Assembly: GCF_011684115.1 (NCBI RefSeq)
Contig: NZ_JAADJV010000001.1
Location: 2,108,001 to 2,172,000, forward strand
Length of the DNA stretch: 64,000 bases
Direction: 5' to 3'
DNA from: Rahnella aceris
Lineage (GTDB): Bacteria > Pseudomonadota > Gammaproteobacteria > Enterobacterales > Enterobacteriaceae
The position numbers were made by a program, and so were the translations under genes. Numbering within the stretch: position 1 is the stretch's first letter; each line of letters starts with the position of its first letter. The notes under the pieces are model-generated. The model was not told the DNA's origin. It did no database searches and worked only from the letters and a program-made list of their open reading frames with translations. Positions 1 through 64,000 of the stretch are shown here, piece after piece.

Positions 1-420
1 ATAAGTGCCAGCAGGCGGCTCTTCCAGCGTTTTCAGCAAGGCATTGGCCGCCGCTTCGGTCAGCATTTCCGTCTGAGGGATCCATACAACTTTTGCGCCG
101 CCCTGTTGCGAATAGTTGTACAGCGTTTCAATAAGCTGACGCACCGGGTCGATGCCCAGAGAGCTTTTGCCCTTTTCAGGCTGGAGAATATGCCAGTCAG
201 GATGGTTTCCGGCAATCATCAGCTGGCAGCTGTGGCAGGTTCCGCAGCTTTTTTCCCCGTCCTTATGCCGGCACAGCAACCATCGACTCAGACCATACAC
301 CAGCGCCTCATCACCCATCCCCGCAGCCGCATGCATCAGCAAAGCGTGGTGGCCACGCCCCGTCAGATATTGCCCGACCAGTTGTCTGTACGGGCCACTG
401 AGCCACGGATACCAGTTCAT
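1..420 (-). CDS. holB: DNA polymerase III delta' subunit (partial, N-terminal 140 codons)
   Basis: Delta' is a subunit of the clamp loader that places the beta sliding clamp on primed DNA. The reading frame opens with [19 protein letters not shown] and runs off the left edge of the window. A Cys-rich zinc-binding segment ([19 protein letters not shown], about residues 50-68) matches the zinc module of clamp-loader AAA+ proteins, and the later [16 protein letters not shown] stretch is the conserved AAA+ box of the family. A Walker A lysine is not seen, as expected for delta'. The start codon overlaps the tmk stop in an ATGA arrangement, so translation is probably coupled. The frame is intact as far as visible. 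Confidence 0.95.
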
Positions 421-1067
421 GATGCGTTGCCTTGTAAAACCTGCTCATCGAACCAGTTTTTCAACGTCAGCTCGATGGAAGCGGTGACCTGCTCAATGGA
501 TTGGGAGGCATCGATGGTTTTGATGCGGCTGTCTCCGGCAGCAAGTTCGAGATAACGCGTACGCGTACGCTCAAAGAAAGGCAACGCTTCCTGCTCAATA
601 CGATCCAGTTCCCCACGGGCACGGGCACGTTGCAATCCGATAGCCGGAGGCAGATCAAGATACAGCGTCAAATCAGGACGGAAATCACCCAGGACGGTAT
701 CACGCAAGGAGGTCATCAGTTTGGCATCAATCCCGCGACCACCGCCCTGGTAGGCCTGTGAAGAAAGATCATGCCGGTCCCCGACAACCCACGCGCCACG
801 CGCCAGTGCAGGCAAAATTACCGTTTCGACCAGCTGAACACGGGCGGCATAAAGCATCAGTACTTCTGCTTTCACGGTAGGTTTTTCGCCATCGACGCCG
901 CGTTTGAATAAATCGCGTAATTTCTCAGCAAGCGGCGTTCCACCCGGTTCACGGGTGAAGACGATTTCGCCCACGCCGTGCTGACGCAGAGCATTGACGA
1001 CCACGTCATGAGCAGTAGTTTTCCCTGCCCCTTCAAGGCCTTCAATCACAATGAAGTTACTTTTCAT
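417..1067 (-). CDS. tmk: thymidylate kinase
   Basis: Phosphorylates dTMP to dTDP with ATP, in the dTTP pathway. 216 residues, close to the usual 210-213. The P-loop GLEGAGKTT lies at residues 10-18, the FTREPGGTP motif follows near residue 37, the [16 protein letters not shown] motif near 95-110, and the LID segment with [12 protein letters not shown] near 150. The start lies inside the end of mltG (11-bp overlap) and the stop overlaps the holB start, so mltG, tmk and holB form one tightly packed unit. Identification is by motif and by conserved order with other enterobacteria. Confidence 0.98.
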
Positions 1068-2082
1068 TCTTATTCTTAAGCGCCTCTATGTACACACGAA
1101 CCGCCTTGTTATGGTTCTCAAGGTTAGTGCTGAAAGTATGCCCGCCTTTGCCGTCTGCGACAAAGTATAGATACGGGGTTTTCGCCGGATGCGCGGCGGC
1201 CTGCAGTGAGGCTTCGCTCGGCATCGCAATTGGCGACGGCGGCAGGCCGGTGATCACGTAGGTATTGTACGGAGTCGGCGTTTCCAGATCTTTCTTGGTG
1301 ATGTTGCCAGTGTATTTATCACCCATCCCATAAATCACCGTCGGATCGGTTTGCAATCGCATACCAATACGCAGGCGGTTAATAAATACTGAAGCGACTT
1401 CAGGGCGCTCATCTTTAACTGCAGTTTCTTTTTCAATGATCGACGCCATGGTGACCATATCAGCAGGTGTTTTATACGGCAGAGAATCCATGCGGCCTTT
1501 CCAGATATCCGCCACCGTTTTTTCCATCCTTACGTGAGCACGTTTGAGCAGAGATAAATCGGTCATGCCCGCAGTGTAATGGTAAGTATCCGGATACAGC
1601 CAGCCTTCGAGATTTTTGGTGTCCGTTGCGCCCAGCGCGGCGGCAATGTCTTCGCCACTTTTACCACTGAGTTCATGCTTCAGATACTCTGATTTATCCA
1701 GAACTTTCATCCAGTCGCTGAGCTTAAAGCCCTCTACAAAACGAACGCTGAATTGGGCCTCTTTACCGCTTTTCAGCAGCTCAAGCATCTGACGTACTGT
1801 CATGCCTTTTTCAAAACGGTAAGTACCAGCTTTAAACTCGCTCAGTTCAGGTTCTAAACGTAATAACCACGGAAACCACGGATTGGGCTTCATCAGTTTT
1901 TTGTCAATTAGCAGTGTTTCCAGCACCACGCGTCCCGTGCCTGCGGGCAGGGTAAAGATAGTTTCGCTGCTGACATTGATCGGGCGATCCGCAAACTGTT
2001 TTACTTTTTGATAGGCAAACGTCGCCAGCCCTAACAGAATCAGGGCAATGAGGGCGAAGATTTTGGTCTTTTTGTTTGTCAT
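1057..2082 (-). CDS. mltG: endolytic murein transglycosylase MltG
   Basis: Cleaves nascent peptidoglycan strands, probably as a terminase. 341 residues: an N-terminal membrane anchor at about residues 8-24, a LysM-like region, then the YceG catalytic domain. The segment [20 protein letters not shown] carries the conserved catalytic Glu (about Glu217), followed by [20 protein letters not shown], a family signature. The C-terminal [20 protein letters not shown] block is also conserved. It lies 17 bp downstream of pabC and overlaps tmk, the usual enterobacterial order. The protein acts on the periplasmic face of the inner membrane. Confidence 0.97.
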
Positions 2083-2099
2083 TGTTTAATCACTTTTTC

Positions 2100-2897
2100 T
2101 TAACAGCTCTGGAGCAGGAAATCGCACAAACGCCGTGAAATGTAATATTTGTCATCGACCTGATTCACCGGCAGAACGGGCATCAGGGCGTTACAAATCA
2201 GGATTTCGTCAGCATCTGATAATGTTTCCGCAGATTCACTGACGATGTTCACAACCCAGGGGGATGTCGCTTCAAGTACGCGGATGACGTGCTGACGCAT
2301 AAGACCATCAACGCCGGACTGCGATAAATCCGGAGTAAACACCTGATTTCCCTTACGCCAGAATAAATTTGCCGCACAGCATTCCACCAGGCAGCCCGAG
2401 GTGTCAACCACCAGCGCTTCATTGGCATCTGTCTGGTCAAGATGCATGCGGATCATTACCTGTTCCAGCCGGTTAAGATGTTTTATTCCGGCCAGCAACG
2501 GGTTCTTACTCAGTGTGACCGGGCTCAGCGCGAGTTTCACGCCCTGTTGCCGCCACGCGTGATAATGCACCGGATAATCAGACGCAGAAACAATACGCGT
2601 CGGCGCAGAGCAACCTGCGGCGCTGTAACCTCGGCCGCCCTGCCCGCGCGTCACGACGGCTTTAACCACTGCCTCTTTCTGCTGTCCGGCAGCCAGAACC
2701 ATTTCCTGTTCCAGAGCCGTCCAGTCCACACCTTCAATCCGCAGTACCGACGCAGCACGTTGCAGACGCTGAATATGCCCGGCCAGAAACACAATCACAC
2801 CGTCTGACACCCTGGCTGTGGTAAAGCAACCGTCGCCAAACTGCACTGAACGGTCACTTGCCGACAACATCGCGGCCGCCACACCATTAATCCACAT
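2100..2897 (-). CDS. pabC: aminodeoxychorismate lyase
   Basis: PLP enzyme that releases pyruvate from 4-amino-4-deoxychorismate to give p-aminobenzoate for folate synthesis. 265 residues, fold class IV of PLP enzymes: RSVQFGDGCFTT near the start, the PLP lysine in LLAGIKHLNRLEQ (about Lys139), and the NEALVVDTSGCLVECCAANLF block. The E. coli enzyme is 269 residues. The gene is separated from fabF by a terminator, so it probably heads its own pabC-mltG-tmk-holB transcript. Start chosen at MWINGVAAAM, with a GGAGGAAGT stretch upstream as ribosome binding site. Confidence 0.96.
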   Translation of the reverse strand: MWINGVAAAMLSASDRSVQFGDGCFTTARVSDGVIVFLAGHIQRLQRAASVLRIEGVDWTALEQEMVLAAGQQKEAVVKAVVTRGQGGRGYSAAGCSAPTRIVSASDYPVHYHAWRQQGVKLALSPVTLSKNPLLAGIKHLNRLEQVMIRMHLDQTDANEALVVDTSGCLVECCAANLFWRKGNQVFTPDLSQSGVDGLMRQHVIRVLEATSPWVVNIVSESAETLSDADEILICNALMPVLPVNQVDDKYYISRRLCDFLLQSC

Positions 2898-3073
2898 GGT
2901 TACTTCCTCCGGTTCTGGAGCTTATGGTCACGATTCTCTGACAGCAGAGCCTGCGTGAGCCGGTCTGTCGCATCAAGGAGAGCATTCTTACTTTATCGTA
3001 TTGACACGCGCTGCCAGCAGGAACACGCATCCCGTTTACGCATTGTTGTATTCAGTCTTCGCTTTAATTCAGA

Positions 3074-3101
3074 CAACAAAAAGGCCCGATTAACGGGCCT
3101 T
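3074..3101 (-). terminator. Rho-independent terminator of fabF
   Basis: An 8-bp perfect stem (AAGGCCCG / CGGGCCTT, 3081-3101) with a 5-base loop sits 23 bases after the fabF stop. On the minus strand it is followed by a T-rich run. It ends the fab cluster transcript before pabC. Confidence 0.85.
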
Positions 3102-3123
3102 CACAAACACAGCTTGTGCGGGA

Positions 3124-4365
3124 TCAGATCTTACGGAATACCAGCGAACCATTGGTACCGCCGAAACCGAACGAGTTGCACAAGGAATACTGCATATCTT
3201 TAACCTGGCGCGCTTCGTGAGGGACGAAATCCAGATCACAACCTTCATCCGGATTATCCAGATTGATGGTCGGCGGAACCGCCTGGTCGCGTAATGCCAG
3301 CAAGGTGAAAATGGACTCCACCGCACCCGCTGCGCCTAAGAGATGGCCGGTCATCGACTTTGTCGAGCTGACCATAACTTTATGCGCATCAGCACCAAAG
3401 ACGGATTTAACCGCCTGGGCTTCGGCTTTATCACCCGCCGCAGTCGAGGTGCCGTGTGCGTTGATGTAACCAATCTGAGCCGCAGAAACACCCGCGTCAC
3501 GCAGTGCGTTCTCCATCGCCAATGCCGCACCCGCGCCATCTTCCGGCGGTGATGTCATATGGTAAGCATCGCTGCTCATGCCAAAACCGACAATTTCAGC
3601 ATAAATTTTTGCACCGCGTTTACGGGCATGTTCGTACTCTTCCAGCACCATAATACCTGCGCCGTCACCCAGTACGAAACCATCACGATCTTTATCCCAC
3701 GGACGACTCGCCGCCTGAGGATTGTCATTGCGCGTTGAAAGCGCGCGTGCTGCACCGAATCCACCGACGCCCAACGGGGTACTGGCTTTTTCCGCGCCGC
3801 CTGCCAGCATCACGTCGGCATCGTTATAAGCGATGATACGTGCTGCATGACCAATATTATGCACCCCAGAAGTACAGGCTGTTGCAATAGAAATACTCGG
3901 CCCACGCAACCCGAACATGATACTCAAATGACCTGCAATCATGTTGACGATAGTGGATGGAACGAAGAAAGGACTAATTTTGCGGGGTCCGCCGTTAACC
4001 AATGAGGAATGGTTTTCTTCAATCAGACCAAGCCCACCGATACCGGAACCGATCGCCGCACCAATGCGTGGCGCGTTCTCAGCAGTTACCTCAAGCCCGG
4101 AGTCTTGCATCGCCTGAATACCGGCAGTAATACCATACTGAATAAAGGCATCCATCTTGCGGGCATCTTTGCGCGGGATGAAGTCTTCACAGTTAAAATC
4201 TTTTACTAAGCCAGCAAAACGCGTTGCGTAGGCACTAGTATCAAAATGGTCGATCAGGCTGATGCCACTCTGACCGGCAAGGAGAGCGTTCCAAGTGGAC
4301 TCTACAGTATTGCCGACAGGAGACAGCATGCCCAGTCCAGTCACTACAACTCGACGCTTAGACAC
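3124..4365 (-). CDS. fabF: 3-oxoacyl-ACP synthase II (KAS II)
   Basis: Elongates acyl-ACP with malonyl-ACP; in enteric bacteria it converts palmitoleoyl- to cis-vaccenoyl-ACP and so adjusts membrane fluidity with temperature. 413 residues as in E. coli. The active-site Cys is in [10 protein letters not shown] (about Cys164), and the two catalytic His are in [11 protein letters not shown] and [13 protein letters not shown]; the glycine-rich C-terminal loop is [14 protein letters not shown]. It follows acpP on the same strand with a strong terminator-like hairpin between, so it may be transcribed partly from read-through and partly from its own promoter. Confidence 0.98.
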
Positions 4366-4407
4366 GTATGTCCTCCAGGGAGGGAAAAAAGTAGTAATAC
4401 CGTGGGA

Positions 4408-4440
4408 TAAAAAAAACTTAGGCGGTCAAATGACCGCCTA
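4408..4440 (-). terminator. terminator or attenuator between acpP and fabF
   Basis: A perfect inverted repeat TAGGCGGTCA / TGACCGCCTA (4419-4440), 26 bases after the acpP stop, is followed on the minus strand by a run of eight T. This is a full Rho-independent terminator inside the fab cluster. It would give abundant short acpP mRNA and less fabF read-through. Confidence 0.9.
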
Positions 4441-4466
4441 ACTATCTAAACTTAAAGCATGTACGC

Positions 4467-4703
4467 TTACTGTTGGCTAGCGTTGATAAAATCAATTGCT
4501 GCCTGAACAGTAGTGATTTTTTCAGCTTCTTCGTCAGGGATCTCGGTATCAAACTCTTCTTCCAGAGCCATAACCAGCTCAACGGTGTCGAGAGAATCAG
4601 CGCCAAGGTCGTCTACGAAAGATGCAGCATTCACTACTTCTTCCTGTTTAACACCCAGCTGTTCAACGATGATTTTCTTAACGCGTTCTTCGATAGTGCT
4701 CAT
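4467..4703 (-). CDS. acpP: acyl carrier protein
   Basis: Carries growing acyl chains on a 4'-phosphopantetheine arm for fatty acid, lipid A and phospholipid synthesis. 78 residues, strongly acidic. The attachment site is the Ser of [13 protein letters not shown] (Ser37 counting Met). Nearly identical to the E. coli protein through helices I-IV. Cytosolic and very abundant. Flanked upstream by a 153-bp gap holding a hairpin and probably its own promoter, and downstream by a strong terminator, which fits expression above that of its neighbours. Confidence 0.99.
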
Positions 4704-4812
4704 ACTCTTAAATTTCCTATCAAAACTCGCTTTCGCGATGGTTTTCGTAGTGTATAAAATGTTGAAAAAGATGCAACTAAATCCAGGCTGTTCAAACCAC
4801 GAATTTGCTCTA

Positions 4813-4834
4813 TTTTGCGGTTTTTACCGCAAAA
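4813..4834. repeat. hairpin in the fabG-acpP spacer
   Basis: A 9-bp perfect inverted repeat TTTTGCGGT / ACCGCAAAA with a 4-base loop, between fabG and acpP. In the direction of transcription it lacks a T-run after the stem, so it is not a standard terminator. It may be a processing or stability element of the fabG mRNA end, or part of acpP promoter control. Confidence 0.6.
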
Positions 4835-4856
4835 AACGCAAATAATTTCGTAATTT

Positions 4857-5591
4857 TTAAATCATGTACATGCCGCCATTGACATGTAATGTTTCACCCG
4901 TGATGTAGCTGGCCTCGTCAGAGGCTAAAAAAGCAACGGCGCTGGCAATTTCTTTGGCATCGCCCAACCGGTTGGCTGGAACTGATGACAAAATGCCTGC
5001 GCGTTGATCATCTGTCAACGCCCTTGTCATATCCGTCTCAATAAAGCCAGGAGCGACGACGTTGACAGTAATGCCACGTGAAGCGACCTCACGTGCCAAA
5101 GACTTACTAAAACCAATCAAGCCAGCTTTAGCCGCCGCGTAATTCGCCTGCCCTGCGTTACCCATGGTGCCAACAACGGAACCAATTGTAATAATCCGTC
5201 CACACCGTTTCTTCATCATAGCCCGCATGACAGCTTTTGACAGCCGAAACACTGAAGTCAGGTTCGTATCCAGGATATCCTGCCACTCATCATCCTTCAT
5301 ACGCATAAGAAGGTTATCACGGGTAATGCCGGCATTATTAACTAAAATATCAATTTCGCCAAATTCAGCTCGAATCGTCGCCAATACTTGCTCAATAGAT
5401 GCAGAATCAACCACATTGAGCATGATACCTTTGCCATTTTCGCCTAAATATTCGCCGATCGCTTCTGCGCCTTTCTCGCTGGTCGCAGTGCCGATCACTT
5501 TTGCGCCACCAGCAACCAGTTTTTCTGCGATTGCGCGGCCAATACCACGGCTGGCACCGGTAACCAGTGCAATTTTGCCTTCGAAGCTCAT
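4857..5591 (-). CDS. fabG: 3-oxoacyl-ACP reductase
   Basis: NADPH-dependent reduction of 3-oxoacyl-ACP, the first reductive step of each elongation cycle. 244 residues from the chosen start, exactly the E. coli length. Short-chain dehydrogenase: nucleotide motif TGASRGIGRA near residue 11, NNAG near 86, catalytic Ser138, Tyr151 and Lys155 in GQANYAAAKAG. Two ATG codons lie 6 bp apart (5597 and 5591); the GAGG box sits 6 bases before the second and directly abuts the first, so 5591 is preferred. The open frame extends further upstream into fabD, but that part is not conserved. Follows fabD by 13 bp. Confidence 0.97.
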   Translation of the reverse strand: MSFEGKIALVTGASRGIGRAIAEKLVAGGAKVIGTATSEKGAEAIGEYLGENGKGIMLNVVDSASIEQVLATIRAEFGEIDILVNNAGITRDNLLMRMKDDEWQDILDTNLTSVFRLSKAVMRAMMKKRCGRIITIGSVVGTMGNAGQANYAAAKAGLIGFSKSLAREVASRGITVNVVAPGFIETDMTRALTDDQRAGILSSVPANRLGDAKEIASAVAFLASDEASYITGETLHVNGGMYMI

Positions 5592-5604
5592 ACTCATCCT
5601 CTTA

Positions 5605-6534
5605 TTACTGTTCAAGCGCCGCTGCCAGACTTGCCGTGTCATTCACAGCGGCAGCCGTCAGGGTGTCAACAATACGTTTGGTCAGACCGGTCAGCACTTT
5701 ACCTGGTCCCACTTCTAATAACTGTTCTACGCCTTGTGCAGCGATGTATTCGACAGACTCAGTCCAGCGAACCGGGCTGTACAACTGACGTACCAGCGCA
5801 CTGCGGATCGCTTCAGGAGACGTTTCGACTTTCACGTCAACGTTATTCACGACAGAGTACTGTGGCGCACTGAAAGTGACATTTTCGAGCGCAATCGCCA
5901 TCTTTTCAGCGGCTGGCTTCATCAGTGCACAATGTGAAGGTACGCTGACAGGCAGAGGCAGAGCACGTTTTGCACCGGCTTCTTTACATGCTGCACCAGC
6001 GCGTTCTACGGCTTCTTTGTTACCCGCGATCACAACCTGACCAGGCGAGTTAAAGTTCACCGGAGAAACAACCTGACCCTGTGCAGATTCTTCGCAAGCT
6101 TTAGCAATGGCATCATTATCCAGACCAATGATCGCATACATCGCGCCAGTTCCGGCCGGAACGGCTTCCTGCATCAGCTTACCGCGCAGTTCAACCAGAG
6201 AAATCGCCTGTTTAAAATCCAGTACACCAGCACAAACCAAAGCGGAATACTCACCCAGACTGTGGCCAGCCATCAGAACAGGCTGAGTGCCATTCTGTTG
6301 CTGCCATACGCGCCAGATGGCGACAGAAGCGGCCAGCAATGCCGGTTGCGTCTGCCAGGTTTTATTCAGTTCTTCAGCAGGCCCCTGCTGCACCAACTGC
6401 CATAAATCGTACCCCAGTGCCGAAGAAGCCTCGGCAAATGTTTCTTCAACCACCGGATGCGCAGCCGCTAAATCAGCCAGCATACCGAGTGTCTGAGAAC
6501 CCTGACCAGGGAAAACCACCGCTATTTTTGTCAT
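5605..6534 (-). CDS. fabD: malonyl-CoA:ACP transacylase
   Basis: Transfers malonyl from CoA to ACP to supply the elongation enzymes. 309 residues from the chosen Met, as in E. coli. Nucleophile Ser92 lies in AGHSLGEYSAL; the conserved Arg is in ELRGKLMQ, and the catalytic His is in VPSHCALM. Near the N-terminus FPGQGSQ forms the oxyanion region. An upstream in-frame start three codons earlier (6543) is possible but adds residues not found in the family. Part of the fabH-fabD-fabG-acpP run with short spacers. Confidence 0.97.
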   Translation of the reverse strand: MTKIAVVFPGQGSQTLGMLADLAAAHPVVEETFAEASSALGYDLWQLVQQGPAEELNKTWQTQPALLAASVAIWRVWQQQNGTQPVLMAGHSLGEYSALVCAGVLDFKQAISLVELRGKLMQEAVPAGTGAMYAIIGLDNDAIAKACEESAQGQVVSPVNFNSPGQVVIAGNKEAVERAGAACKEAGAKRALPLPVSVPSHCALMKPAAEKMAIALENVTFSAPQYSVVNNVDVKVETSPEAIRSALVRQLYSPVRWTESVEYIAAQGVEQLLEVGPGKVLTGLTKRIVDTLTAAAVNDTASLAAALEQ

Positions 6535-6552
6535 TTTTATCATCCTGTTAAA

Positions 6553-7506
6553 TCAAAAACGTACCAGCGCCGAGCCCCAGGTAAAGCCACCGCCAAATGC
6601 TTCGAGCAACACTAATTGCCCGCGCTGAATTCTGCCGTCACGGACCGCTTCGTCAAGTGCTGCAGGCACAGAAGCCGCCGACGTATTGCCATGACGATCG
6701 AGCGTAACAACGACTTTATCCATGCCCATGCCCAGCTTTTTCGCTGTTGCGCTGATGATACGCAGGTTCGCCTGATGTGGCACCAGCCAGTCAAGAGCAG
6801 AGCGGTCGAGATTATTTGCCGTCAGGGTTTCATCAACAATGTGCGCCAACTCAGTCACCGCGACTTTGAAGACTTCATTACCCGCCATAGTGACATAAGC
6901 AGGTTTTTCTGGTTCTGACTGGCTAGGGTACGCCAACGTCAACAGATTACCGTAATGACCATCGGCATGCATGTGAGTGGAGATGATGCCTTGCTCTTCG
7001 GAAGCTCCCAGCAATACTGCGCCAGCGCCATCTCCAAAGAGGATCACCGTGCCACGATCTTCAGGATCGAGTTTACGGGATAGCACATCAGATCCAATCA
7101 CCAGCGCGTATTTTACAGCACCGTTTTTAATGTATTGATCGGCAACGCTCAGCGCATAGGTGAAACCTGCACATGCCGCCGCCAGATCGAACGCTGCGCA
7201 ATCCCTGATGCCGAGCATATTCTGCACCTGGCAGGCTGAACTCGGGAATGCATGTGAAGATGAGGTTGTTGCAACAATGATCAAACCTACGTCGCTTGCG
7301 CTGACGCTGGCCATTTCAAGTGCTTTTTCAGCAGCGTGCAGGCCCATTGTGGCCACAGTCTCATCCGGTGCAGCGATACGACGTTCACGAATACCCGTAC
7401 GTGTGACGATCCACTCGTCGGAGGTATCCACCATTTTTTCTAAGTCGGCATTAGTCCGAACTTGCACGGGCAAATAGCTCCCCGTACCGAGAATCTTTGT
7501 ATACAT
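6553..7506 (-). CDS. fabH: 3-oxoacyl-ACP synthase III (KAS III)
   Basis: Starts fatty acid synthesis by condensing acetyl-CoA with malonyl-ACP. 317 residues as in E. coli. Active-site Cys112 in [13 protein letters not shown], His in VPHQANLRI (about 244) and Asn in RHGNTSAAS (about 274) form the triad. The [13 protein letters not shown] segment near residue 27 is the CoA-binding signature. It lies 6 bp after plsX, so the two are probably co-translated from one message. Cytosolic homodimer in known members. Confidence 0.98.
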
Positions 7507-7512
7507 GTACGA

Positions 7513-8547
7513 TCAGTCACTCTTGGGTAATACAGCTTCAAGGCGCGCGGCAATCCGCTGAGGGACTTGCCGCTGCACCGCCTGCACAGCCTGTTCGATA
7601 GCAACAGCAAACGCACGCTGGTTTGCTCCGCCGTGGCTTTTAATAACGATGCCCCGTAATCCTAACAAACATGCGCCATTATACTGGTCGGGATTGAGAT
7701 GGCTAAAACGCTTTAGCAATTTTTTCTGCAGAATCCGACCTAACCATTTCAACCACCAGGCCTTCTTGCCACCCTCTCCCGAGGATTTTAACAGTGACAA
7801 AAACATCCTTATTACACCTTCCATGGTCTTGAGCGTAACGTTACCCACAAAGCCGTCACACACCATCACATCTGTTTTACCGGTCAGAAGGTCGTTACCT
7901 TCAAGATAACCGATATAGTTGATTAGTGCGGTATTTTTTAAAATCGCGGCGGCTTCACGGATATTATCCAGCCCTTTGCTTTCCTCTTCGCCGATATTGA
8001 GCAAGGCAACGCGGGGATTCGTGATCCCCACCACCTGTTCGGCCATCACAGCCCCCATCACGGCAAACTGGACCAACATCGTGCTGTCGCACTCAACGTT
8101 GGCGCCCAGATCCAGCACCACAGTTTTACTACGTTGCTGGTTAGGTAGCACGCTCATCAACGCCGGGCGCTCAATGCCATCCAGCGGCTTGACAACCAGC
8201 TTGGCTAATCCCATCAGTGCGCCGGTATTCCCGGCACTGACACACGCCAGTGCGTCACCACTCTTGATCAGTTCCAACGCCACACGCATCGAGCTTCCTT
8301 TACTGGCCCGTATAGCTTGCGACGCACGTAAATCGCTGGCTATAACTGATTCAGCAGGAATTATCCGAATTCGTTCTGTTAAAGAAGGATCGGCTTTGGC
8401 TAAGAAAGGTGTGATTGCGTCGGGATCGCCGACCAGAAGGAGGTCTAATTCAGAATTAGAGATCAGTGCCTGCAATGAAGCAGGCACTGTGACGGAAGGA
8501 CCGAAATCTCCGCCCATTACATCTAACGCGATGGTTAGACGAGTCAA
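7513..8547 (-). CDS. plsX: phosphate acyltransferase PlsX
   Basis: Makes acyl-phosphate from acyl-ACP, feeding PlsY in phosphatidic acid synthesis; a peripheral membrane protein in known cases. 344 residues from the chosen start. [16 protein letters not shown] at the N-terminus and the [12 protein letters not shown] and [10 protein letters not shown] blocks are family signatures. No ATG fits: the conserved protein begins at a TTG (8545-8547) preceded by AAGG at 7 bases. The open frame continues 15 codons upstream to another TTG at 8592, but that extension is not conserved and reaches nearly to rpmF. Same strand order rpmF-plsX-fabH as in E. coli. Confidence 0.95.
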
Positions 8548-8595
8548 GGTATCGCCTTGCCAGCACTTATCACGTGAATAAGTTGCAGACAAATA

Positions 8596-8775
<180 letters not shown>

Positions 8776-9300
8776 TTAAGTACTTTTCTTTAAACTCGCT
8801 AATACGGCAAATGGATTTGGTTTCTCCGCCTCTTCAGGCAGTTTACCGAATACCATGTCCGCTTCGGACACTTCACAGTGTTCAGATTCATGTACCGGCA
8901 CGACAGGCAGTGAAAGAATAATTTCGTCTTCAATCATTGCCAGCAAATCAACTTCGCCAAAATCATCGACTTCGATCGGCTCGTACGCTTCCGGTAATGC
9001 CTCAGCCTGTTCATCATTCTGGACAGGACTAAAACAATATGTTGTGTGAACCTGATGTTCAAACGTCTTACCGCATCTCTGGCATTCCAGAGTGACAGCA
9101 ACATCGGAGTGGCCGGTAATCACAGCCAGACGCTGGTTGTCGATATTAAACGACAAAGAGGTTTGTATATCAGAATCCACACTGACCACTGATTGGGCAA
9201 CACGCGTAACCTGATCAGCAGTATAGACACCTGTATAGTCTAAACGCTTCTGGGCAGTGCGAACCGCATCAAGGGTCAGGGGTAATTTTACTTTTTGCAT
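8776..9300 (-). CDS. yceD: DUF177 protein YceD (large ribosomal subunit accumulation protein)
   Basis: 174 residues. Known homologues are needed for normal 23S rRNA / 50S accumulation, and the pairing with rpmF is almost universal. A CQRC motif in [16 protein letters not shown] (about residues 75-78) is the conserved Cys pair of the family. The middle is acidic ([20 protein letters not shown]), and the C-terminus has [14 protein letters not shown], the signature end. It heads the yceD-rpmF-plsX-fab transcript; its promoter must lie in the 142-bp gap shared with divergent yceF. Confidence 0.93.
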
Positions 9301-9442
9301 AGGGCGCGCATATTAACTTTGTAACGACAGAGAGTCAAAGAAAAAGGCCTTAAAACCGCACCTTTCACCAATATTCGCTTCCGCAGCGGCCGACAGTTTA
9401 AAATGTGCGATTCAATAACGCTACGCTTTGTGAAAAAAAATT

Positions 9443-10036
9443 ATGTCAGCACATCAAAAAAAATTACTTCTGGCTTCAACATCGGTTTACCGCAAGGCCC
9501 TTCTCGATAAAGCCGGCCTGGTATTTTCCTGCGCCTCACCCGCCATTGATGAGACGCCGGGTCGGGACGAAAAACCCGCCGAACTGGTGCAGCGTCTGGC
9601 TTACAGCAAAGCCAGCGTGCTTGCAGCTTTGTATCCTGAACACCTGATAATCGGTTCTGATCAGGTCTGCGTGATTGACAGAAAAATAACCGGCAAACCG
9701 CACACGTTTGATAACGCATTCCACCAGTTGCGTGCTGCCAGTGGCAAGACAGTGACGTTTTACACCGGCCTGAGCCTGTATAACGGCGAAACACAAACGG
9801 CGCAGACTTTATGTGAAACATTTGACGTGACCTTCCGGTCATTAACTGATGAAGAAATTACCGGTTATTTGCATCGCGAACAACCTTATGACTGTGCCGG
9901 GAGCTTTAAATGCGAAGGACTGGGGATCACACTTTTCGACAGTCTGGCAGGACGCGACCCGAACACGCTGATTGGGTTGCCTCTTATTGCCCTGCTCGCC
10001 TTGTTGCGTCAGGAAGGCATCAATCCGTTGCTATAA
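9443..10036 (+). CDS. yceF: Maf-type nucleotide pyrophosphatase YceF
   Basis: Maf-family house-cleaning enzyme; the YceF subgroup hydrolyses 7-methyl-GTP to its monophosphate. 197 residues. The N-terminal [19 protein letters not shown] carries the family motif, followed by [11 protein letters not shown], and the base-recognition / catalytic block [19 protein letters not shown]-terminal [23 protein letters not shown] is typical of YceF rather than YhdE. Divergent from yceD; ribosome binding site is weak (A-rich). Separated from convergent rluC by a bidirectional terminator. Confidence 0.93.
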
Positions 10037-10043
10037 AAGGAAT

Positions 10044-10075
10044 AAAAAAGGCGCACTCTGTGCGCCTCTGTTTAC
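10044..10075. terminator. bidirectional terminator between yceF and rluC
   Basis: A 7-bp GC-rich stem AGGCGCA / TGCGCCT (10049-10067) with a 5-base loop, six A on its left and a T-rich stretch on its right. It sits between convergent genes and can serve both. Confidence 0.8.
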
Positions 10076-10085
10076 TATTCGCACT

Positions 10086-11048
10086 TTAACGTGCTGTCGT
10101 TTTACCCCGTAAAACTTTCAGGCAGTTACGCAGTTTGGCATCCATCGGTGCTTCAATACGCATCGTCTCACCCGTGTTCGGATGCTCAAAACGCAACGCC
10201 GCCGCATGCAGGAATAAACGATTGAGGCCTGTTCCGGACAGTTTTGCATCGAAATCACGCTCACCATAGCGGTCATCAAACGCAATCGGATGTCCGGCAT
10301 GCAATGCGTGTACGCGGATCTGATGGGTTCTGCCGGTCACCGGGCTGGCTTTAACCAGAGTTGCAAACTCATAACGTTCTTCAATTTTGAAGCGCGTTTC
10401 TGAAGGCTTGCCTTCGGCATTAACCCTGACAATACGTTCGCCGCTTTGCAGAATATTTTTCAGTAAAGGGGCCTGCACGACTTTGCAGTGTGACGGCCAT
10501 TCACCCCGGACCAACGCCAGATAATCCTTTTGCATGCTTTTCACACGCAGTTGCTCATGTAAGGAACGCAGTGCAGAGCGTTTCTTGGCGACCAGCAAAA
10601 CACCGGAAGTATCACGGTCCAGACGGTGAACCAGTTCCAGAAAACGAGCATCCGGACGCAGCGCACGCAGGCCTTCAATCACGCCGAAACTTAAACCACT
10701 GCCGCCGTGTACGGCAGTGCCGGAAGGTTTATTAAGGATCAGCAAATGATCGTCTTCATATAAGATGCAATCCGCCAGCGCGGCGACTTTATCCAGCTTT
10801 GCAGAAACAGGCGCTTCATCACGTTCAGCAACACGAACGGGCGGGACACGCACTTCATCACCGGCAATTAATTTATATTCCGGCTTAATTCTTTTCTTAT
10901 TTACCCGCACTTCACCCTTACGCACGATGCGATAGATCATGCTCTTCGGCACGCCCTTAAGGATTTTAAGTAAGAAGTTGTCGATACGCTGACCAGCTTC
11001 GTCGTCAGAAATGGGGATTAATTGTACAGTTGGATTCTCAGTTTTCAT
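10086..11048 (-). CDS. rluC: 23S rRNA pseudouridine(955/2504/2580) synthase
   Basis: Isomerises three uridines of 23S rRNA. 320 residues from [11 protein letters not shown]4-type RNA-binding domain at about residues 18-80 ([36 protein letters not shown]), then the RluA-type catalytic domain with Asp144 in [16 protein letters not shown], and [13 protein letters not shown] downstream. The open frame runs 32 codons further upstream, but homologues start at MKTEN, so 11048 is preferred. Divergent from rne, as in E. coli. Confidence 0.96.
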
Positions 11049-11648
11049 GGCTCGCGATTCTAAATATCCGGCACGGTTCGCGCCACTGATTTTTATGTGC
11101 TTAACTTTTACTTTACCAGTAACAGCACAGGAAAACCTTCTCACTCCCCCTGTTTTTTAAGAAAGCTCAGGTTCTGACAATGCGGCGCATCTCTCATTGA
11201 GGTAAATATCTTACCTGCTTGGGAAAAGTCACCTTGCTATCACAGTGCCTGCAATGGAATAATGAAGTCACTTTCGGCGTTGTTTCTCTTAAGTTAGGGA
11301 AAACGCAGGAATTATAGATTTGCCTGATCGCACAAAAACGCAGCAATGGCGTAAGACGTAATGTGAAATCAAGCAATTAGCGGGCTGCGGGTTGCAGCTT
11401 GGCCGGCGAATGGAATGAGATCTGTTAACGCAAATTCAGAAGCTATTCCCCTAATAAAAGTGCTGTTTTCACAACGCTGGTGTCTTTAATACAGCAAAAG
11501 CAGACTTACCGAAATAATGCGCCCCTATGCAAGCGACAGCCGTGAGGTTGACGATTTGCGAGAAGACTCGGGGCCAACGGTTTATCCGGTCATGAGGTCA
11601 TTTTGCCCGCAGCTCTGTCAATAATGGAATAATAATGAGTAAGTTAAG
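11049..11648 (+). promoter_or_regulatory. rluC-rne intergenic region with the rne 5' leader
   Basis: 600 bp without a convincing gene. By analogy with E. coli, where rne has a leader of about 360 nt that lets RNase E cleave its own message, the right half should be the rne untranslated leader. The last 120 bases hold GC-rich segments able to pair, for instance CCGTGAGGTTGACGATTTGC and the stretch around GGGGCC at 11571, and end in TAAGTTAAG before the ATG. Exact promoter and hairpins are not proven by eye. Confidence 0.5.
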
Positions 11649-14600
11649 ATGAAAAGAATGTTGATTAACGCAACTCAGCAAGAAGAGTTGCGCGTTGCCC
11701 TCGTAGATGGACAGCGGCTGTATGATTTGGATATTGAAAGTCCGGGCCATGAGCAGAAAAAAGCGAATATTTACAAAGGTAAAATCACCCGCATTGAGCC
11801 AAGTCTGGAAGCAGCATTCGTAGATTACGGCGCGGAACGACATGGTTTCCTCCCTCTGAAAGAAATTTCCCGCGAATATTTCCCAAACAATTATTCTTCC
11901 CATGGCCGCCCGAACATCAAAGATGTGTTGCGCGAAGGCCAGGAAGTCATTGTTCAGGTAGATAAAGAAGAGCGTGGAAATAAAGGCGCAGCACTGACGA
12001 CGTTTATCAGTCTGGCCGGTAGTTATCTGGTTCTGATGCCAAACAATCCACGCGCAGGGGGTATTTCCCGCCGTATTGAAGGCGATGACCGTACTGAACT
12101 GAAAGAAGCCTTGTCTTCCCTGCAACTGCCTGATGGCATGGGACTGATTGTGCGTACTGCCGGTGTCGGTAAATCCGCAGAAGCTCTGCAGTGGGACCTG
12201 ACTTTCCGTCTTAAGCATTGGGATGCGATCAAGAAAGCCGCTGAAGGCCGCCCTGCGCCATTCCTGATCCATCAGGAAAGCAACGTTATCGTTCGTGCGT
12301 TTCGTGATTACCTGCGCCCGGACATCGGTGAGATCCTCATCGATAACCCGAAAGTCCTCGAGCTGGCAAAAGAACATATTGCTGCTCTGGGTCGTCCTGA
12401 TTTCAGCAGCAAAATTAAGCCGTATGTTGGCGAAATTCCGCTGTTCAGTCATTACCAGATCGAATCGCAGATTGAATCCGCTTTCCAGCGCGAAGTCCGT
12501 CTGCCTTCCGGTGGCTCTATTGTTATCGACAGCACCGAAGCGCTGACCGCTATCGACATCAACTCCGCGCGTGCAACCCGCGGCGGCGATATCGAAGAAA
12601 CCGCATTCAACACCAACCTTGAAGCTGCAGATGAAATTGCCCGTCAGTTACGCCTGCGTGACCTCGGTGGTCTGATTGTTATCGACTTCATCGACATGAC
12701 ACCTGTTCGCCACCAGCGCGAAGTAGAAAATCGTCTGCGTGATGCCGTTCGTCAGGACCGCGCCCGTATTCAAATCGGCCGCATTTCCCGTTTCGGTTTG
12801 CTGGAAATGTCCCGTCAGCGCCTCAGCCCGTCATTGGGTGAATCAACGCACCATATCTGCCCGCGTTGTGCAGGTACTGGTACCGTCCGTGACAACGAAT
12901 CTCTGTCACTGTCGATTCTGCGCTTGATCGAAGAAGAAGCACTGAAAGAAAATACTAAAGAAGTGCATGCCATCGTTCCGGTGCCAATCGCTTCTTACTT
13001 GCTGAACGAAAAACGTGAATCGGTGAATGCCATCGAGAAACGTCAGGGTGGTGTGCGTGCAGTGATCGTGCCTAACGATCAGATGCAAACTCCGCACTAC
13101 CATGTTCTTCGCGTTCGTAAAGGCGAAGAAATTTCTGCACTGAGCTATTTGCTGCCACAGATTCATGAAGCGGAAATGCTGCAACCTTCAGAAGAGTTGC
13201 CGACTGAACGTCGTCGTCCTGAGCAACCGGCTCTGGCTGCGTTTGCGCTTCAAAGCGAAGCGCCTCCATCCAGCTTTGAGCAGGCAACAGTGACCGAAGA
13301 ACCGGTTAAAACCCGAACGGCAACAGTTAATGCGCCTGCGACACCTGTTGCTGAGAAATCAGGGTTTGTCAGCCGCCTTCTGAGTGGGTTGAAAAGCTTG
13401 TTCGCACCGGAGCCACAGCAGGAAGTTAAACCTGTTGAAGCACCGCAAGAGACGCCGGAAGCTACTGAAACGGAAAACCGTCGTAACAACGAACGCCGTA
13501 ATCAACGCCGCCAGGGCGGACGTCGTGATCGCAACGGAGAACGCGGTGAGCGCAATGACCGCGGTAATCGTGGTGAACGTGGCGAAGGTCGTGACAACAA
13601 TCGTGATAATCGTGGTGAAAGCCGTGATACCCGCGAAAATAATCGCGAACAGCGTGATGATCAGCAGCGCCGTGGCCGCCGTAATCAGGAACAGGTTGTT
13701 ACCGAAACCCGTAGCGAAGAAGTTGAAACTGTCGCTCGTGAAGAACAGCAGCAACAGCCTCGCCGTGAACGTTCGCGTCGCCGTTCTGAAGACAAGCGTA
13801 AACCACAAACTGAAGAGAAAGTTCAGGATGTCGCAGTTGTCGAACAAGTTGCTGCTCCGGTGGTTGCCGATGACACTGAGCAGGAAGATCGTCAGCCAAC
13901 TCAGCGCCGTCAGCGTCGTCAGTTGTCGCATAAAATCCGTTTCGAATCTGAAGCAGAAGTAGATCATGAAGAAGAAGCTGCAGCTCAGTTATTGATCACC
14001 GGCACTCGCCCTGCGGCGCCAGCGATTGCTGAGCAGGAACCTTCTGATGCTGAAACCGCAAACGTTGCTGATAGCGAAGATAATCAGAATGACAACGCCC
14101 GTGAAAATGGCATGCCACGTCGTTCACGTCGTTCTCCACGCCATCTGCGTGTAAGCGGCCAACGTCGTCGTCGTTATCGTGATGAGCGTTATCCGACCCA
14201 GTCACCAATGCCACTTGCAGGTGCGTTCGTTTCTCCGGAAATGGCTTCGGGTAAAGTCTGGGTCACTTATCCGGTTGCTCAGTCCTCTGAACAACAGGTT
14301 ACTGAAACAGAAACTCCTGAAGTGCTGACTGAGCAGGTCGAGATTGCACAGGCGAATACACCGGTCATATCTGACATCACTGAAGTTACGCAACAGCCAG
14401 TCGCAGAGCCTGTCAATGATGTTGTTGACGCTGCACCACAAGAGGTGCCGGCCGAAATCGCAGCAGCAGACGTTGCACAACCTGTAGCCGACGAGCCAGT
14501 GCTGGTCGAACCGGCAACAGCTGAACCTGTTGCAGAAACACCTGTGGTTGATGTTGCGCCAGAAGCGCTCGAGCCTGCGATCGTTGAACCCACAGATGTT

Positions 14601-14933
14601 CTCGCTGCATCTGAAGTTCAGGCACCTGCGCCAGTCGCCGAACCCGAAGTGAAAGCTGAACCTGTTGCTGAAGTTAAACCTGCTGTGGAAACTGCGCCAG
14701 TCGCAGCCGCTCCGACAGGTACTGAAGCTGCGGTTGTTGCACCTCGCTTCAAGCACCTCGCAACCGCGCCAATGACGAAGGCGCCAGCACCTGCCTATGT
14801 GCCAGAGCCACCTCGTCACAGTGACTGGATTCGTCCTGAGTTCAACTTTGAGGGTAAGGGCTCTGCAGGCGGCCATGCGGCAGCCACCACTGCAACAGCC
14901 CCGGCCACCAAACCTGAGATGCCAGCCGAGTAA
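11649..14933 (+). CDS. rne: ribonuclease E
   Basis: Endoribonuclease that starts mRNA decay and processes rRNA and tRNA, and scaffolds the degradosome at the inner membrane. 1094 residues. S1 domain at about 35-125; catalytic Asp303 ([15 protein letters not shown]) and Asp346 (LIVIDFIDM); Zn-link CPRC at 404-407. An amphipathic stretch [16 protein letters not shown] near 575-590 fits the membrane-binding segment A. Beyond that is a natively disordered scaffold: an Arg/Asn/Asp-rich tract (about 610-700), [20 protein letters not shown], Ala/Pro/Val/Glu-rich repeats (about 880-1020), and the PNPase-site tail [20 protein letters not shown]. Catalytic half is nearly identical to E. coli; the tail is not. 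Confidence 0.98.
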
Positions 14934-14951
14934 TCGCTGACCACTCAGTCT

Positions 14952-14980
14952 AAAAAAACCCGCCTCGGCGGGTTTTTTTA
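14952..14980. terminator. terminator after rne
   Basis: CCCGCC / GGCGGG stem flanked by seven A on the left and seven T on the right, 19 bases after the rne stop. Symmetrical, so it can also serve the convergent gene at 15007. Confidence 0.93.
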
Positions 14981-15006
14981 TAGAAACTGTTGAAGATTCA
15001 ATCTCA

Positions 15007-15294
15007 TCAGGCCAGACTTTTCAACCGGCGAATCGTGAGTTCCTCCAGTTTACCTTCCAGGCTTTTTGCAAAATGCTGGAAATGTTCAGTTTTGTTGTGC
15101 TGATTCAGCGCTTCTTCAGAGGCCCATCGCTCGTAGAAAACAAAAGTCCCTTCTGTATCGAGATCCTGATGCAACTCATATTGCAGGCACCCTACTTCCT
15201 GTCGGCTTGGTTCAATTACGTCAAGCAACGCTTCTGTCACTTTTGCCGTAAACTCTTTTTTAGCGACAATAGTGGCAACAACTCTGATTTCCAT
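15007..15294 (-). CDS. antibiotic biosynthesis monooxygenase (ABM) domain protein
   Basis: 95 residues from MEIRVVATIVAKKEF. A single ferredoxin-like ABM domain, as in YgiN quinol monooxygenases: EIRVVATIVAKKEFTAKV, then EPSRQEVGCLQYELHQDLDTEGTFVFYERWASEEALNQH and a terminal TEHFQHFAKSLEGKL. The ERW and HxxxxHF positions are the family hallmarks. Substrate unknown; small quinone-type or stress-related oxidation is the usual suggestion. Start chosen because AGGAG lies 8 bases upstream; the frame extends 24 codons further without conservation. Alone between rne and pyrC, not in an operon. Confidence 0.85.
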   Translation of the reverse strand: MEIRVVATIVAKKEFTAKVTEALLDVIEPSRQEVGCLQYELHQDLDTEGTFVFYERWASEEALNQHNKTEHFQHFAKSLEGKLEELTIRRLKSLA

Positions 15295-15517
15295 AATGGT
15301 TCTCCTGTTTTTTTGGTCATGCTTAGCGGCGAACCGGTAAGCACTCTGACTAAAATCTGTCCCCACTATGAACCTTTCGACACATTGATTTCAATACGAA
15401 CTTTATTTAACAGATGCAACACATCGCTTTTACGCTTATTCTTGTTCCCCGCCGTTAATGCTCCCATTACCGCACCTGATCCCAATATCTTGTCTCTCAA
15501 TGCCGGAGTTTTGCCTG

Positions 15518-16567
15518 ATGACCGCAACACCGCAAGTTTTGAAAATCCGCCGTCCAGATGACTGGCATATTCACCTTCGTGACGACCAAATGCTCAGCAC
15601 GGTGTTACCTTTCACCAGTGAAGTATTTGGTCGTGCGATTGTCATGCCAAACTTGAGCCCTCCCGTAACCACCGTGGCGGCTGCGATAGCATATCGTGAA
15701 CGGATTATGGCCGCGTTGCCTGTCGGACATAATTTTACCCCTCTGATGACCTGCTATCTGACCGATTCTCTGGATCCGGAAGAAATTGCCCGCGGTTTCG
15801 AGCAAGGCGTGTTCACAGCAGCAAAACTGTATCCGGCCAACGCGACAACAAATTCCCAGCATGGCGTTTCTGATACCAAAATGATTTACCCTGTTTTGGA
15901 ACGTATGCAGAAAATCGGTATGCCTTTGCTGATCCACGGTGAAGTCACTCACAACCATGTTGATATTTTTGATCGTGAAGCCCGCTTCATTGATGAAGTT
16001 ATGGATCCGGTGCGTCGTCAGTTCCCTGAATTGAAAATTGTCTTCGAGCACATCACCACCAAAGAAGCCGCGCAGTATGTTCTTTCCGGCAATCAGTATC
16101 TGGGCGCAACCATTACGCCGCAGCATCTGATGTTCAACCGCAATCACATGCTGGTTGGCGGCGTGCGCCCTCACCTGTTCTGTCTCCCCATTCTCAAACG
16201 CAACGTTCATCAGGAAGCATTGCGTGAGGTCATCGCCAGCGGCGCGGATCGCTTCTTCCTCGGTACCGACTCTGCGCCGCACACCAAAGACCGTAAAGAA
16301 TCGAGCTGCGGATGTGCAGGTTGCTTCAATGCCCCACTGGCGTTATCGGCTTATGCGACCGTCTTTGAAGAAATGAATGCACTGCAACACTTTGAGGCGT
16401 TTTGCTCCCTTAACGGCCCGCGTTTCTATGGCCTGCCGCTCAATGAAGACTTCATCGAAATGTCTCGTATACCGGTGACGCAGCCGGAAGAAATTGCATT
16501 GGGCAATGAATCTGTTGTGCCATTCCTCGCAGGTCAGACACTGAACTGGAAAGTGACGTCGAACTAA
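15518..16567 (+). CDS. pyrC: dihydroorotase
   Basis: Cyclises N-carbamoyl-aspartate to dihydroorotate in UMP synthesis. 349 residues from [13 protein letters not shown] (348 in E. coli). Zinc ligands His17 and His19 in DDWHIHLRD, carbamylated Lys103 in [15 protein letters not shown], metal His in LLIHGEVTH and FEHITT, and catalytic Asp in LGTDSAPH. A Cys-rich [11 protein letters not shown] follows. The open frame runs 20 codons further upstream, but CCGGAG 9 bases before MTATP and homology support 15518. In E. coli pyrC is controlled by pyrimidine-sensitive start-site switching; I could not confirm the leader hairpin here. Confidence 0.97.
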
Positions 16568-16607
16568 ATACAAATTCTCACAAGCGTGTATTGCACTGAT
16601 CATGATT

Positions 16608-16629
16608 TGACTGTATAAATATACAGTCA
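16608..16629. promoter_or_regulatory. LexA (SOS) box of dinI
   Basis: CTGT-ATAAATAT-ACAG at 16611-16626 is a perfect match to the LexA consensus CTGT-N8-ACAG, with an AT-only core and palindromic flanks TGA / TCA. It ends 20 bases before the dinI start, over the expected promoter. Confidence 0.95.
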
Positions 16630-16648
16630 AACCTATTCAGGAGGTCCT

Positions 16649-16903
16649 ATGCGTGTTGAAGTCACAATCGATAAAACCAAGCCTCTGCCTGCTGGCGCGC
16701 TGGACGCGTTATCAGGTGAATTGAGTAAAAGAATTAACAAACAGTTTTCTGACCGCGAAAATAAAATTCAGGTCCGCTATGCGGGGGCAAATAGCCTGTC
16801 CGTTTTGGGTGGCGCAAAAACTGACCGTGACCTTATCGAGGAAATTCTTCAGGAAACCTGGGAAAGCGCTGATGACTGGTTCTCAAATCAGAACGATGAG
16901 TAA
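16649..16903 (+). CDS. dinI: DNA damage-inducible protein I
   Basis: Small acidic modulator of RecA filaments; it stabilises filaments and limits UmuD processing in the SOS response. 84 residues (81 in E. coli). MRVEVTIDKTKPLPAGALDAL at the N-terminus and LIEEILQETWESADDWF, the acidic RecA-mimicking helix, are family signatures. AGGAGG precedes the start at 7 bases. A consensus LexA box lies just upstream, so SOS control is directly visible. Follows pyrC on the same strand but with its own promoter. Confidence 0.96.
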   Translation: MRVEVTIDKTKPLPAGALDALSGELSKRINKQFSDRENKIQVRYAGANSLSVLGGAKTDRDLIEEILQETWESADDWFSNQNDE

Positions 16904-17249
16904 CCCGATGAAATCCCTGAAAAGCCATTCACTTTTTACTCCCTATCTATAATAATCAGGTTTATTAAAACCACGCCGCAAGGCTATTGGTGTATTTCAC
17001 CGGGCGTCGCAGTCCGGTTTTTTATTCTTTTTTACTGCATAAAACAGACTCTTCTGAAAAATAAAATTTAAGTTAATCTCAGATTATTCCGCTGAATAAA
17101 TAATCAACACAAATTATTTACAATTTAATACGCTTAAATCACTCCATAAATCGGTTTATCTGTTTATACTGAAATTGCTCACATGATAATGAGCCGCCTT
17201 GATCCTCAGATAGTCACTCACGTCAGTCACTACAATATAAGGGGTCTAT
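16904..17249 (+). terminator. dinI-bssS gap with terminator at 16999-17026
   Basis: 346 bp without a gene. ACCGG / CCGGT (16999-17018) with a 10-base loop is followed by TTTTTATTCTTTTTT and probably ends dinI. The remaining 220 bases are AT-rich and should carry the bssS promoter; no clear operator was seen. Confidence 0.65.
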
Positions 17250-17504
17250 ATGGACAGAAATGATGAAGTTATTCAGACACACCCGCTTGTTGGTTGGGAT
17301 ATCAGTACCGTCGACTCTTATGATGCCATGATGATACGCCTTCATTACCTGTCTTCAAAAGACCAGACACCCGAGGATGCTCAGGTAGACAGAACCTTGT
17401 GGTTAACTACCGACGTTGCACGGCAACTCATTAACATTCTTGAAGCCGGCATCGAAAAGATAGAATCTAACGAGTACGAATACAGTGATCACCGAAAACA
17501 CTAA
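17250..17504 (+). CDS. bssS: biofilm regulator BssS
   Basis: 84 residues, very close to E. coli BssS (YceP): NDEVIQTHPLVGWDISTVDS at the N-terminus and LWLTTDVARQLINILEAGI in the C-terminal half. In E. coli it affects biofilm formation and signalling through an unknown mechanism; no enzyme motif or HTH is evident. ATAAGGGG ribosome binding site upstream. Monocistronic: a terminator follows 18 bases after the stop. Confidence 0.94.
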   Translation: MDRNDEVIQTHPLVGWDISTVDSYDAMMIRLHYLSSKDQTPEDAQVDRTLWLTTDVARQLINILEAGIEKIESNEYEYSDHRKH

Positions 17505-17522
17505 TCTTTACCTGCCAGTCTG

Positions 17523-17553
17523 AGGCACCAGCGATTTATCCTGGTGCCTTTTT
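17523..17553 (+). terminator. terminator after bssS
   Basis: Perfect 9-bp stem AGGCACCAG / CTGGTGCCT with a 9-base loop followed by TTTTTC, 18 bases after bssS. Confidence 0.93.
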
Positions 17554-17648
17554 CTTTGCCTCCGCGCTGCTTGCCTTCTTCGCCTTAAACTCTCTATCAT
17601 GCCAGTAGCCAGTTTGTTAAAAATTCTCACCACAGGAACGTTTGAATT

Positions 17649-18764
17649 ATGGATTACGATCTCATTATCGTAGGCAGCGGTTCGGTCGGTTCAGCCGCAG
17701 GCTACTACGCCACCCGTTCCGGCTTGAAAGTGCTGATGATAGATAGCGCAATGCCACCCCATCAGGCGGGCAGTCACCATGGCGAAACACGCCTTATCCG
17801 CCACGCTTACGGCGAAGGTTCCCGTTATGTGCCAATGCTGCTGAGAGCTCAAACGCTTTGGGATGAGCTGGCAGAACTGAGCAGCGATAAGATTTTCCAT
17901 CGTAGCGGCGTCCTGAATATTGGTCCTGAAAACTCTGAATTTATCGGTAACGTTAAGAACAGCGCAGAAACCTACAATCTCGTCATACAATCCCTCAGTG
18001 CGGCTGAAATTCGTGAAAAGTGGCCTCTGTTCACGCTGCACGACGGCTATTGCGGTGTATACGAACCCAACTCGGGTTTTCTGCAAAGTGAAATGGCGGT
18101 TGCGGCATACATTCGTCTCGCACGGGAAGCGGGTTGTGCGCAATTATTCAACTGTCCCGTTGAAAGTATTAACTGGCTGGATGATGGCATTGAAGTCTCA
18201 ACGATTGACGGAGTCTACCGCGGGGCAAAACTGGTAGTAACGGCGGGAACCTGGGTCACGAAAATCCTCCCGGAATTACCCGTGAAACCTCTGCGTAAGG
18301 TGTTTGCCTGGTTCCATGCAGATGGCCGCTACAGTGAAGAAAACCATTTTCCAGCCTTTACGCTCGAAACTCTGCAGGGCGATCAGTACTATGGATTCCC
18401 CTCAGTGAAGGATGAACTTAAGTTAGGTAAGCATAACGGTGGTCAATGGATAACGGAACCCGAGCAGCGTAAACCTTATGGCAGCGTCAGTCAGGATGGC
18501 ACAGAGTCCTTCAATTTCTTCCGCCATTTCCTGCCGGGTGTAGGTGTCAGTTTGCGTGGTGCGTCATGCACTTATGACATGACGACTGATGAAGATTTCA
18601 TTATTGATACCCTGCCGGACAGAGAAAATACCTTAGTGATTTCGGGATTAAGTGGTCACGGTTTTAAATTCGCCAGCGTATTAGGGGAAATAGTTACTCA
18701 CTTCGGTAACAATCATCCTATTCCTTTTGATCTCACCCCCTTTTCTCTTACGCGGTTCAATTAA
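17649..18764 (+). CDS. solA: N-methyl-L-tryptophan oxidase
   Basis: Monomeric-sarcosine-oxidase family flavoenzyme that demethylates N-methyl-tryptophan (and sarcosine slowly), releasing formaldehyde and peroxide. 371 residues (372 in E. coli). FAD-binding [10 protein letters not shown] at 9-18, then [16 protein letters not shown] near residue 42-57, a family signature. The covalent flavin Cys is Cys307 in [15 protein letters not shown], and the C-terminal [15 protein letters not shown] completes the FAD fold. Placed next to bssS as in E. coli. Confidence 0.96.
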
Positions 18765-18778
18765 CGTAAAATAATTTC

Positions 18779-18812
18779 AACCCTCGTGAATATTCATCGA
18801 GGGTTATCATTT
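18779..18812 (+). terminator. terminator after solA
   Basis: Stem AACCCTCG / CGAGGGTT (18779-18805) with a further TGAAT / ATTCA inner pairing, then ATCATTTTATTT. Fourteen bases after the solA stop. Confidence 0.85.
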
Positions 18813-18832
18813 TATTTACGATACGATTTTTC

Positions 18833-18867
18833 AATTCCAGTTTGAACAAGATCAATAGACTGGAATT
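18833..18867. repeat. inverted repeat upstream of the LuxR-type gene promoter
   Basis: Perfect 9-bp arms AATTCCAGT (18833-18841) and ACTGGAATT (18859-18867), 26 bases apart centre to centre. It ends 6 bases before a near-consensus -35 box, a typical position for a dimeric activator or an autoregulator. Confidence 0.7.
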
Positions 18868-18873
18868 TACGAA

Positions 18874-18903
18874 TTGACAGCATTATAGAAAAGAATCTAT
18901 GCT
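18874..18903 (+). promoter_or_regulatory. sigma-70 promoter of the LuxR-type gene
   Basis: TTGACA (18874-18879), an 18-base spacer and TATGCT (18898-18903), giving a start near 18910, about 54 bases before the coding start. The -35 is perfect. Confidence 0.7.
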
Positions 18904-18963
18904 GGATACAGAAATCACAGGAGTGGTTTCGGCGCGTAATGTTACGCATGACAAGGACGTGGT

Positions 18964-19632
18964 ATGAAAATTTGTATAATTGAACCCTGTGGTTTTACGC
19001 GTTTAGGAATTTTCTCTTATCTTATTGAAAATAACAGCCTCGATATTATCGACACTGTGAATATTTCTCACTCCCTCAATCTAATTCCTGAATTTCAACC
19101 TGATATTATTCTTGTGAATATGACAAACCATTGCCATAACGCAGAAGTATCTGAGGAATTAAAAGCGTTTTTTGAATTTCGTAAAAGCGCCCGAATATAC
19201 TGCTACGTTGACGCCAGTTACCCGGATTCTGAAACACCGATTGCCGTTACCCGCGAAGTCTCTATTCTCAACAAGCAGGCACTCACCTCCCTCTTGCAGC
19301 AGATTGCAGCAGATCCCGAAGCATTTATGCCGATAAATAACTTCGGTTTGCCAAAAATGTTACTTAGCGATCAGGAAATTCTGGTAATGAGCTACTGGAT
19401 GTCTGAGATGCCGAACTACCGTATTGCCAGAAAATTAAACATCAGCAGCCGTACGGTATATGTCCATAAACGACATCTGGCGCAGAAAATCAAAGTCCGT
19501 AACCGGTTGGAGTTTTGTTTCATTTACAACCTGATTAAGTATTTATTCTGGCCCATTGATGATATTTCTGCGACGCCAATCAGCCGACAAATTAAAGACG
19601 ACTTGCAGATGATTTACAAAACTTATAGCTAA
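18964..19632 (+). CDS. LuxR/FixJ-type regulator with degenerate receiver domain
   Basis: 222 residues. The N-terminal 120 residues resemble a response-regulator receiver (MKICIIEPCGFTRLGIFSYL at the start), but the phosphoacceptor position reads ILVNMTNH, Asn in place of Asp, and the acidic pair is lost. A LuxR-type HTH follows at about 133-190 (LLSDQEILVMSYWMSEMPNY, IARKLNISSRTVYVHKRHLAQKI). The layout is like RcsA and BglJ, phosphorylation-independent partners of RcsB. Target unknown. The gene is AT-richer than its neighbours. It has its own strong promoter preceded by a palindrome, and a terminator behind it. It is not part of the E. coli solA locus. Confidence 0.8.
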   Translation: MKICIIEPCGFTRLGIFSYLIENNSLDIIDTVNISHSLNLIPEFQPDIILVNMTNHCHNAEVSEELKAFFEFRKSARIYCYVDASYPDSETPIAVTREVSILNKQALTSLLQQIAADPEAFMPINNFGLPKMLLSDQEILVMSYWMSEMPNYRIARKLNISSRTVYVHKRHLAQKIKVRNRLEFCFIYNLIKYLFWPIDDISATPISRQIKDDLQMIYKTYS

Positions 19633-19647
19633 ACCTGCAAAAACCCT

Positions 19648-19674
19648 AAATGCCCTGATAATTCAGGGCATTTT
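19648..19674. terminator. terminator after the LuxR-type gene
   Basis: Stem AAATGCCCTGA / TCAGGGCATTT with a 4-base loop then T-run; the flanking A-run makes it usable also for tqsA from the other side. The remaining 250 bp up to 19924 show no convincing gene. Confidence 0.9.
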
Positions 19675-19924
19675 ATATCGTGATATTCTTCACCCATCTT
19701 TTTAAATATCTTGTTTGTATCCCTTCTCTCTCGCCAGGTTGCACTATGACGACAGAAGCCGACGATGGACTTAATGTTAGCAGACTCATCTTGAGCAGCC
19801 TCACCAATGACAAGCATAATTTCTCGTCACGCGACTCCCACAAAGATCACAAACATCCTGCTTTCAGTGATTCGCTTAATGCATAAAAAATTGAAATGTT
19901 TGCTCATCATTTTGAAGAGAAAAG

Positions 19925-20968
19925 CTAACTTTTATGTTCTGGCGGACCATCGCCCAGAAGCACGGCAATTTTGTGACCTGCCGCCGTAGGTTCAAGGGCT
20001 ATTTTGAGCACAATCGTCAGCGGCACCGAAAGCAACATGCCGACCGGCCCCATCAGCCATCCCCAGAATATCAGCGACATAAAGACCACAAGCGTCGATA
20101 ACCCCAATCCGCGCCCCAGAATTTTCGGATCAATAATGCTGCCGAAAATCAGATTGATGAGGATATAGCCCCCTGCCAGGATCAACCCTTCACTGAAACC
20201 GTTAAACAAAAATGCCTGAATGATCGGCGGAATAGCCGCGATAAAAGAACCAATATTGGGAATGTAATTCAGGGCGAAAGCCAGCATCCCCCACAGGAAC
20301 GCAAAACGGATGCCGGTAACTGCCAGCAAGGCCCAAACTGCCAGCCCCGTCACCACACTTATCAGCGTTTTGATCACCAGATAGCGTGTCACGCTGTCCA
20401 GGGCACGCTGAATATTAGCCATTCCTTTGCCCGGGTCCTCAGACATCTGCTCCACTTTGTAGGGCAGTTGCGGGACTTCAAGCAGCATGAATGCCACGGT
20501 CATCAGCAGTAAGAACAGACCGGCCATGGCGTTGGACAAATAGCTGATTAACTTACTGACCATATTCAGCGTCGCCGCCGGATCGATGTAACTGGCCAGT
20601 TGCTCGGGAGATAACGTCAGTTCGCTTTGCGGAAACCAGGCCTCAATATCACTGAGTTTGTCGACAATAAGTCCGCGATATTGTGGCAATGTGCGGGCAA
20701 ATTCATTGAGCGTCACCAGCAGTTTGGTGGTCAGAAAAACCATCATGCAAATCACCAGCGTTGCCACCAGCAAAACAGCGAGTGCCCGGGGCACCCGCCA
20801 TTTTTCCAGTAAGACAATCAGCGGATTCAATACGAAAGCCAGAAACAGCGCCAGAATAAAGGGCACAATGATATCTGCAGCAGATTTAATCCCCGCGAAG
20901 ATCACTACCAGCATCGCCATCATTACAACAATTTTCAGACCCTGAGTTGTCACGATCGTTTTACGCAA
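19925..20968 (-). CDS. tqsA: AI-2E family transporter, TqsA type
   Basis: Polytopic inner-membrane protein; E. coli TqsA (YdgG) exports or controls the signal AI-2 and affects biofilm. 347 residues from the chosen start, against 344. Hydrophobic segments at the N-terminus (two, about 12-60), then about 140-170, and a C-terminal cluster of four or five. [18 protein letters not shown] and [20 protein letters not shown] are family signatures. The start is a TTG (20966-20968) preceded by AGGAG at 8 bases; the longer frame from 21016 would overlap the RND gene and adds an unconserved basic tail. Last gene of the RND transcript, 29 bp after it. Confidence 0.9.
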
Positions 20969-20997
20969 GCCTTTCTCTCCTGAAGCTGGCCGGATCC

Positions 20998-23900
20998 TTA
21001 GCGAGATTTCACCCACTCACGCAGACGCTGGATATGCAGATACAGCGCAGGAATAAACAGGATCCCCACCGTCGTGGATAGCAACATACCACTGAACACC
21101 GTAACGCCGATGATATGCCGACTCATGGCACCTGCACCGGATGCCATGACCAGCGGTAACACCCCGAGAATGAACGAGATTGCCGTCATCATTACCGCGC
21201 GGAAACGCTGTTTCGCGCCGTCCTGTGCCGCTTCGCTAACGGATGCCCCCTCTTCTCTTCTGGCTTTTGAGAATTCAACAATCAGAATGGCATTTTTCGC
21301 CGCGAGGCCGATTAACAAGACCATACCAATCTGAGCATATACGTCGTTGCTCAGCCCCGCCATGTGCAGGCCGCCGATTGCACCAAACACCGCGAAAATC
21401 ACAGAAATCATCACAGCAAGAGGAATGCTCCAGCTCTCGTATTGCGCCACCAGAAACAGATACGCAAACAGCAGTGCCGCGGCATAGATAAGGATGGCCT
21501 GGCCACCAGCCTGAATTTCCTGCAATGACATGCCGGTCCATTCATAGCCGTAACCCGCAGGCAGCTTCTCGCTCAGGATATGTTCCATCTGCGCCATCGC
21601 CTCACCGGAACTGATGCCGGGTGCCGCCGAGCCGCTGATAGCCAGTGAAGGGAACTGATTATATTGCGTGATAAACGGTGCACCCAGCGACGGTGTCAGT
21701 TCAACCATCTTCGCCAGGCTAACCAGTGAGCCGTTGTCGCTGCGTACCGTGAGTGTGGATATCTGGTCTGCGCGCTGACGATCTTCCATTTCGTTTTGCA
21801 TCTGCACATTGAACAGACGGTTATTGATGATGAAATCGCTGACGTTCACGCCACCAAGTGATGTCTGCAACGTACCGAAAATACGGCTGACCGGTACCTG
21901 TAACAGCGCCGCACGGTCACGATCCACACTCAGGGCGATTTCCGGCACGGATGCACTGAAGGTAGTAAACACACGGCTCAGATGAGGATCCTGGTTAGCG
22001 GCCTGGATCAGCGCCTGTCCGGTGACAGCCAGTTCCTGTGGCGATTGCCCCTGTAACGCCTGCAAACGTAAATCCAGCCCTGAGGCCGTACCTAATCCGG
22101 AAATCGCGGGCGGATTTATTGCCCTAATCATTGCAGAGGGAATGCCCGCCATCGCCGGTTGCAGGCGACCAATCACCTGATCCACACTGTCGCGATCCCC
22201 CCACGGCTTGAGCAACACGATACCAAAGGCGGCGTTTGGCGAACTCCCGCCACTCAGCAGGCTGAAGCCACTGATGGCGATCACATCCTCGACCGCCGGG
22301 TCTTTTTGCATAATCTGCTGCATCTGCCCGAGCACGGCATCGGTGCGGTTTAATGACGCCCCGTCGGGTAACTGCACATTCACGAAGAAGTAGCCCTGAT
22401 CTTCATCCGGCAGGAAGGATTTTGGCAAACTGCTGTAGCCCCATACACAGGCTCCGCCGATCACCAGAACCGTTACAACGCTGGTGAACACATTTTTACT
22501 GATGCCCCGTGCGGCTTTCACATAGACATCGCGAACAGCGTCCAGCCCCTGATTAAACCAGTGGAAAACACGGGCCGGCTTCGCAGGTCGCGGCTTGAGA
22601 AGGGTTGCGCACAGCGCAGAGGTCAGGGTCAGCGCGTTGATACTTGAAAGAACAACGGCCGCCGACAGAGTGACAGCAAACTGACGATACAGCGCACCGG
22701 TAATACCCGGCAGAACCGCAATGGGCACAAATACCGCCAGCAGAACCACAGTAGTGGCGATGACCGGCCCGGCAATTTGCTTCAGAGCTTTGCGGGTTGC
22801 GGCCACACGCCCGAGCGACGGATCCTCCATCATCAGGCGCTCAACGTTTTCCACCACCACGATGGCGTCATCGACCACTACCGTCAGCGCCAAAATAATG
22901 GCAAATAAGCTGAGGGTATTGGCGGAATAGCCAAAGGCATAAAGCACGGCAAACGTCCCCAGTAAAGACACCGGAATGGTCAGTGCGACGATGAATGTCG
23001 CCCGCATACTTTGCAGGAACAGATAAACAATCGACAGGACGACGACGAAGGTCAGTACCAGTGAAACGGCAATCTCATCAAGAGTAGCACTGACAAAACG
23101 AGTCGAGTCGAATTTGATTTCATAGGTAAGATCATCCGGGAAATTGCGTGCCTGACGCGACATTTCTTCGCGCACAGCATTCGCCACATTCAGCGCATTT
23201 GCCCCCGGTGCGGGATAGACTGACAGGAAGGCAGACGGCGTCTGATTCAGTGTCGCATTCACCTGATAATCCTGCGCACCCAGTTCAATACGCGCGACAT
23301 CGCGCAAACGCACCGTACCGCCATGAGCATTTTTACGCACAATAATATTGCCGAACGCTTCCGGCGAACTCAGACGCCCCGCGCCGCTGATGGTCAGGGT
23401 TTGCTGCTGCATTGACGGACTCGGTGACGCGCCAATCTGCCCGGCCGCCGCCTGCACATTCTGATTCTGAATAGCGGCGCTGATTTCCATACTGCTGACA
23501 TCCAGCGCTTCCATTTTGCGCGGGTCCAGCCAGATACGCATGCTGTAATCACGGGAACCGAAAACCCGGACATCACCCACACCATCCACACGTGCCAGCG
23601 CATCACGCAACTGAATGCTGGCAAAGTTGCTGATAAACAGCATGTCATGGGTATTTTCCGGTGAAAGGAGGCTGATGCCCATCAGAATATTAGAAGCCTG
23701 TTTGCGCACCGACACGCCCGTGTTCAGCACTTCCGGCGGAAGACGTGAGCTGACCTGTGAAATACGGTTTTGTACTTCAACAGCCGCCGTATCCGGATCC
23801 GTACCGCTGGCGAACGTAATAGTCAGGGTGTAGCTGCCGTTATTGCCGCTATTCGACGACATATACAGCATGTTACTGACACCGTTAACCTGCGCCTCAA

Positions 23901-24093
23901 TCGGCGCGGCAACGGATTCCGCTACGTCCCGTGCACTCGCACCGGGATAAATAGCACTGACTGACACCACGGGTGGCGTGATATCCGGATATTGCTCAAC
24001 CGGAATGACCTTCAGGGCGACGGCACCGATCAGCGCCGTCACCAGTGCGATGACAACCGCAAAGCGGGGTCTTTTAATAAATTGCTGGAGCAT
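20998..24093 (-). CDS. RND multidrug efflux permease (HAE1 family)
   Basis: Proton-driven inner-membrane pump of the AcrB type. 1031 residues, the normal size. N-terminal [20 protein letters not shown], the periplasmic porter start [20 protein letters not shown], and the proton-relay Asp pair in [18 protein letters not shown] (TM4). [21 protein letters not shown] [20 protein letters not shown] and [20 protein letters not shown] mark the C-terminal half. Two large periplasmic loops as expected. Sits 9 bp after its adaptor gene. Substrates cannot be told from sequence. No outer-membrane channel gene is adjacent, so it probably uses TolC. Confidence 0.96.
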
Positions 24094-24102
24094 CGTTATT
24101 CC

Positions 24103-25245
24103 TTAACGTTTCTTCGCGGCCATATCCGGGGCATCCGTAGCAGCCCGTGCATTCACTTCCATACCTGGCCGGATCCATTGCAGGCCTTCTGTCACAACTT
24201 TTTCTCCGCCCTGCAAACCCTCAATGACGAAATAGCCGTGTCCCGTTTGTGCACCAAGACGCACCGGGCGTGCTTCCACGCGCTGTCCGGCATTCACCAG
24301 CAAGACAAAGTGCCCTGCCGCATTTTGCTGCAAAGCCTGCGCAGGCAGTACCGGCAGAGAATGTCCGGAACGCGGCTCTGCGGCCATGTTCACGGTGCCC
24401 CCCGGCAGCAAACGATGGTCTGGATTTGCCACGGTCAGCCTGACCGGCAAGGTCCCTGTTTGCGCATCAATACGATTGCCGAGGGATTCCAGCACGGGCG
24501 CTTTCATATAAGGTGAACCGTCCGATAAGCGCAGAGAAAGCGTCATGTTATCGGCAGAGAAAGCGTCTTCCAGCGTGCCACTGCTGTGGCTGGCACTGAG
24601 AACATCACGTTCATTCACTGAAATCACCACACGTACCGGATCGAGTTGCACGATTTCCGTGAGTGCACCGCTGGCCGGATTCACCAGACTGCCGGTATGA
24701 AAATGGCTCACGCCGATGCGCCCTGCAATGGGCGCCGTAATGCGGGTATAGCTTAGTTGCAGTTCCTGCGTTTTTAACGCCGCCTGCGCCTGCGCGACAG
24801 CCGCACGGGCGGTATCACGGGCAGCCAGCGCGGTATCGACATCAGACTGGCTGACGGTACGCGCATCACCGAGACGCTGTATGCGGTTCAGATGGGTTTG
24901 TGCATGGCGTGCGGTAGCATTGGCGCTGTCGAGCTGGGCTTTGGCCTGAGCGACAGCCGCCTGATGCAAGGCGGGATCGATTTCATACAAGACGTCGCCG
25001 GCATTCACAAACTGCCCCTCCTCAAAGGCCCGGCGGGCGATAAATCCTTCAGTCCGGCTGGTCACATTGACGGCCTGAACAGCTTCAAGACGCCCGAGAT
25101 AGGTCCGGCTGACGCCATCAGGTTGAGTGGTGATGGTCTCAGTGGTCACTGTCGGCAAAGGCTGCGCCGCCACGCGGGTCAGGGGGAATAATAATGTTGT
25201 CAGCAGCACTGGCACTGCCATAAAACGGCTCATTGCAGGAAACAT
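24103..25245 (-). CDS. RND efflux periplasmic adaptor (membrane fusion protein)
   Basis: Links the RND permease to an outer-membrane channel. 380 residues with a signal peptide (hydrophobic about 8-22, cleavage after RVAA) and no lipobox Cys, so likely not lipidated, unlike AcrA. Biotinyl-lipoyl halves flank an alpha-helical hairpin (about 70-170, Ala/Gln-rich: AQAKAQLDSANATARHAQ), then beta-barrel SYTRITAPIAGRIGVSHFHT. GGAGAG ribosome binding site precedes the start. First gene of the adaptor-permease-tqsA run. Its promoter lies in the 554-bp gap to cybB. Confidence 0.94.
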   Translation of the reverse strand: MFPAMSRFMAVPVLLTTLLFPLTRVAAQPLPTVTTETITTQPDGVSRTYLGRLEAVQAVNVTSRTEGFIARRAFEEGQFVNAGDVLYEIDPALHQAAVAQAKAQLDSANATARHAQTHLNRIQRLGDARTVSQSDVDTALAARDTARAAVAQAQAALKTQELQLSYTRITAPIAGRIGVSHFHTGSLVNPASGALTEIVQLDPVRVVISVNERDVLSASHSSGTLEDAFSADNMTLSLRLSDGSPYMKAPVLESLGNRIDAQTGTLPVRLTVANPDHRLLPGGTVNMAAEPRSGHSLPVLPAQALQQNAAGHFVLLVNAGQRVEARPVRLGAQTGHGYFVIEGLQGGEKVVTEGLQWIRPGMEVNARAATDAPDMAAKKR

Positions 25246-25799
25246 ATGTCACTCTCCATGTGATGTCGGATGGTGCTCTTTTAATTCAGCTAAAGCGCCC
25301 ACACCGGCAAACATCAAATATTAATCTATAAAAAAATTCCTAATCAGGATTATTGAGAATTATAAATATTGTCTGATATCACAAACTGATCTCGATCACC
25401 TCGAGAATCAACCTTTAACATATTTACGTTTTATTTAAGAAACATTTAGATTGATAGCCTGAATAACAAAACTTCATGTTCACATAAAATGACCGGCTAA
25501 TGAAAAGCATCAACAAGGATTAATCACTCCTGAAATCATTATTTTTACTCAAATTTTTAGTATCAGGATTAACTTTACCTTCGATGACAAAACCTTACAG
25601 ACCCCTGTCATCACTGAAATCGATATAATCAAAACCGCCGTAAGATAACAAAAGCAAAAGCACTGAAGGAAACCTTCCTGATACCATCAAAAATAATGAA
25701 CAAGTTAAATTAATCGGTTAATTTGAAAATAATAGTTTGCCAATATGTTTCCAAATGTTTATTTTCCACAAACACCCTCTTCACTGAGAACATCATCTT
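25246..25799. other. intergenic region between RND operon and cytochrome b561 gene
   Basis: 554 bp, strongly AT-rich, divergent genes on both sides. It must hold both promoters. Two small palindromes are visible: CTCGA-N5-TCGAG at 25391-25405 and AAATTAA-N4-TTAATTT at 25707-25724. Neither is recognised. No coding sequence is supported. Confidence 0.5.
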
Positions 25800-26345
25800 A
25801 TGCTGTGGAAAAATACACCTGCACGCTTTGGCCATATTTCAGTGTTAATTCACTGGCTCATCGCTGTGGCCGTTTATGGTTTATTTGCACTGGGATTATG
25901 GATGGTCGGATTGGGCTATTACGACACCTGGTATCACCGTGCACCGGAAATACATAAAAGTATCGGCATCCTGATTTTTGCTGCGATGGTATTTCGTCTT
26001 GCTTGGCGGTTTATTTCTCCGCCACCTAAGCCGCTGGCAAGCTACAGCGTGAAAACGCGTATTGGCGCCTGGCTGGCTCATGTTCTGCTGTTCATCGGCC
26101 TGTTCGGCATTCTGATCAGCGGTTATCTGATTTCGACGGCTGAAGGTCAGCCTGTCAGTGTCTTCGGCTGGTTTGAGATCCCTGCCACACTGTCTGGACT
26201 GGAACAACAGGCCGATATCGCGGGCACGCTGCATCTGTGGATGGCGTGGGGCATTGTGATCATCTCAGGTTTTCACGCCCTTGCCGCGCTTAAACATCAT
26301 TTCATCGATCGTGACAGCACCCTGACCCGCATGCTGGGGCGCTGA
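25800..26345 (+). CDS. yceJ: cytochrome b561 family protein (YceJ/CybB type)
   Basis: 181 residues, four hydrophobic segments (about 15-35, 50-70, 95-115, 148-168). Haem-ligand His pattern: [38 protein letters not shown] and [27 protein letters not shown], the cytochrome b561 arrangement of the enteric family. Probably transfers electrons from ubiquinol; in some family members superoxide oxidation is shown. Followed by yceI in the same order as in E. coli, with 61 bp between, so the two are likely one transcript. Confidence 0.9.
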
Positions 26346-26406
26346 TCCGGCTCACGGTCAGCTCTTTACTTATGTTGTTCATATTATGGATAAACGGAGA
26401 ATAACC

Positions 26407-26985
26407 ATGTTGAAAAAGACCACTCTGGGTTTAACCCTGGCGTCGCTGTTACTGGCGGCGGGTTCGGCAACGGCAGCCAGCTACAAGATCGACAAAGAAG
26501 GTCAGCACGCTTTTATTGAATTCCGTATCAAGCATTTAGGGTACAGCTGGCTGTACGGCAGCTTTAATGATTTCGATGGCGGATTCACTTTTGATGAGAA
26601 AGATCCCGCTGCGGATAAAGTGAATGTCACGATTAACACCACCAGCGTATTCACCAATCACGCCGAACGTGACAAACATTTGCGCAGCGCTGAATTCCTG
26701 AATGTTGGCAAACATCCGCAGGCCACATTCAAATCAACATCAGTGAAGAAAGAAGGTGAAAATCTGGCAGTGACTGGCGATTTCACGCTGAACGGCGTCA
26801 CCAAACCTTTAACGTTACAGGCTAAGTTGCTCGGTCAGGGCAAGGATCCATGGGGCGGTTATCGTGCAGGTTTTGAAGCGGCAGGGTCCATCGCGCTGAA
26901 GGATTATGGAATTACTACCGATCTCGGTCCGGCATCGCAGAATGTCGAGCTGATTATTTCGGTCGAGGGTGTGCAGGAGAAGTAA
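26407..26985 (+). CDS. yceI: YceI family periplasmic protein
   Basis: 192 residues from [13 protein letters not shown]; signal peptide with cleavage after ATA (about residue 23), then a lipocalin-like barrel of the YceI family, known to bind polyprenyl chains such as octaprenyl-phenol derivatives. [19 protein letters not shown], the [21 protein letters not shown] core, and [23 protein letters not shown] are signatures. Start chosen at 26407 because CGGAGA lies 8 bases upstream; seven extra in-frame codons before it are not conserved. Functionally paired with the cytochrome b561 gene in front. Confidence 0.95.
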
Positions 26986-27004
26986 TCCCCTTCCCTCAAC
27001 GTAT

Positions 27005-27042
27005 AAAGCCCTGAATCGCTGCCGCCATTCAGGGCTTTTTTA
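27005..27042. terminator. terminator after yceI
   Basis: Perfect 12-bp stem AAAGCCCTGAAT / ATTCAGGGCTTT, 10-base loop, followed by TTTTATA. Lies between convergent yceI and trhO. Confidence 0.93.
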
Positions 27043-27052
27043 TACACGCCGG

Positions 27053-28108
27053 TCAGTCGTTTTCAGGTGCCGGAATATGCATGGTGGTTTGCAATAAGCC
27101 TTTGGACTTATTGAATATTTTTATGCCATTCTCACGACCCGCGCGCAATGCACGTTGTTCTTCTACTGGCAGCTTCAGCTCTGTCATACAGATTTCGCTG
27201 CAACAGCCGTCAAATTTCGCCGCACACGTCGGGCACTGAATAAACAGCAGATGGCAGCCGTCGTTTTTGCAGTTGGTATGGTTATCGCAGGCCACACCGC
27301 ACTGGTGACAGTGTGCAATCACGTCATCGGAAATACGCTCGCCCATACGCTCATCAAAGACAAAGTTTTTGCCTTTAAATTTTACCGGTAACCCCTGCTC
27401 TTTGGCACGGCGTGCATATTCGATAATACCGCCTTCCACGTGATAGACGTTTTTAAAACCGTTATGCAACATGTACGCGCTGGCTTTCTCACAGCGAATG
27501 CCGCCAGTGCAATACATCACGATTTTCTTGTCTTTATCTTCTTTAAGCATATCAACGGCCATAGGGAGCTGATCGCGGAAAGTGTCAGACGGGACTTCAA
27601 TCGCATTATCAAAATGCCCCACTTCGTATTCGTAGTGGTTGCGCATATCGACAAACAATGTGTCCGGATCGTCAATCATGGCGTTGACCTGTTCGGCTTT
27701 CAGGTACTCACCCACATTTGACGGGTCGAAAGAATCATCATCAATCCCGTCCGCGACAATGCGGTCACGCACTTTGAGACGCAACACCCAGAAGGATTTA
27801 CCATCATCTTCCAGCGCGACATTCAGGCGGATCTGATCCAGCGCCGGATGGCTGGAAAACAGCACGGTTTTGAACGCTTCAAACTGGCTTTGCGGCACGC
27901 TGATTTGTGCGTTAATCCCTTCTTTTGCCACGTAAATACGGCCAAATACGTTAAGGCGTGTCAGGCTGACGTACAGGGCGTCACGAAAGGCTTTTGGATC
28001 TTCGAGCTGGAAATACTTATAAAAAGAAACCGTAGTGCGGGGCTCAGTTTCAGCCAACATGCGCGCACGCAGTTCCTCATTAGAAATACGGTTATGTAAC
28101 ACTGGCAT
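27053..28108 (-). CDS. trhO: tRNA U34 hydroxylase TrhO (rhodanese family)
   Basis: Oxygen-dependent hydroxylation of uridine 34 in certain tRNAs, on the way to 5-methoxyuridine / cmo5U. 351 residues: an N-terminal acylphosphatase-like domain ([31 protein letters not shown]), a rhodanese domain with the catalytic Cys in [18 protein letters not shown] (Cys200), and a C-terminal Cys-rich region with repeated CxxC ([21 protein letters not shown]). E. coli YceA is the same protein. AGGA precedes the start. Divergent from the Old Yellow Enzyme gene. Confidence 0.96.
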
Positions 28109-28266
28109 GGTGTACGTTCCTGTCTTTCAGGGGAATTTAACTATTGATACCGAATAGCTACTTTTGAAGCGGCAAGATTATACATTAAAGCAACAATGAG
28201 GACATCTCCCGTTGCAAATTCGTCAGGAGAAAAACACCTGCTGTACATTGCCCATTTTTGAAATGC

Positions 28267-28290
28267 GATAACCTATTCTTAGTTGTTATC
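28267..28290. repeat. possible operator upstream of the Old Yellow Enzyme gene
   Basis: GATAAC-N12-GTTATC, a perfect 6-bp inverted repeat, overlapped by two direct copies of CTATTCTT (28273-28280 and 28290-28297). It lies 47 bases before the coding start, between divergent trhO and the OYE gene. No family is assigned. Confidence 0.4.
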
Positions 28291-28336
28291 TATTCTTGTA
28301 GTCCATCACCACGCTGAATTTTAAGGGGCATGAAAC

Positions 28337-29434
28337 ATGAGTAAGCTTTTTGAACCGATTTCCTTAGGGAAGCTGACACTCGCTAACCGCATCGTGATCG
28401 CGCCAATGTGCCAGTATTCATCCGACGAAGGGAAAGCCACGTCCTGGCATCACGCGCATCTCGGGCAGTTATCCTTTTCAGGTGCGGGTTTGCTGATCCT
28501 GGAAGCGACCGCTGTCGAGGCCGTGGGGCGTATCTCGGCTCAGGATCTGGGCTTGTGGGACGATGCAACCGAAGCGGCCATGAAGGATTTAGTGACCGGC
28601 TTACGTGAAAACAGCGATATGCCACTTGGCCTGCAACTCGGACATGCGGGACGTAAAGCGTCGTGTGCTGCGCCGTGGCAAGGCGGAGCACAAATCGCCC
28701 AGTCAGCGGGTGGCTGGCAGACGATTGCGCCTTCCGCCGTCGCCTTCACCGAAGGCACTGAGGCCCCGCAGGCAATGTCGCTGGAGCGAATCGCTGAGCT
28801 GAAAAAAGCCTATGTCGATACAGTTCGTCGCGCCGACCGTCTGGACTTTGATCTGCTGGAACTGCACGGCGCTCACGGTTATCTGCTGCACCAGTTCCTG
28901 TCGCCACTTTCAAACCAGCGCACCGACCAGTACGGCGGCTCACTGGAAAACCGTATGCGCCTGCTGCTGGAGATCTTCGGGGAAATCCGTGCGGCATTCC
29001 CGGCAGAAAAACCGATTGGTGTGCGTATTTCCGCCACCGACTGGGTGGAGGGAGGCTGGGATCTGGAGCAATCCATTGAACTCGCCAAAGCGCTTGATGA
29101 ACTGGGTTGCAGCTACATTCACGTCTCCAGCGGCGGTCTGAGTCCGCATCAGAAAATCACCGTCGGCCCGAACTATCAGGTGCCATTTGCTGATGGCATT
29201 AAGCGTTATGTGAAAATGCCGGTGATCGCTGTGGGTCTGATCACTGAACCGGAACAGGCGGAAGCCATTATCGGCACCGGACAGGCAGACATGATTGCTC
29301 TGGCACGCGGTATTTTGTATAACCCGCGCTGGCCCTGGCATGCAGCGGCAAAACTGGGGGAAAAAGTGGCCGCGCCGAAACAGTACTGGCGCAGCGAACC
29401 GCATAGCGTCAAAGGCCTTTTCCTGCCGGAATAA
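28337..29434 (+). CDS. Old Yellow Enzyme family NADPH:flavin oxidoreductase (YqjM/XenA type)
   Basis: FMN ene-reductase that reduces activated C=C bonds, quinones and nitro compounds. 365 residues, single TIM barrel. IVIAPMCQYSSDEGKATSWH carries Cys25, which in the thermophilic-like YqjM/XenA branch replaces the Thr of classical OYE. LQLGHAGRKAS and LLELHGAHGYLLHQFLSP provide substrate-binding His, and IGTGQADMIALARGILYNP the phosphate site. Natural substrate unknown; detoxification of electrophiles is the usual role. E. coli lacks a gene at this place. Likely inducible given the palindrome upstream. Confidence 0.92.
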   Translation: MSKLFEPISLGKLTLANRIVIAPMCQYSSDEGKATSWHHAHLGQLSFSGAGLLILEATAVEAVGRISAQDLGLWDDATEAAMKDLVTGLRENSDMPLGLQLGHAGRKASCAAPWQGGAQIAQSAGGWQTIAPSAVAFTEGTEAPQAMSLERIAELKKAYVDTVRRADRLDFDLLELHGAHGYLLHQFLSPLSNQRTDQYGGSLENRMRLLLEIFGEIRAAFPAEKPIGVRISATDWVEGGWDLEQSIELAKALDELGCSYIHVSSGGLSPHQKITVGPNYQVPFADGIKRYVKMPVIAVGLITEPEQAEAIIGTGQADMIALARGILYNPRWPWHAAAKLGEKVAAPKQYWRSEPHSVKGLFLPE

Positions 29435-29492
29435 TAACCAGATTTAAGATTAACGCGAAAGTCGCCAGAAAGGGGATTTTGCAAACGTGATC

Positions 29493-29519
29493 ACGGGCGG
29501 CCCGACAGCCGCCCGTTTC
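29493..29519 (+). terminator. terminator after the Old Yellow Enzyme gene
   Basis: Perfect 9-bp GC-rich stem ACGGGCGGC / GCCGCCCGT with a 6-base loop. The T-run after it is short (TTTCATT), so efficiency may be moderate. Confidence 0.75.
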
Positions 29520-29708
29520 ATTGACAAAAAGACATTCTCTATTGATATTTGAATTGATGGTGAATGAATATGCCGGGACATTAATGAGAATTCGTTTTGT
29601 TTTTCATTCACTCAACCTATAAATAAATGAGGTATTAGTGCCGTGAATTTTCACCTCACATCAAAAAAATGCCACAATATGTCACTTTGCTGCAGAAGAT
29701 AACGGACA

Positions 29709-29733
29709 ACACATATTCCGGATGAATATGTGT
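29709..29733. repeat. hairpin upstream of lpxL, within a 376-bp gap
   Basis: Perfect 10-bp arms ACACATATTC / GAATATGTGT with a 5-base loop, 77 bases before the lpxL start and not followed by a T-run. The gap 29435-29810 otherwise holds the terminator at 29493 and AT-rich sequence with no supported gene. Confidence 0.6.
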
Positions 29734-29810
29734 GCGTGTTTCTGTGGCAGGCTGCTGCATTAGACAGAGCTTATAAACTTTCTACTTCGACTCACTGACG
29801 CAGAGATTCT

Positions 29811-30746
29811 ATGACTCAGGTACCAACCTTTAATCGTTCGTTACTGCACCCTCGTTACTGGATCACCTGGATGGGTCTGGGACTGCTTTATGCACTGGTG
29901 TTACTGCCTTATCCGGTTATTTATCGCATCGGTACCGGGCTAGGTCGCTTCTCAATGCGCTTCCTGAAACGTCGCTATAAAATCGCCAGACGCAATATCG
30001 AATTGTGTTTCCCGGATATGCGTCCGGAACAGCGCGAAGATATGATTGTGAAAAATTTCGAATCCGTCGGCATGGGGTTGTTTGAAACCGGCATGGCGTG
30101 GTTCTGGCCAGACTGGCGCATCGAGCGCTGGTTTAAAGTCAGCGGTCTGGAACATATCCAGCATGCGCGTGATAACAAGCAAGGCGTTCTGCTGATCGGT
30201 GTACATTTCCTGACGCTGGAACTGGGTGCACGTATCTTTGGTATCCATAATCCTGGCGTGGGGGTTTACCGTCCTCACGATAACAAGCTGATGGATTGGA
30301 TCCAGACCAAAGGCCGAATGCGCTCGAATAAAGGGATGCTGGATCGCAAAGATCTCAAAGGGATGATCCGCAGCCTCAAGCAAGGCGACATCATCTGGTA
30401 CGCGCCTGATCATGACTACGGCCCGCGCGCCAGCGTATTTGTACCGTTCTTCGCGGTCGATAAAGCCGCCACCACCACCGGGACATATCTGCTGGCACGC
30501 ATGGGCAAACCGGCAATTATTCCCTTCACTCCGCGCCGTCTGCCGAAAGGGGAAGGTTATGAGATGATTATTCACCCTCAGGTCGCTGACTTCCCGCTGG
30601 ATGATGAAGTGGTTGCCGCCACGTATATGAATAAAGTGGTGGAAAACGAGATCTGTCAGGCGCCGGAGCAATATATGTGGCTGCACCGTCGCTTTAAAAC
30701 ACGCCCGCAAGGTGAGCCTTCGCTCTATAAAGCCCTTAGCGATTAA
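29811..30746 (+). CDS. lpxL: lipid A biosynthesis lauroyl acyltransferase
   Basis: Adds the secondary lauroyl chain to Kdo2-lipid IVA at the inner membrane. 311 residues, with one N-terminal membrane segment (about 18-38). Catalytic HX4E motif His132/Glu137 in [12 protein letters not shown], followed by [31 protein letters not shown], and [18 protein letters not shown]. Closest to E. coli LpxL, though LpxP (palmitoleoyl, cold) shares all motifs; the position between trhO and mdtG as in E. coli argues for LpxL. A palindrome in the upstream gap may affect expression. Confidence 0.9.
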
Positions 30747-30754
30747 TCACCCGG

Positions 30755-30787
30755 AACCGGTCCGGCAGCCGCAGGTCCGGTTTTTTT
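30755..30787 (+). terminator. terminator after lpxL
   Basis: AACCGG / CCGGTT outer stem with inner GG/CC pairing, then seven T. Eight bases after the lpxL stop. Confidence 0.85.
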
Positions 30788-30957
30788 GATTTGCTTCATC
30801 AGTTTTTTTCACAGACTTCTTCAAACTTATCAGATTTGATCCCACCCGATTTAGGCCAATACTCTCTCCATAATTTCTGCATGTGATTACTCCGCTGATT
30901 TTGGAGCCGCGTGCCTCCCGCCTCTTAAAGGCATGTTACCTTTGCAAGGAACACATT

Positions 30958-31392
30958 ATGTTGGCAAAACTGAACTCCGCTTTTACCCGTGCTGTTGATC
31001 ATCAGAACTTTGGTAAACTTTTGTTGCGTCTGACTTTTGGTATTTTAGTTTTATTCCATGGTGTAGCAAAAATGGAAAATGGCGTGGGCTGGATTGCACA
31101 GATGTTACAGGCTGATGGCCTGCCGGGCTTTATTGCTTACGGTGCGTACATCGGTGAAGTGATTGCGCCGGTTCTGATTATTCTGGGCATCTTGACCCGC
31201 CCTGCCGCTCTGGTGCTGGCATTCAACATTTTAGTGGCAGTTTTCCTGGTCGTGGGTGGCAAATTTTTCACCGTTACTGAAGTCGGTGCATGGGGGCTGG
31301 AAGGTGAAGCTCTGTACTTCTTTGGTGGTCTGGTCATCATGTTCCTGGGCAGCGGCCGTTACTCTGTCATGAAGAACGAAGCCCTGCGCTAA
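30958..31392 (+). CDS. DoxX family membrane protein
   Basis: 144 residues from MLAKLNSAFTRAVDH. Four hydrophobic segments (about 22-42, 58-76, 80-98, 110-130) and the DoxX hallmark GKLLLRLTFGILVLFHGVAK, then GAYIGEVIAPVLIILGILTRPAALVLAF. Homologues such as E. coli YphA are of unclear function; some relatives partner with oxidoreductases under thiol stress. Start set at 30958 because AAGGA lies 9 bases upstream; an in-frame extension of 25 codons is not conserved. Monocistronic, with terminators on both sides. Confidence 0.88.
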   Translation: MLAKLNSAFTRAVDHQNFGKLLLRLTFGILVLFHGVAKMENGVGWIAQMLQADGLPGFIAYGAYIGEVIAPVLIILGILTRPAALVLAFNILVAVFLVVGGKFFTVTEVGAWGLEGEALYFFGGLVIMFLGSGRYSVMKNEALR

Positions 31393-31433
31393 AATCCGGT
31401 TTTAGTATTGCGTTTTTAATTCTTTGTCTGTCG

Positions 31434-31461
31434 CGGTCAGCCTCCTTGCTGACCGTTTTTT
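31434..31461 (+). terminator. terminator after the DoxX gene
   Basis: Perfect 8-bp stem CGGTCAGC / GCTGACCG, 6-base loop, six T. Confidence 0.93.
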
Positions 31462-31656
31462 GGCTTTCATCTGCTCTCCCTCACTCCTCCAGACTTTTTG
31501 AACCTGTATTTCACTTCGCTTGTTACAGTTCGTTAACATCATTGAAGTGAATGATAATTAGGCGCATAATTATTAAGCCAATTGATTGTTACTTATGCTC
31601 TGCCTTGTTTCTTTGTGTCATTCCAGAGCGAATCTGACCTCTTTCTTCGGTATTTT

Positions 31657-32895
31657 ATGACTTCGGCCTCTGAACCTGAAATCGCCCCAGATCCCATTAA
31701 CTGGAAACGTAATCTGTTTGTCGCCTGGATCGGTTGCTTCCTGACCGGTGCCGCATTCAGTCTGATCATGCCCTTCCTGCCCCTTTACGTGGAAACCCTC
31801 GGCGTAACCGGTCATGAATCCCTGAATATGTGGTCGGGTCTGGTTTTCAGTATCACCTTCTTGTTTTCCGCCATCGCCTCCCCCTTCTGGGGCGGACTCG
31901 CGGACCGTAAAGGCCGCAAAATCATGCTGCTGCGATCCGCACTCGGCATGTCCATCGTCATGGTATTAATGGGCTTCGCGCAGAATATCTGGCAGTTCCT
32001 GATTCTTCGCGCGTTACTTGGCTTGCTGGGCGGATTTGTTCCCAATGCTAACGCGCTGATTGCCACACAAATCCCACGCAATAAAAGCGGCTGGGCGCTG
32101 GGTACGTTATCAACTGGCGGTGTCAGCGGTGCGCTGCTCGGGCCACTGGTCGGAGGGTTGCTGGCGGACAGCTATGGTTTGCGTCCGGTGTTCTTTATCA
32201 CCGCGTCGGTGCTGTTTTTGTGTTTCATCATGACGCTTTATTTTATCCGTGAGCAGTTTGTCCCGGTGAGCAAAAAAGACATGCTGAACCGTAAGCAGGT
32301 CTTTGCCTCGCTGAAAAATCCTAAACTGGTGCTGTGTTTGTTTGTCACCACCATGATTATTCAGGTGGCGACGGGTTCGATTGCGCCGATCCTGACGCTT
32401 TACGTACGGGAGCTGGCCGGTAATACACAAAACCTGGCGTTTATCAGCGGCATGATTGCTTCGGTACCTGGCGTGGCCGCGCTGATGAGTGCACCGCGTT
32501 TAGGCAAACTCGGCGACCGGATTGGCCCCGAGCGGATCCTGGTGGCGATGATGGCGTTATCTGTGTTGTTGCTGATCCCGATGGCCCTGGTACAAACACC
32601 CCTGCAACTGGGTATTTTGCGTTTTCTGCTGGGTGCCTGCGATGGCGCATTGCTGCCGGCCGTTCAGACCCTGCTCATCTATAACTGCACTAATCAGGTA
32701 GCAGGACGGGTATTCAGCTACAACCAGTCGTTCCGTGATGTCGGCAATGTCACCGGTCCGTTACTGGGTGCGGCGGTCTCAGCCAGTTACGGCTTCCGGA
32801 CGGTATTTTTTGTTACGGCGATGGTGGTGTTATTCAACGCGGGATATTCGTACTGGTGTCTGCAACGCCGGCCTCATCAGGCCATGATTGACTAA
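31657..32895 (+). CDS. mdtG: multidrug efflux MFS transporter MdtG
   Basis: Proton antiporter of the DHA1 group; in E. coli it gives low-level fosfomycin and deoxycholate resistance and belongs to the MarA/SoxS/Rob regulon. 412 residues from [13 protein letters not shown], 12 hydrophobic segments. Motif A is [19 protein letters not shown] after TM2; motif C-like sequence in [48 protein letters not shown] is near-identical to E. coli. The chosen start lacks a strong ribosome binding site; the frame is open 25 codons further up, so the true start is less certain. Confidence 0.94.
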
Positions 32896-32920
32896 ATTCC
32901 AGCCGACGAAGCAGCGAGGC

Positions 32921-33277
32921 TTATTGAGATTTTTCTGCCAGCGGCGGCACTGACATGTAATCCGGCACCTCGACGACGGCCAGACGCACTTCGTAATGCT
33001 TGCCTGCCGTTGTAGCCGGAAGTACCGACGTCAGTTTCTGAATAGTTTCAGTCGGGTTATCACTGGCTACGCTGGCACAGAACAGTTGCCCCGGATGGCA
33101 AAAGCCGACCATCATTGGCGGCGGTGGCAGCATGCCCTCGCCGTGGAAGGGTGGCAACCCGTGCGGCTGTTCTATCGGTGATTGGGGATGTGTATTTTCA
33201 GCCGCGGTACTGGCCACGCTGAATAATACGCCAAGGCCACACAGCGGCATGAGCAAAACGCGGGAAAGAGTCTTCAT
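32921..33277 (-). CDS. small exported protein of unknown function
   Basis: 118 residues from MKTLSRVLLMPLCGLG. Clear signal peptide (cleavage after STAA, about residue 24). The mature part begins with a Pro/His-rich stretch (THPQSPIEQPHGLPPFHGEG, then PPPPMM), then a conserved-looking segment FCHPGQLFCASVASDNP with two Cys that may form a disulfide, and a beta-like end YEVRLAVVEVPDYMSVPP. Not recognised. AAGGTG precedes the start; the open frame extends 68 codons further without a signal. Convergent with mdtG, in the same direction as the VOC gene 130 bp upstream. Confidence 0.65.
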   Translation of the reverse strand: MKTLSRVLLMPLCGLGVLFSVASTAAENTHPQSPIEQPHGLPPFHGEGMLPPPPMMVGFCHPGQLFCASVASDNPTETIQKLTSVLPATTAGKHYEVRLAVVEVPDYMSVPPLAEKSQ

Positions 33278-33407
33278 AACATTCACCTTATCTTGAGAAG
33301 TCTGAATCACTTTATGCCTCAAACGCTGCCCGTGTAGCCGGTTTGCTAAACTTTTACCCTCTCCCCTCACAGCCTTTGCAAAGCTGAAATTCCGCTGACA
33401 TTCGCGC

Positions 33408-33806
33408 CTATGCCGTCCAGTCCCGCAAAGCCAGCACCACCCGATAACCGTCAATATCCTCGAAGGTTTTACCGCATTCATCCCAGTAGGGATTAAACGA
33501 AGGCACGACGATAAAACCGGCCTGCAGCATCCGTTCGCACTGCGTCAGCCACTGCTGATTATCAGGAATATAGAACACCAGGAGATTATCTTCGGTGGGC
33601 GCACGCCCCACGGAGGAACCGAGATGATGGGTAAACTCGAGATGATAATGATGATGCGGATGCCCGACCAGCACGCCATCAAACCCCTGGTGGTCACTAA
33701 AACTGCCGATGATGTCGAAACCCAGCCCCTGCGAATACATGCGGGCTACCTGCTCAAGATTGTCCGTCGGGCGCGCCACCCGTAATACTGATTGTCGTGA
33801 AACCAT
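33408..33806 (-). CDS. VOC family (glyoxalase/bleomycin resistance-like) protein
   Basis: 132 residues. One vicinal-oxygen-chelate fold: LRVARPTDNLEQVARMYSQG at the N-terminus (first beta-alpha unit), FDGVLVGHPHHHYHLEFTHH with a possible metal ligand Glu after a His run, and a second half with NLLVFYIPDN and the ending FEDIDGYRVVLALRDW. Similar to Bacillus YycE. Substrate unknown. ATG at 33806 chosen with GGGAG upstream; a GTG two codons earlier is possible. Divergent from msyB with 214 bp between. Confidence 0.85.
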   Translation of the reverse strand: MVSRQSVLRVARPTDNLEQVARMYSQGLGFDIIGSFSDHQGFDGVLVGHPHHHYHLEFTHHLGSSVGRAPTEDNLLVFYIPDNQQWLTQCERMLQAGFIVVPSFNPYWDECGKTFEDIDGYRVVLALRDWTA

Positions 33807-34020
33807 GTGCACTCCCGTTTTTTAAACCGCCGCAAAGTCGCCAGCGAGAAATTGAGAATAGCAGAAATAAATCCGACTGATTTAGTCTGAAAACTTGCAT
33901 CCTGTCAGTTATAGACAACAATCATTTAATCAGGTTTTCCCCTGTCAGATGGCCGTTACTTGTTCATTAATAACGCTATTTGCTGCACAACCATTAACAG
34001 TTTCAACTCAGGAGACAACA

Positions 34021-34428
34021 ATGAGCATGTATGCAACGCTTGAAGAAGCTATTGATGCCGCCCGCGAAGAATTCCTTGAAGCCGCGCAGGATAGGATCCA
34101 TGACGACGAAGAGCCAGTTCCGGACCAGTTTAATCTGCAGAAATACATCATGCAGGATGGCGATGTGATGTGGCAGGCGGAATTCCTCAGCGGCGAAGGT
34201 GATTCCATCGATGCGCTGACGTTCCGTAGCGGTGCGGCGGCGCAGGCTATCTTTGACGAGGATTATGATCAGATAGAACTCGAAGAAGAATGGCAGGAAG
34301 AAGCCACGTTGTATGAATGGGATGAAGGTGAATACCAGCATGAACCGCCGCTGGATACTGAAGAAGGTAAAGCGGCAGCTGAAGAATGGGACGATGAAGA
34401 CGAGTATCCGGGTCGTGATATTGATTAA
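34021..34428 (+). CDS. msyB: acidic protein MsyB
   Basis: 135 residues, extremely acidic. Known in E. coli as a multicopy suppressor of secY and secA defects, with no defined mechanism. MYATLEEAIDAAREEFLEAA and the QEEATLYEWDEGEYQHEPPL block match. The last 25 residues are mainly Asp/Glu. A CAGGAGA ribosome binding site precedes 34021. The open frame extends 42 codons upstream without conservation. Ends 6 bp from convergent yceK, the E. coli arrangement. Confidence 0.93.
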   Translation: MSMYATLEEAIDAAREEFLEAAQDRIHDDEEPVPDQFNLQKYIMQDGDVMWQAEFLSGEGDSIDALTFRSGAAAQAIFDEDYDQIELEEEWQEEATLYEWDEGEYQHEPPLDTEEGKAAAEEWDDEDEYPGRDID

Positions 34429-34434
34429 GTTATT

Positions 34435-34680
34435 TTATTCGTAAGGCCCGTGGCGGGCGTCAACCGGCAGCATGAAAGTGTCGACAATCATCGACAGCGG
34501 AACATCGATGACGGTGACATAACGCCACGGACTGTCCCGCAAATCCCACTGCACACCGGGATAATACTGGTTGCCATGCCCCTGTCCCGGCACAGTCCGG
34601 CTGATAATACTGCCGCATCCGGTCAGTACCGTCGCCACTAACGCCAGCACGCATCCGCGAAAAATAACCCGATTAATCAC
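34435..34680 (-). CDS. yceK: YceK family outer-membrane lipoprotein
   Basis: 81 residues. Lipobox VLTGC at about residue 22, then GSIISRTVPGQGHGNQYYPG and a C-terminal DTFMLPVDARHGPYE, nearly identical to E. coli YceK (DUF1375). Function not known. The residue after Cys is Gly, compatible with outer-membrane sorting. The start is a GTG at 34680; another GTG ten codons in would leave a shorter signal, as in E. coli. Convergent with msyB. Confidence 0.88.
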   Translation of the reverse strand: MINRVIFRGCVLALVATVLTGCGSIISRTVPGQGHGNQYYPGVQWDLRDSPWRYVTVIDVPLSMIVDTFMLPVDARHGPYE

Positions 34681-34831
34681 TCACCCAACCTGTCGATTCA
34701 ATTCAAAAGAGGCACATTCAGAAGCGCTGAACAGCGCTGTCAGCTTATCATGCACAGCGCCTGCCTTATGTTAAGGCGAGGTAAAATTCCTGCATGACCT
34801 GCTAAAGAGTAACCCGTCTTTCATCACAAAG

Positions 34832-34867
34832 AAAACGGGCAGTATGTTTTCACATACTGCCCGTTTT
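34832..34867. terminator. terminator after opgH
   Basis: A 16-bp perfect stem AAAACGGGCAGTATGT / ACATACTGCCCGTTTT with a 4-base loop. The long symmetric stem, A-run and T-run suit termination of opgH and possibly of any plus-strand transcript. Confidence 0.92.
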
Positions 34868-34887
34868 TTATTCACTCCATGTCATTT

Positions 34888-37470
34888 TCAGGCGGGTTTA
34901 ACTTCCAGCGTCTGAGTGACAGGGAATGCCTGCGCATTGCGAGGTAATTGCTGGTAGTAAGCACTCCAGGTCTGCTGATCAGGTTGCGTCCACACCGCAG
35001 AGTGTAAACGCGCCATCAGCACAGGATCGCTCAGCAGAATCAGACGATCCGCCTTGCCCAGATCCTTAGGACCGGTTTTCAACGCATGCTCCAGATGGGC
35101 ACGACGGCCGTTTTCTACCGTTTCACGCAACAGGTGACGGGATGTTGCCATCGCCGTTGCCAGTGCGTTGAAGCCCGGATCGAAGACCGCATGCATAAAG
35201 CCATTTTGCAGCTTACGCGAACGGTTCAGCGCCAGGTATTCCTCGGTAGCCACCAGTTCACGCGGAGGATCGTATTCTTCCGGGATCAGGAACAGCTTGG
35301 CCTTCTTACTCTTAATCCCCAGCGTTGCACGGCTCGACAGTACAGAGACGATTGGCGACAGGATCAGGGAGAAGACGATTGGCGCAAGCCACCACAGGAA
35401 ACGCAAGTCCAGCCACGCCATACCGGCAGCCCAGACCGCACCCAGCAACAACTGAGAACCATGACGTTTAAAGGCTTCGCCCCACGGAGTATCGTCGTCA
35501 TCACGCTGCGGTGAGTTCCAGACCACTTCCCAACCCAGGAATGCGCTGACCACGAAGACGGTGTGGAACAACATACGTACCGGCGCCAGTAATACTGAGA
35601 ACAGCATTTCGAGGAACATGGAAATCAGCAGTCGGAATGCACCACCAAACTGTTTCGCCCCCTTCGCCCAAATCAGCACGATACTCAGCAGTTTTGGCAG
35701 GAACAGCAACACCATGGTGGTCGAGAACAAGGCTATCGCCAGTTCAGGACGCCACTGTGGCCACACAGGGAACAGCTGACGGGGTTGCAGGAAATACTGC
35801 GGTTCCATCAGTGTGTGCACGACCTGCAATGCGGTAGACAAAGCCAGGAACGTAAACCATAACGGCGCGGACAGATAAGACATCACGCCGGTCAGGAACA
35901 CCGCACGGTGAACCGGATGCATCCCTTTCACCAGGAACAGGCGGAAGTTCATCAGGTTACCGTGGCACCAGCGACGGTCGCGTTTCAGCTCGTCGAGCAG
36001 GTTCGGTGGCAACTCTTCATAACTGCCCGGCAGATCATAAGCAATCCACACGCCCCAGCCCGCACGACGCATCAATGCCGCTTCCACAAAGTCATGAGAC
36101 ATGATGGAACCGGCGAAGGAGCCTTCACCGGGCAATGGTGCAAGCGCACAATGCTCAATGAACGGTTTCACACGGATAATGGCGTTATGGCCCCAGTAGT
36201 GGGATTCGCCCAACTGCCAGAAATGCAGACCGGCGGTAAACAACGGACCGTAAACACGGGTCGCAAACTGCTGGCAACGTGCATACAGCGTATCCATGCC
36301 TGACGCTTTTGGCGCAGACTGGATAATACCGGCGTTCGGGTTGGCATCCATCAGACGGGCCAGGCCGGTCAGACATTCGCCACTCATGACGCTGTCAGCA
36401 TCGAGAATAACCATATAGGCATATTCCCCGCCCCAGCGACGGCACCAGTCATCAATGTTACCGCTTTTACGTTTCACACGACGACGACGACGGCGATAGA
36501 AAATACGTCCGTGACCTTCAACGTCGCGGCACACTTCCATCCAGGCTTTTTGTTCCGCTACGCAGATATCCGGATCGTAACTGTCGCTCAGCACGTAGAT
36601 ATCAAACTGATCCAAATCACCCGTCGCTTTAACAGATTCATACGTTGCACGCAGACCCGCGAAAACGCGCTCCACGTCTTCGTTACAAATCGGCATGATC
36701 AACGCGGTACGGTTGTTCGGATTCAGCGGCTCATTACCTTTCGTCGAGGCGGTAATGCTGTATTTGTCCCGACCGATGAGCAATTGTAAAAAGCCCATCA
36801 ATGCCGTCCAGAAACCGGCCGACACCCAACAGAACAGAATGGCGAACAGCACCAGGATCCCGGTCTGTAAGACGTAAGGCAGCAGTTGCAGAACCGACTG
36901 TTGCCAGTCCTGATTGAGCATATCGCTTGGGTCGATGAGCGCCCAGCCCTGATACGGCAGAATGGTTTTCATGTACCAGGTCGCGATCGCCGTCTGCACC
37001 AGCATCAGAACCAGCAGGATATAGCGACGCACGGAACCGGCGTGACGCCAGCGCTTTTCTGACTCGGGCATATCTGATGTGGTGTGACGCGAAACCGCGC
37101 TGCGCCCCATCATATTGTCCCAGAAACGCCCGACCGGGTTGGTGCGCCAGACATCAGGGAACATGCTAGAACGTTTAACCGGTGGCATGGCGCTGGCAAT
37201 CGTACGCCCTTCGTTATCGACTTCGTCTAACGAGCCCTTTTCAAGGGCATCAGGCCAGCTTGCGCCGACGCGGGCTTTCACTGACACCAATGGCGCATCA
37301 GGATCGGCCGCATCAGCTGTGGTCGAGGCATCACCGCCTAAACGGTGATGTACGGTAGCAAAAGCCTGCCCCGGCTCAGCGGGAAGCTGCTGAGAGAGCG
37401 CCGCTTTCTGTTCATCAGTAAGCGGCAAAGCTTCTACATAATCTTGAGTAGAGTGCATTGACTTATTCAT
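34888..37470 (-). CDS. opgH: osmoregulated periplasmic glucan glucosyltransferase
   Basis: Inner-membrane GT2 enzyme that polymerises UDP-glucose into the beta-glucan backbone and, in E. coli, also slows FtsZ assembly in rich medium. 860 residues from [16 protein letters not shown] (847 in E. coli). About eight membrane segments (two around 140-230, the rest after 510). GT-A motifs: [27 protein letters not shown] [11 protein letters not shown], and the [11 protein letters not shown] signature (Q/RxxRW). An [17 protein letters not shown] basic run precedes the catalytic Asp. Its start overlaps the opgG stop by 8 bp, so translation is coupled. The Met ten codons earlier is unlikely. Confidence 0.98.
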
Positions 37471-38998
37471 TTGCAGGCAGCTGATAGCTCCAGGTTTCAC
37501 TCAGAGTTTTGTCGCCATTGGCCAGAGAAGCGCGCATTTCGATCGCCTTCTTAGGATCCTTCACTTTCAGGCGCAGCGTCAGACGCCAGCCCTTCGTTAC
37601 AGGATTATAGCGTACGGAGTTTTCAACCAGATCACCGTTGTCGCCCACGCTGACCTGAGACACGACTGGCGTGTCGCTCTTCAGCGCTTTCAGGTTTGGA
37701 CCGACGAAGTCGACGAGGAAAGCAACGCTGCCATCTGGCTCACGGATCAGATTCGACTGTTTCACATCCCCGGTAGAGCGCATGGTGCGTTCAACCCACG
37801 CCAGATCAGGAGAATGCAATTTCTCTTCTTCACGGGTGAAATGTAAACGATAGTTCAGGCTGAGCGGTTTGCCTGCATCGGGTAACTGATCAGGGGTCCA
37901 GAAGGCGACGATATTATCGTTGGTTTCATCCGCCGTCGGGATTTCCACCAGTTCAACTTTCCCTTTACCCCAGTCACCTTTGGTCTCAACCCAACCGCTT
38001 GGACGCAGGTCATAACGATCGTCCAGGTCTTCGAAGTTAGAGAAACTGCGACCACGTTGCAGCAGCCCGAAGCCTTTCGGGTTCTCCATCGAGAACTGGC
38101 TGACGGCAAGGTGTTTCGGATTGTTCAGCGGACGCCAGATCCATTCACCGTTACCGGCGTGAATAGACAGTCCGTTGGAATCATGCAGCGCCGGACGGTA
38201 GTTCAGCACCGGCGAAGGCTGGTTTGCGCCAAACAGGAACATGCTGGTTAACGGAGCCACACCCAGTTTGCCGACTTTATCGCGCAGATAAACCTGAGAC
38301 TGCACATCGACAGTGGCTTCTTTACCCGGATAAACGTCCAGACGATAAGCACCGGTCGCACGCGGGGAATCCAGCAAGGCGTAAATGACTAAATGCTTTT
38401 CATCCGGGTTAGGACGTTCGATCCAGAACTCACGAAAACGTGGGAACTCTTCGCCGGAAGCCAGCGCGGTGTCGATCGCCAGACCACGGGCAGACAAGCC
38501 ATAAACCTGGCCTTTACCGATGACACGGAAGTAGCTGGCACCCAGCACACTCATAATCTCATCATCTTTGTCGGCTTTATTGATGGGATAAAGCACTTTG
38601 AAGCCGGCAAAACCGAGGTTTTTCACTGAGTCAGCGTCATGCTTGACGTTGCCAAAGTTGAAGTAGTCCGGGCTGTATTTGATTTCTTTGACTGAATCAG
38701 CCGTTACTTCGTTGATTTTCACCGGAGTGTCGAAGTACATACCCTGATGGTAAAACTCAAGCTTGAAAGGCGTATTCAGGTTTTTCCAGTACGCTTTGTC
38801 ATGATTGAATTGAATTTGTTGGTAGTCTGCGAATTTGAGATCGCGGAACTGAGACGGAAGATTGCTTTTCGGCGCTTCGTAACCTTTATCGGCTAACGCC
38901 TTCGCTTGTTTGGCAACATCATCTATAGAAAAAGCCCAGGCAGATGAGGTGAACATGGTCATCAACACTGCGGCACTTAGCAAACGGACTTTGATCAT
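37463..38998 (-). CDS. opgG: periplasmic glucan biosynthesis protein OpgG
   Basis: Periplasmic protein needed to release and branch (beta-1,6) the glucan chain made by OpgH; recent family work assigns glycoside hydrolase activity. 511 residues, exactly the E. coli length, with a signal peptide ([19 protein letters not shown], cleavage after AWA). [19 protein letters not shown] and [20 protein letters not shown] begin the mature protein; [20 protein letters not shown] and [11 protein letters not shown] are conserved. The ATG at 38998 follows AGGG; the open frame continues 11 codons. opgG-opgH form one transcript, divergent from opgC. Confidence 0.98.
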
Positions 38999-39330
38999 AC
39001 GTGACCCTATGGAAAAATTTTTATCCGACACCTTGTCTCCTTTACGCGCGCTTCATTCATTTACTGTAACTATTTTAAGGGAAGTGTCAGGTTTCCGACA
39101 ACTTGAGCAGTCGATGGTTCATCCATTGATGAACCGTTTAAGCGCAACAGGGTACAAGGATATCAATTCGATGAAACTCCGGCTATGGAAACTTGTCCTA
39201 TAACAAAGCATGTTTTAAGGTTAGAAACTAAACTAATGTCAACGATGGTCATTTTTGCTTACGTGCAAAATTAGCCTTAAAGACAAATTACGCTCTAAAA
39301 TTAGGATGAGCTACTTACAACGGATACGTA
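38999..39330. promoter_or_regulatory. opgG-opgC divergent promoter region
   Basis: 332 bp between divergent glucan genes; it must carry both promoters. The central part is AT-rich. I see no convincing gene and no clear operator. Open frames in this stretch are overlaps of the opgG start. Confidence 0.5.
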
Positions 39331-40515
39331 ATGACACAGCCAAAACCACAACGTGAGTTTTTCTTAGACTCCATCCGCGCATATTTGATGCTGCTGGGTA
39401 TTCCTTTCCATATATCATTGATTTACTCCAGTCATATCTGGGCGGTAAACAGTGCAATACCCTCTGACGGCCTGACAATATTTAATGATGTTATTCACGC
39501 CTTCCGTATGCAGGTGTTCTTTGTTATCTCGGGCTATTTTTCTTATATGCTGTATGAGCGCTATGACCCGCAGCAGTGGCTGAAGGTGCGTCTGGAGCGG
39601 GTTGCCATCCCGCTGGCGGCGGCCTTCCCGCTGATCACGATTCCGCAGCTCTATTTCCTGATGAAATTCACCAGCAAGTTTTCTGACTGGAATAATATGG
39701 ATTTTTATCAGAGAATTAATGTGACTGTATGGGAACTGGTCTCGCATTTATGGTTCCTGTTAACCCTGGTTATTCTCACCAGCATTTGCTTTTACCTCTT
39801 CAAATTTATTAAAGAAATTAAGAATAGTCGTATTCAAATAATAAAAAGCCGTACAAATAGCTTAGGAAAAATCTCAATTATATTTCTTTTTATCGGTTTA
39901 ATTTACGCGGCATTTAACAGAAGCCTGTATCTTTTTGCACCAAATTTACTTTCCAACGGCGCGTTTAATTTCATCGTCATGCAAACGTTGTTTTATCTGC
40001 CGTTTTTCATCCTGGGTGCACTTGCTTATAAATTCTCCTGGCTGAAAGAACTGTTTCTGAAACCGTCCGCGACTGCCGGGGTAGTCAGCATTTTCCTGTT
40101 CGCCGCTTACATGTTCAATCAACATGTCAATACGCCACAGCTGTACTCAATGGAAATCGATGCCATCATCACTACCCTGCTCGGGTTCCTGATGGTCAAT
40201 GTGGTGTTTTCATTCAGCCATTATTTACTGAATTTTCAGGCGCCATGGATCACCTATCTGGTGAACTCATCCTTGTTTATCTATCTGATCCACCATCCTT
40301 TAACGCTGATTTACGGTGCGTTCATTACACCGAAAATTCACAGCGACTGGCTGGGATTCTGGCTGGGGCTGGTGTTTGTATTCGGTATCGCCTTTTTGCT
40401 GTATGAAGTGCATAAGCGCATCCCGATCCTGCGGTTCCTGTTCTCTGGCAAACCCCAGCATCCGGCTAAAAAGAATTCAACCGACGCGAATCCGCCGCAA
40501 AATCAGGCTTCCTGA
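39331..40515 (+). CDS. opgC: glucan succinyltransferase OpgC
   Basis: Inner-membrane acyltransferase-3 family protein that succinylates periplasmic glucans. 394 residues, about ten hydrophobic segments. FFLDSIRAYLMLLGIPFHIS carries the conserved His of the acyltransferase-3 fold, FRMQVFFVISGYFSYML its second motif. FNFIVMQTLFYLPFFILGAL and SLFIYLIHHPLTLIYGAFITP are nearly identical to E. coli MdoC. The C-terminal tail is polar and Lys/Pro-rich. Divergent from opgGH, the usual arrangement. Confidence 0.96.
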   Translation: MTQPKPQREFFLDSIRAYLMLLGIPFHISLIYSSHIWAVNSAIPSDGLTIFNDVIHAFRMQVFFVISGYFSYMLYERYDPQQWLKVRLERVAIPLAAAFPLITIPQLYFLMKFTSKFSDWNNMDFYQRINVTVWELVSHLWFLLTLVILTSICFYLFKFIKEIKNSRIQIIKSRTNSLGKISIIFLFIGLIYAAFNRSLYLFAPNLLSNGAFNFIVMQTLFYLPFFILGALAYKFSWLKELFLKPSATAGVVSIFLFAAYMFNQHVNTPQLYSMEIDAIITTLLGFLMVNVVFSFSHYLLNFQAPWITYLVNSSLFIYLIHHPLTLIYGAFITPKIHSDWLGFWLGLVFVFGIAFLLYEVHKRIPILRFLFSGKPQHPAKKNSTDANPPQNQAS

Positions 40516-40552
40516 TACGCGGACATTGACCCCATACAAAGTCAGCGACATG

Positions 40553-40584
40553 AAAAAGGCGACCTCCGGAGTCGCCTTTTTGTT
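40553..40584. terminator. terminator between opgC and the HlyD-type gene
   Basis: Perfect 11-bp stem AAAAAGGCGAC / GTCGCCTTTTT with a 7-base loop. Convergent genes on both sides, so it is usable in both directions. Confidence 0.93.
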
Positions 40585-40598
40585 TCAAAATTTGTTAT

Positions 40599-41633
40599 TC
40601 AGCGCGATGTGATATCAATTGTCGGGATCACAGACATCCCGACTTTCAGACGCTTCGCATCGGGCTGATTACTGTCGAGCACAATTTTAACCGCCAGACG
40701 CTGTACAACTTTAGTGTAATTGCCGGTCGCATTGTCCGGCGAAATAGGCGAAAACGTCACGCCGGTGGCAGGCGAAATGCTGTCCACCTTCCCTTTGAGG
40801 GTCACACCCGGCAACGCATCCACCTTAATCTCAACCGGCTGATGCGGCTGCACATCACCCAGTTGTGTCTCAAGGTAGTTCGCCACAATGTAAGCGTTTT
40901 TCAGCGGCACCACGGCCAGAACGCGTGCTCCTGCAGCCACATATCCGCCGATACGCAACGAGCGCTGCCCGACCACGCCATCCACCGGCGCCGTAATTTC
41001 GGTATAAGAAAGATTCAGCTTCGCCTGTGCCAGCGCCGTTGCGGCTGAATCGATTGCAGCTTTCGCTTCTGCCTGTTCCGCTTTCAGCACATCAACCTGC
41101 TTTTCAGCGCCAAGTGCTGCGGCCATATCACTCTGCTGCGCAGCCAGTTTTGAACGTAAATTGGCATCAGACTCATCACGTGCATCGGCCGTGCCGGAGC
41201 CATTTTGCAGCAGGCGTTTATAACGGTCAGCACTCTGACGCGCATAAGCAATACTGGCCGCATCAGCATTAACCAGTGCCCGGGCCTGCAAGATAGTCTG
41301 TTGTTGTTTCGCCAGTTGCGCGGTCAGGCTGAGCATCTGCGCATTAGCGGTTTCCAGATTTGCTTCTGCCGTCAGTACCGCATTGCGGTAATCACGATCG
41401 TCGATTCGGGCAAGTACATCGCCGGCTTTCACCATCTGGTTATCCTGCACGTAAACATCCGCAATCGTGCCGGAAATCCGCGGCGCGACCAGCGTGGAAT
41501 CTGCAGAAACAAAGGCATCGTCAGTAACGGGTAGAGTGCTCTTGCCGAGTATCCACAAGGCGATGACAACCAGAAATATCACTACCACAGCGGCACACAG
41601 CCAGCTCAGGCGGACAGGTGAGGTTTTTATCAT
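40599..41633 (-). CDS. HlyD/EmrA-type membrane fusion protein
   Basis: 344 residues: one N-terminal membrane anchor (about 9-30), biotinyl-lipoyl halves around a coiled-coil hairpin (about 75-190, for example LTAEANLETANAQMLSLTAQ), then NLSYTEITAPVDGVVGQRSL. DDAFVSADSTLVAPRISGTI at the start of the periplasmic part is the EmrA signature. Adaptor for an MFS exporter. It lies 58 bp after the DHA2-type transporter gene, in reverse order to emrAB. The outer-membrane partner is not in this window; TolC is the obvious candidate. Confidence 0.92.
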   Translation of the reverse strand: MIKTSPVRLSWLCAAVVVIFLVVIALWILGKSTLPVTDDAFVSADSTLVAPRISGTIADVYVQDNQMVKAGDVLARIDDRDYRNAVLTAEANLETANAQMLSLTAQLAKQQQTILQARALVNADAASIAYARQSADRYKRLLQNGSGTADARDESDANLRSKLAAQQSDMAAALGAEKQVDVLKAEQAEAKAAIDSAATALAQAKLNLSYTEITAPVDGVVGQRSLRIGGYVAAGARVLAVVPLKNAYIVANYLETQLGDVQPHQPVEIKVDALPGVTLKGKVDSISPATGVTFSPISPDNATGNYTKVVQRLAVKIVLDSNQPDAKRLKVGMSVIPTIDITSR

Positions 41634-41691
41634 GATGTTGTTCTCTCGTACTTTTCAGAGTGGAATACTACGGTTAATAGTGATGCGATAC

Positions 41692-43293
41692 TCAGGGACG
41701 TTTAACCAGAGACTGAGGCGGATATGTGCGTTTAGGCAAAATGGCGACCAGCAATATCAGGGAGAGTGCCAGCCCGATGATCACCATGTAAGCGTCCGAT
41801 ATTCCCAGCACCAGCGCCTGCTGTCTCACCCCTTGAGAAAACCGGGTGAGTATTTCTGTCGAAATCGCTGCGCCGCCGCTGTTCAGCGGGGCCAGAAAGC
41901 TGCTGTCGCCACCATATGGCTGTGAGAGCAGATAGCTCACGCTACCGGCGTGATTGAGCAAAACATTGGAATGGAATTGTTCGCGTTGGCTGACAAAAAC
42001 AGCCAGCAAAGAACCGCCCATCACGCTGCCCAAACCGCGGGTGGTGTTAAACATCGCGGAGGCAAAAGGCCCTTCCAGTGGCTGTACAACACTGGTTGCA
42101 CTCATCAGGATCGGCAGGACCGCCATCGGTTGTCCGAAAGCCTGCATAATCTGGATCAGATAGAAATTATCGCGCGCCCAGGCACCGGTAAGATGTGTTC
42201 CCCAGTAACAGGAAAAGCCCACCAACCCTAATCCGCAGACAAGCACCCAGCGGCTGTCTATCCAGCGCATGGTCAGCACAAAAGCGATCAACGGGGCGAG
42301 TAATAGCTGCGGTAAACCGATAGTCAGCGCCAGCGGTCCGACCTGTATGGCACGAAATCCGCCAACCTGCTCCATATAACTGGCGGGTAACGCGGAGCCC
42401 GATAAGAAGAGAAACATCAGAGCGAACAACGTGATTAAGCCGTGCGTCAGATTATGTCTTCTCAGCATTTGTAATTTGAACAATGGCAACGGGTGATACC
42501 ATTCGTTGACCAGGAAAACCGTCAGCAAGCCAAGCGCCGTGAAAAACATCAGCGTAATCAGCGGCGAACTGAACCAGTCGAGGCGTTCTCCCTGCTGCAA
42601 GGCCAGCACCAGCAGCGTTACTCCGCCCGTGCCAGTCAGCATGCCAACGACATCCATTTGCCGGAAACGCTCAAAACGCGGCGGATCCTGCGGCAGCCCG
42701 TGGGCAATCATCGCTACCGCCAGCAGACACGGTGGGATCACCTGCCAGAACACCCACTCCCAGCCGACATAATCGGTCCAGATGGCCGCCAGTGAAGTCG
42801 CCATATTTGGCCCGAAAGTCGCCGTCAGCGCATAAGCACTCAGCCCGTATAACTTGTATTGCGGCGGCATAAAACGCAGGGCGGACGTCATCAGTAACGG
42901 CGGCAAAGCACCACCGAACACGCCCTGAACTGCGCGCAGTGCAATGAATACCGGCAGATTTGGGGTGTACGGCAAAACAGCGGCAATAAGAACAAAACCC
43001 AGCGTGACGAACACGGTGAAACGACGCAGTGAAAAGGTCATGGCAAACCACGGTGCCAGCATCATTGCGGAGACTTCCGCCGCCTGATAGGCACCAATCA
43101 GCCATGAGCCCTCATCTGTGCTGATGCTGAGTGCGCCACGAACATCGGCAAGCGCAATGTCAGTAACACGGTCGTTAAGGCCAGAACACAATGAGGCGAT
43201 TAAAACCCCCAGTAACCCGATAACCAGCCTTAACGTAAAAGGGGGCGGCACGGGCAGTGCAGCAACAGGCGCCATTGTGATTGTCTGATTCAT
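41692..43293 (-). CDS. MFS transporter, DHA2 (14-TM) family
   Basis: Drug/proton antiporter of the EmrB type. 533 residues from MNQTITMAPVAALPV. Fourteen hydrophobic segments. Conserved LNDRVTDIALADVRGALSIS near TM1 and the EGSWLIGAYQAAEVSAMMLA stretch; motif C region GGALPPLLMTSALRF. The start at 43293 has GGAG upstream; the open frame continues 49 codons into the intergenic repeats and is rejected. Divergent from the IclR regulator gene with 248 bp between that holds direct repeats. It probably forms an exporter with the HlyD-type gene downstream. Confidence 0.93.
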   Translation of the reverse strand: MNQTITMAPVAALPVPPPFTLRLVIGLLGVLIASLCSGLNDRVTDIALADVRGALSISTDEGSWLIGAYQAAEVSAMMLAPWFAMTFSLRRFTVFVTLGFVLIAAVLPYTPNLPVFIALRAVQGVFGGALPPLLMTSALRFMPPQYKLYGLSAYALTATFGPNMATSLAAIWTDYVGWEWVFWQVIPPCLLAVAMIAHGLPQDPPRFERFRQMDVVGMLTGTGGVTLLVLALQQGERLDWFSSPLITLMFFTALGLLTVFLVNEWYHPLPLFKLQMLRRHNLTHGLITLFALMFLFLSGSALPASYMEQVGGFRAIQVGPLALTIGLPQLLLAPLIAFVLTMRWIDSRWVLVCGLGLVGFSCYWGTHLTGAWARDNFYLIQIMQAFGQPMAVLPILMSATSVVQPLEGPFASAMFNTTRGLGSVMGGSLLAVFVSQREQFHSNVLLNHAGSVSYLLSQPYGGDSSFLAPLNSGGAAISTEILTRFSQGVRQQALVLGISDAYMVIIGLALSLILLVAILPKRTYPPQSLVKRP

Positions 43294-43390
43294 CGTTAAC
43301 TCCACCGCTTTATCATGGCGGCGATAGGAAGAAGGCAGGTTTTGTGTCGCAGAAGTGCAAAATAAGCGACCTGCATCACAAATATTTCGA

Positions 43391-43456
43391 TGCATTGCAC
43401 CACATTGTGATACACACAGAAATACTATAATACGGTGCACTGTATTGCAATGTGAT
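43391..43456. promoter_or_regulatory. paired 21-bp direct repeats in the exporter-IclR intergenic region
   Basis: TGCATTGCACCACATTGTGAT (43391-43411, read without its last base to compare) and a second copy at 43436-43456 agree at 15 of 21 positions, start to start 45 bp. A TATAAT box (43426-43431) lies between them and a TTGTGA -35-like box lies in the first copy. The positions over -35 and the start site suggest a repressor site, possibly for the IclR-type protein. Confidence 0.6.
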
Positions 43457-43541
43457 TAAAAATTGTTTTTCACCCGTTGAGCCATTACATTGACCACTCA
43501 GGTTTATGGACAGGATCACGCACGGAGATAAAGGAGAAATC

Positions 43542-44336
43542 ATGGCTCAGGACAATCCGGCAGACGAAGAACGCAGCGGTGGGATTCAGGTGATCTCGCG
43601 GGCGGCCACCATACTCAATTCGCTGGGAAAACATCCGCAGGGAATGAGTCTCGGTGCCATTGCCAATGAAGTGGATTTACCACGTTCGACTGTGCAGCGC
43701 ATCGTCGCCGCACTGGCCGAAGAAGGGCTGGTTCGCTCAGAAGGTAGCGGAGGCGTACGGCTTGGCCCGACGCTTCTGAAACTCGTTTCAACGGTCCATA
43801 CCGATGTCATCGCCATCGCCTCCCCATTTCTGCGTCAGCTTTGCGACAACACACAGGAAACGGTGTCGCTCGGGCGGGCAAGTGGTCGGCAGATCGCCAA
43901 TATTCACAGCATTGTGGCCGAGCGGGAACTGCGCGTGGTGCCGCGCGTCGGCCTGAATCTGCCCATTTACAGCACATCGAGCGGCCGTGCCCTGCTGTCG
44001 CTAAAAACCGATGAAGAGATCCGCATTATTGTCGGGGATGTGCTGGAGCCCGCCACGGAAAATACCGTGCGTACCCTTGACTCACTGCTGGAAAAAATCG
44101 CCAGTGTGCGGGAAAGCGGAATTGCGATGGAAGAGGGAGAAACGGTAAACGGCGTTACCACGCTGGCTATCGCAATAGATACAATTTTAGGCCGTTACTC
44201 GGTATCGGTACTTTTCCCTACTGCCCGGCGGGCGGCCAAAGAGTCGCAAATCCGTGAAGCGTTGCTGGAATGCAAACATGCCCTGATTGGCGAAATTGGT
44301 AAATTGGATGAAACCCAGGTATCCGGTGGAAAATAA
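43542..44336 (+). CDS. IclR family transcriptional regulator
   Basis: 264 residues from MAQDNPADEERSG. N-terminal winged helix at about 18-80 (QVISRAATILNSLGKHPQGM, SLGAIANEVDLPRSTVQRIV) and the C-terminal IclR effector domain (DVIAIASPFLRQLCDNTQET, VGLNLPIYSTSSGRALLSLK, ESGIAMEEGETVNGVTTLAI). Likely represses the divergent exporter and perhaps itself. Ligand unknown. AAGGAG lies 6 bases before the chosen ATG; an in-frame ATG 12 codons earlier is less likely. The UspA gene follows 17 bp later, so the two are probably co-transcribed. Confidence 0.93.
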   Translation: MAQDNPADEERSGGIQVISRAATILNSLGKHPQGMSLGAIANEVDLPRSTVQRIVAALAEEGLVRSEGSGGVRLGPTLLKLVSTVHTDVIAIASPFLRQLCDNTQETVSLGRASGRQIANIHSIVAERELRVVPRVGLNLPIYSTSSGRALLSLKTDEEIRIIVGDVLEPATENTVRTLDSLLEKIASVRESGIAMEEGETVNGVTTLAIAIDTILGRYSVSVLFPTARRAAKESQIREALLECKHALIGEIGKLDETQVSGGK

Positions 44337-44353
44337 TAAAGAAAGGAATTGCC

Positions 44354-44800
44354 GTGTTTGATGTCATTTTGTTAGCCGTAGACGGCTCAAAGCAATCCCT
44401 TCTCGTGATTGATCTCGCCCGCCAGCTGGCAAAGGGACGAGCTTCAACGGTTTTCGTCACCTGCTGCATTGACGAGTCTTACGCACTGGAAAATAACGGC
44501 GATGTTCCCGGTGAAATTGTCAGCTACCCGCCAGCAGAAGAAGAGCAAAACACCGCACGCGCCGTGGTCGGGCATGCGCTGGAAATTTTGTCGCAAGCAG
44601 GGATCAATGCGAAAGGCAATCTGATCGTCGGTCCGGCCGGAGAAGCGCTGGTGGCTGAAGCTGAAAGAATCAATGCCTCGGTGATTGTCATCGGCCACCG
44701 TCAGCTTTCAGCGTTTGGACGGATGATGAAAGGCTCAGTCAGTGCGGAAGTGATCGCGGCCGCCCCCTGCCCGGTTATGGTTGAAGTTCGCGGTAATTAA
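44354..44800 (+). CDS. universal stress protein (UspA family)
   Basis: 148 residues starting at GTG with AAAGGA 6 bases upstream. One Usp domain: VILLAVDGSKQSLLVIDLARQLAK at the N-terminus, then the nucleotide motif VIVIGHRQLSAFGRMMKGSVSA, close to the ATP-binding G-2x-G-9x-G(S/T) pattern, and a terminal PCPVMVEV. Role in this locus unknown; its pairing with an IclR regulator and an exporter suggests a stress-linked regulon. A terminator follows 20 bases later. Confidence 0.88.
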   Translation: MFDVILLAVDGSKQSLLVIDLARQLAKGRASTVFVTCCIDESYALENNGDVPGEIVSYPPAEEEQNTARAVVGHALEILSQAGINAKGNLIVGPAGEALVAEAERINASVIVIGHRQLSAFGRMMKGSVSAEVIAAAPCPVMVEVRGN

Positions 44801-44820
44801 TATTTCTGATGCCAGACGAC

Positions 44821-44844
44821 AAAAAGCGCCCTCAGGCGCTTTTT
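44821..44844. terminator. terminator after the UspA-type gene
   Basis: Perfect 10-bp stem AAAAAGCGCC / GGCGCTTTTT with a 4-base loop, usable in both directions. Confidence 0.94.
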
Positions 44845-44877
44845 CAGACGGATAAAGAACAGCAATAACGAAGCGGA

Positions 44878-45138
44878 TTATTTAATGTTTATCAGTCCCA
44901 TGGATTTTGCCCAATCTGAGATGTGATCCCGATAAAAGAAAGTGATGTCCAGTTCCAGTGAACATTCCTTTGATGGCGTCACACTGCCTAAACACGGATA
45001 TTCCAGCGGACGATATTCAAAAAGGAAATCATCCATTTCCTCATCAGTCATCAACTTATCGCCTTCTATTTTATCCTGATAGAAATAGGCATCCAGCATC
45101 CAGGCGCGGTATTCAAAATCATTTTTAATCAATTGCAT
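44878..45138 (-). CDS. unrecognised small protein, paralogue of the 46759-47019 protein
   Basis: 86 residues from MQLIKNDFEYRAWMLDAYF. Acidic, no signal peptide or membrane segment. It aligns end to end with the protein at 46759: shared N-D/E-FEYR-W-MD, an acidic DDFLFEYRPLEYPC block (DDFIFDARPVAYPC in the other), then an FFY-KE/DHI-W-MG end. Function unknown. The Met at 45162 is also in frame, but the paralogue alignment and length favour 45138. Its promoter should lie in the gap at 45139-45537. Confidence 0.6.
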   Translation of the reverse strand: MQLIKNDFEYRAWMLDAYFYQDKIEGDKLMTDEEMDDFLFEYRPLEYPCLGSVTPSKECSLELDITFFYRDHISDWAKSMGLINIK

Positions 45139-45537
45139 AGGAATAATCTCGCTAAATGACATGTTACATATCTGACAGGGCTTTCCCCTGTATGACGGCC
45201 TGTTTCATCAGATATGTGTCGTATTCGAGCCATCCATTGCCGATTTCATAACAAGAAATTAACATATTAATGACCGTTAGCAAGCTGCAATTACTCTTAA
45301 AAAAGTTTTTTCCAAACTCACCTGCGCTCAATAGAATGAAAAAACATCTTTATATAATTCAAATAAATGAATCACATTATTTGCATTCATAAAGTAATTA
45401 ATTAGGAGAGAATTATTAATAGCGGGGGGAGAGAATGTGGAAGGAACAGAACTGACATTGGGGATGCTTTTGCATCGCCACTGCCAACCCTGTTCCCAAA
45501 ATCTTTAACGTCTGCCCTTCAACTCATCAAACTTTCG
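45139..45537. other. 399-bp gap between two minus-strand small genes
   Basis: AT-rich in its first two thirds. A small hairpin GATGC-TTTT-GCATC sits at 45463-45476 without a T-run. No coding sequence is supported on either strand. The start region of the downstream gene must be here. Confidence 0.4.
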
Positions 45538-45900
45538 TTACCAGCGGCCCGGAGGCGGACCTTCGCGCCAGTGTCCCGGAGGGCCATCACGCCAGTGCCC
45601 AGGAGGGCCATCGCGCCAGTAGCCGGGTGGCGGGCCTTCATGCCAGTGCTCATGATGCCAGTAGCGTGGCGGCGGCGGGGCCGGTTCGTAATAAACCCAG
45701 TGCCCGCGGCCTTCATCACGATAATGCTGGTCCCACCAACCCGGTGGACGCCAGTCACCACCATCCCAATAGTATCCGCGGTCGTCACGGTCTCCGATAT
45801 GCAGTGACAACCCTGGCATATTAACGCCAAGCTCGACGTTCGCCTGTGCGACAGCTGGCAAAGTTAGCAAAACGGCGAGAACTAAAATTAGTTTTTTCAT
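45538..45900 (-). CDS. DUF2502-type exported Trp/His/Pro-rich protein
   Basis: 120 residues from MKKLILVLAVLLTLP. Signal peptide with cleavage after QA (about 21). The mature N-terminus VELGVNMPGLSLHIGDRDDRGYYWDGGDWRPPGWW is the DUF2502 pattern seen in E. coli YpeC and relatives. The last 33 residues are tandem units of GPP(P)G-x-W-R-D/E, followed by G-x-W, about 8-9 residues each. Function unknown; periplasmic. The Met 12 codons further upstream in frame is not conserved. A terminator is not obvious behind it. Confidence 0.85.
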   Translation of the reverse strand: MKKLILVLAVLLTLPAVAQANVELGVNMPGLSLHIGDRDDRGYYWDGGDWRPPGWWDQHYRDEGRGHWVYYEPAPPPPRYWHHEHWHEGPPPGYWRDGPPGHWRDGPPGHWREGPPPGRW

Positions 45901-46103
45901 TGTGAACCTCACGACCTGCTTATCAGGTGGTGTCAAAGTACCCCCAGCTATCTTCCTGTTCTATAGGAATTTATCCCAAAAAAAAAACCCTTAACGTAAC
46001 CCTTACATTTGCGTCAATCCACCACCTCGTCCAACCAGGCGCAACGCTATGGCTGCAAAGGAAATTCAGTTCAACATTGCAAAGCCGTTATAAATGACAG
46101 ATA

Positions 46104-46127
46104 CAAAAAAACCGCCGAAGCGGTTTT
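46104..46127 (-). terminator. terminator of the small Cys-motif gene
   Basis: AAAACCGC / GCGGTTTT stem with a TTCG loop on the minus strand followed by seven T. It lies 26 bases after the stop of the 43-residue gene at 46153. Confidence 0.9.
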
Positions 46128-46152
46128 CTTTTTGCTGCTTTGTTGTGCAAAA

Positions 46153-46284
46153 TCAGATTTTGCAGCCTTCGCAGTCACTTTCGTCCTGAACGGCTTCAGG
46201 CACTTCTGCTGCTTTTTCAGCTGCTTTCACTTCGGCAGTTTCCAGTGCAGCATCAATGTCAAAATCAAAAATATCGTCGCTCAT
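46153..46284 (-). CDS. 43-residue acidic protein with C-terminal CxxC, too short for usual gene calls
   Basis: Starts MSDDIFDFDIDAALE with AAGGTG 7 bases before the ATG, and ends DCEGCKI. The middle is Ala/Glu/Lys-rich (AEVKAAEKAAEV), probably helical. A perfect TTCG-loop terminator follows the stop, and a TATACT-like -10 lies 30 bases before the start, so the unit looks like an independent gene. Function unknown. Support comes from translation signals and termination, not from recognised homology. Confidence 0.6.
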   Translation of the reverse strand: MSDDIFDFDIDAALETAEVKAAEKAAEVPEAVQDESDCEGCKI

Positions 46285-46469
46285 TATCATCACCTTAAAT
46301 GTTCAAAATCGCGTTCAGTATAAACGACAGCCCCTGCCAGGCGCCGGTTTTTTTGTGCCCTGCTGCCGCCGCATTTGCATAAAGTGCATCGGGAAACCAT
46401 AGTTATGGTGAATGCAACGGTGTAACAGAGACACCTTTATGAATATGAAATAAACACGAGGAGAACCGG

Positions 46470-46682
46470 ATGACGACGTCAAACATCAAAGCGTGGGCAA
46501 ATACCCGTGAAACCTCTCACGAAATCGCCGAGGCCATTTTCGAACTGGCGAATAACGACGAGACGCTGGCACAGAAAATCTGGGAAGAAGGTAACGACGA
46601 AGTATTGCCTATCGCGTTCGCCAAGACCAAAGAAGACCATTTGTTCTGGGGCGAAGAGAAAATTGATCGGCAAAATGTCTGA
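46470..46682 (+). CDS. yccJ: YccJ family protein
   Basis: 70 residues. Clear match to E. coli Ycc[39 protein letters not shown] and [13 protein letters not shown]. Function unknown; in E. coli it lies beside wrbA and is expressed in stationary phase. AGGAGA precedes the start. Its E. coli neighbour is not present here, so the locus differs. Confidence 0.92.
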
Positions 46683-46758
46683 TAGCCACAGCGTGAACGG
46701 CTGACGCTCAGCCCTGAGTCAGACTTAGGGCTGAATCTGCATTAAACCGGCCTGGCAG

Positions 46759-47019
46759 TTAGCTGTCGAAGCCAAATCCCATTTTATGCGCCCACTCAAA
46801 GATTTGCTCTTTGTAGAAAAAACGCGGCTCACACACCCCCGGTTCGCCTGGTGTCTGGATCATCACAGCCACGCACGGATAAGCCACCGGACGGGCGTCA
46901 AAGATAAAGTCATCCACTTCCTGATCGGCAAACTCAGAGGTTTCGCCTACCGCACTCGCCTGGAATATTTCATCCATTATCCACTGACGGTATTCAAATT
47001 CGTTGCTGATAAATTTCAT
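46759..47019 (-). CDS. unrecognised small protein, paralogue of the 44878-45138 protein
   Basis: 86 residues from MKFISNEFEYRQWIMDEIF. Same layout as its paralogue: FEYR-W near the start, an acidic VDDFIFDARPVAYPCVAVM block, then FFYKEQIFEWAHKMGFGFD. No signal peptide, no membrane segment. A second ATG directly upstream (47022) is too close to AGAGG; the chosen one has 6-base spacing and gives the same length as the paralogue. Probably cotranscribed with the 47071 gene, 51 bp upstream of it. Confidence 0.65.
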   Translation of the reverse strand: MKFISNEFEYRQWIMDEIFQASAVGETSEFADQEVDDFIFDARPVAYPCVAVMIQTPGEPGVCEPRFFYKEQIFEWAHKMGFGFDS

Positions 47020-47070
47020 CATTTACCTCTGCCTGGCTTTTACTCTGCTTGCGGTCATTGCCGGGTTAAA

Positions 47071-47346
47071 TCAATGGTGTAAGGCGTCGCCGCCACAGCA
47101 AGGGCACACTTCGGCGCGCGTTACCGACATTTGCGCACTGCCGTCGGAGTCCCATTCTACTCTCAACGGTTTGCCGTTATCGTGTACGACTTTGATGAAA
47201 CGATCAAAATGTGCAGCCTGCCCGGTCATCGTTTCGGTGACTAACAGTTCATCGCCAGCATAAATACGTGCAGTAGCTTGCGTGTCCTGCTTTTCGCCCG
47301 AAATGATTTTGTGCAGATGGTGAATGGTAAGTTTGATTCGTTCCAC
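47071..47346 (-). CDS. unrecognised small protein with CPCCGG motif
   Basis: 91 residues starting at GTG with AGGAG 6 bases upstream. N-terminal IKLTIHHLHKIISGEKQD, then TARIYAGDELLVTETMTGQA and a C-terminal CPCCGGDALHH, likely a metal or disulfide site. The order of strands resembles a small beta protein. Not recognised. Same strand as the paralogous 46759 gene and ylaC. Confidence 0.6.
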   Translation of the reverse strand: MERIKLTIHHLHKIISGEKQDTQATARIYAGDELLVTETMTGQAAHFDRFIKVVHDNGKPLRVEWDSDGSAQMSVTRAEVCPCCGGDALHH

Positions 47347-47470
47347 TATAGCTCCTGTCACGGCTCAACATCATTTTCTCGTTTAAACACATTCACGAAA
47401 ATGATGCCCAGCCGCTATTTTATCAGAGCATGCAGGGTAACGTCATGGCCTGATGCCATGTTTAGAGGGG

Positions 47471-47980
47471 TTAAGAGTGAGCTAACTGTGCTGTTCCGGT
47501 GCTATCTGGCAAATGGCGTTCCAGCCGGGCCAGATCGTAAACATCATAGAAATCCACAAAACCTTTATGTCGGACAATGGATTCAATGCGGTTTTTGATG
47601 TGCTCGCTGACATCAGGGGCGCTGAGTATTTGCTTCACGGCATCAGCAGAAAGCTCGCGGCTGAAATACCATTCGCCGTTATAACAAACGCGTAAATCAA
47701 GCACCCCGATATCTTCGTAGCGATAAACTGGCTTAATTTCCAGCAACAGCATCGCGGACATAAAGATCAGGAAAGCCGTAAATCCGATAAACCAGCCGAG
47801 CCCCATATAAGGTGAAACGTACATGACGATGCCCACGGCGATATACCCGACCAGCATAGCCAGACATAACCAGGGATGGTTTATAAAGAACTCAGCATTG
47901 ATCCGCGCTTTACCATCGCGCCCTTCCTGACGATTGATGCGATCAATTTCACTGTTTAATACGTTTTTGATTACGTCCAT
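47471..47980 (-). CDS. ylaC: YlaC family inner-membrane protein
   Basis: 169 residues from MDVIKNVLNSEIDRINRQEG. Two hydrophobic segments (about 39-58 and 64-84), then a cytoplasmic domain starting YRYEDIGVLDLRVCYNGEWYF, close to E. coli YlaC, and ending SFYD-like DFYDVYDLARLE. Function unknown. The open frame goes 11 codons further; GAGG just before the chosen ATG supports it. Confidence 0.9.
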   Translation of the reverse strand: MDVIKNVLNSEIDRINRQEGRDGKARINAEFFINHPWLCLAMLVGYIAVGIVMYVSPYMGLGWFIGFTAFLIFMSAMLLLEIKPVYRYEDIGVLDLRVCYNGEWYFSRELSADAVKQILSAPDVSEHIKNRIESIVRHKGFVDFYDVYDLARLERHLPDSTGTAQLAHS

Positions 47981-48157
47981 CTCATACCTCATTGCGTCAC
48001 GACTATAATGCAATCTGATTACATAATTTTATCACGACAACTGTTATAGCGCGTAGAGCAGTTCACCGCCGTTAATCGGTAAACTGTTATAGTTTGGTAT
48101 TTGCACCTTACTCAACATGGAACCCGTTCAATGCATGTCAGATAAAAGGAGATCATC

Positions 48158-48634
48158 GTGGCATTATTAATTGTAGAGAGACCGGCCAAAAAGCTGGTGA
48201 GCTACCGGGTGGTTGGCCCCTATCAGGAGTCAATCCACAGTGGTTTTCAGCAACTGATGAAATGGGCTGTACGGCATCATCAGCCGCAAAACGAATGGCT
48301 GACGTGGTTTCATGATAATCCTGACACCACACCGGCAGAAGCTTTACGTGCTGATCCGTCGGTGTGTGTAGCCGATAATTTTATTCTCGATGATGCAGAA
48401 GGACTGGCGTTGCAAACGCTGCCGGGAGGCACGTATGCGGCGTATCACACCACGATCACAGACGGCAATTTTGAAAAGGCCTGGCGGGAATTCTACAGCC
48501 AGCTGCTGGCCAGTACGAGCTATCGCCCGGACGGAAAAGCGTGCTTTGAGCACTATCTCAGCGACGGCTCCAAAAATGGCATATGGGAAGTGGTTTTTTA
48601 TCAGTCGGTCGAAAAAATCCCGGCAATCCGCTGA
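48158..48634 (+). CDS. sbmC: DNA gyrase inhibitor SbmC (GyrI family)
   Basis: 158 residues, GTG start with AAGGAG 6 bases before. GyrI-like fold, second half of AraC-type effector domains: RVVGPYQESIHSGFQQLMKWA, DNPDTTPAEALRADPSVCVA, LPGGTYAAYHTTI, and KACFEHYLSDG. In E. coli SbmC binds gyrase and protects from microcin B17, and is SOS and growth-phase regulated. I see no LexA consensus upstream here. Ends 4 bp from convergent deoR. Confidence 0.9.
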   Translation: MALLIVERPAKKLVSYRVVGPYQESIHSGFQQLMKWAVRHHQPQNEWLTWFHDNPDTTPAEALRADPSVCVADNFILDDAEGLALQTLPGGTYAAYHTTITDGNFEKAWREFYSQLLASTSYRPDGKACFEHYLSDGSKNGIWEVVFYQSVEKIPAIR

Positions 48635-48638
48635 AGTG

Positions 48639-49403
48639 TTAAACCAGCAGCGGAATGTCGGAGAGCTCGCAGAAATCGACATAAGCCTGTGGTGGTTCAG
48701 CGTCGCTGACCACCACATTAAAACGCGCAAGCGGCGCGATGGCTGCGGGCCTGACCTGATCAAATTTGCTGCTGTCAGCGACGAGAATGCTCTGCGCTGA
48801 GCGTTCTATGGCCTGATGTTTCATCAGTAATTCATCAAAATTAAAGCAGGTCACACCGTGTTCAATACTGACGCCCGCAGCGGAAATAAAGGCTTTCGCC
48901 GGGCGGATAAAGTCGAGTTCACTGCTGCGCCCGATAGGCGTAAAAATACTGTTACTGGATTTAAACGCACCGCCGCACAAGATGACTTCACAGTGAGGTT
49001 TATCCTGCAGCGCCAGAAACGTATTGAGCGAGTAACAAATGGCCGTAAATACCCGGTTATCGGCAATGCTTTCAATCACATAAGGCATTGTCGTGCCACA
49101 GTCAAAAAATACCGTATCGTTATCCTGAATAAGACTGGCTGCGCGGGCAGCGAGACGTTGTTTCTCTGCAACATGGCGGGTTTTCTGTTCACTGATAAAG
49201 TAGTGCGTCGCCGGATTATTCTTCGGATCAATCACAATATAACCGCCGAGTAAAATTACCGGTGCGGGTGCTGCGCTGAGATCACGGCGGACAGTCATTT
49301 CCGAAACATTGAGCAGTAAAGACGCTTCTTTAAGGTGAATTTTGTCGGTCTTTTTTAATGCCAGCAACAGACGCTGAATCCTGTCTTCACGCTTATTTTC
49401 CAT
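48639..49403 (-). CDS. deoR: deoxyribose operon repressor
   Basis: 254 residues from MENKREDRIQRLLLALKK. N-terminal HTH (IHLKEASLLLNVSEMTVRRDL) and a sugar-phosphate-sensing domain with FFDCGTTMPYVIE and ICYSLNTFLALQDKPHCEVILCGG, typical of DeoR. It represses deo genes for nucleoside breakdown in E. coli, released by deoxyribose-5-phosphate. No deo genes lie nearby, as in E. coli. The open frame extends 20 codons upstream; homology favours 49403. Convergent with sbmC. Confidence 0.93.
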   Translation of the reverse strand: MENKREDRIQRLLLALKKTDKIHLKEASLLLNVSEMTVRRDLSAAPAPVILLGGYIVIDPKNNPATHYFISEQKTRHVAEKQRLAARAASLIQDNDTVFFDCGTTMPYVIESIADNRVFTAICYSLNTFLALQDKPHCEVILCGGAFKSSNSIFTPIGRSSELDFIRPAKAFISAAGVSIEHGVTCFNFDELLMKHQAIERSAQSILVADSSKFDQVRPAAIAPLARFNVVVSDAEPPQAYVDFCELSDIPLLV

Positions 49404-49487
49404 GATGTTATCCCGTGCCTTCCCGGTTCGCAGCCGCTCACTATACCGTTGCCCGTCAGTCACCGCAAACCCCGGTAACGCCTGACA

Positions 49488-50147
49488 TTACTGCAGCTGA
49501 ATAAGCGTCAGATAACCGCCAAATACAGCGCCCGTATCAATATAAAACTGATTGGCAAACTGCATTGCATGTTCAACCGGCGTGTGACCGAAATAAAATT
49601 CATCAGCGCCAGCTATCGGTTGAAAGCGACCCGCCAGCGCAGAATTCACACGTTCACGATCCCAGATAACCTCATCACCATCCATTAGCTTATCGAACAC
49701 ATATTCATTGGAAAGGTAATCAGCATGGGCCACCACGATACGCCTGCCCTCACGGTTCGTCAGTTCGAGAATATGTGGCAGCGTGTCAGCCTGTAAAATC
49801 AGCGCTTTCGCCTCTTCTTGTTTGTCGTGTTCAAGAGCATAAAACCAGTCGCCGCCATTACGTAACCAGCGCGGGATATTCTCTTCGTTTATGGCATCAA
49901 TCGCCATCTGCTCGTGATTTCCGCGTACACAAGCAAACCAGGATTCATTGAGCAGTTGCAAACAACCGACACTGTTAGGCCCGCGATCGGCAAGATCCCC
50001 CACAGATAACAGCAGATCGCGGTGGGGATCGAAAGACACTTTCGCCAGCTTTTCCCCAAGCAAACTCAGGCAACCATGCAAATCGCCAACAATATAAATG
50101 TGTCTGTATATTGAACAATCAATACGCTGGTACAGAGCAGGAGTCAT
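49488..50147 (-). CDS. pphA: serine/threonine protein phosphatase PphA (PrpA)
   Basis: 219 residues. Phosphoprotein phosphatase motifs: IVGDLHGCLSLL (about 20-27), SVGDLADRGPNSVG and VRGNHEQMAIDAI, then YLSN-containing VAHADY, and FGHTPVEH near 190. In E. coli PphA acts in heat-shock signalling on misfolded proteins and can dephosphorylate phosphoamino residues in CpxR-type paths. Metal-dependent. Upstream gap 50148-50370 holds a divergent promoter to the zinc-ribbon gene. Confidence 0.93.
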   Translation of the reverse strand: MTPALYQRIDCSIYRHIYIVGDLHGCLSLLGEKLAKVSFDPHRDLLLSVGDLADRGPNSVGCLQLLNESWFACVRGNHEQMAIDAINEENIPRWLRNGGDWFYALEHDKQEEAKALILQADTLPHILELTNREGRRIVVAHADYLSNEYVFDKLMDGDEVIWDRERVNSALAGRFQPIAGADEFYFGHTPVEHAMQFANQFYIDTGAVFGGYLTLIQLQ

Positions 50148-50370
50148 ACTTCGCCAAAATCCATAATCAGGATGAATACCTTAAGTGTAATGCAAGATGA
50201 TAATGAGGAAAGCGGAGAAAATCGGGAGAAGACTTTACTCTCTCATCAGCGGCTTATGCGCTCTCTACACTGAGTTGACGCTGAAATCCACTGATAATTA
50301 AATTATCGTTAAGTAACTGACGCCTTTTTGTGCTAGACTACTGCCCGCTCTAAGTAAAACCGGAGGTTTT

Positions 50371-50637
50371 ATGAGTTCCACAGTTTTAAGCGCTCAAGAC
50401 GAGTGTCCGTTATGTCAAAGCAGGAATAAGACGTCGGTTAATATGTCGGCGAAAATTGTTACTGTGACCTGCACTTCGTGTGGCCGCTACAGTATCTTCC
50501 GCAAAACCATGGAAGAGATTTCAATCGACAGGAAGAAACGCGTTGCCCTGCAGGCGTTTTTCACCAGCCAGCCTAACTACCATTTGCCGCTATCAATCAG
50601 GGCATTGAGCAACACTGATTCATCGGGTGAATTCTGA
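50371..50637 (+). CDS. small zinc-ribbon protein of unknown function
   Basis: 88 residues. Two CxxC pairs, ECPLCQSR (about 12-15) and TCTSCGRYS (about 35-38), 20 residues apart, as in a treble-clef or zinc ribbon. A basic patch RKTMEEISIDRKKRVALQAFF follows. Not recognised. The C-terminal part has no motif. CGGAGG precedes the start by 6 bases. Terminator just after the stop. Confidence 0.75.
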   Translation: MSSTVLSAQDECPLCQSRNKTSVNMSAKIVTVTCTSCGRYSIFRKTMEEISIDRKKRVALQAFFTSQPNYHLPLSIRALSNTDSSGEF

Positions 50638-50641
50638 CCCT

Positions 50642-50666
50642 AAAAACGCCCCTCGGGGCTGTTTTA
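50642..50666 (+). terminator. terminator of the zinc-ribbon gene
   Basis: AAAACGCCCC / GGGGC-TGTTTT stem with a 2-4 base loop followed by TTTTAA, a few bases after the stop. Confidence 0.7.
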
Positions 50667-50772
50667 ATTCCTGATTTTCTTCATCCCTTTTACTCAACAA
50701 CCGACATTGTGTTCAGAGCACCTCATTCTGGCTGAGGTCGCGTGCGCGAAGGATGTTATTGAAGAAACACTT

Positions 50773-50800
50773 AAGGCCCCTGTTGCAGGTGGCCTTTTTT
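50773..50800 (+). terminator. second plus-strand terminator with no obvious gene before it
   Basis: AAGGCC / GGCCTT with an inner CCTG / CAGG pairing and TTTTTT after it. It lies 110 bases past the previous terminator, with no coding sequence between. It may end a short RNA. Confidence 0.7.
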
Positions 50801-50831
50801 ATTGCATCTGGATTACGCGAATTTCAGGCAT

Positions 50832-50854
50832 AAAAAAACCACCCGAAGGTGGCT
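50832..50854 (-). terminator. terminator of the glyW-cysT-leuZ tRNA transcript
   Basis: CCACC / GGTGG stem with a TTCG loop on the minus strand then a run of seven T. It lies about 50 bases past the tRNA-Leu CCA end. Confidence 0.85.
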
Positions 50855-50904
50855 ATAACGACATTACTACTTTATTGCTTTTGATTATTCAGCTAATTTT
50901 CCCA

Positions 50905-50990
50905 TGGTACCCGGGACGAGACTTGAACTCGTACAGCCATAAGCCGAGGGATTTTAAATCCCTTGTGTCTACCGATTCCACCACCCGGGC
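50905..50990 (-). tRNA. leuZ: tRNA-Leu (anticodon TAA)
   Basis: 86 nt with encoded CCA. Acceptor GCCCGGG pairs with CCCGGGT, the anticodon arm GGGATTTAAAATCCC shows TAA, and a long variable arm follows as for class II leucine tRNA. Reads UUA/UUG. Third in the glyW-cysT-leuZ order. Confidence 0.97.
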
Positions 50991-51001
50991 TCCGGGAAAA
51001 T

Positions 51002-51075
51002 TGGAGGCGCGTTCCGGAGTCGAACCGGACTAGGCGGATTTGCAATCCGCTACATAACCGCTTTGTTAACGCGCC
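51002..51075 (-). tRNA. cysT: tRNA-Cys (anticodon GCA)
   Basis: 74 nt with CCA. Acceptor GGCGCGT pairs with ACGCGCC, anticodon arm GCGGATTGCAAATCCGC shows GCA. Reads UGC/UGU. Lies 11 bp before tRNA-Leu. Confidence 0.97.
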
Positions 51076-51133
51076 TTAAATCTTACTACTTGTCTTGCAC
51101 TTAAACCAATTCACGAACCAGTTTAAGAAAATT

Positions 51134-51209
<76 letters not shown>

Positions 51210-51279
51210 TTTAATCAGAACGTACTGATTTTTTTAACTAATCTTCTGGCACAAGACTGGCTGCCTTCCGATGCGTTGC

Positions 51280-51307
51280 ATTCTACTGACCTGACGGATT
51301 GAGTCAA
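51280..51307 (-). promoter_or_regulatory. promoter of the tRNA transcript
   Basis: On the minus strand TTGACT (51302-51307), a 16-base spacer, TAGAAT (51280-51285) and a GC-rich region after it, a typical stringent tRNA promoter. Start expected about 65 bases before tRNA-Gly. Confidence 0.75.
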
Positions 51308-51357
51308 TAAAATTATCTGCTTCATGCGTTCGTTTGACGTTTTTTACGGCAGTTTGA

Positions 51358-51906
51358 TCAGGGTTCCAGCAAATCATGGCGCGCAGCGTTGAGATATTGG
51401 AACATTGACCAGAAAGTCAGCACTGCAGCAATATAAAGTGCAACCACGCCAACCCAGACCACAATAGCATCAGGACGCCACAACAGCGCGACCAGCGACA
51501 GCATCTGCGCCGTGGTTTTCACTTTCCCGATCCATGAAACCGCCACACTGCTGCGTTTTCCAATCTCAGCCATCCACTCACGTAGCGCGGAAATAATGAT
51601 CTCGCGGGCAATCATGGTCGCAGCCGGTAACGTAATCCACCAGGAGTGAAAATATTCAGCCACCAGCACCAGCGCGATCGCCACCATCACTTTATCGGCT
51701 ACCGGATCAAGGAATGCACCGAAACGCGTCGTTTGCTTCCAGCGGCGTGCCAGATAGCCATCAAACCAGTCGGTCACGGCAGCAAAAACGAAAATCAACG
51801 CACAGACCATTGATGCCCATGGATAAGGCAGATAAAAGGCCAGCACGAAGAACGGTATCAGTACAACGCGGAACAGGGTGAGGCACGTAGGTATATTAAA
51901 TTGCAT
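51358..51906 (-). CDS. pgsA: phosphatidylglycerophosphate synthase
   Basis: Makes phosphatidylglycerophosphate from CDP-diacylglycerol and glycerol-3-phosphate, the first step to phosphatidylglycerol and cardiolipin. 182 residues, as in E. coli. Four hydrophobic segments. CDP-alcohol phosphotransferase motif: [11 protein letters not shown] then [14 protein letters not shown] (about 46-72), with all expected Asp. Follows uvrC by 56 bp on the same strand, then the tRNA promoter. Confidence 0.97.
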
Positions 51907-51962
51907 AGCGAAGGTAACTGTTTGTCCGGTGTGGATATTATGAGTATGTTGCTACATTGCCC

Positions 51963-53798
51963 TTAGTGTTTCAACGCATTATGAATCTTTTCTGCCAATG
52001 CGATAGAAATACCCGGTACCTGTGCAATTTCCTCTACGCTGGCATTCAGTAATGGCTGAATGCCTCCCATGTATTTCAGTAAAACCTGACGCCGCTTCGG
52101 CCCGACGCCTTCAATTTCTTCCAGCGCACTGGTCGTACGGACTTTCGCACGTCTCTGCCGGTGGCCGGTAATCGCATGGTTATGCGAGTCATCACGAATA
52201 TGCTGGATGACATGCAACGCTGGCGAATCAGCGGGTAACGCAATCCCCTCACCTTCCGGCACAAAGAACAGCGTTTCGAGCCCGGCCTTACGATCCGCAC
52301 CTTTCGCGATACCAATCAGTAAAGGTTTGGATTTGTCCCACTCCACATTCAGCGAATGAAACACATCCAGCGCCATGCCGAGTTGCCCTTTGCCGCCATC
52401 AATAAAGATAACGTCAGGAATTTTATTGTCATCGAGCGTCTTACCATAGCGACGCTGCAATACCTGCGCCATCGCCGCGTAATCATCGCCGGGCGTAATG
52501 CCGGTAATGTTGTAGCGTCGGTATTCAGAACGCACCGGGCCATTGCCGTCAAAAACCACGCAGGAAGCGACTGTCTGCTCGCCCATAGTATGGCTGATGT
52601 CGAAGCATTCCATACGGTTAATTTCCGCAAGATTCAGTGTTTTTGCCAGTTCAGACAGCCGCTGATGGATTGTCGACTGCTGAGCCAGTTTGGTCGTCAG
52701 TGCAGCAGAGGCATTGGTGCGCGCCAGTTTCAGATAACGGGCACGGTCGCCCCGCGGCTTACTCTGGATTTGCACTTTGCGCCCGGCCAGTTCGCTGAGC
52801 GAATCGGCCAGCAGATCTTTTTCCGCCAGACTGAAATCCAGCAGAATTTCGCCGGGCAGTGTCCGTTGCTGACTGCCCTGCAAATAGAATTGTCCAACGA
52901 AGGTCTGCACCACTTCGCCCAGATCGGTGCCGCCTGGTACTTTCGGGAAATAACTGCGGCTGCCCAACACTTTGCCCTGACGGATAAACAGAACGTGCAG
53001 ACATGCCATACCTGACTCGAAGCCCACGCCGATCACATCCAGATCTTCGCTGTTACCCGACACGAACTGACGCTCTGTCACGCGGCGTACAGCCTGAATT
53101 TGATCTCTTATCCGCCCGGCATCTTCGAAGCGCAGCGCTTTACTGGCTTCTTCCATGCGGTTTACGAGCTGTGTGACGACCTGCTGGTCTTTACCGGACA
53201 GGAAAAGGCGAACGTATTCCACCTGATCTTTATAATCTTCCTCACTCACCAGCCCTTTGACACACGGCCCCAGACAGCGACCAATCTGATATTGCAGACA
53301 AGGGCGCGAACGGTTGCTGTATACGCTGTTTTCACACTGGCGGATCGGGAAAAGTTTTTGCAGCAGCGCCAGTGTTTCGCGCACGGCATAGGAATTAGGA
53401 AAAGGCCCGAAATACTCGCCTTTGGCGTGCTTAGCACCGCGGTGAACTGAAAGTCTTGGATGATTATCCGCGCTGAGGAAGATCAGCGGATACGACTTAT
53501 CATCGCGTAACAATACGTTATAACGCGGCTGATAAAGTTTGATGTAATTATGTTCGAGGAGCAGCGCTTCGGTTTCCGTGTGGGTCACCGTCACATCGAT
53601 TTGCGCGATGTTTTTGACCAGCGTTTCGGTTTTGCGGCTGGAAACCTGGACGCGAAAATAACTCGAAAGACGTTTTTTGAGGTCTTTGGCTTTACCTACG
53701 TAGATTACGGTGCCGCTGGCGTCATACATTCTGTAGACGCCAGGCTGGCTGGTGACCGTTTTCAAAAAGGCTTTTGGGTCGAAACGCTCATCACTCAC
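51963..53798 (-). CDS. uvrC: excinuclease ABC subunit C
   Basis: Makes both incisions in nucleotide excision repair with UvrB. 611 residues. GIY-YIG nuclease at about 16-94 ([20 protein letters not shown]), a Cys-rich block ([13 protein letters not shown]), UVR domain near 205-240, RNase-H-like nuclease ([44 protein letters not shown]), and helix-hairpin-helix pair at the C-terminus ([13 protein letters not shown]). Start overlaps the uvrY stop by 8 bp, as in E. coli. Confidence 0.98.
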
Positions 53799-54447
53799 TG
53801 CCTGATAAAGTCTCCGTATTGAACAAACCGTGCCGGATTGCCAGATGTGTTAACTCAACATCACCGCTGATATTTAATTTACTAAACATCCGATAACGAT
53901 AACTGTTAACTGTCTTCGGGCTCAAGTTCAGCTGTTCAGAAATTTCATTGACCTTTTGTCCCTTAGTGATCATCAGCATGATCTGCAGTTCACGCTCGGA
54001 TAAGGAATCAAAAGGCGTTTCAGATTGTGGTTCAATCTGGCTCAGTGCCATTTGCTGAGCAATGTCGGAGGCAATATAACGCTGACCCGAATCAACCAGA
54101 CGGATAGCATTGACCACTTCCTGTGGAGCTGCGCCTTTGCTCAGGTAACCGGAAGCCCCCGCCTGCATCACTTTGGCCGGTAGCGGGTTTTCAGTATAGA
54201 TCGTTAACATGATGATCTTGATATCTGGCGAAAAGCGGACAATTTTCTTGGTCGCTTCAAGCCCGCCAATACCTGGCATGTTCATATCCATCAGGACAAT
54301 ATCAACGTCATTGGTCCGACACCATTTGACGGCATCTTCACCGCATTGCGCCTCACCAACAACTTTGATGCCTTTGATATCTTCAAGAATGCGTCGGATC
54401 CCTGCGCGCACCAGTTCGTGGTCATCAACAAGAAGAACGCTTATCAA
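53791..54447 (-). CDS. uvrY: response regulator UvrY (GacA family)
   Basis: Response regulator of the BarA/UvrY system that drives csrB/csrC small RNAs. 218 residues from a TTG start (54445-54447) with GGAG 8 bases upstream, the same start type as E. coli. Receiver with Asp54 in [13 protein letters not shown], and LuxR HTH at the C-terminus ([36 protein letters not shown]). The upstream frame to 54477 starts in a GTG and is not conserved. Overlaps uvrC, so they are co-translated. Confidence 0.97.
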
Positions 54448-55186
54448 AGAGAATTCTCCAAAAAATAAGGGCAACACACCGTCAGGGACTTCACGCTTGT
54501 CTTACGTAAACCTACGTATCGAACATTAAAAATTTGCTCTCAGACAGCTTATAAATGAAGAGAAGGTGGCAAATAAGAGGCCAATATCAACTAACTCGCC
54601 CCACTACCGCTCATCGGTAGTATTTTTAAAGCAGAAAGACACAGTTATTTATTATAGCCCGCGTATTTTACTCTATCAGACGTTCCTGACCAAGGAATGT
54701 CTGCAAAAAACTACTTTGCTGAATGTAAATGAGAAGTACCACCAACTGTATTAATAAATTATTAAAAATACGTGTCTAATCAAAGATCAAGCAGAAAAAT
54801 CTGCGGTCTCTTTTAAGCGGTAAGTAAATAACTCCAGGCCCTTACTCATATCTGAAACTCTCTTTACGCCATGCTGGCTATTTAAGCGTCAGCACTGTCA
54901 CTTCATATATCTATGATATATCCAATTATTATTTGCGATCGCACGAATTGATGATGGCTTATATGAATAAGTCTGCACATAAAGATGAAAAATTCTCAAT
55001 CCCCCATTACGTTTAGTATTCTTTACTCATTGTCCGGAAACACTATATGCAGACGCTTAACCTCCCGTTTTAAGCGGCCATTCTGGCCTTGCCCTAAAAC
55101 GTGCCAACTATGCTAAAATGCGGCCACTTTTCACCTGTTCAGAATTCGGTGCGCTGCCTGACAGCTTGCCTGAGGGGATACAAATA
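54448..55186. promoter_or_regulatory. uvrY-yecF gap
   Basis: 739 bp without a supported gene, AT-rich from 54600 to 55050. It holds the uvrY promoter (minus) and the yecF promoter (plus). Near uvrY two TACGTA hexamers (54503-54508, 54513-54518) lie 10 bp apart. Near yecF a TTGCCC / TAAAAT pair with a wide spacer is the only promoter candidate. In E. coli sdiA lies beyond yecF; it is not present here. Confidence 0.5.
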
Positions 55187-55411
55187 ATGAGTAATTGCGA
55201 TTTTACGACTGAAGCAAACGTTGAAACACTGGCAACAGAAGTTGCCTGCCTGAAAGCCACCCTGACCCTGATCCTCAAAGCGATTGGCCAGGCTGATGCA
55301 GGTAAAGTGATGCTGAACATGGAGCGTTTTGTCGCGCAGATGGAAGACGAACAGCAGGCTGCCGTGTTCAAAAATTCCCTGCAGCAAATCAAGTTTGCTT
55401 ACCGTCAGTAA
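55187..55411 (+). CDS. yecF: YecF family protein (DUF2594)
   Basis: 74 residues from [18 protein letters not shown]. Matches E. coli YecF in [22 protein letters not shown] and [14 protein letters not shown]. Function unknown; helical. GAGGGG precedes the start; the open frame extends 23 codons up without conservation. Neighbour to uvrY as in E. coli, but here in divergent orientation with a long gap. Confidence 0.9.
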
Positions 55412-55520
55412 TGCTATTTCAGAGTCTGTCACCCTGACAGGCTCTGCCTCTCTCCGCCCGGTTATTCCCCGCAATGTCTGCTATAATCATGCCCTGCATT
55501 CATTCAATGAGGACATAAGC

Positions 55521-55694
55521 ATGAGCGACGAAAAGAATAAAGAAAACAAAAGCAAAGCCGACGAAGTCCATGTCAGTGACGGGCTGGGAGAACTGTTTGA
55601 AGTTTCTGAACAACTGACGGAAGAAGAAATTGAAAAAGCGGCAGAAGAAGCCAAACAAGCCGTAGAAGACGCCAAAAAACAGAAAAATCATTGA
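55521..55694 (+). CDS. 57-residue acidic coiled-coil-like protein
   Basis: MSDEKNKENKSKADEVHVSD then a Glu/Ala/Lys-rich helical part LTEEEIEKAAEEAKQAVED and basic end KKQKNH. Strongly charged, with no Cys or membrane segment. Not recognised. TGAGGA precedes the ATG by 8 bases. Its stop lies 3 bases before the AraC-type start, so the two are probably translated together. Confidence 0.7.
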   Translation: MSDEKNKENKSKADEVHVSDGLGELFEVSEQLTEEEIEKAAEEAKQAVEDAKKQKNH

Positions 55695-55697
55695 TCA

Positions 55698-56456
55698 ATG
55701 CATCACAACTTCCTTGCCCCGCATCAGGTGCTTGCGCCTCTGGCTATTGATTATCAACATGGTGACAGCGAGCCAGCCCACAGTCACAACTGCTCACAAC
55801 TGATTCATACGCTATCCGGTATTGTAGAAGTGCATACGTCGCTCGGCACCTGGATGGTGCCGCCCGGGCGCGGGGTCTGGCTGCCTGCAGAGGTTGAACA
55901 CAGTCTGCGTTTTATCGGCGGTGTAAAGGCCCGCACGCTGTTTGTCGATCCCCTCGCCCGTGCTGACTTACCTGCGCAATGTCAGGTAGTGCAGATTTCT
56001 CCGCTGCTGCGTGAACTGATTTTGGCCTCGCTGACTATTCCGGCCGATTATCTGCCCGGCGGGCGCGATGAACGCATCATGGAATTATTGCTTGATGAAC
56101 TGCGTCTGTTGCCGACACTGCCTCTTTATCTGCCGGAACCCAACGAGCCGGAGCTGAGCGGGCTTTGCCAGCAAATTCGTGCAGATCTTTGTTCAACGTG
56201 GGAACTGGAAGATGTCGCGCAACGTCTGAATATCAGCAGCCGAACGCTCTCACGCCGTTTCCAGCGTGAAACGGGATTACGTTTCAGTGACTGGGTTCGC
56301 CAGGCAAAATTGCTCGAAGCACTGAACCAGCTTGCCGTTGGCGTTTCAGTTATTGATGTGGCGCTGGCACTCGGCTACGACAGCCCGAGTGCCTTCAGTG
56401 CGATGTTTCGCCGGTCGCTTGGCGTCTCACCCAGCGAATATTTTAATCAGTCATAA
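55698..56456 (+). CDS. AraC family transcriptional regulator with cupin sensor
   Basis: 252 residues. N-terminal cupin-like part with HGDSEPAHSHNCSQLIHTLS and a VPPGRGVWLPAEVEHSL His pattern (about 24-75), and a C-terminal AraC/XylS double HTH (about 160-250: WELEDVAQRLNISSRTLSRRFQ, VIDVALALGYDSPSAFSAMFRRSLGVSP). Homologues of the NimR/YeaM group control small efflux or oxidoreductase genes. Its 3' end overlaps the 3' end of convergent leuA by 14 bp. Confidence 0.92.
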   Translation: MHHNFLAPHQVLAPLAIDYQHGDSEPAHSHNCSQLIHTLSGIVEVHTSLGTWMVPPGRGVWLPAEVEHSLRFIGGVKARTLFVDPLARADLPAQCQVVQISPLLRELILASLTIPADYLPGGRDERIMELLLDELRLLPTLPLYLPEPNEPELSGLCQQIRADLCSTWELEDVAQRLNISSRTLSRRFQRETGLRFSDWVRQAKLLEALNQLAVGVSVIDVALALGYDSPSAFSAMFRRSLGVSPSEYFNQS

Positions 56457-58113
56457 TGGCGCTGGCTGCATTGAACAGTGCCTGCAATGAAGCACTGGAC
56501 ACATCGCTGTCAATCCCCACGCCATAACACGTTTCGCCCAACCTCCCCCGACAGCTCAGATACGCCACCGCGCGACTGTGGCTCTGATGTCCCAGCGTAT
56601 GTTCATGATAATCGCCGATTTCCAGGAGCACATCGTAACTGCGACGCAATGCATCCGCTGCACCGGACAGCAAACCGTTACCGCTACCCGTAATATGTTG
56701 TTCTTCATTACGATAGCGGATCCGCGCACTGAAATGGCAGACGTTTTGCTCATCGCTGCGGATGTCATAACTGAGCAATTTCACCACGGGCAGATCGGTT
56801 AACCCGTAACGCTGCCGGAACAGTCGCCAGATATCGCTGGTGCTCATTTCCTTGCCATGCGTATCGGTTTCACGCTGCACCGCTTTACTGAAATCAATTT
56901 GCAAACCGCGCGGCAATTTCAGCCCGTGATTCTGTTCCAGCAACCAGGCCGCCCCGCTTTTCCCGGACTGGCTGTTCACGCGGATCACCGCTTCATAACT
57001 GCAACCGACATCCGCAGGATCTAACGGCAGATACGGCACGCGCCAGACCGTGCTCTCTGATGTTTTCTGTGCAGCAAACCCTTTTTTGATGGCGTCCTGA
57101 TGCGAGCCCGAAAATGCCGTAAACACCAGTTCACCGGCATACGGATGGCGCGGATGCACCGGTAACTGGTTACATTCCTCCACCGCCTCGACAATCGTCT
57201 GCAAATTGCTGAAATCCAGCTGCGGCGAGATGCCCTGCGTGTAAAGGTTCAGCGCCAGCGTCACAATATCCACGTTGCCGGTGCGTTCACCGTTACCAAA
57301 AAGACATCCTTCCACACGGTCGGCACCGGCCAGCATCGCCAGCTCAGCACAGGCCACACCGGTTCCGCGGTCATTGTGCGGATGAACGCTGATGGAAACC
57401 TGTTCGCGGTGGCTGAAATGACGGCAGAACCATTCAATCTGGTCGGCATAAACATTCGGTGTGCTGACTTCTACTGTTGCCGGTAAATTAATGATCATCG
57501 GCCTTTCATTGCCCGGTTTCCAGACATCCGCCACGGCTTCACACACTTCCAGCGCAAACTCCAGTTCAGTGAAGCAGAAGGTTTCCGGTGAATACTCAAA
57601 TGTCCATTCAGTTTGCGAATATTGCCCGCACAACTGACGAATTTGCTGAGCGCCGCGAACCGCCAGCTCGCGCGTTGCGGCCTGATCCTGATTAAATACC
57701 ACTTCACGGAACACAGGCGCAGTGGCGTTATATAAATGCACAATGGCACGCGGCACATCTTTGAGTGCCTCGAAGGTGCGGGCAATCAGATCCGGCCGCG
57801 AAGGCGTCAGCACCTGAATCACCACATCATCCGGGATGAGCTTCTCTTCAATCAGGCTGCGGACAAAATCAAAATCGGTTTGTGAAGCCGAGGGAAACGC
57901 CACCTCAATCTGCTTAAAACCACACTTCACCAGCAAATCAAAAAACTGACGCTTACGGGCATTATCCATGGGTTCTGCAAGCGCCTGATTGCCGTCACGC
58001 AAATCACTTGAACACCATTGCGGCGCTTTACAGAGCACATTTCCTGGCCACTGGCGATCGGGTAAATTCACCTGCGGGAAGGGGCGATATTTTTGCGACG
58101 GGTCGTTTAACAT
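56443..58113 (-). CDS. 2-isopropylmalate synthase, LeuA type 2
   Basis: Condenses acetyl-CoA with 2-ketoisovalerate, the first step to leucine. 556 residues. Type-2 layout: CSSDLRDGNQALAEPMDNARK near residue 35, metal His in SVHPHNDRGTG, FGNGERTGN, and a C-terminal regulatory domain. The type-1 LeuA of enteric leuABCD is shorter (about 520) and differs in sequence, so this is probably a second copy. RBS AAGGAG. It is alone and lacks a visible leader peptide with leucine codons. The overlap with the AraC gene is convergent. Confidence 0.9.
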   Translation of the reverse strand: MLNDPSQKYRPFPQVNLPDRQWPGNVLCKAPQWCSSDLRDGNQALAEPMDNARKRQFFDLLVKCGFKQIEVAFPSASQTDFDFVRSLIEEKLIPDDVVIQVLTPSRPDLIARTFEALKDVPRAIVHLYNATAPVFREVVFNQDQAATRELAVRGAQQIRQLCGQYSQTEWTFEYSPETFCFTELEFALEVCEAVADVWKPGNERPMIINLPATVEVSTPNVYADQIEWFCRHFSHREQVSISVHPHNDRGTGVACAELAMLAGADRVEGCLFGNGERTGNVDIVTLALNLYTQGISPQLDFSNLQTIVEAVEECNQLPVHPRHPYAGELVFTAFSGSHQDAIKKGFAAQKTSESTVWRVPYLPLDPADVGCSYEAVIRVNSQSGKSGAAWLLEQNHGLKLPRGLQIDFSKAVQRETDTHGKEMSTSDIWRLFRQRYGLTDLPVVKLLSYDIRSDEQNVCHFSARIRYRNEEQHITGSGNGLLSGAADALRRSYDVLLEIGDYHEHTLGHQSHSRAVAYLSCRGRLGETCYGVGIDSDVSSASLQALFNAASAIMTD

Positions 58114-58239
58114 ACGATTCTCCTTTTATCATTGGGCAGCGGTTATGTTCCGTTAAATCCATAGTACGCAAACGATAACTTCCTGCGCCTGACTAACTGA
58201 CAGTCACCCTCGCAAAACGGACAAAAAGAAAATGATCAT

Positions 58240-58264
58240 AAAAAAACCCGCATTCTGCGGGTTT
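58240..58264 (-). terminator. terminator after the lipoprotein gene
   Basis: Perfect 9-bp stem AAACCCGCA / TGCGGGTTT, 3-base loop, with a run of T on the minus strand. Ten bases after the stop. Confidence 0.9.
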
Positions 58265-58274
58265 ATTCATTTTG

Positions 58275-58694
58275 TTATTTATTGCCGCTGCCTTCCGGCC
58301 GGATATTGTAGGTTCCGAAGAAGCTGCGATCCGTTTCCAGACTGATACTTTTACCATTCGCATCAACGGTAATCGAACCTGATGTCTTGGTCAGCGCGCA
58401 GGCAATGCGAACATCAATAGTGCGCATCCCGTTCGGCACATTCAAATCCACGTACTGATTAAAATGTAGGGAAGCCACGGTTTGTCCGTCTAAAAACACT
58501 ATCAGCGGACAGGTTTTCTCAAACGGCACGACTGACCACTGATCTAAACGGTGTAAACGGATGTGGGTCTGCCCTGCCGGCGCTGCCGAGCTGGCGTTAG
58601 CGAAAGATGACTTGACCTGCAGCGTCGGTTCATAAGGATTGGCCGCACACCCGGCTAAAAATAAAGCAGCCAAGGCCACCAGTGTTTTTTTCAT
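58275..58694 (-). CDS. putative lipoprotein (DUF2846-like)
   Basis: 139 residues from MKKTLVALAALFLAGC; lipobox FLAGC with Cys16, followed by Ala-Ala, suiting outer-membrane sorting. The part IVFLDGQTVASLHFNQYVDL and VPNGMRTIDVRIAC resembles the beta-rich DUF2846 domain, with a possible disulfide between two Cys. Function unknown. GGGAG precedes the start; the open frame extends 19 codons up without conservation. Followed by a terminator, so monocistronic. Confidence 0.8.
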   Translation of the reverse strand: MKKTLVALAALFLAGCAANPYEPTLQVKSSFANASSAAPAGQTHIRLHRLDQWSVVPFEKTCPLIVFLDGQTVASLHFNQYVDLNVPNGMRTIDVRIACALTKTSGSITVDANGKSISLETDRSFFGTYNIRPEGSGNK

Positions 58695-58921
58695 CGTTAT
58701 CTCCCTGAGTTTATGCACGAATGATAGCAGTGTGCGCGCAGCGGGCAACAAAAAACCGGTGGGAGCGGGTACGGAGTGTCCGCAAGCGTAAAAAAGTCAT
58801 CTAAATCTGTGACGTTAGTACAAAAAAACATCACCCGAATTGCTAATAGTCCTCCACTGGTATTTGATATTCTTGTTAGGATTTATCCGATCAGTCGTTC
58901 AACTCAGTTTCAGGAATCACT

Positions 58922-59170
58922 ATGTACAGCTACACATTAATCGCCCCCGCAGGGATCGTTAAAGCCTACGAAGACGAATTCCGCGACAAAGGGATTGAGT
59001 TACTGGTTGCCAAACAGAATCGTTCGGAGACGGTCGTCTTGCGCAGTGACCGGTTCACCGAAGAAAGCACATTTATCACGCACGTTCATCTGCTGATCTT
59101 CAGCCTGTGCATGCGTGTACAAAAACAACTCAAAAATGGCAATACACCCAATACCACCATTATGTATTGA
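58922..59170 (+). CDS. unrecognised small protein
   Basis: 82 residues, MYSYTLIAPAGIVKAYEDEFR at the start. Starts with a beta-like strand, then charged helix KGIELLVAKQNRSETVVLRS and THVHLLIFSLCMRVQKQLKN. The C-terminal TTIMY is hydrophobic. It may be a small cytoplasmic alpha/beta protein. AGGA lies 8 bases before the ATG. Not recognised. Confidence 0.55.
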   Translation: MYSYTLIAPAGIVKAYEDEFRDKGIELLVAKQNRSETVVLRSDRFTEESTFITHVHLLIFSLCMRVQKQLKNGNTPNTTIMY

Positions 59171-59425
59171 TGCATTCCTGCACTTAACACTGTTTTGGCC
59201 TCAAACCGGGGCCTGACAGCTATTCCCTGTATTTCTTCCTTCTGCTCATCTTTATATGCCATAAAAATATTCCTGCCAGATTGCGTAAATAAACGACAAA
59301 CCGTTGAGGTTTATTTCCCGACAGGCGATGACTTTATTAGCAGTGCATAAAACAGAGGAACTGACGGATTAAAGAAGAAGGGAAATAAAAGCAGAAGGAG
59401 CTTAATGCATTGATTAATCATTTGT

Positions 59426-59501
59426 TGGTGGGTCGTGGCGGGTTCGAACCGCCGACCAATTGATTAAGAGTCAACTGCTCTACCGACTGAGCTAACGACC
59501 C
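59426..59501 (-). tRNA. tRNA-Lys (anticodon CTT)
   Basis: 76 nt with encoded CCA. Acceptor GGGTCGT pairs with ACGACCC; D arm TAGCTCAGTCGGTAGAGC; anticodon loop CTCTTAA, so the anticodon is CTT instead of TTT. The T arm is GGCGGTTCGAACCCGCC. Reads AAG only. E. coli has only the TTT type, which differs at few places. Stands alone, with a 255-bp gap on its left and 371 bp on its right. Confidence 0.93.
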
Positions 59502-59872
59502 AACGGGACGGATTATTCTCCTCTGCAAGGATGATGTCAAACGCTTACCCTCACTTTTTTGCCGTTATTTTCATTAATATTTGTGAAGCTCATCACTCTT
59601 AAAAACGCTATTATTCCCACCGTCTCTGAAGAGACTTGATTAATTAACACTCAGTTATCCGCGATGTAAAAATTACGATACATTTTTTCCGTTGGCATTT
59701 TTCATGCCAGTTATAATAAATGCGCACTTAACATTACTATTACAACGTTCACGCACGCTGTCGTTCCGGTCGTGGTGACCAAAGGGCCACTCAGAGCTCA
59801 AAAAATTGACGTAAATGAATGCGATATGGCGGAGTTCATACGCAAAAAGCAAAAAACAGGAATCAATACAAC
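59502..59872 (+). promoter_or_regulatory. tRNA-Lys / cycA gap
   Basis: 371 bp between divergent tRNA-Lys and cycA. It must hold the tRNA promoter and the cycA leader. In E. coli the cycA leader is a target of the GcvB small RNA; a CA-rich run (ATCAATACAACATG) lies at the cycA start, compatible with that. No gene is supported. Confidence 0.45.
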
Positions 59873-61273
59873 ATGCAAGAAGAGTCAAAAATCCTCGTCC
59901 AGCCTGGGGAAGAGAACGCTGAAGGTTTGCGGCGAAATCTTTCCAACCGTCATATCCAGCTCATTGCCATTGGCGGCGCGATCGGTACCGGCCTGTTTAT
60001 GGGCTCAGGCAAAACCATCAGCCTCGCCGGTCCGTCCATCATCTTCGTCTACATGATCATCGGCTTTATGCTGTTTTTCGTCATGCGCGCGATGGGCGAA
60101 CTGTTACTGTCCAACCTCGAATACAAATCTTTCAGTGACTTTGCCGCCGACCTGCTGGGCCCGTGGGCCGGGTATTTCACCGGCTGGACCTACTGGTTCT
60201 GCTGGGTGGTCACCGGCATCGCCGACGTCGTCGCTATCACCGCTTACGCACAGTTCTGGTTCCCCGGACTGTCGCAATGGGTCGCATCCCTGCTCTGCGT
60301 GCTGGTGCTGCTGAGCCTCAATCTCGCTACTGTGAAAATGTTCGGTGAGATGGAATTCTGGTTCGCGATGATCAAAATCGTCGCCATCGTCGGGCTGATT
60401 ATCGCCGGGCTGGTGATGGTGCTGACGCACTTCCAGACGCCGACCGGCACCGTCGCGTCCTTCAGCAATCTGTGGAATGACGGCGGGTTCTTCCCGAAAG
60501 GCGTGAGCGGTTTCTTTGCCGGTTTCCAGATAGCGGTGTTCGCGTTTGTCGGTATCGAACTGGTGGGCACCACCGCCGCTGAAACTAAAGATCCGCAGAA
60601 ATCCCTGCCGCGCGCCATCAACGCCATTCCGCTGCGCATCATCATGTTCTATGTGTTCTCACTGATCATGATTATGTCGGTGACACCCTGGAGCCATGTG
60701 GTGGCGGATAAAAGCCCGTTCGTTGAACTGTTCGTACTTGCCGGTCTTCCGGCTGCGGCGAGCATTATCAACTTTGTAGTGCTGACTTCGGCGGCCTCTT
60801 CCGCCAACAGTGGCGTATTCTCCACCAGTCGCATGTTGTTCGGTCTGGCACAGGAAGGCAATGCGCCGAAAGCGTTCGGCAAGCTCTCTTCCCGCGCTGT
60901 ACCGTCGAACGGCCTGACATTTTCCTGCATCTGCCTGCTCGGCGGTGTGGTGCTGATTTACCTGATCCCGAATGTGGTGACGGTCTTCACGCTGGTCACG
61001 ACCGTTTCGGCGATTCTGTTTATGTTCGTCTGGACCATCATCCTCTGCTCTTATCTGGTCTACCGCCGTCAACGCCCGCAACTGCACGAAGCTTCAATCT
61101 ACAAAATGCCGCTCGGCAAACTGATGTGCTGGGTCTGTATGGCATTCTTTGCTTTTGTTCTGGTACTGCTGACCTTGCAGGATGATACCCGTCAGGCGTT
61201 ACTCGTCACGCCGCTGTGGTTTGTGATTCTGGCGATTGGCTACGGGTTGCGCAGACGCAGACGCCAGTCCTGA
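59873..61273 (+). CDS. cycA: D-alanine / D-serine / glycine transporter
   Basis: Proton symporter of the APC superfamily for glycine, D-Ala, D-Ser and D-cycloserine. 466 residues from MQEESKILVQPGEEN. Twelve hydrophobic segments. LRRNLSNRHIQLIAIGGAIG and TGLFMGSGKTISLAGPSIIF match E. coli CycA strongly, as does GTTAAETKDPQKSLPRAINA and FSTSRMLFGLAQEG. Start at 59873 is set by homology; AGGA is 11 bases upstream. An upstream ATG at 59819 is in frame but its 18 extra residues are not conserved. Confidence 0.95.
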   Translation: MQEESKILVQPGEENAEGLRRNLSNRHIQLIAIGGAIGTGLFMGSGKTISLAGPSIIFVYMIIGFMLFFVMRAMGELLLSNLEYKSFSDFAADLLGPWAGYFTGWTYWFCWVVTGIADVVAITAYAQFWFPGLSQWVASLLCVLVLLSLNLATVKMFGEMEFWFAMIKIVAIVGLIIAGLVMVLTHFQTPTGTVASFSNLWNDGGFFPKGVSGFFAGFQIAVFAFVGIELVGTTAAETKDPQKSLPRAINAIPLRIIMFYVFSLIMIMSVTPWSHVVADKSPFVELFVLAGLPAAASIINFVVLTSAASSANSGVFSTSRMLFGLAQEGNAPKAFGKLSSRAVPSNGLTFSCICLLGGVVLIYLIPNVVTVFTLVTTVSAILFMFVWTIILCSYLVYRRQRPQLHEASIYKMPLGKLMCWVCMAFFAFVLVLLTLQDDTRQALLVTPLWFVILAIGYGLRRRRRQS

Positions 61274-61319
61274 TTGCACGAATATACTGCCAAAGGTATT
61301 TGGTAATCACAGTGTCCTG

Positions 61320-61355
61320 AATTACTGAGGAGCATAAAAACCCTCCTCAGTAATT
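61320..61355. repeat. 13-bp inverted repeat after cycA
   Basis: Perfect arms AATTACTGAGGAG / CTCCTCAGTAATT with a 10-base loop, 46 bases past the cycA stop. It lacks a T-run, so if it ends cycA transcription it does so as an atypical terminator; otherwise it may protect the mRNA 3' end. The rest of 61356-61554 is AT-rich and should hold the promoter of the next gene. Confidence 0.7.
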
Positions 61356-61554
61356 ATCTCTCATTAATTATTAATCTCTTTTTTATTATAAAGGCGCTGC
61401 AAATCCTTTGCGGTACTTTCATTTAAATATTTAAATCATAAACATTCACTAAAAAATATAATTTCCTCTGCGTGATTATTTATGATACACGCCCGCCTCA
61501 TACCTTAGTTAGCATTAAATTGAATTTAATGTCGATTAGCGTGAGGTCTATATT

Positions 61555-64000
61555 ATGTGTTCTGCAAAGCAAGATGTACAACCAGAAATTATCATTCAGG
61601 ATAATGACCCCTCTATTATTTATACCGGAAACTGGACCCGATATACCGGACGAGCATACAGCGATGATGGTGCAAGTATGGCGTTGTATGATAACGGTAA
61701 GTATTTTGAATACACATTTACCGGTTCCGGCATTGGGTATTACAGCGAAGGAAATACCGATCAGGGCGAAATAGATTTTTATCTTGATGGCGTGTTACAC
61801 GGTACGGCAACAACCAAAACTTCAACGCGCCAGTACAGCGATCTTATTTATTATATTACCGACATATCGCCCGGAGAACATACTTTTAAAGGGGTGAAAA
61901 AAAACGGATCCTGGATGCTGCTTGATCAGCTTAAAGTGTATAACGATGCCGCGCTTACCGCTGAAGTAGAGCAATTTTTGGGCGCAGGCAGTGAAGGGAC
62001 AGCACGGCTTCAGTTCAATCAATCGCTGGATAGCCAAAGCGGAACTGAACCGGGAAATTATCAGTTGAACAACGGAGCAAGCGTTATCTCCGTCACTTTA
62101 AGCAATGACCGAAAAACTGCTGACCTCACCATTACCGGGCTGACCACGCAAACGGATTACACACTCACGTTGAGCCAAATCAGCAACCAGATTCTGACCA
62201 CCACCGTTCAAAATCAGACCTTTACGCTAAACTACACTGCACTTCCTGCGGAACAGGTTTATGACGACCCGGTCGCCGACATTGTATATGCCGGTAAGTG
62301 GACGCACAGCACGAACCGTACACAAAGTATCTTTTATCACACCACCTCGTATACCCAGAGTAATAACTCTGCGACCTTTACACTAAACTTTATTGGTACC
62401 GGTATTTCTTATATTGCCGAAAGCAGTAGCGATCAGGGTGATGTTGAAATTTATATTGATGGTGTGTCTCAGGGCAGAATAAGCACCTGGTCTTCCACCC
62501 ATCTGGACAGCCATATTCTGTATCAAAAGGTGGATTTACCGTTTGGTTCACACACGATTCAGGGAATTAAACGTTCGGGGTCTTATGCACATCTGGATGC
62601 ATTAAAAGTCTACAATGCCGGTGATCTTGAAATTGTTGAAACCACTACCGACAGTAATAACAATATTCTGGTGACGTTTAACCAGGCTCTGGATTCAACG
62701 AGTGCGTTAACTCTCACTAACTCTGTGCTGGATAATAGTGGCGTTATTCAAAGTGTCGCGCTGGATGATTTAAAAACCACACTGACACTTAATGTGCCTG
62801 ACTTACAAACTGGAATTCCCTATACCCTGACTTTCCACGGATTTAAAAATGAGATCCTGACGAAAGATTTTGCCGATATTCAGGCCACGTTTACTTACAA
62901 CCAGGGCATGAAGTATTACTACACCTTTGATGATGAAACTGACGGGGCTTTCTTAGAGACCATTAATAACCAACGTAGTGCAATAAGCCAGGGACAAGCC
63001 CCCTCGCTGGTGACGGCAAAGCTCAACAATGGTATCGATTTTGCCAGCGGGCAGCCGGGTTATATTGATTTAGGCGTGCTTGATTGTTTGCAATATTCCG
63101 CCTTTACCGTGGAAGCCTGGATATACCCGCGTTCAACAGCGATGAGCATGATCGTCAGCCAGGATACGCGTAATAACAACAACCAGCGCTGGCAGCTTTA
63201 CACCCAGGACAATCAGCTGGTTTGCACGATGTCGAATGATACCAACAGCACCTCATTTACTTTAAAAACCAAGTCTTTTATTCCGCTGAATGCCTGGACC
63301 CACGTCGCCATTTTGCGCCAGGGTGATGAATATGCCCTGGCCGTTAACGGCAATATGGCGATGACAGGCGGCAGTAACGTGGTGCAAACGAACGTCACCA
63401 CTTCGGTGAAAGTGGGCGGACGGCTGGATACCAACGGCGCGGTGACGGATGCTTTCGACGGTATCATTGATGAAGTTAAATTCTTTGATTCACAGATAAG
63501 CCCGCAAACGTTGAGCGGGCATTATCGTCAACTGGCCGACACGAACTTCAACCTTCAGGCGAGTAACGGCACGCTGAAAGCTGCGTTTGTTCACCCGCAA
63601 TCTGTCGAGCCTGTGCTGAGTGATTTCCGGACACACCTCAAAGTGAACAGTGAAATGCGCGTGGGTTTGCCAATAACTGGTTTTGTGTGGGATGCGGCAA
63701 GCAATACGGCAACACTCTCTTTCACGCCACTCGAACTTGCGGCGGTTGAACAAAATATCATCTTCACCGTGCGTTATCGGGAGTTGCCTGTCGATGCGGA
63801 TTTCTCGCTGGAACCGACCACGATAGCCGCGCCTTCCCTCTCGTCACTGGTATTAAACGGTTCGTTACTGACGCGCGAAATTTTACGCCCGGATTATCTT
63901 TTTACTGACCCCGGCGGTTTTGCAGAAAATGGCAGTGAATACCTGTGGGAAGTGGCGGGCAGTACGACTGGCCCATTCAGTACCATCAACGGGTTGCATA
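61555..64000 (+). CDS. large modular protein with two repeated binding modules and a LamG-like domain (partial)
   Basis: The frame is open from ATG 61555 to the window end, at least 815 codons; an in-frame TAG at 61537 fixes the 5' limit. TGAGG lies 8 bases before the start. Begins MCSAKQDVQPEIIIQD with no signal peptide. Modules at about 21-125 and 243-345 are diverged copies (FTGSGIGYYSE / FIGTGISYIAE, then DQGEIDFYLDGV / DQGDVEIYIDGV and a closing LKVYN). Ig-like linkers follow each. A LamG/concanavalin-like domain runs about 452-650 (YYTFDDETDG, YIDLGVLD, FTVEAWIYPR, WTHVAILRQGDEY, GIIDEVKFFD). The rest is unclassified. Probably a surface or secreted glycan-binding protein, perhaps type I secreted with a C-terminal signal outside the window. 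Confidence 0.8.
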   Translation, partial: MCSAKQDVQPEIIIQDNDPSIIYTGNWTRYTGRAYSDDGASMALYDNGKYFEYTFTGSGIGYYSEGNTDQGEIDFYLDGVLHGTATTKTSTRQYSDLIYYITDISPGEHTFKGVKKNGSWMLLDQLKVYNDAALTAEVEQFLGAGSEGTARLQFNQSLDSQSGTEPGNYQLNNGASVISVTLSNDRKTADLTITGLTTQTDYTLTLSQISNQILTTTVQNQTFTLNYTALPAEQVYDDPVADIVYAGKWTHSTNRTQSIFYHTTSYTQSNNSATFTLNFIGTGISYIAESSSDQGDVEIYIDGVSQGRISTWSSTHLDSHILYQKVDLPFGSHTIQGIKRSGSYAHLDALKVYNAGDLEIVETTTDSNNNILVTFNQALDSTSALTLTNSVLDNSGVIQSVALDDLKTTLTLNVPDLQTGIPYTLTFHGFKNEILTKDFADIQATFTYNQGMKYYYTFDDETDGAFLETINNQRSAISQGQAPSLVTAKLNNGIDFASGQPGYIDLGVLDCLQYSAFTVEAWIYPRSTAMSMIVSQDTRNNNNQRWQLYTQDNQLVCTMSNDTNSTSFTLKTKSFIPLNAWTHVAILRQGDEYALAVNGNMAMTGGSNVVQTNVTTSVKVGGRLDTNGAVTDAFDGIIDEVKFFDSQISPQTLSGHYRQLADTNFNLQASNGTLKAAFVHPQSVEPVLSDFRTHLKVNSEMRVGLPITGFVWDAASNTATLSFTPLELAAVEQNIIFTVRYRELPVDADFSLEPTTIAAPSLSSLVLNGSLLTREILRPDYLFTDPGGFAENGSEYLWEVAGSTTGPFSTINGLH

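Follow-up and report, generated by a model that had tools for sequence, protein, structure and literature searches.

The open reading frame at 61555–64000 (+ strand), which stays open at the right edge of the window (the whole 64,000-nucleotide stretch analysed, G000:C1:2108001-2172000), is the 5′ part of a 1617-codon gene whose product is, from its predicted domains, an enzyme and not an adhesin: a two-enzyme polysaccharide hydrolase. Our best reading, held at a probability of roughly 0.55, is that of an extracellular-type polysaccharide hydrolase that would fold in the cytosol and be released by a type 10 secretion system (T10SS) or lysis-cassette route, supplied here in trans; the activity, substrate and export of the protein are what we infer. 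This reading is favoured by the conserved residues of the GH144 and GH29 domains, the binding modules, the missing signal, the linkage in two relatives and the candidate cassette in the genome. In the proposed scheme the CBM35-like and LamG modules would hold a glycan, the GH29-type domain would remove fucose-like residues and the GH144 domain would cut β-1,2-glucan. The protein, having no Sec or Tat signal, would fold in the cytosol and leave by way of a holin and a peptidoglycan hydrolase, in type 10 secretion that may or may not be lytic, as described for Serratia ChiB and ChiC, with a chitinase-type cassette on another contig acting in trans in this genome.

Gene limits and selection

The query DNA matches its own genome once, at itself, and the complete gene (L002:4555-9408, 1617 aa) extends 2.4 kb to the right of the window. 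An in-frame TAG stop (61537–61539, +) lies five codons before the ATG, bearing out the preliminary description, which had held upstream extension to be blocked, and a GAGG resembling a ribosome-binding site stands at 61543–61546 (+). This arrangement of GAGG and upstream in-frame TAG is identical in a second genome of the genus (G001), whose copy is 91% identical and has the same surroundings. A signal-bearing start in another frame was considered and rejected: read by eye, the other two upstream frames are open for 3 and 37 codons and show no clear signal. The left neighbour is a permease gene, 3′ of which the sequence can be read as a perfect 12-bp inverted repeat of terminator-like form (61321–61354, arms 61321–61332 and 61343–61354, +); a consensus match downstream of the gene (L002 9504-9525) is a candidate terminator, and together these two features suggest that the gene is probably transcribed alone. 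The right neighbours, like the left one identified by eye from their ORFs, are a minus-strand membrane protein, a TetR-type regulator and rut-type genes, then importer-type ABC genes.

Comparing the G000 and G001 copies gives dN 0.050 and dS 0.469 (dN/dS about 0.11); the gene is under purifying selection. Synonymous divergence is uneven, with dS of 1.0 over residues 1–450 and 0.15–0.23 over residues 451–900, and the low value in the middle suggests exchange of a mid-gene segment. GC3 is 0.55 in the gene and 0.68–0.72 in three neighbouring genes, in line with acquisition of the gene.

Domain architecture

The amino-terminal half alternates CBM35/CE2-N-like modules with Ig-like linkers, followed by LamG, GH29-type and carboxy-terminal GH144 domains. 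A structure model and its fold matches, which cover residues 1–355, assign module 1 (61579–61944, +, about residues 9–130) to a CBM35/CBM6/CBM36-like jelly roll, where a domain search places the CE2_N family, and module 2 (62242–62619, +, about residues 230–355) to a CE2 N-terminal/CBM35-like jelly roll. Linker 1 (61945–62241, +, about residues 131–229) is Ig-like, nearest to a domain of the S-layer protein SbsC; sequence comparison of the linkers identifies linker 2 (62620–62919, +, about residues 356–455) as its duplicate (39% over 75 aa, E 5e-10). The two modules are genuine duplicates as well (38% over 126 aa, two-sequence E 4e-27), and a LamG/concanavalin A-like domain follows at 63058–63510 (+, residues 502–652; PF13385, E 1.4e-25). 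Duplicated modules, a LamG domain and a carbohydrate-binding architecture had all been proposed for this gene beforehand, and all three stand, with the duplication now extending to the linkers. The stretch between the LamG and GH29-type domains (residues 661–855, beginning in the window at 63535–64000, +) is Ig-like by eye only.

It had been suggested that the part of the gene beyond the window may hold repeats and a secretion signal; what lies there is a GH29-type and a GH144 domain, with no RTX motif. The GH144 domain (residues 1203–1609, PF10091) scores 219 bits against a cut-off of 27 (E 6e-65) and matches solved structures of six distinct sequences at E 1e-101 or better (5gzh, E 1e-108), and the protein ends a few residues past it. 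In CpSGL, the available part of PMC12102758 gives E211, E142, D135, D139, F268 and Y330 as catalytic and clan residues. All are kept, D135, D139, E142, E211, F268 and Y330 corresponding to D1315, D1319, E1322, E1386, F1439 and Y1503 here.

The GH29-type domain (match to PF01120 over residues 903–1197, right of the window) scores 37.1 bits against a curated cut-off of 25.2. Its family profile matches fucosidase structures, among them 6hzy, to which the WFDG region can be aligned. In all 13 alignment rows D1050 and E1098 are invariant; they are candidates for the GH29 catalytic residues (nucleophile Asp and acid/base). An HWG region is usual in GH29; HFLPNY stands where it would be expected, which places the domain in a divergent subgroup. 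The same profile also matches three α-1,4-endofucoidanase sequences, so that a fucoside is only a candidate substrate.

Relatives and domain shuffling

A protein search returned 18 relatives. P0002 (Enterobacterales) is 74% identical, of equal length and aligned throughout, and P0003–P0005 (2378–2455 aa; P0004 and P0005 labelled Salmonella) share most of residues 9–1205. In these three, GH144, canonical GH29 and F5/8C modules stand first, and domain order has therefore been shuffled. The protein of Salmonella plasmid NZ_CP034699.1 (2467-aa ORF) is 46% identical to the query over 1206 aa. Within the GH144 domain, identity is 58% to Flavobacterium P0007 and 27–30% to the Salmonella plasmid, G329 and G058 proteins, pointing to a separate history of this domain; in Flavobacterium, P0007–P0011 are GH144–GH29 fusions in the opposite order.

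The gene is present in 2 of 14 genomes of its genus. Of 392 family genomes sampled, four match the query with an E value of 1e-30 or lower and eight match P0004, the latter including G207, G108 and G357, whose matches are signal-less single-domain GH29 genes near transporter-like genes. The sample holds five carriers (G000, G001, G058, G329 and G060); the G060 relative is broken, reduced to one N-terminal fragment and one of GH29 type (L042:7822-9666). E. coli genomes gave no DNA match to the first 4000 bases, and a first scan of genome_contigs gave no relative. Among plasmids, 91 records match; in the 20 listed it is mostly the GH144 domain alone, and only two, both from Salmonella, extend over more of the protein, one of these copies being annotated and matched in two pieces. 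A phage origin was considered and rejected, viral_contigs holding no relative and phage records matching the GH144 domain only, in two unannotated records.

A shared lack of an export signal

We scored each amino terminus by its best 11-residue Kyte–Doolittle mean within the first 45 residues, a simple measure of hydrophobicity rather than a trained predictor. The query reaches 0.55, and all eight intact enterobacterial members scored lie at 0.55 or less, without a signal peptide (the query, P0001–P0004, the L004 plasmid protein, G329 and G058), even though they differ widely among themselves. P0001 stands for the G001 copy, the first residues being the same. The plasmid protein, taken from the L004 ATG, gives −0.08, and its database entry P0005, with a start further downstream, gives 0.61. 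The amino terminus is hydrophobic in all 12 relatives scored from Bacteroidota and Paenibacillaceae (1.83–3.55); against these values the query has no signal-like stretch, in agreement with the preliminary description. These 12 are L019, L020 and L022–L030 (11 of 21 loci) plus P0006; the other ten loci (L018, L021 and L031–L038) were left out for unclear starts, fragmentation or distance; of these, L018 has a visible signal at its start and L036 does not. P0010–P0012 and P0013–P0018 lie outside the scoring. The Flavobacterium fusions P0007–P0009 are signal-less as deposited (3 of 3 scored), which extends the trait beyond Enterobacterales.

Holin and peptidoglycan hydrolase genes

The available parts of PMC5778951, PMC13284979, PMC10109510 and PMC9527704 describe a holin and a peptidoglycan hydrolase with large enzymes nearby as a T10SS, with Serratia ChiB and ChiC as cargo without signal peptides and Serratia ChiA and Cbp21 as using Sec; those of PMC5778951 and PMC13284979 have some T10SS cargo of Salmonella and Serratia using Sec. 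On plasmid NZ_CP034699.1 the relative comes after a LysR gene; its other flank encodes two holin-family proteins (PF16931 and PF05449), a peptidase of the M15 family (PF13539) and a signal-less fibronectin–chitinase protein (chitinase structure match, E 1e-42); NZ_CP034710.1 is a near copy of this region. In G329 a co-oriented ChiX-type M15 gene (5opz, E 6e-36) stands upstream of the relative, with 38 bases between its end and the likely ATG of the relative; it overlaps only the longest possible ORF. Adjoining are a LysR gene that shares 31% identity with that of the plasmid, and a membrane protein that is weakly holin/anti-holin-like (phrog_126, E 2e-5; no Pfam match). By predicted gene content, both loci have a T10SS layout of holin or holin-like protein, ChiX-type M15 peptidase and LysR regulator. 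Two related signal-less proteins of 422–425 aa after the plasmid chitinase-like gene (L004:3954-6958) are candidate cargo; they have no Pfam match, and PHROGs and NCBIfam (the latter on one of them) named no better family.

The gene in G000 is not beside holin or peptidoglycan hydrolase genes, nor is that in G001, and no holin/M15/LysR cassette was seen within the 20 kb read around the G058 member. Searches of G000 with PF16931, PF05449 and PF13539 gave no match, and neither did the plasmid holin; the best match to the plasmid M15 was at E 0.44. On another contig than the gene, G000 has a GH108 hydrolase (C2:121973-122221). Its locus also encodes a LysR protein, a protein of 148 aa with a weak regulator-like match, an 88-aa LydA-type holin-like protein and a signal-less 693-aa GH18 chitinase, a gene set resembling the Salmonella chiA locus as presented in the available part of PMC10109510. 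The LysR gene shows only a weak resemblance to those of the linked loci. At 88 aa the holin is short beside the ORFs of 123 and 141 aa in G005 and G009, covering positions 7–75 of 78 in PF16083 but only 23–100 of 107 in phrog_785, and in G001 only the later half of this holin type is readable in frame.

GH108 occurs in 8 of 14 genomes of the genus, and a ChiP-like GH108 in 50 of 392 family genomes. Two of the five carriers, both of this genus, have the ChiP-like GH108, one has a linked ChiX-like gene and two have nothing found, M15 lying outside the search there; these counts are too few to prove a T10SS link. Elsewhere in the genus, G010 has a stand-alone cassette between PTS genes (L054:9166-10885), with a LydA-type holin, a ChiX-like M15 and a signal-less PIG-L deacetylase-like protein, which is a candidate small T10SS. 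In G009 (L017:1625-10139) a PF16931 holin lies beside a LysR gene 28–30% identical to those of the linked loci; no M15 was seen at this locus, and signal-less Ig-type (Big_1) and 707-aa proteins are near. Reading of ORFs placed the holins of G012 and G013 and the M15 genes of G001, G004 and G007 in phage-like clusters, and these leads went no further.

Competing explanations

The protein might instead remain in the cytosol and act on imported or endogenous oligosaccharides, its binding modules being inherited from secreted ancestors. Such a role would suit the lack of a signal and the position after a permease gene, and the single-domain GH29 genes of G207, G108 and G357 offer a parallel. We nevertheless consider it unlikely, given at least four sugar-binding or Ig-like modules of secreted-enzyme type under purifying selection, the holin and peptidoglycan-hydrolase genes linked to two relatives, and the permease's own terminator-like repeat. 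Export could also follow from ordinary lysis of a subpopulation through prophage or tail-cluster lysis genes, with no dedicated cassette. Phage lysozyme genes are indeed present, both in a P2-like tail cluster on C5 and in a prophage-like region on C3, and the available description of the Yersinia entomophaga T10SS has lytic release in a cell subpopulation; we give this route little weight, as it does not account for the position of two relatives next to ChiX-like peptidase and regulator genes, away from evident phage clusters. The C5 cluster (L051, G000:C5:5001-24000) carries lysozyme and spanin-like genes beside pheA/tyrA-type genes, with no head genes in the stretch read, and is possibly an R-type tailocin.

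That a decaying gene has simply lost its signal peptide is improbable. Signals in the distant relatives, the broken G060 copy and the Salmonella plasmid copy in two pieces would fit decay, but the G000 and G001 copies are both intact, with dN/dS about 0.11, and the signal is absent from all eight widely different intact members scored. The type I secreted giant adhesin of the preliminary description finds a likeness in the modular β-rich amino-terminal half without a Sec signal, and we hold it to be very improbable indeed: the gene ends in a GH144 enzyme, the protein has 0 GGxGxD motifs, and the neighbouring ORFs on both sides, read by eye, include no ABC/HlyD/TolC or other type I secretion genes. 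What had been put forward as a candidate uncharacterised system is better described as an extracellular-type enzyme with relatives linked to type 10 secretion genes. Release of a cytosol-folded hydrolase by a T10SS or lysis-cassette route is itself weakened by the absence of a cassette beside the gene in G000, G001 and G058, the short holin, the broken G001 holin, the weak G329 holin-like match and the few carriers, as well as by the signal-less Flavobacterium fusions and the use of Sec by some T10SS cargo. As a tentative generalization, for which we claim somewhat less than even odds, there may be an enterobacterial family of giant signal-less polysaccharide-degrading enzymes (about 1.3–2.5 thousand residues) with shuffled GH29, GH144, CBM35-like, LamG and F5/8C modules, cytosol-folded and released by phage-derived T10SS through their own cassette or a chitinase cassette in trans.

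Comparison with known systems

Our literature search, which mostly excluded subscription papers, found no paper joining ‘type 10 secretion’ with ‘fucosidase’, ‘GH144’ with ‘holin’, or ‘GH144’, ‘GH29’ and ‘fused’. If our main reading is true, T10SS cargo would extend beyond chitinases and toxins to β-1,2-glucan- and fucose-degrading megaenzymes, and a very large, folded, assayable enzyme would become available to probe whether holin-based export is lytic and what its size limit is. Predicted fucose removal and β-1,2-glucan cleavage in one chain would also point to a substrate so far undescribed.

The GH144 domain aligns over its whole length with endo-β-1,2-glucanases (CpSGL, PDB 5gzh; 4gl3, 3eu8 and 4qt9), keeping their catalytic and clan-defining residues, but it is here the carboxy-terminal domain of a 1617-aa signal-less protein with GH29-type, LamG and CBM35-like domains. 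Similarity to GH29 α-L-fucosidases (PDB 9pnj, 6hzy and 2wvv) lies in the PF01120 match over cut-off and the aligned WFDG aspartate region, with the query forming a divergent subgroup. The same GH29-type domain occurs in Bacteroidota P0006 (LamG–GH29), which also shares LamG, and in Bacteroidota and Paenibacillaceae L019–L030; unlike the query, the 12 scored have a hydrophobic, signal-like amino terminus, and P0006 has no GH144 domain listed. Serratia marcescens ChiB and ChiC and the Salmonella chitinase loci likewise encode large, folded, signal-less glycan hydrolases, and the query's relatives adjoin holin, peptidoglycan hydrolase and LysR genes. The query differs in being no chitinase, in its size class of 1.2–2.5 thousand residues and in not lying beside a cassette in this genome. 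The Salmonella plasmid ‘α-L-fucosidase’ (NZ_CP034699.1) and the G329 and G058 proteins share modules and the lack of a signal with the query but put canonical GH29, F5/8C and GH144 first.
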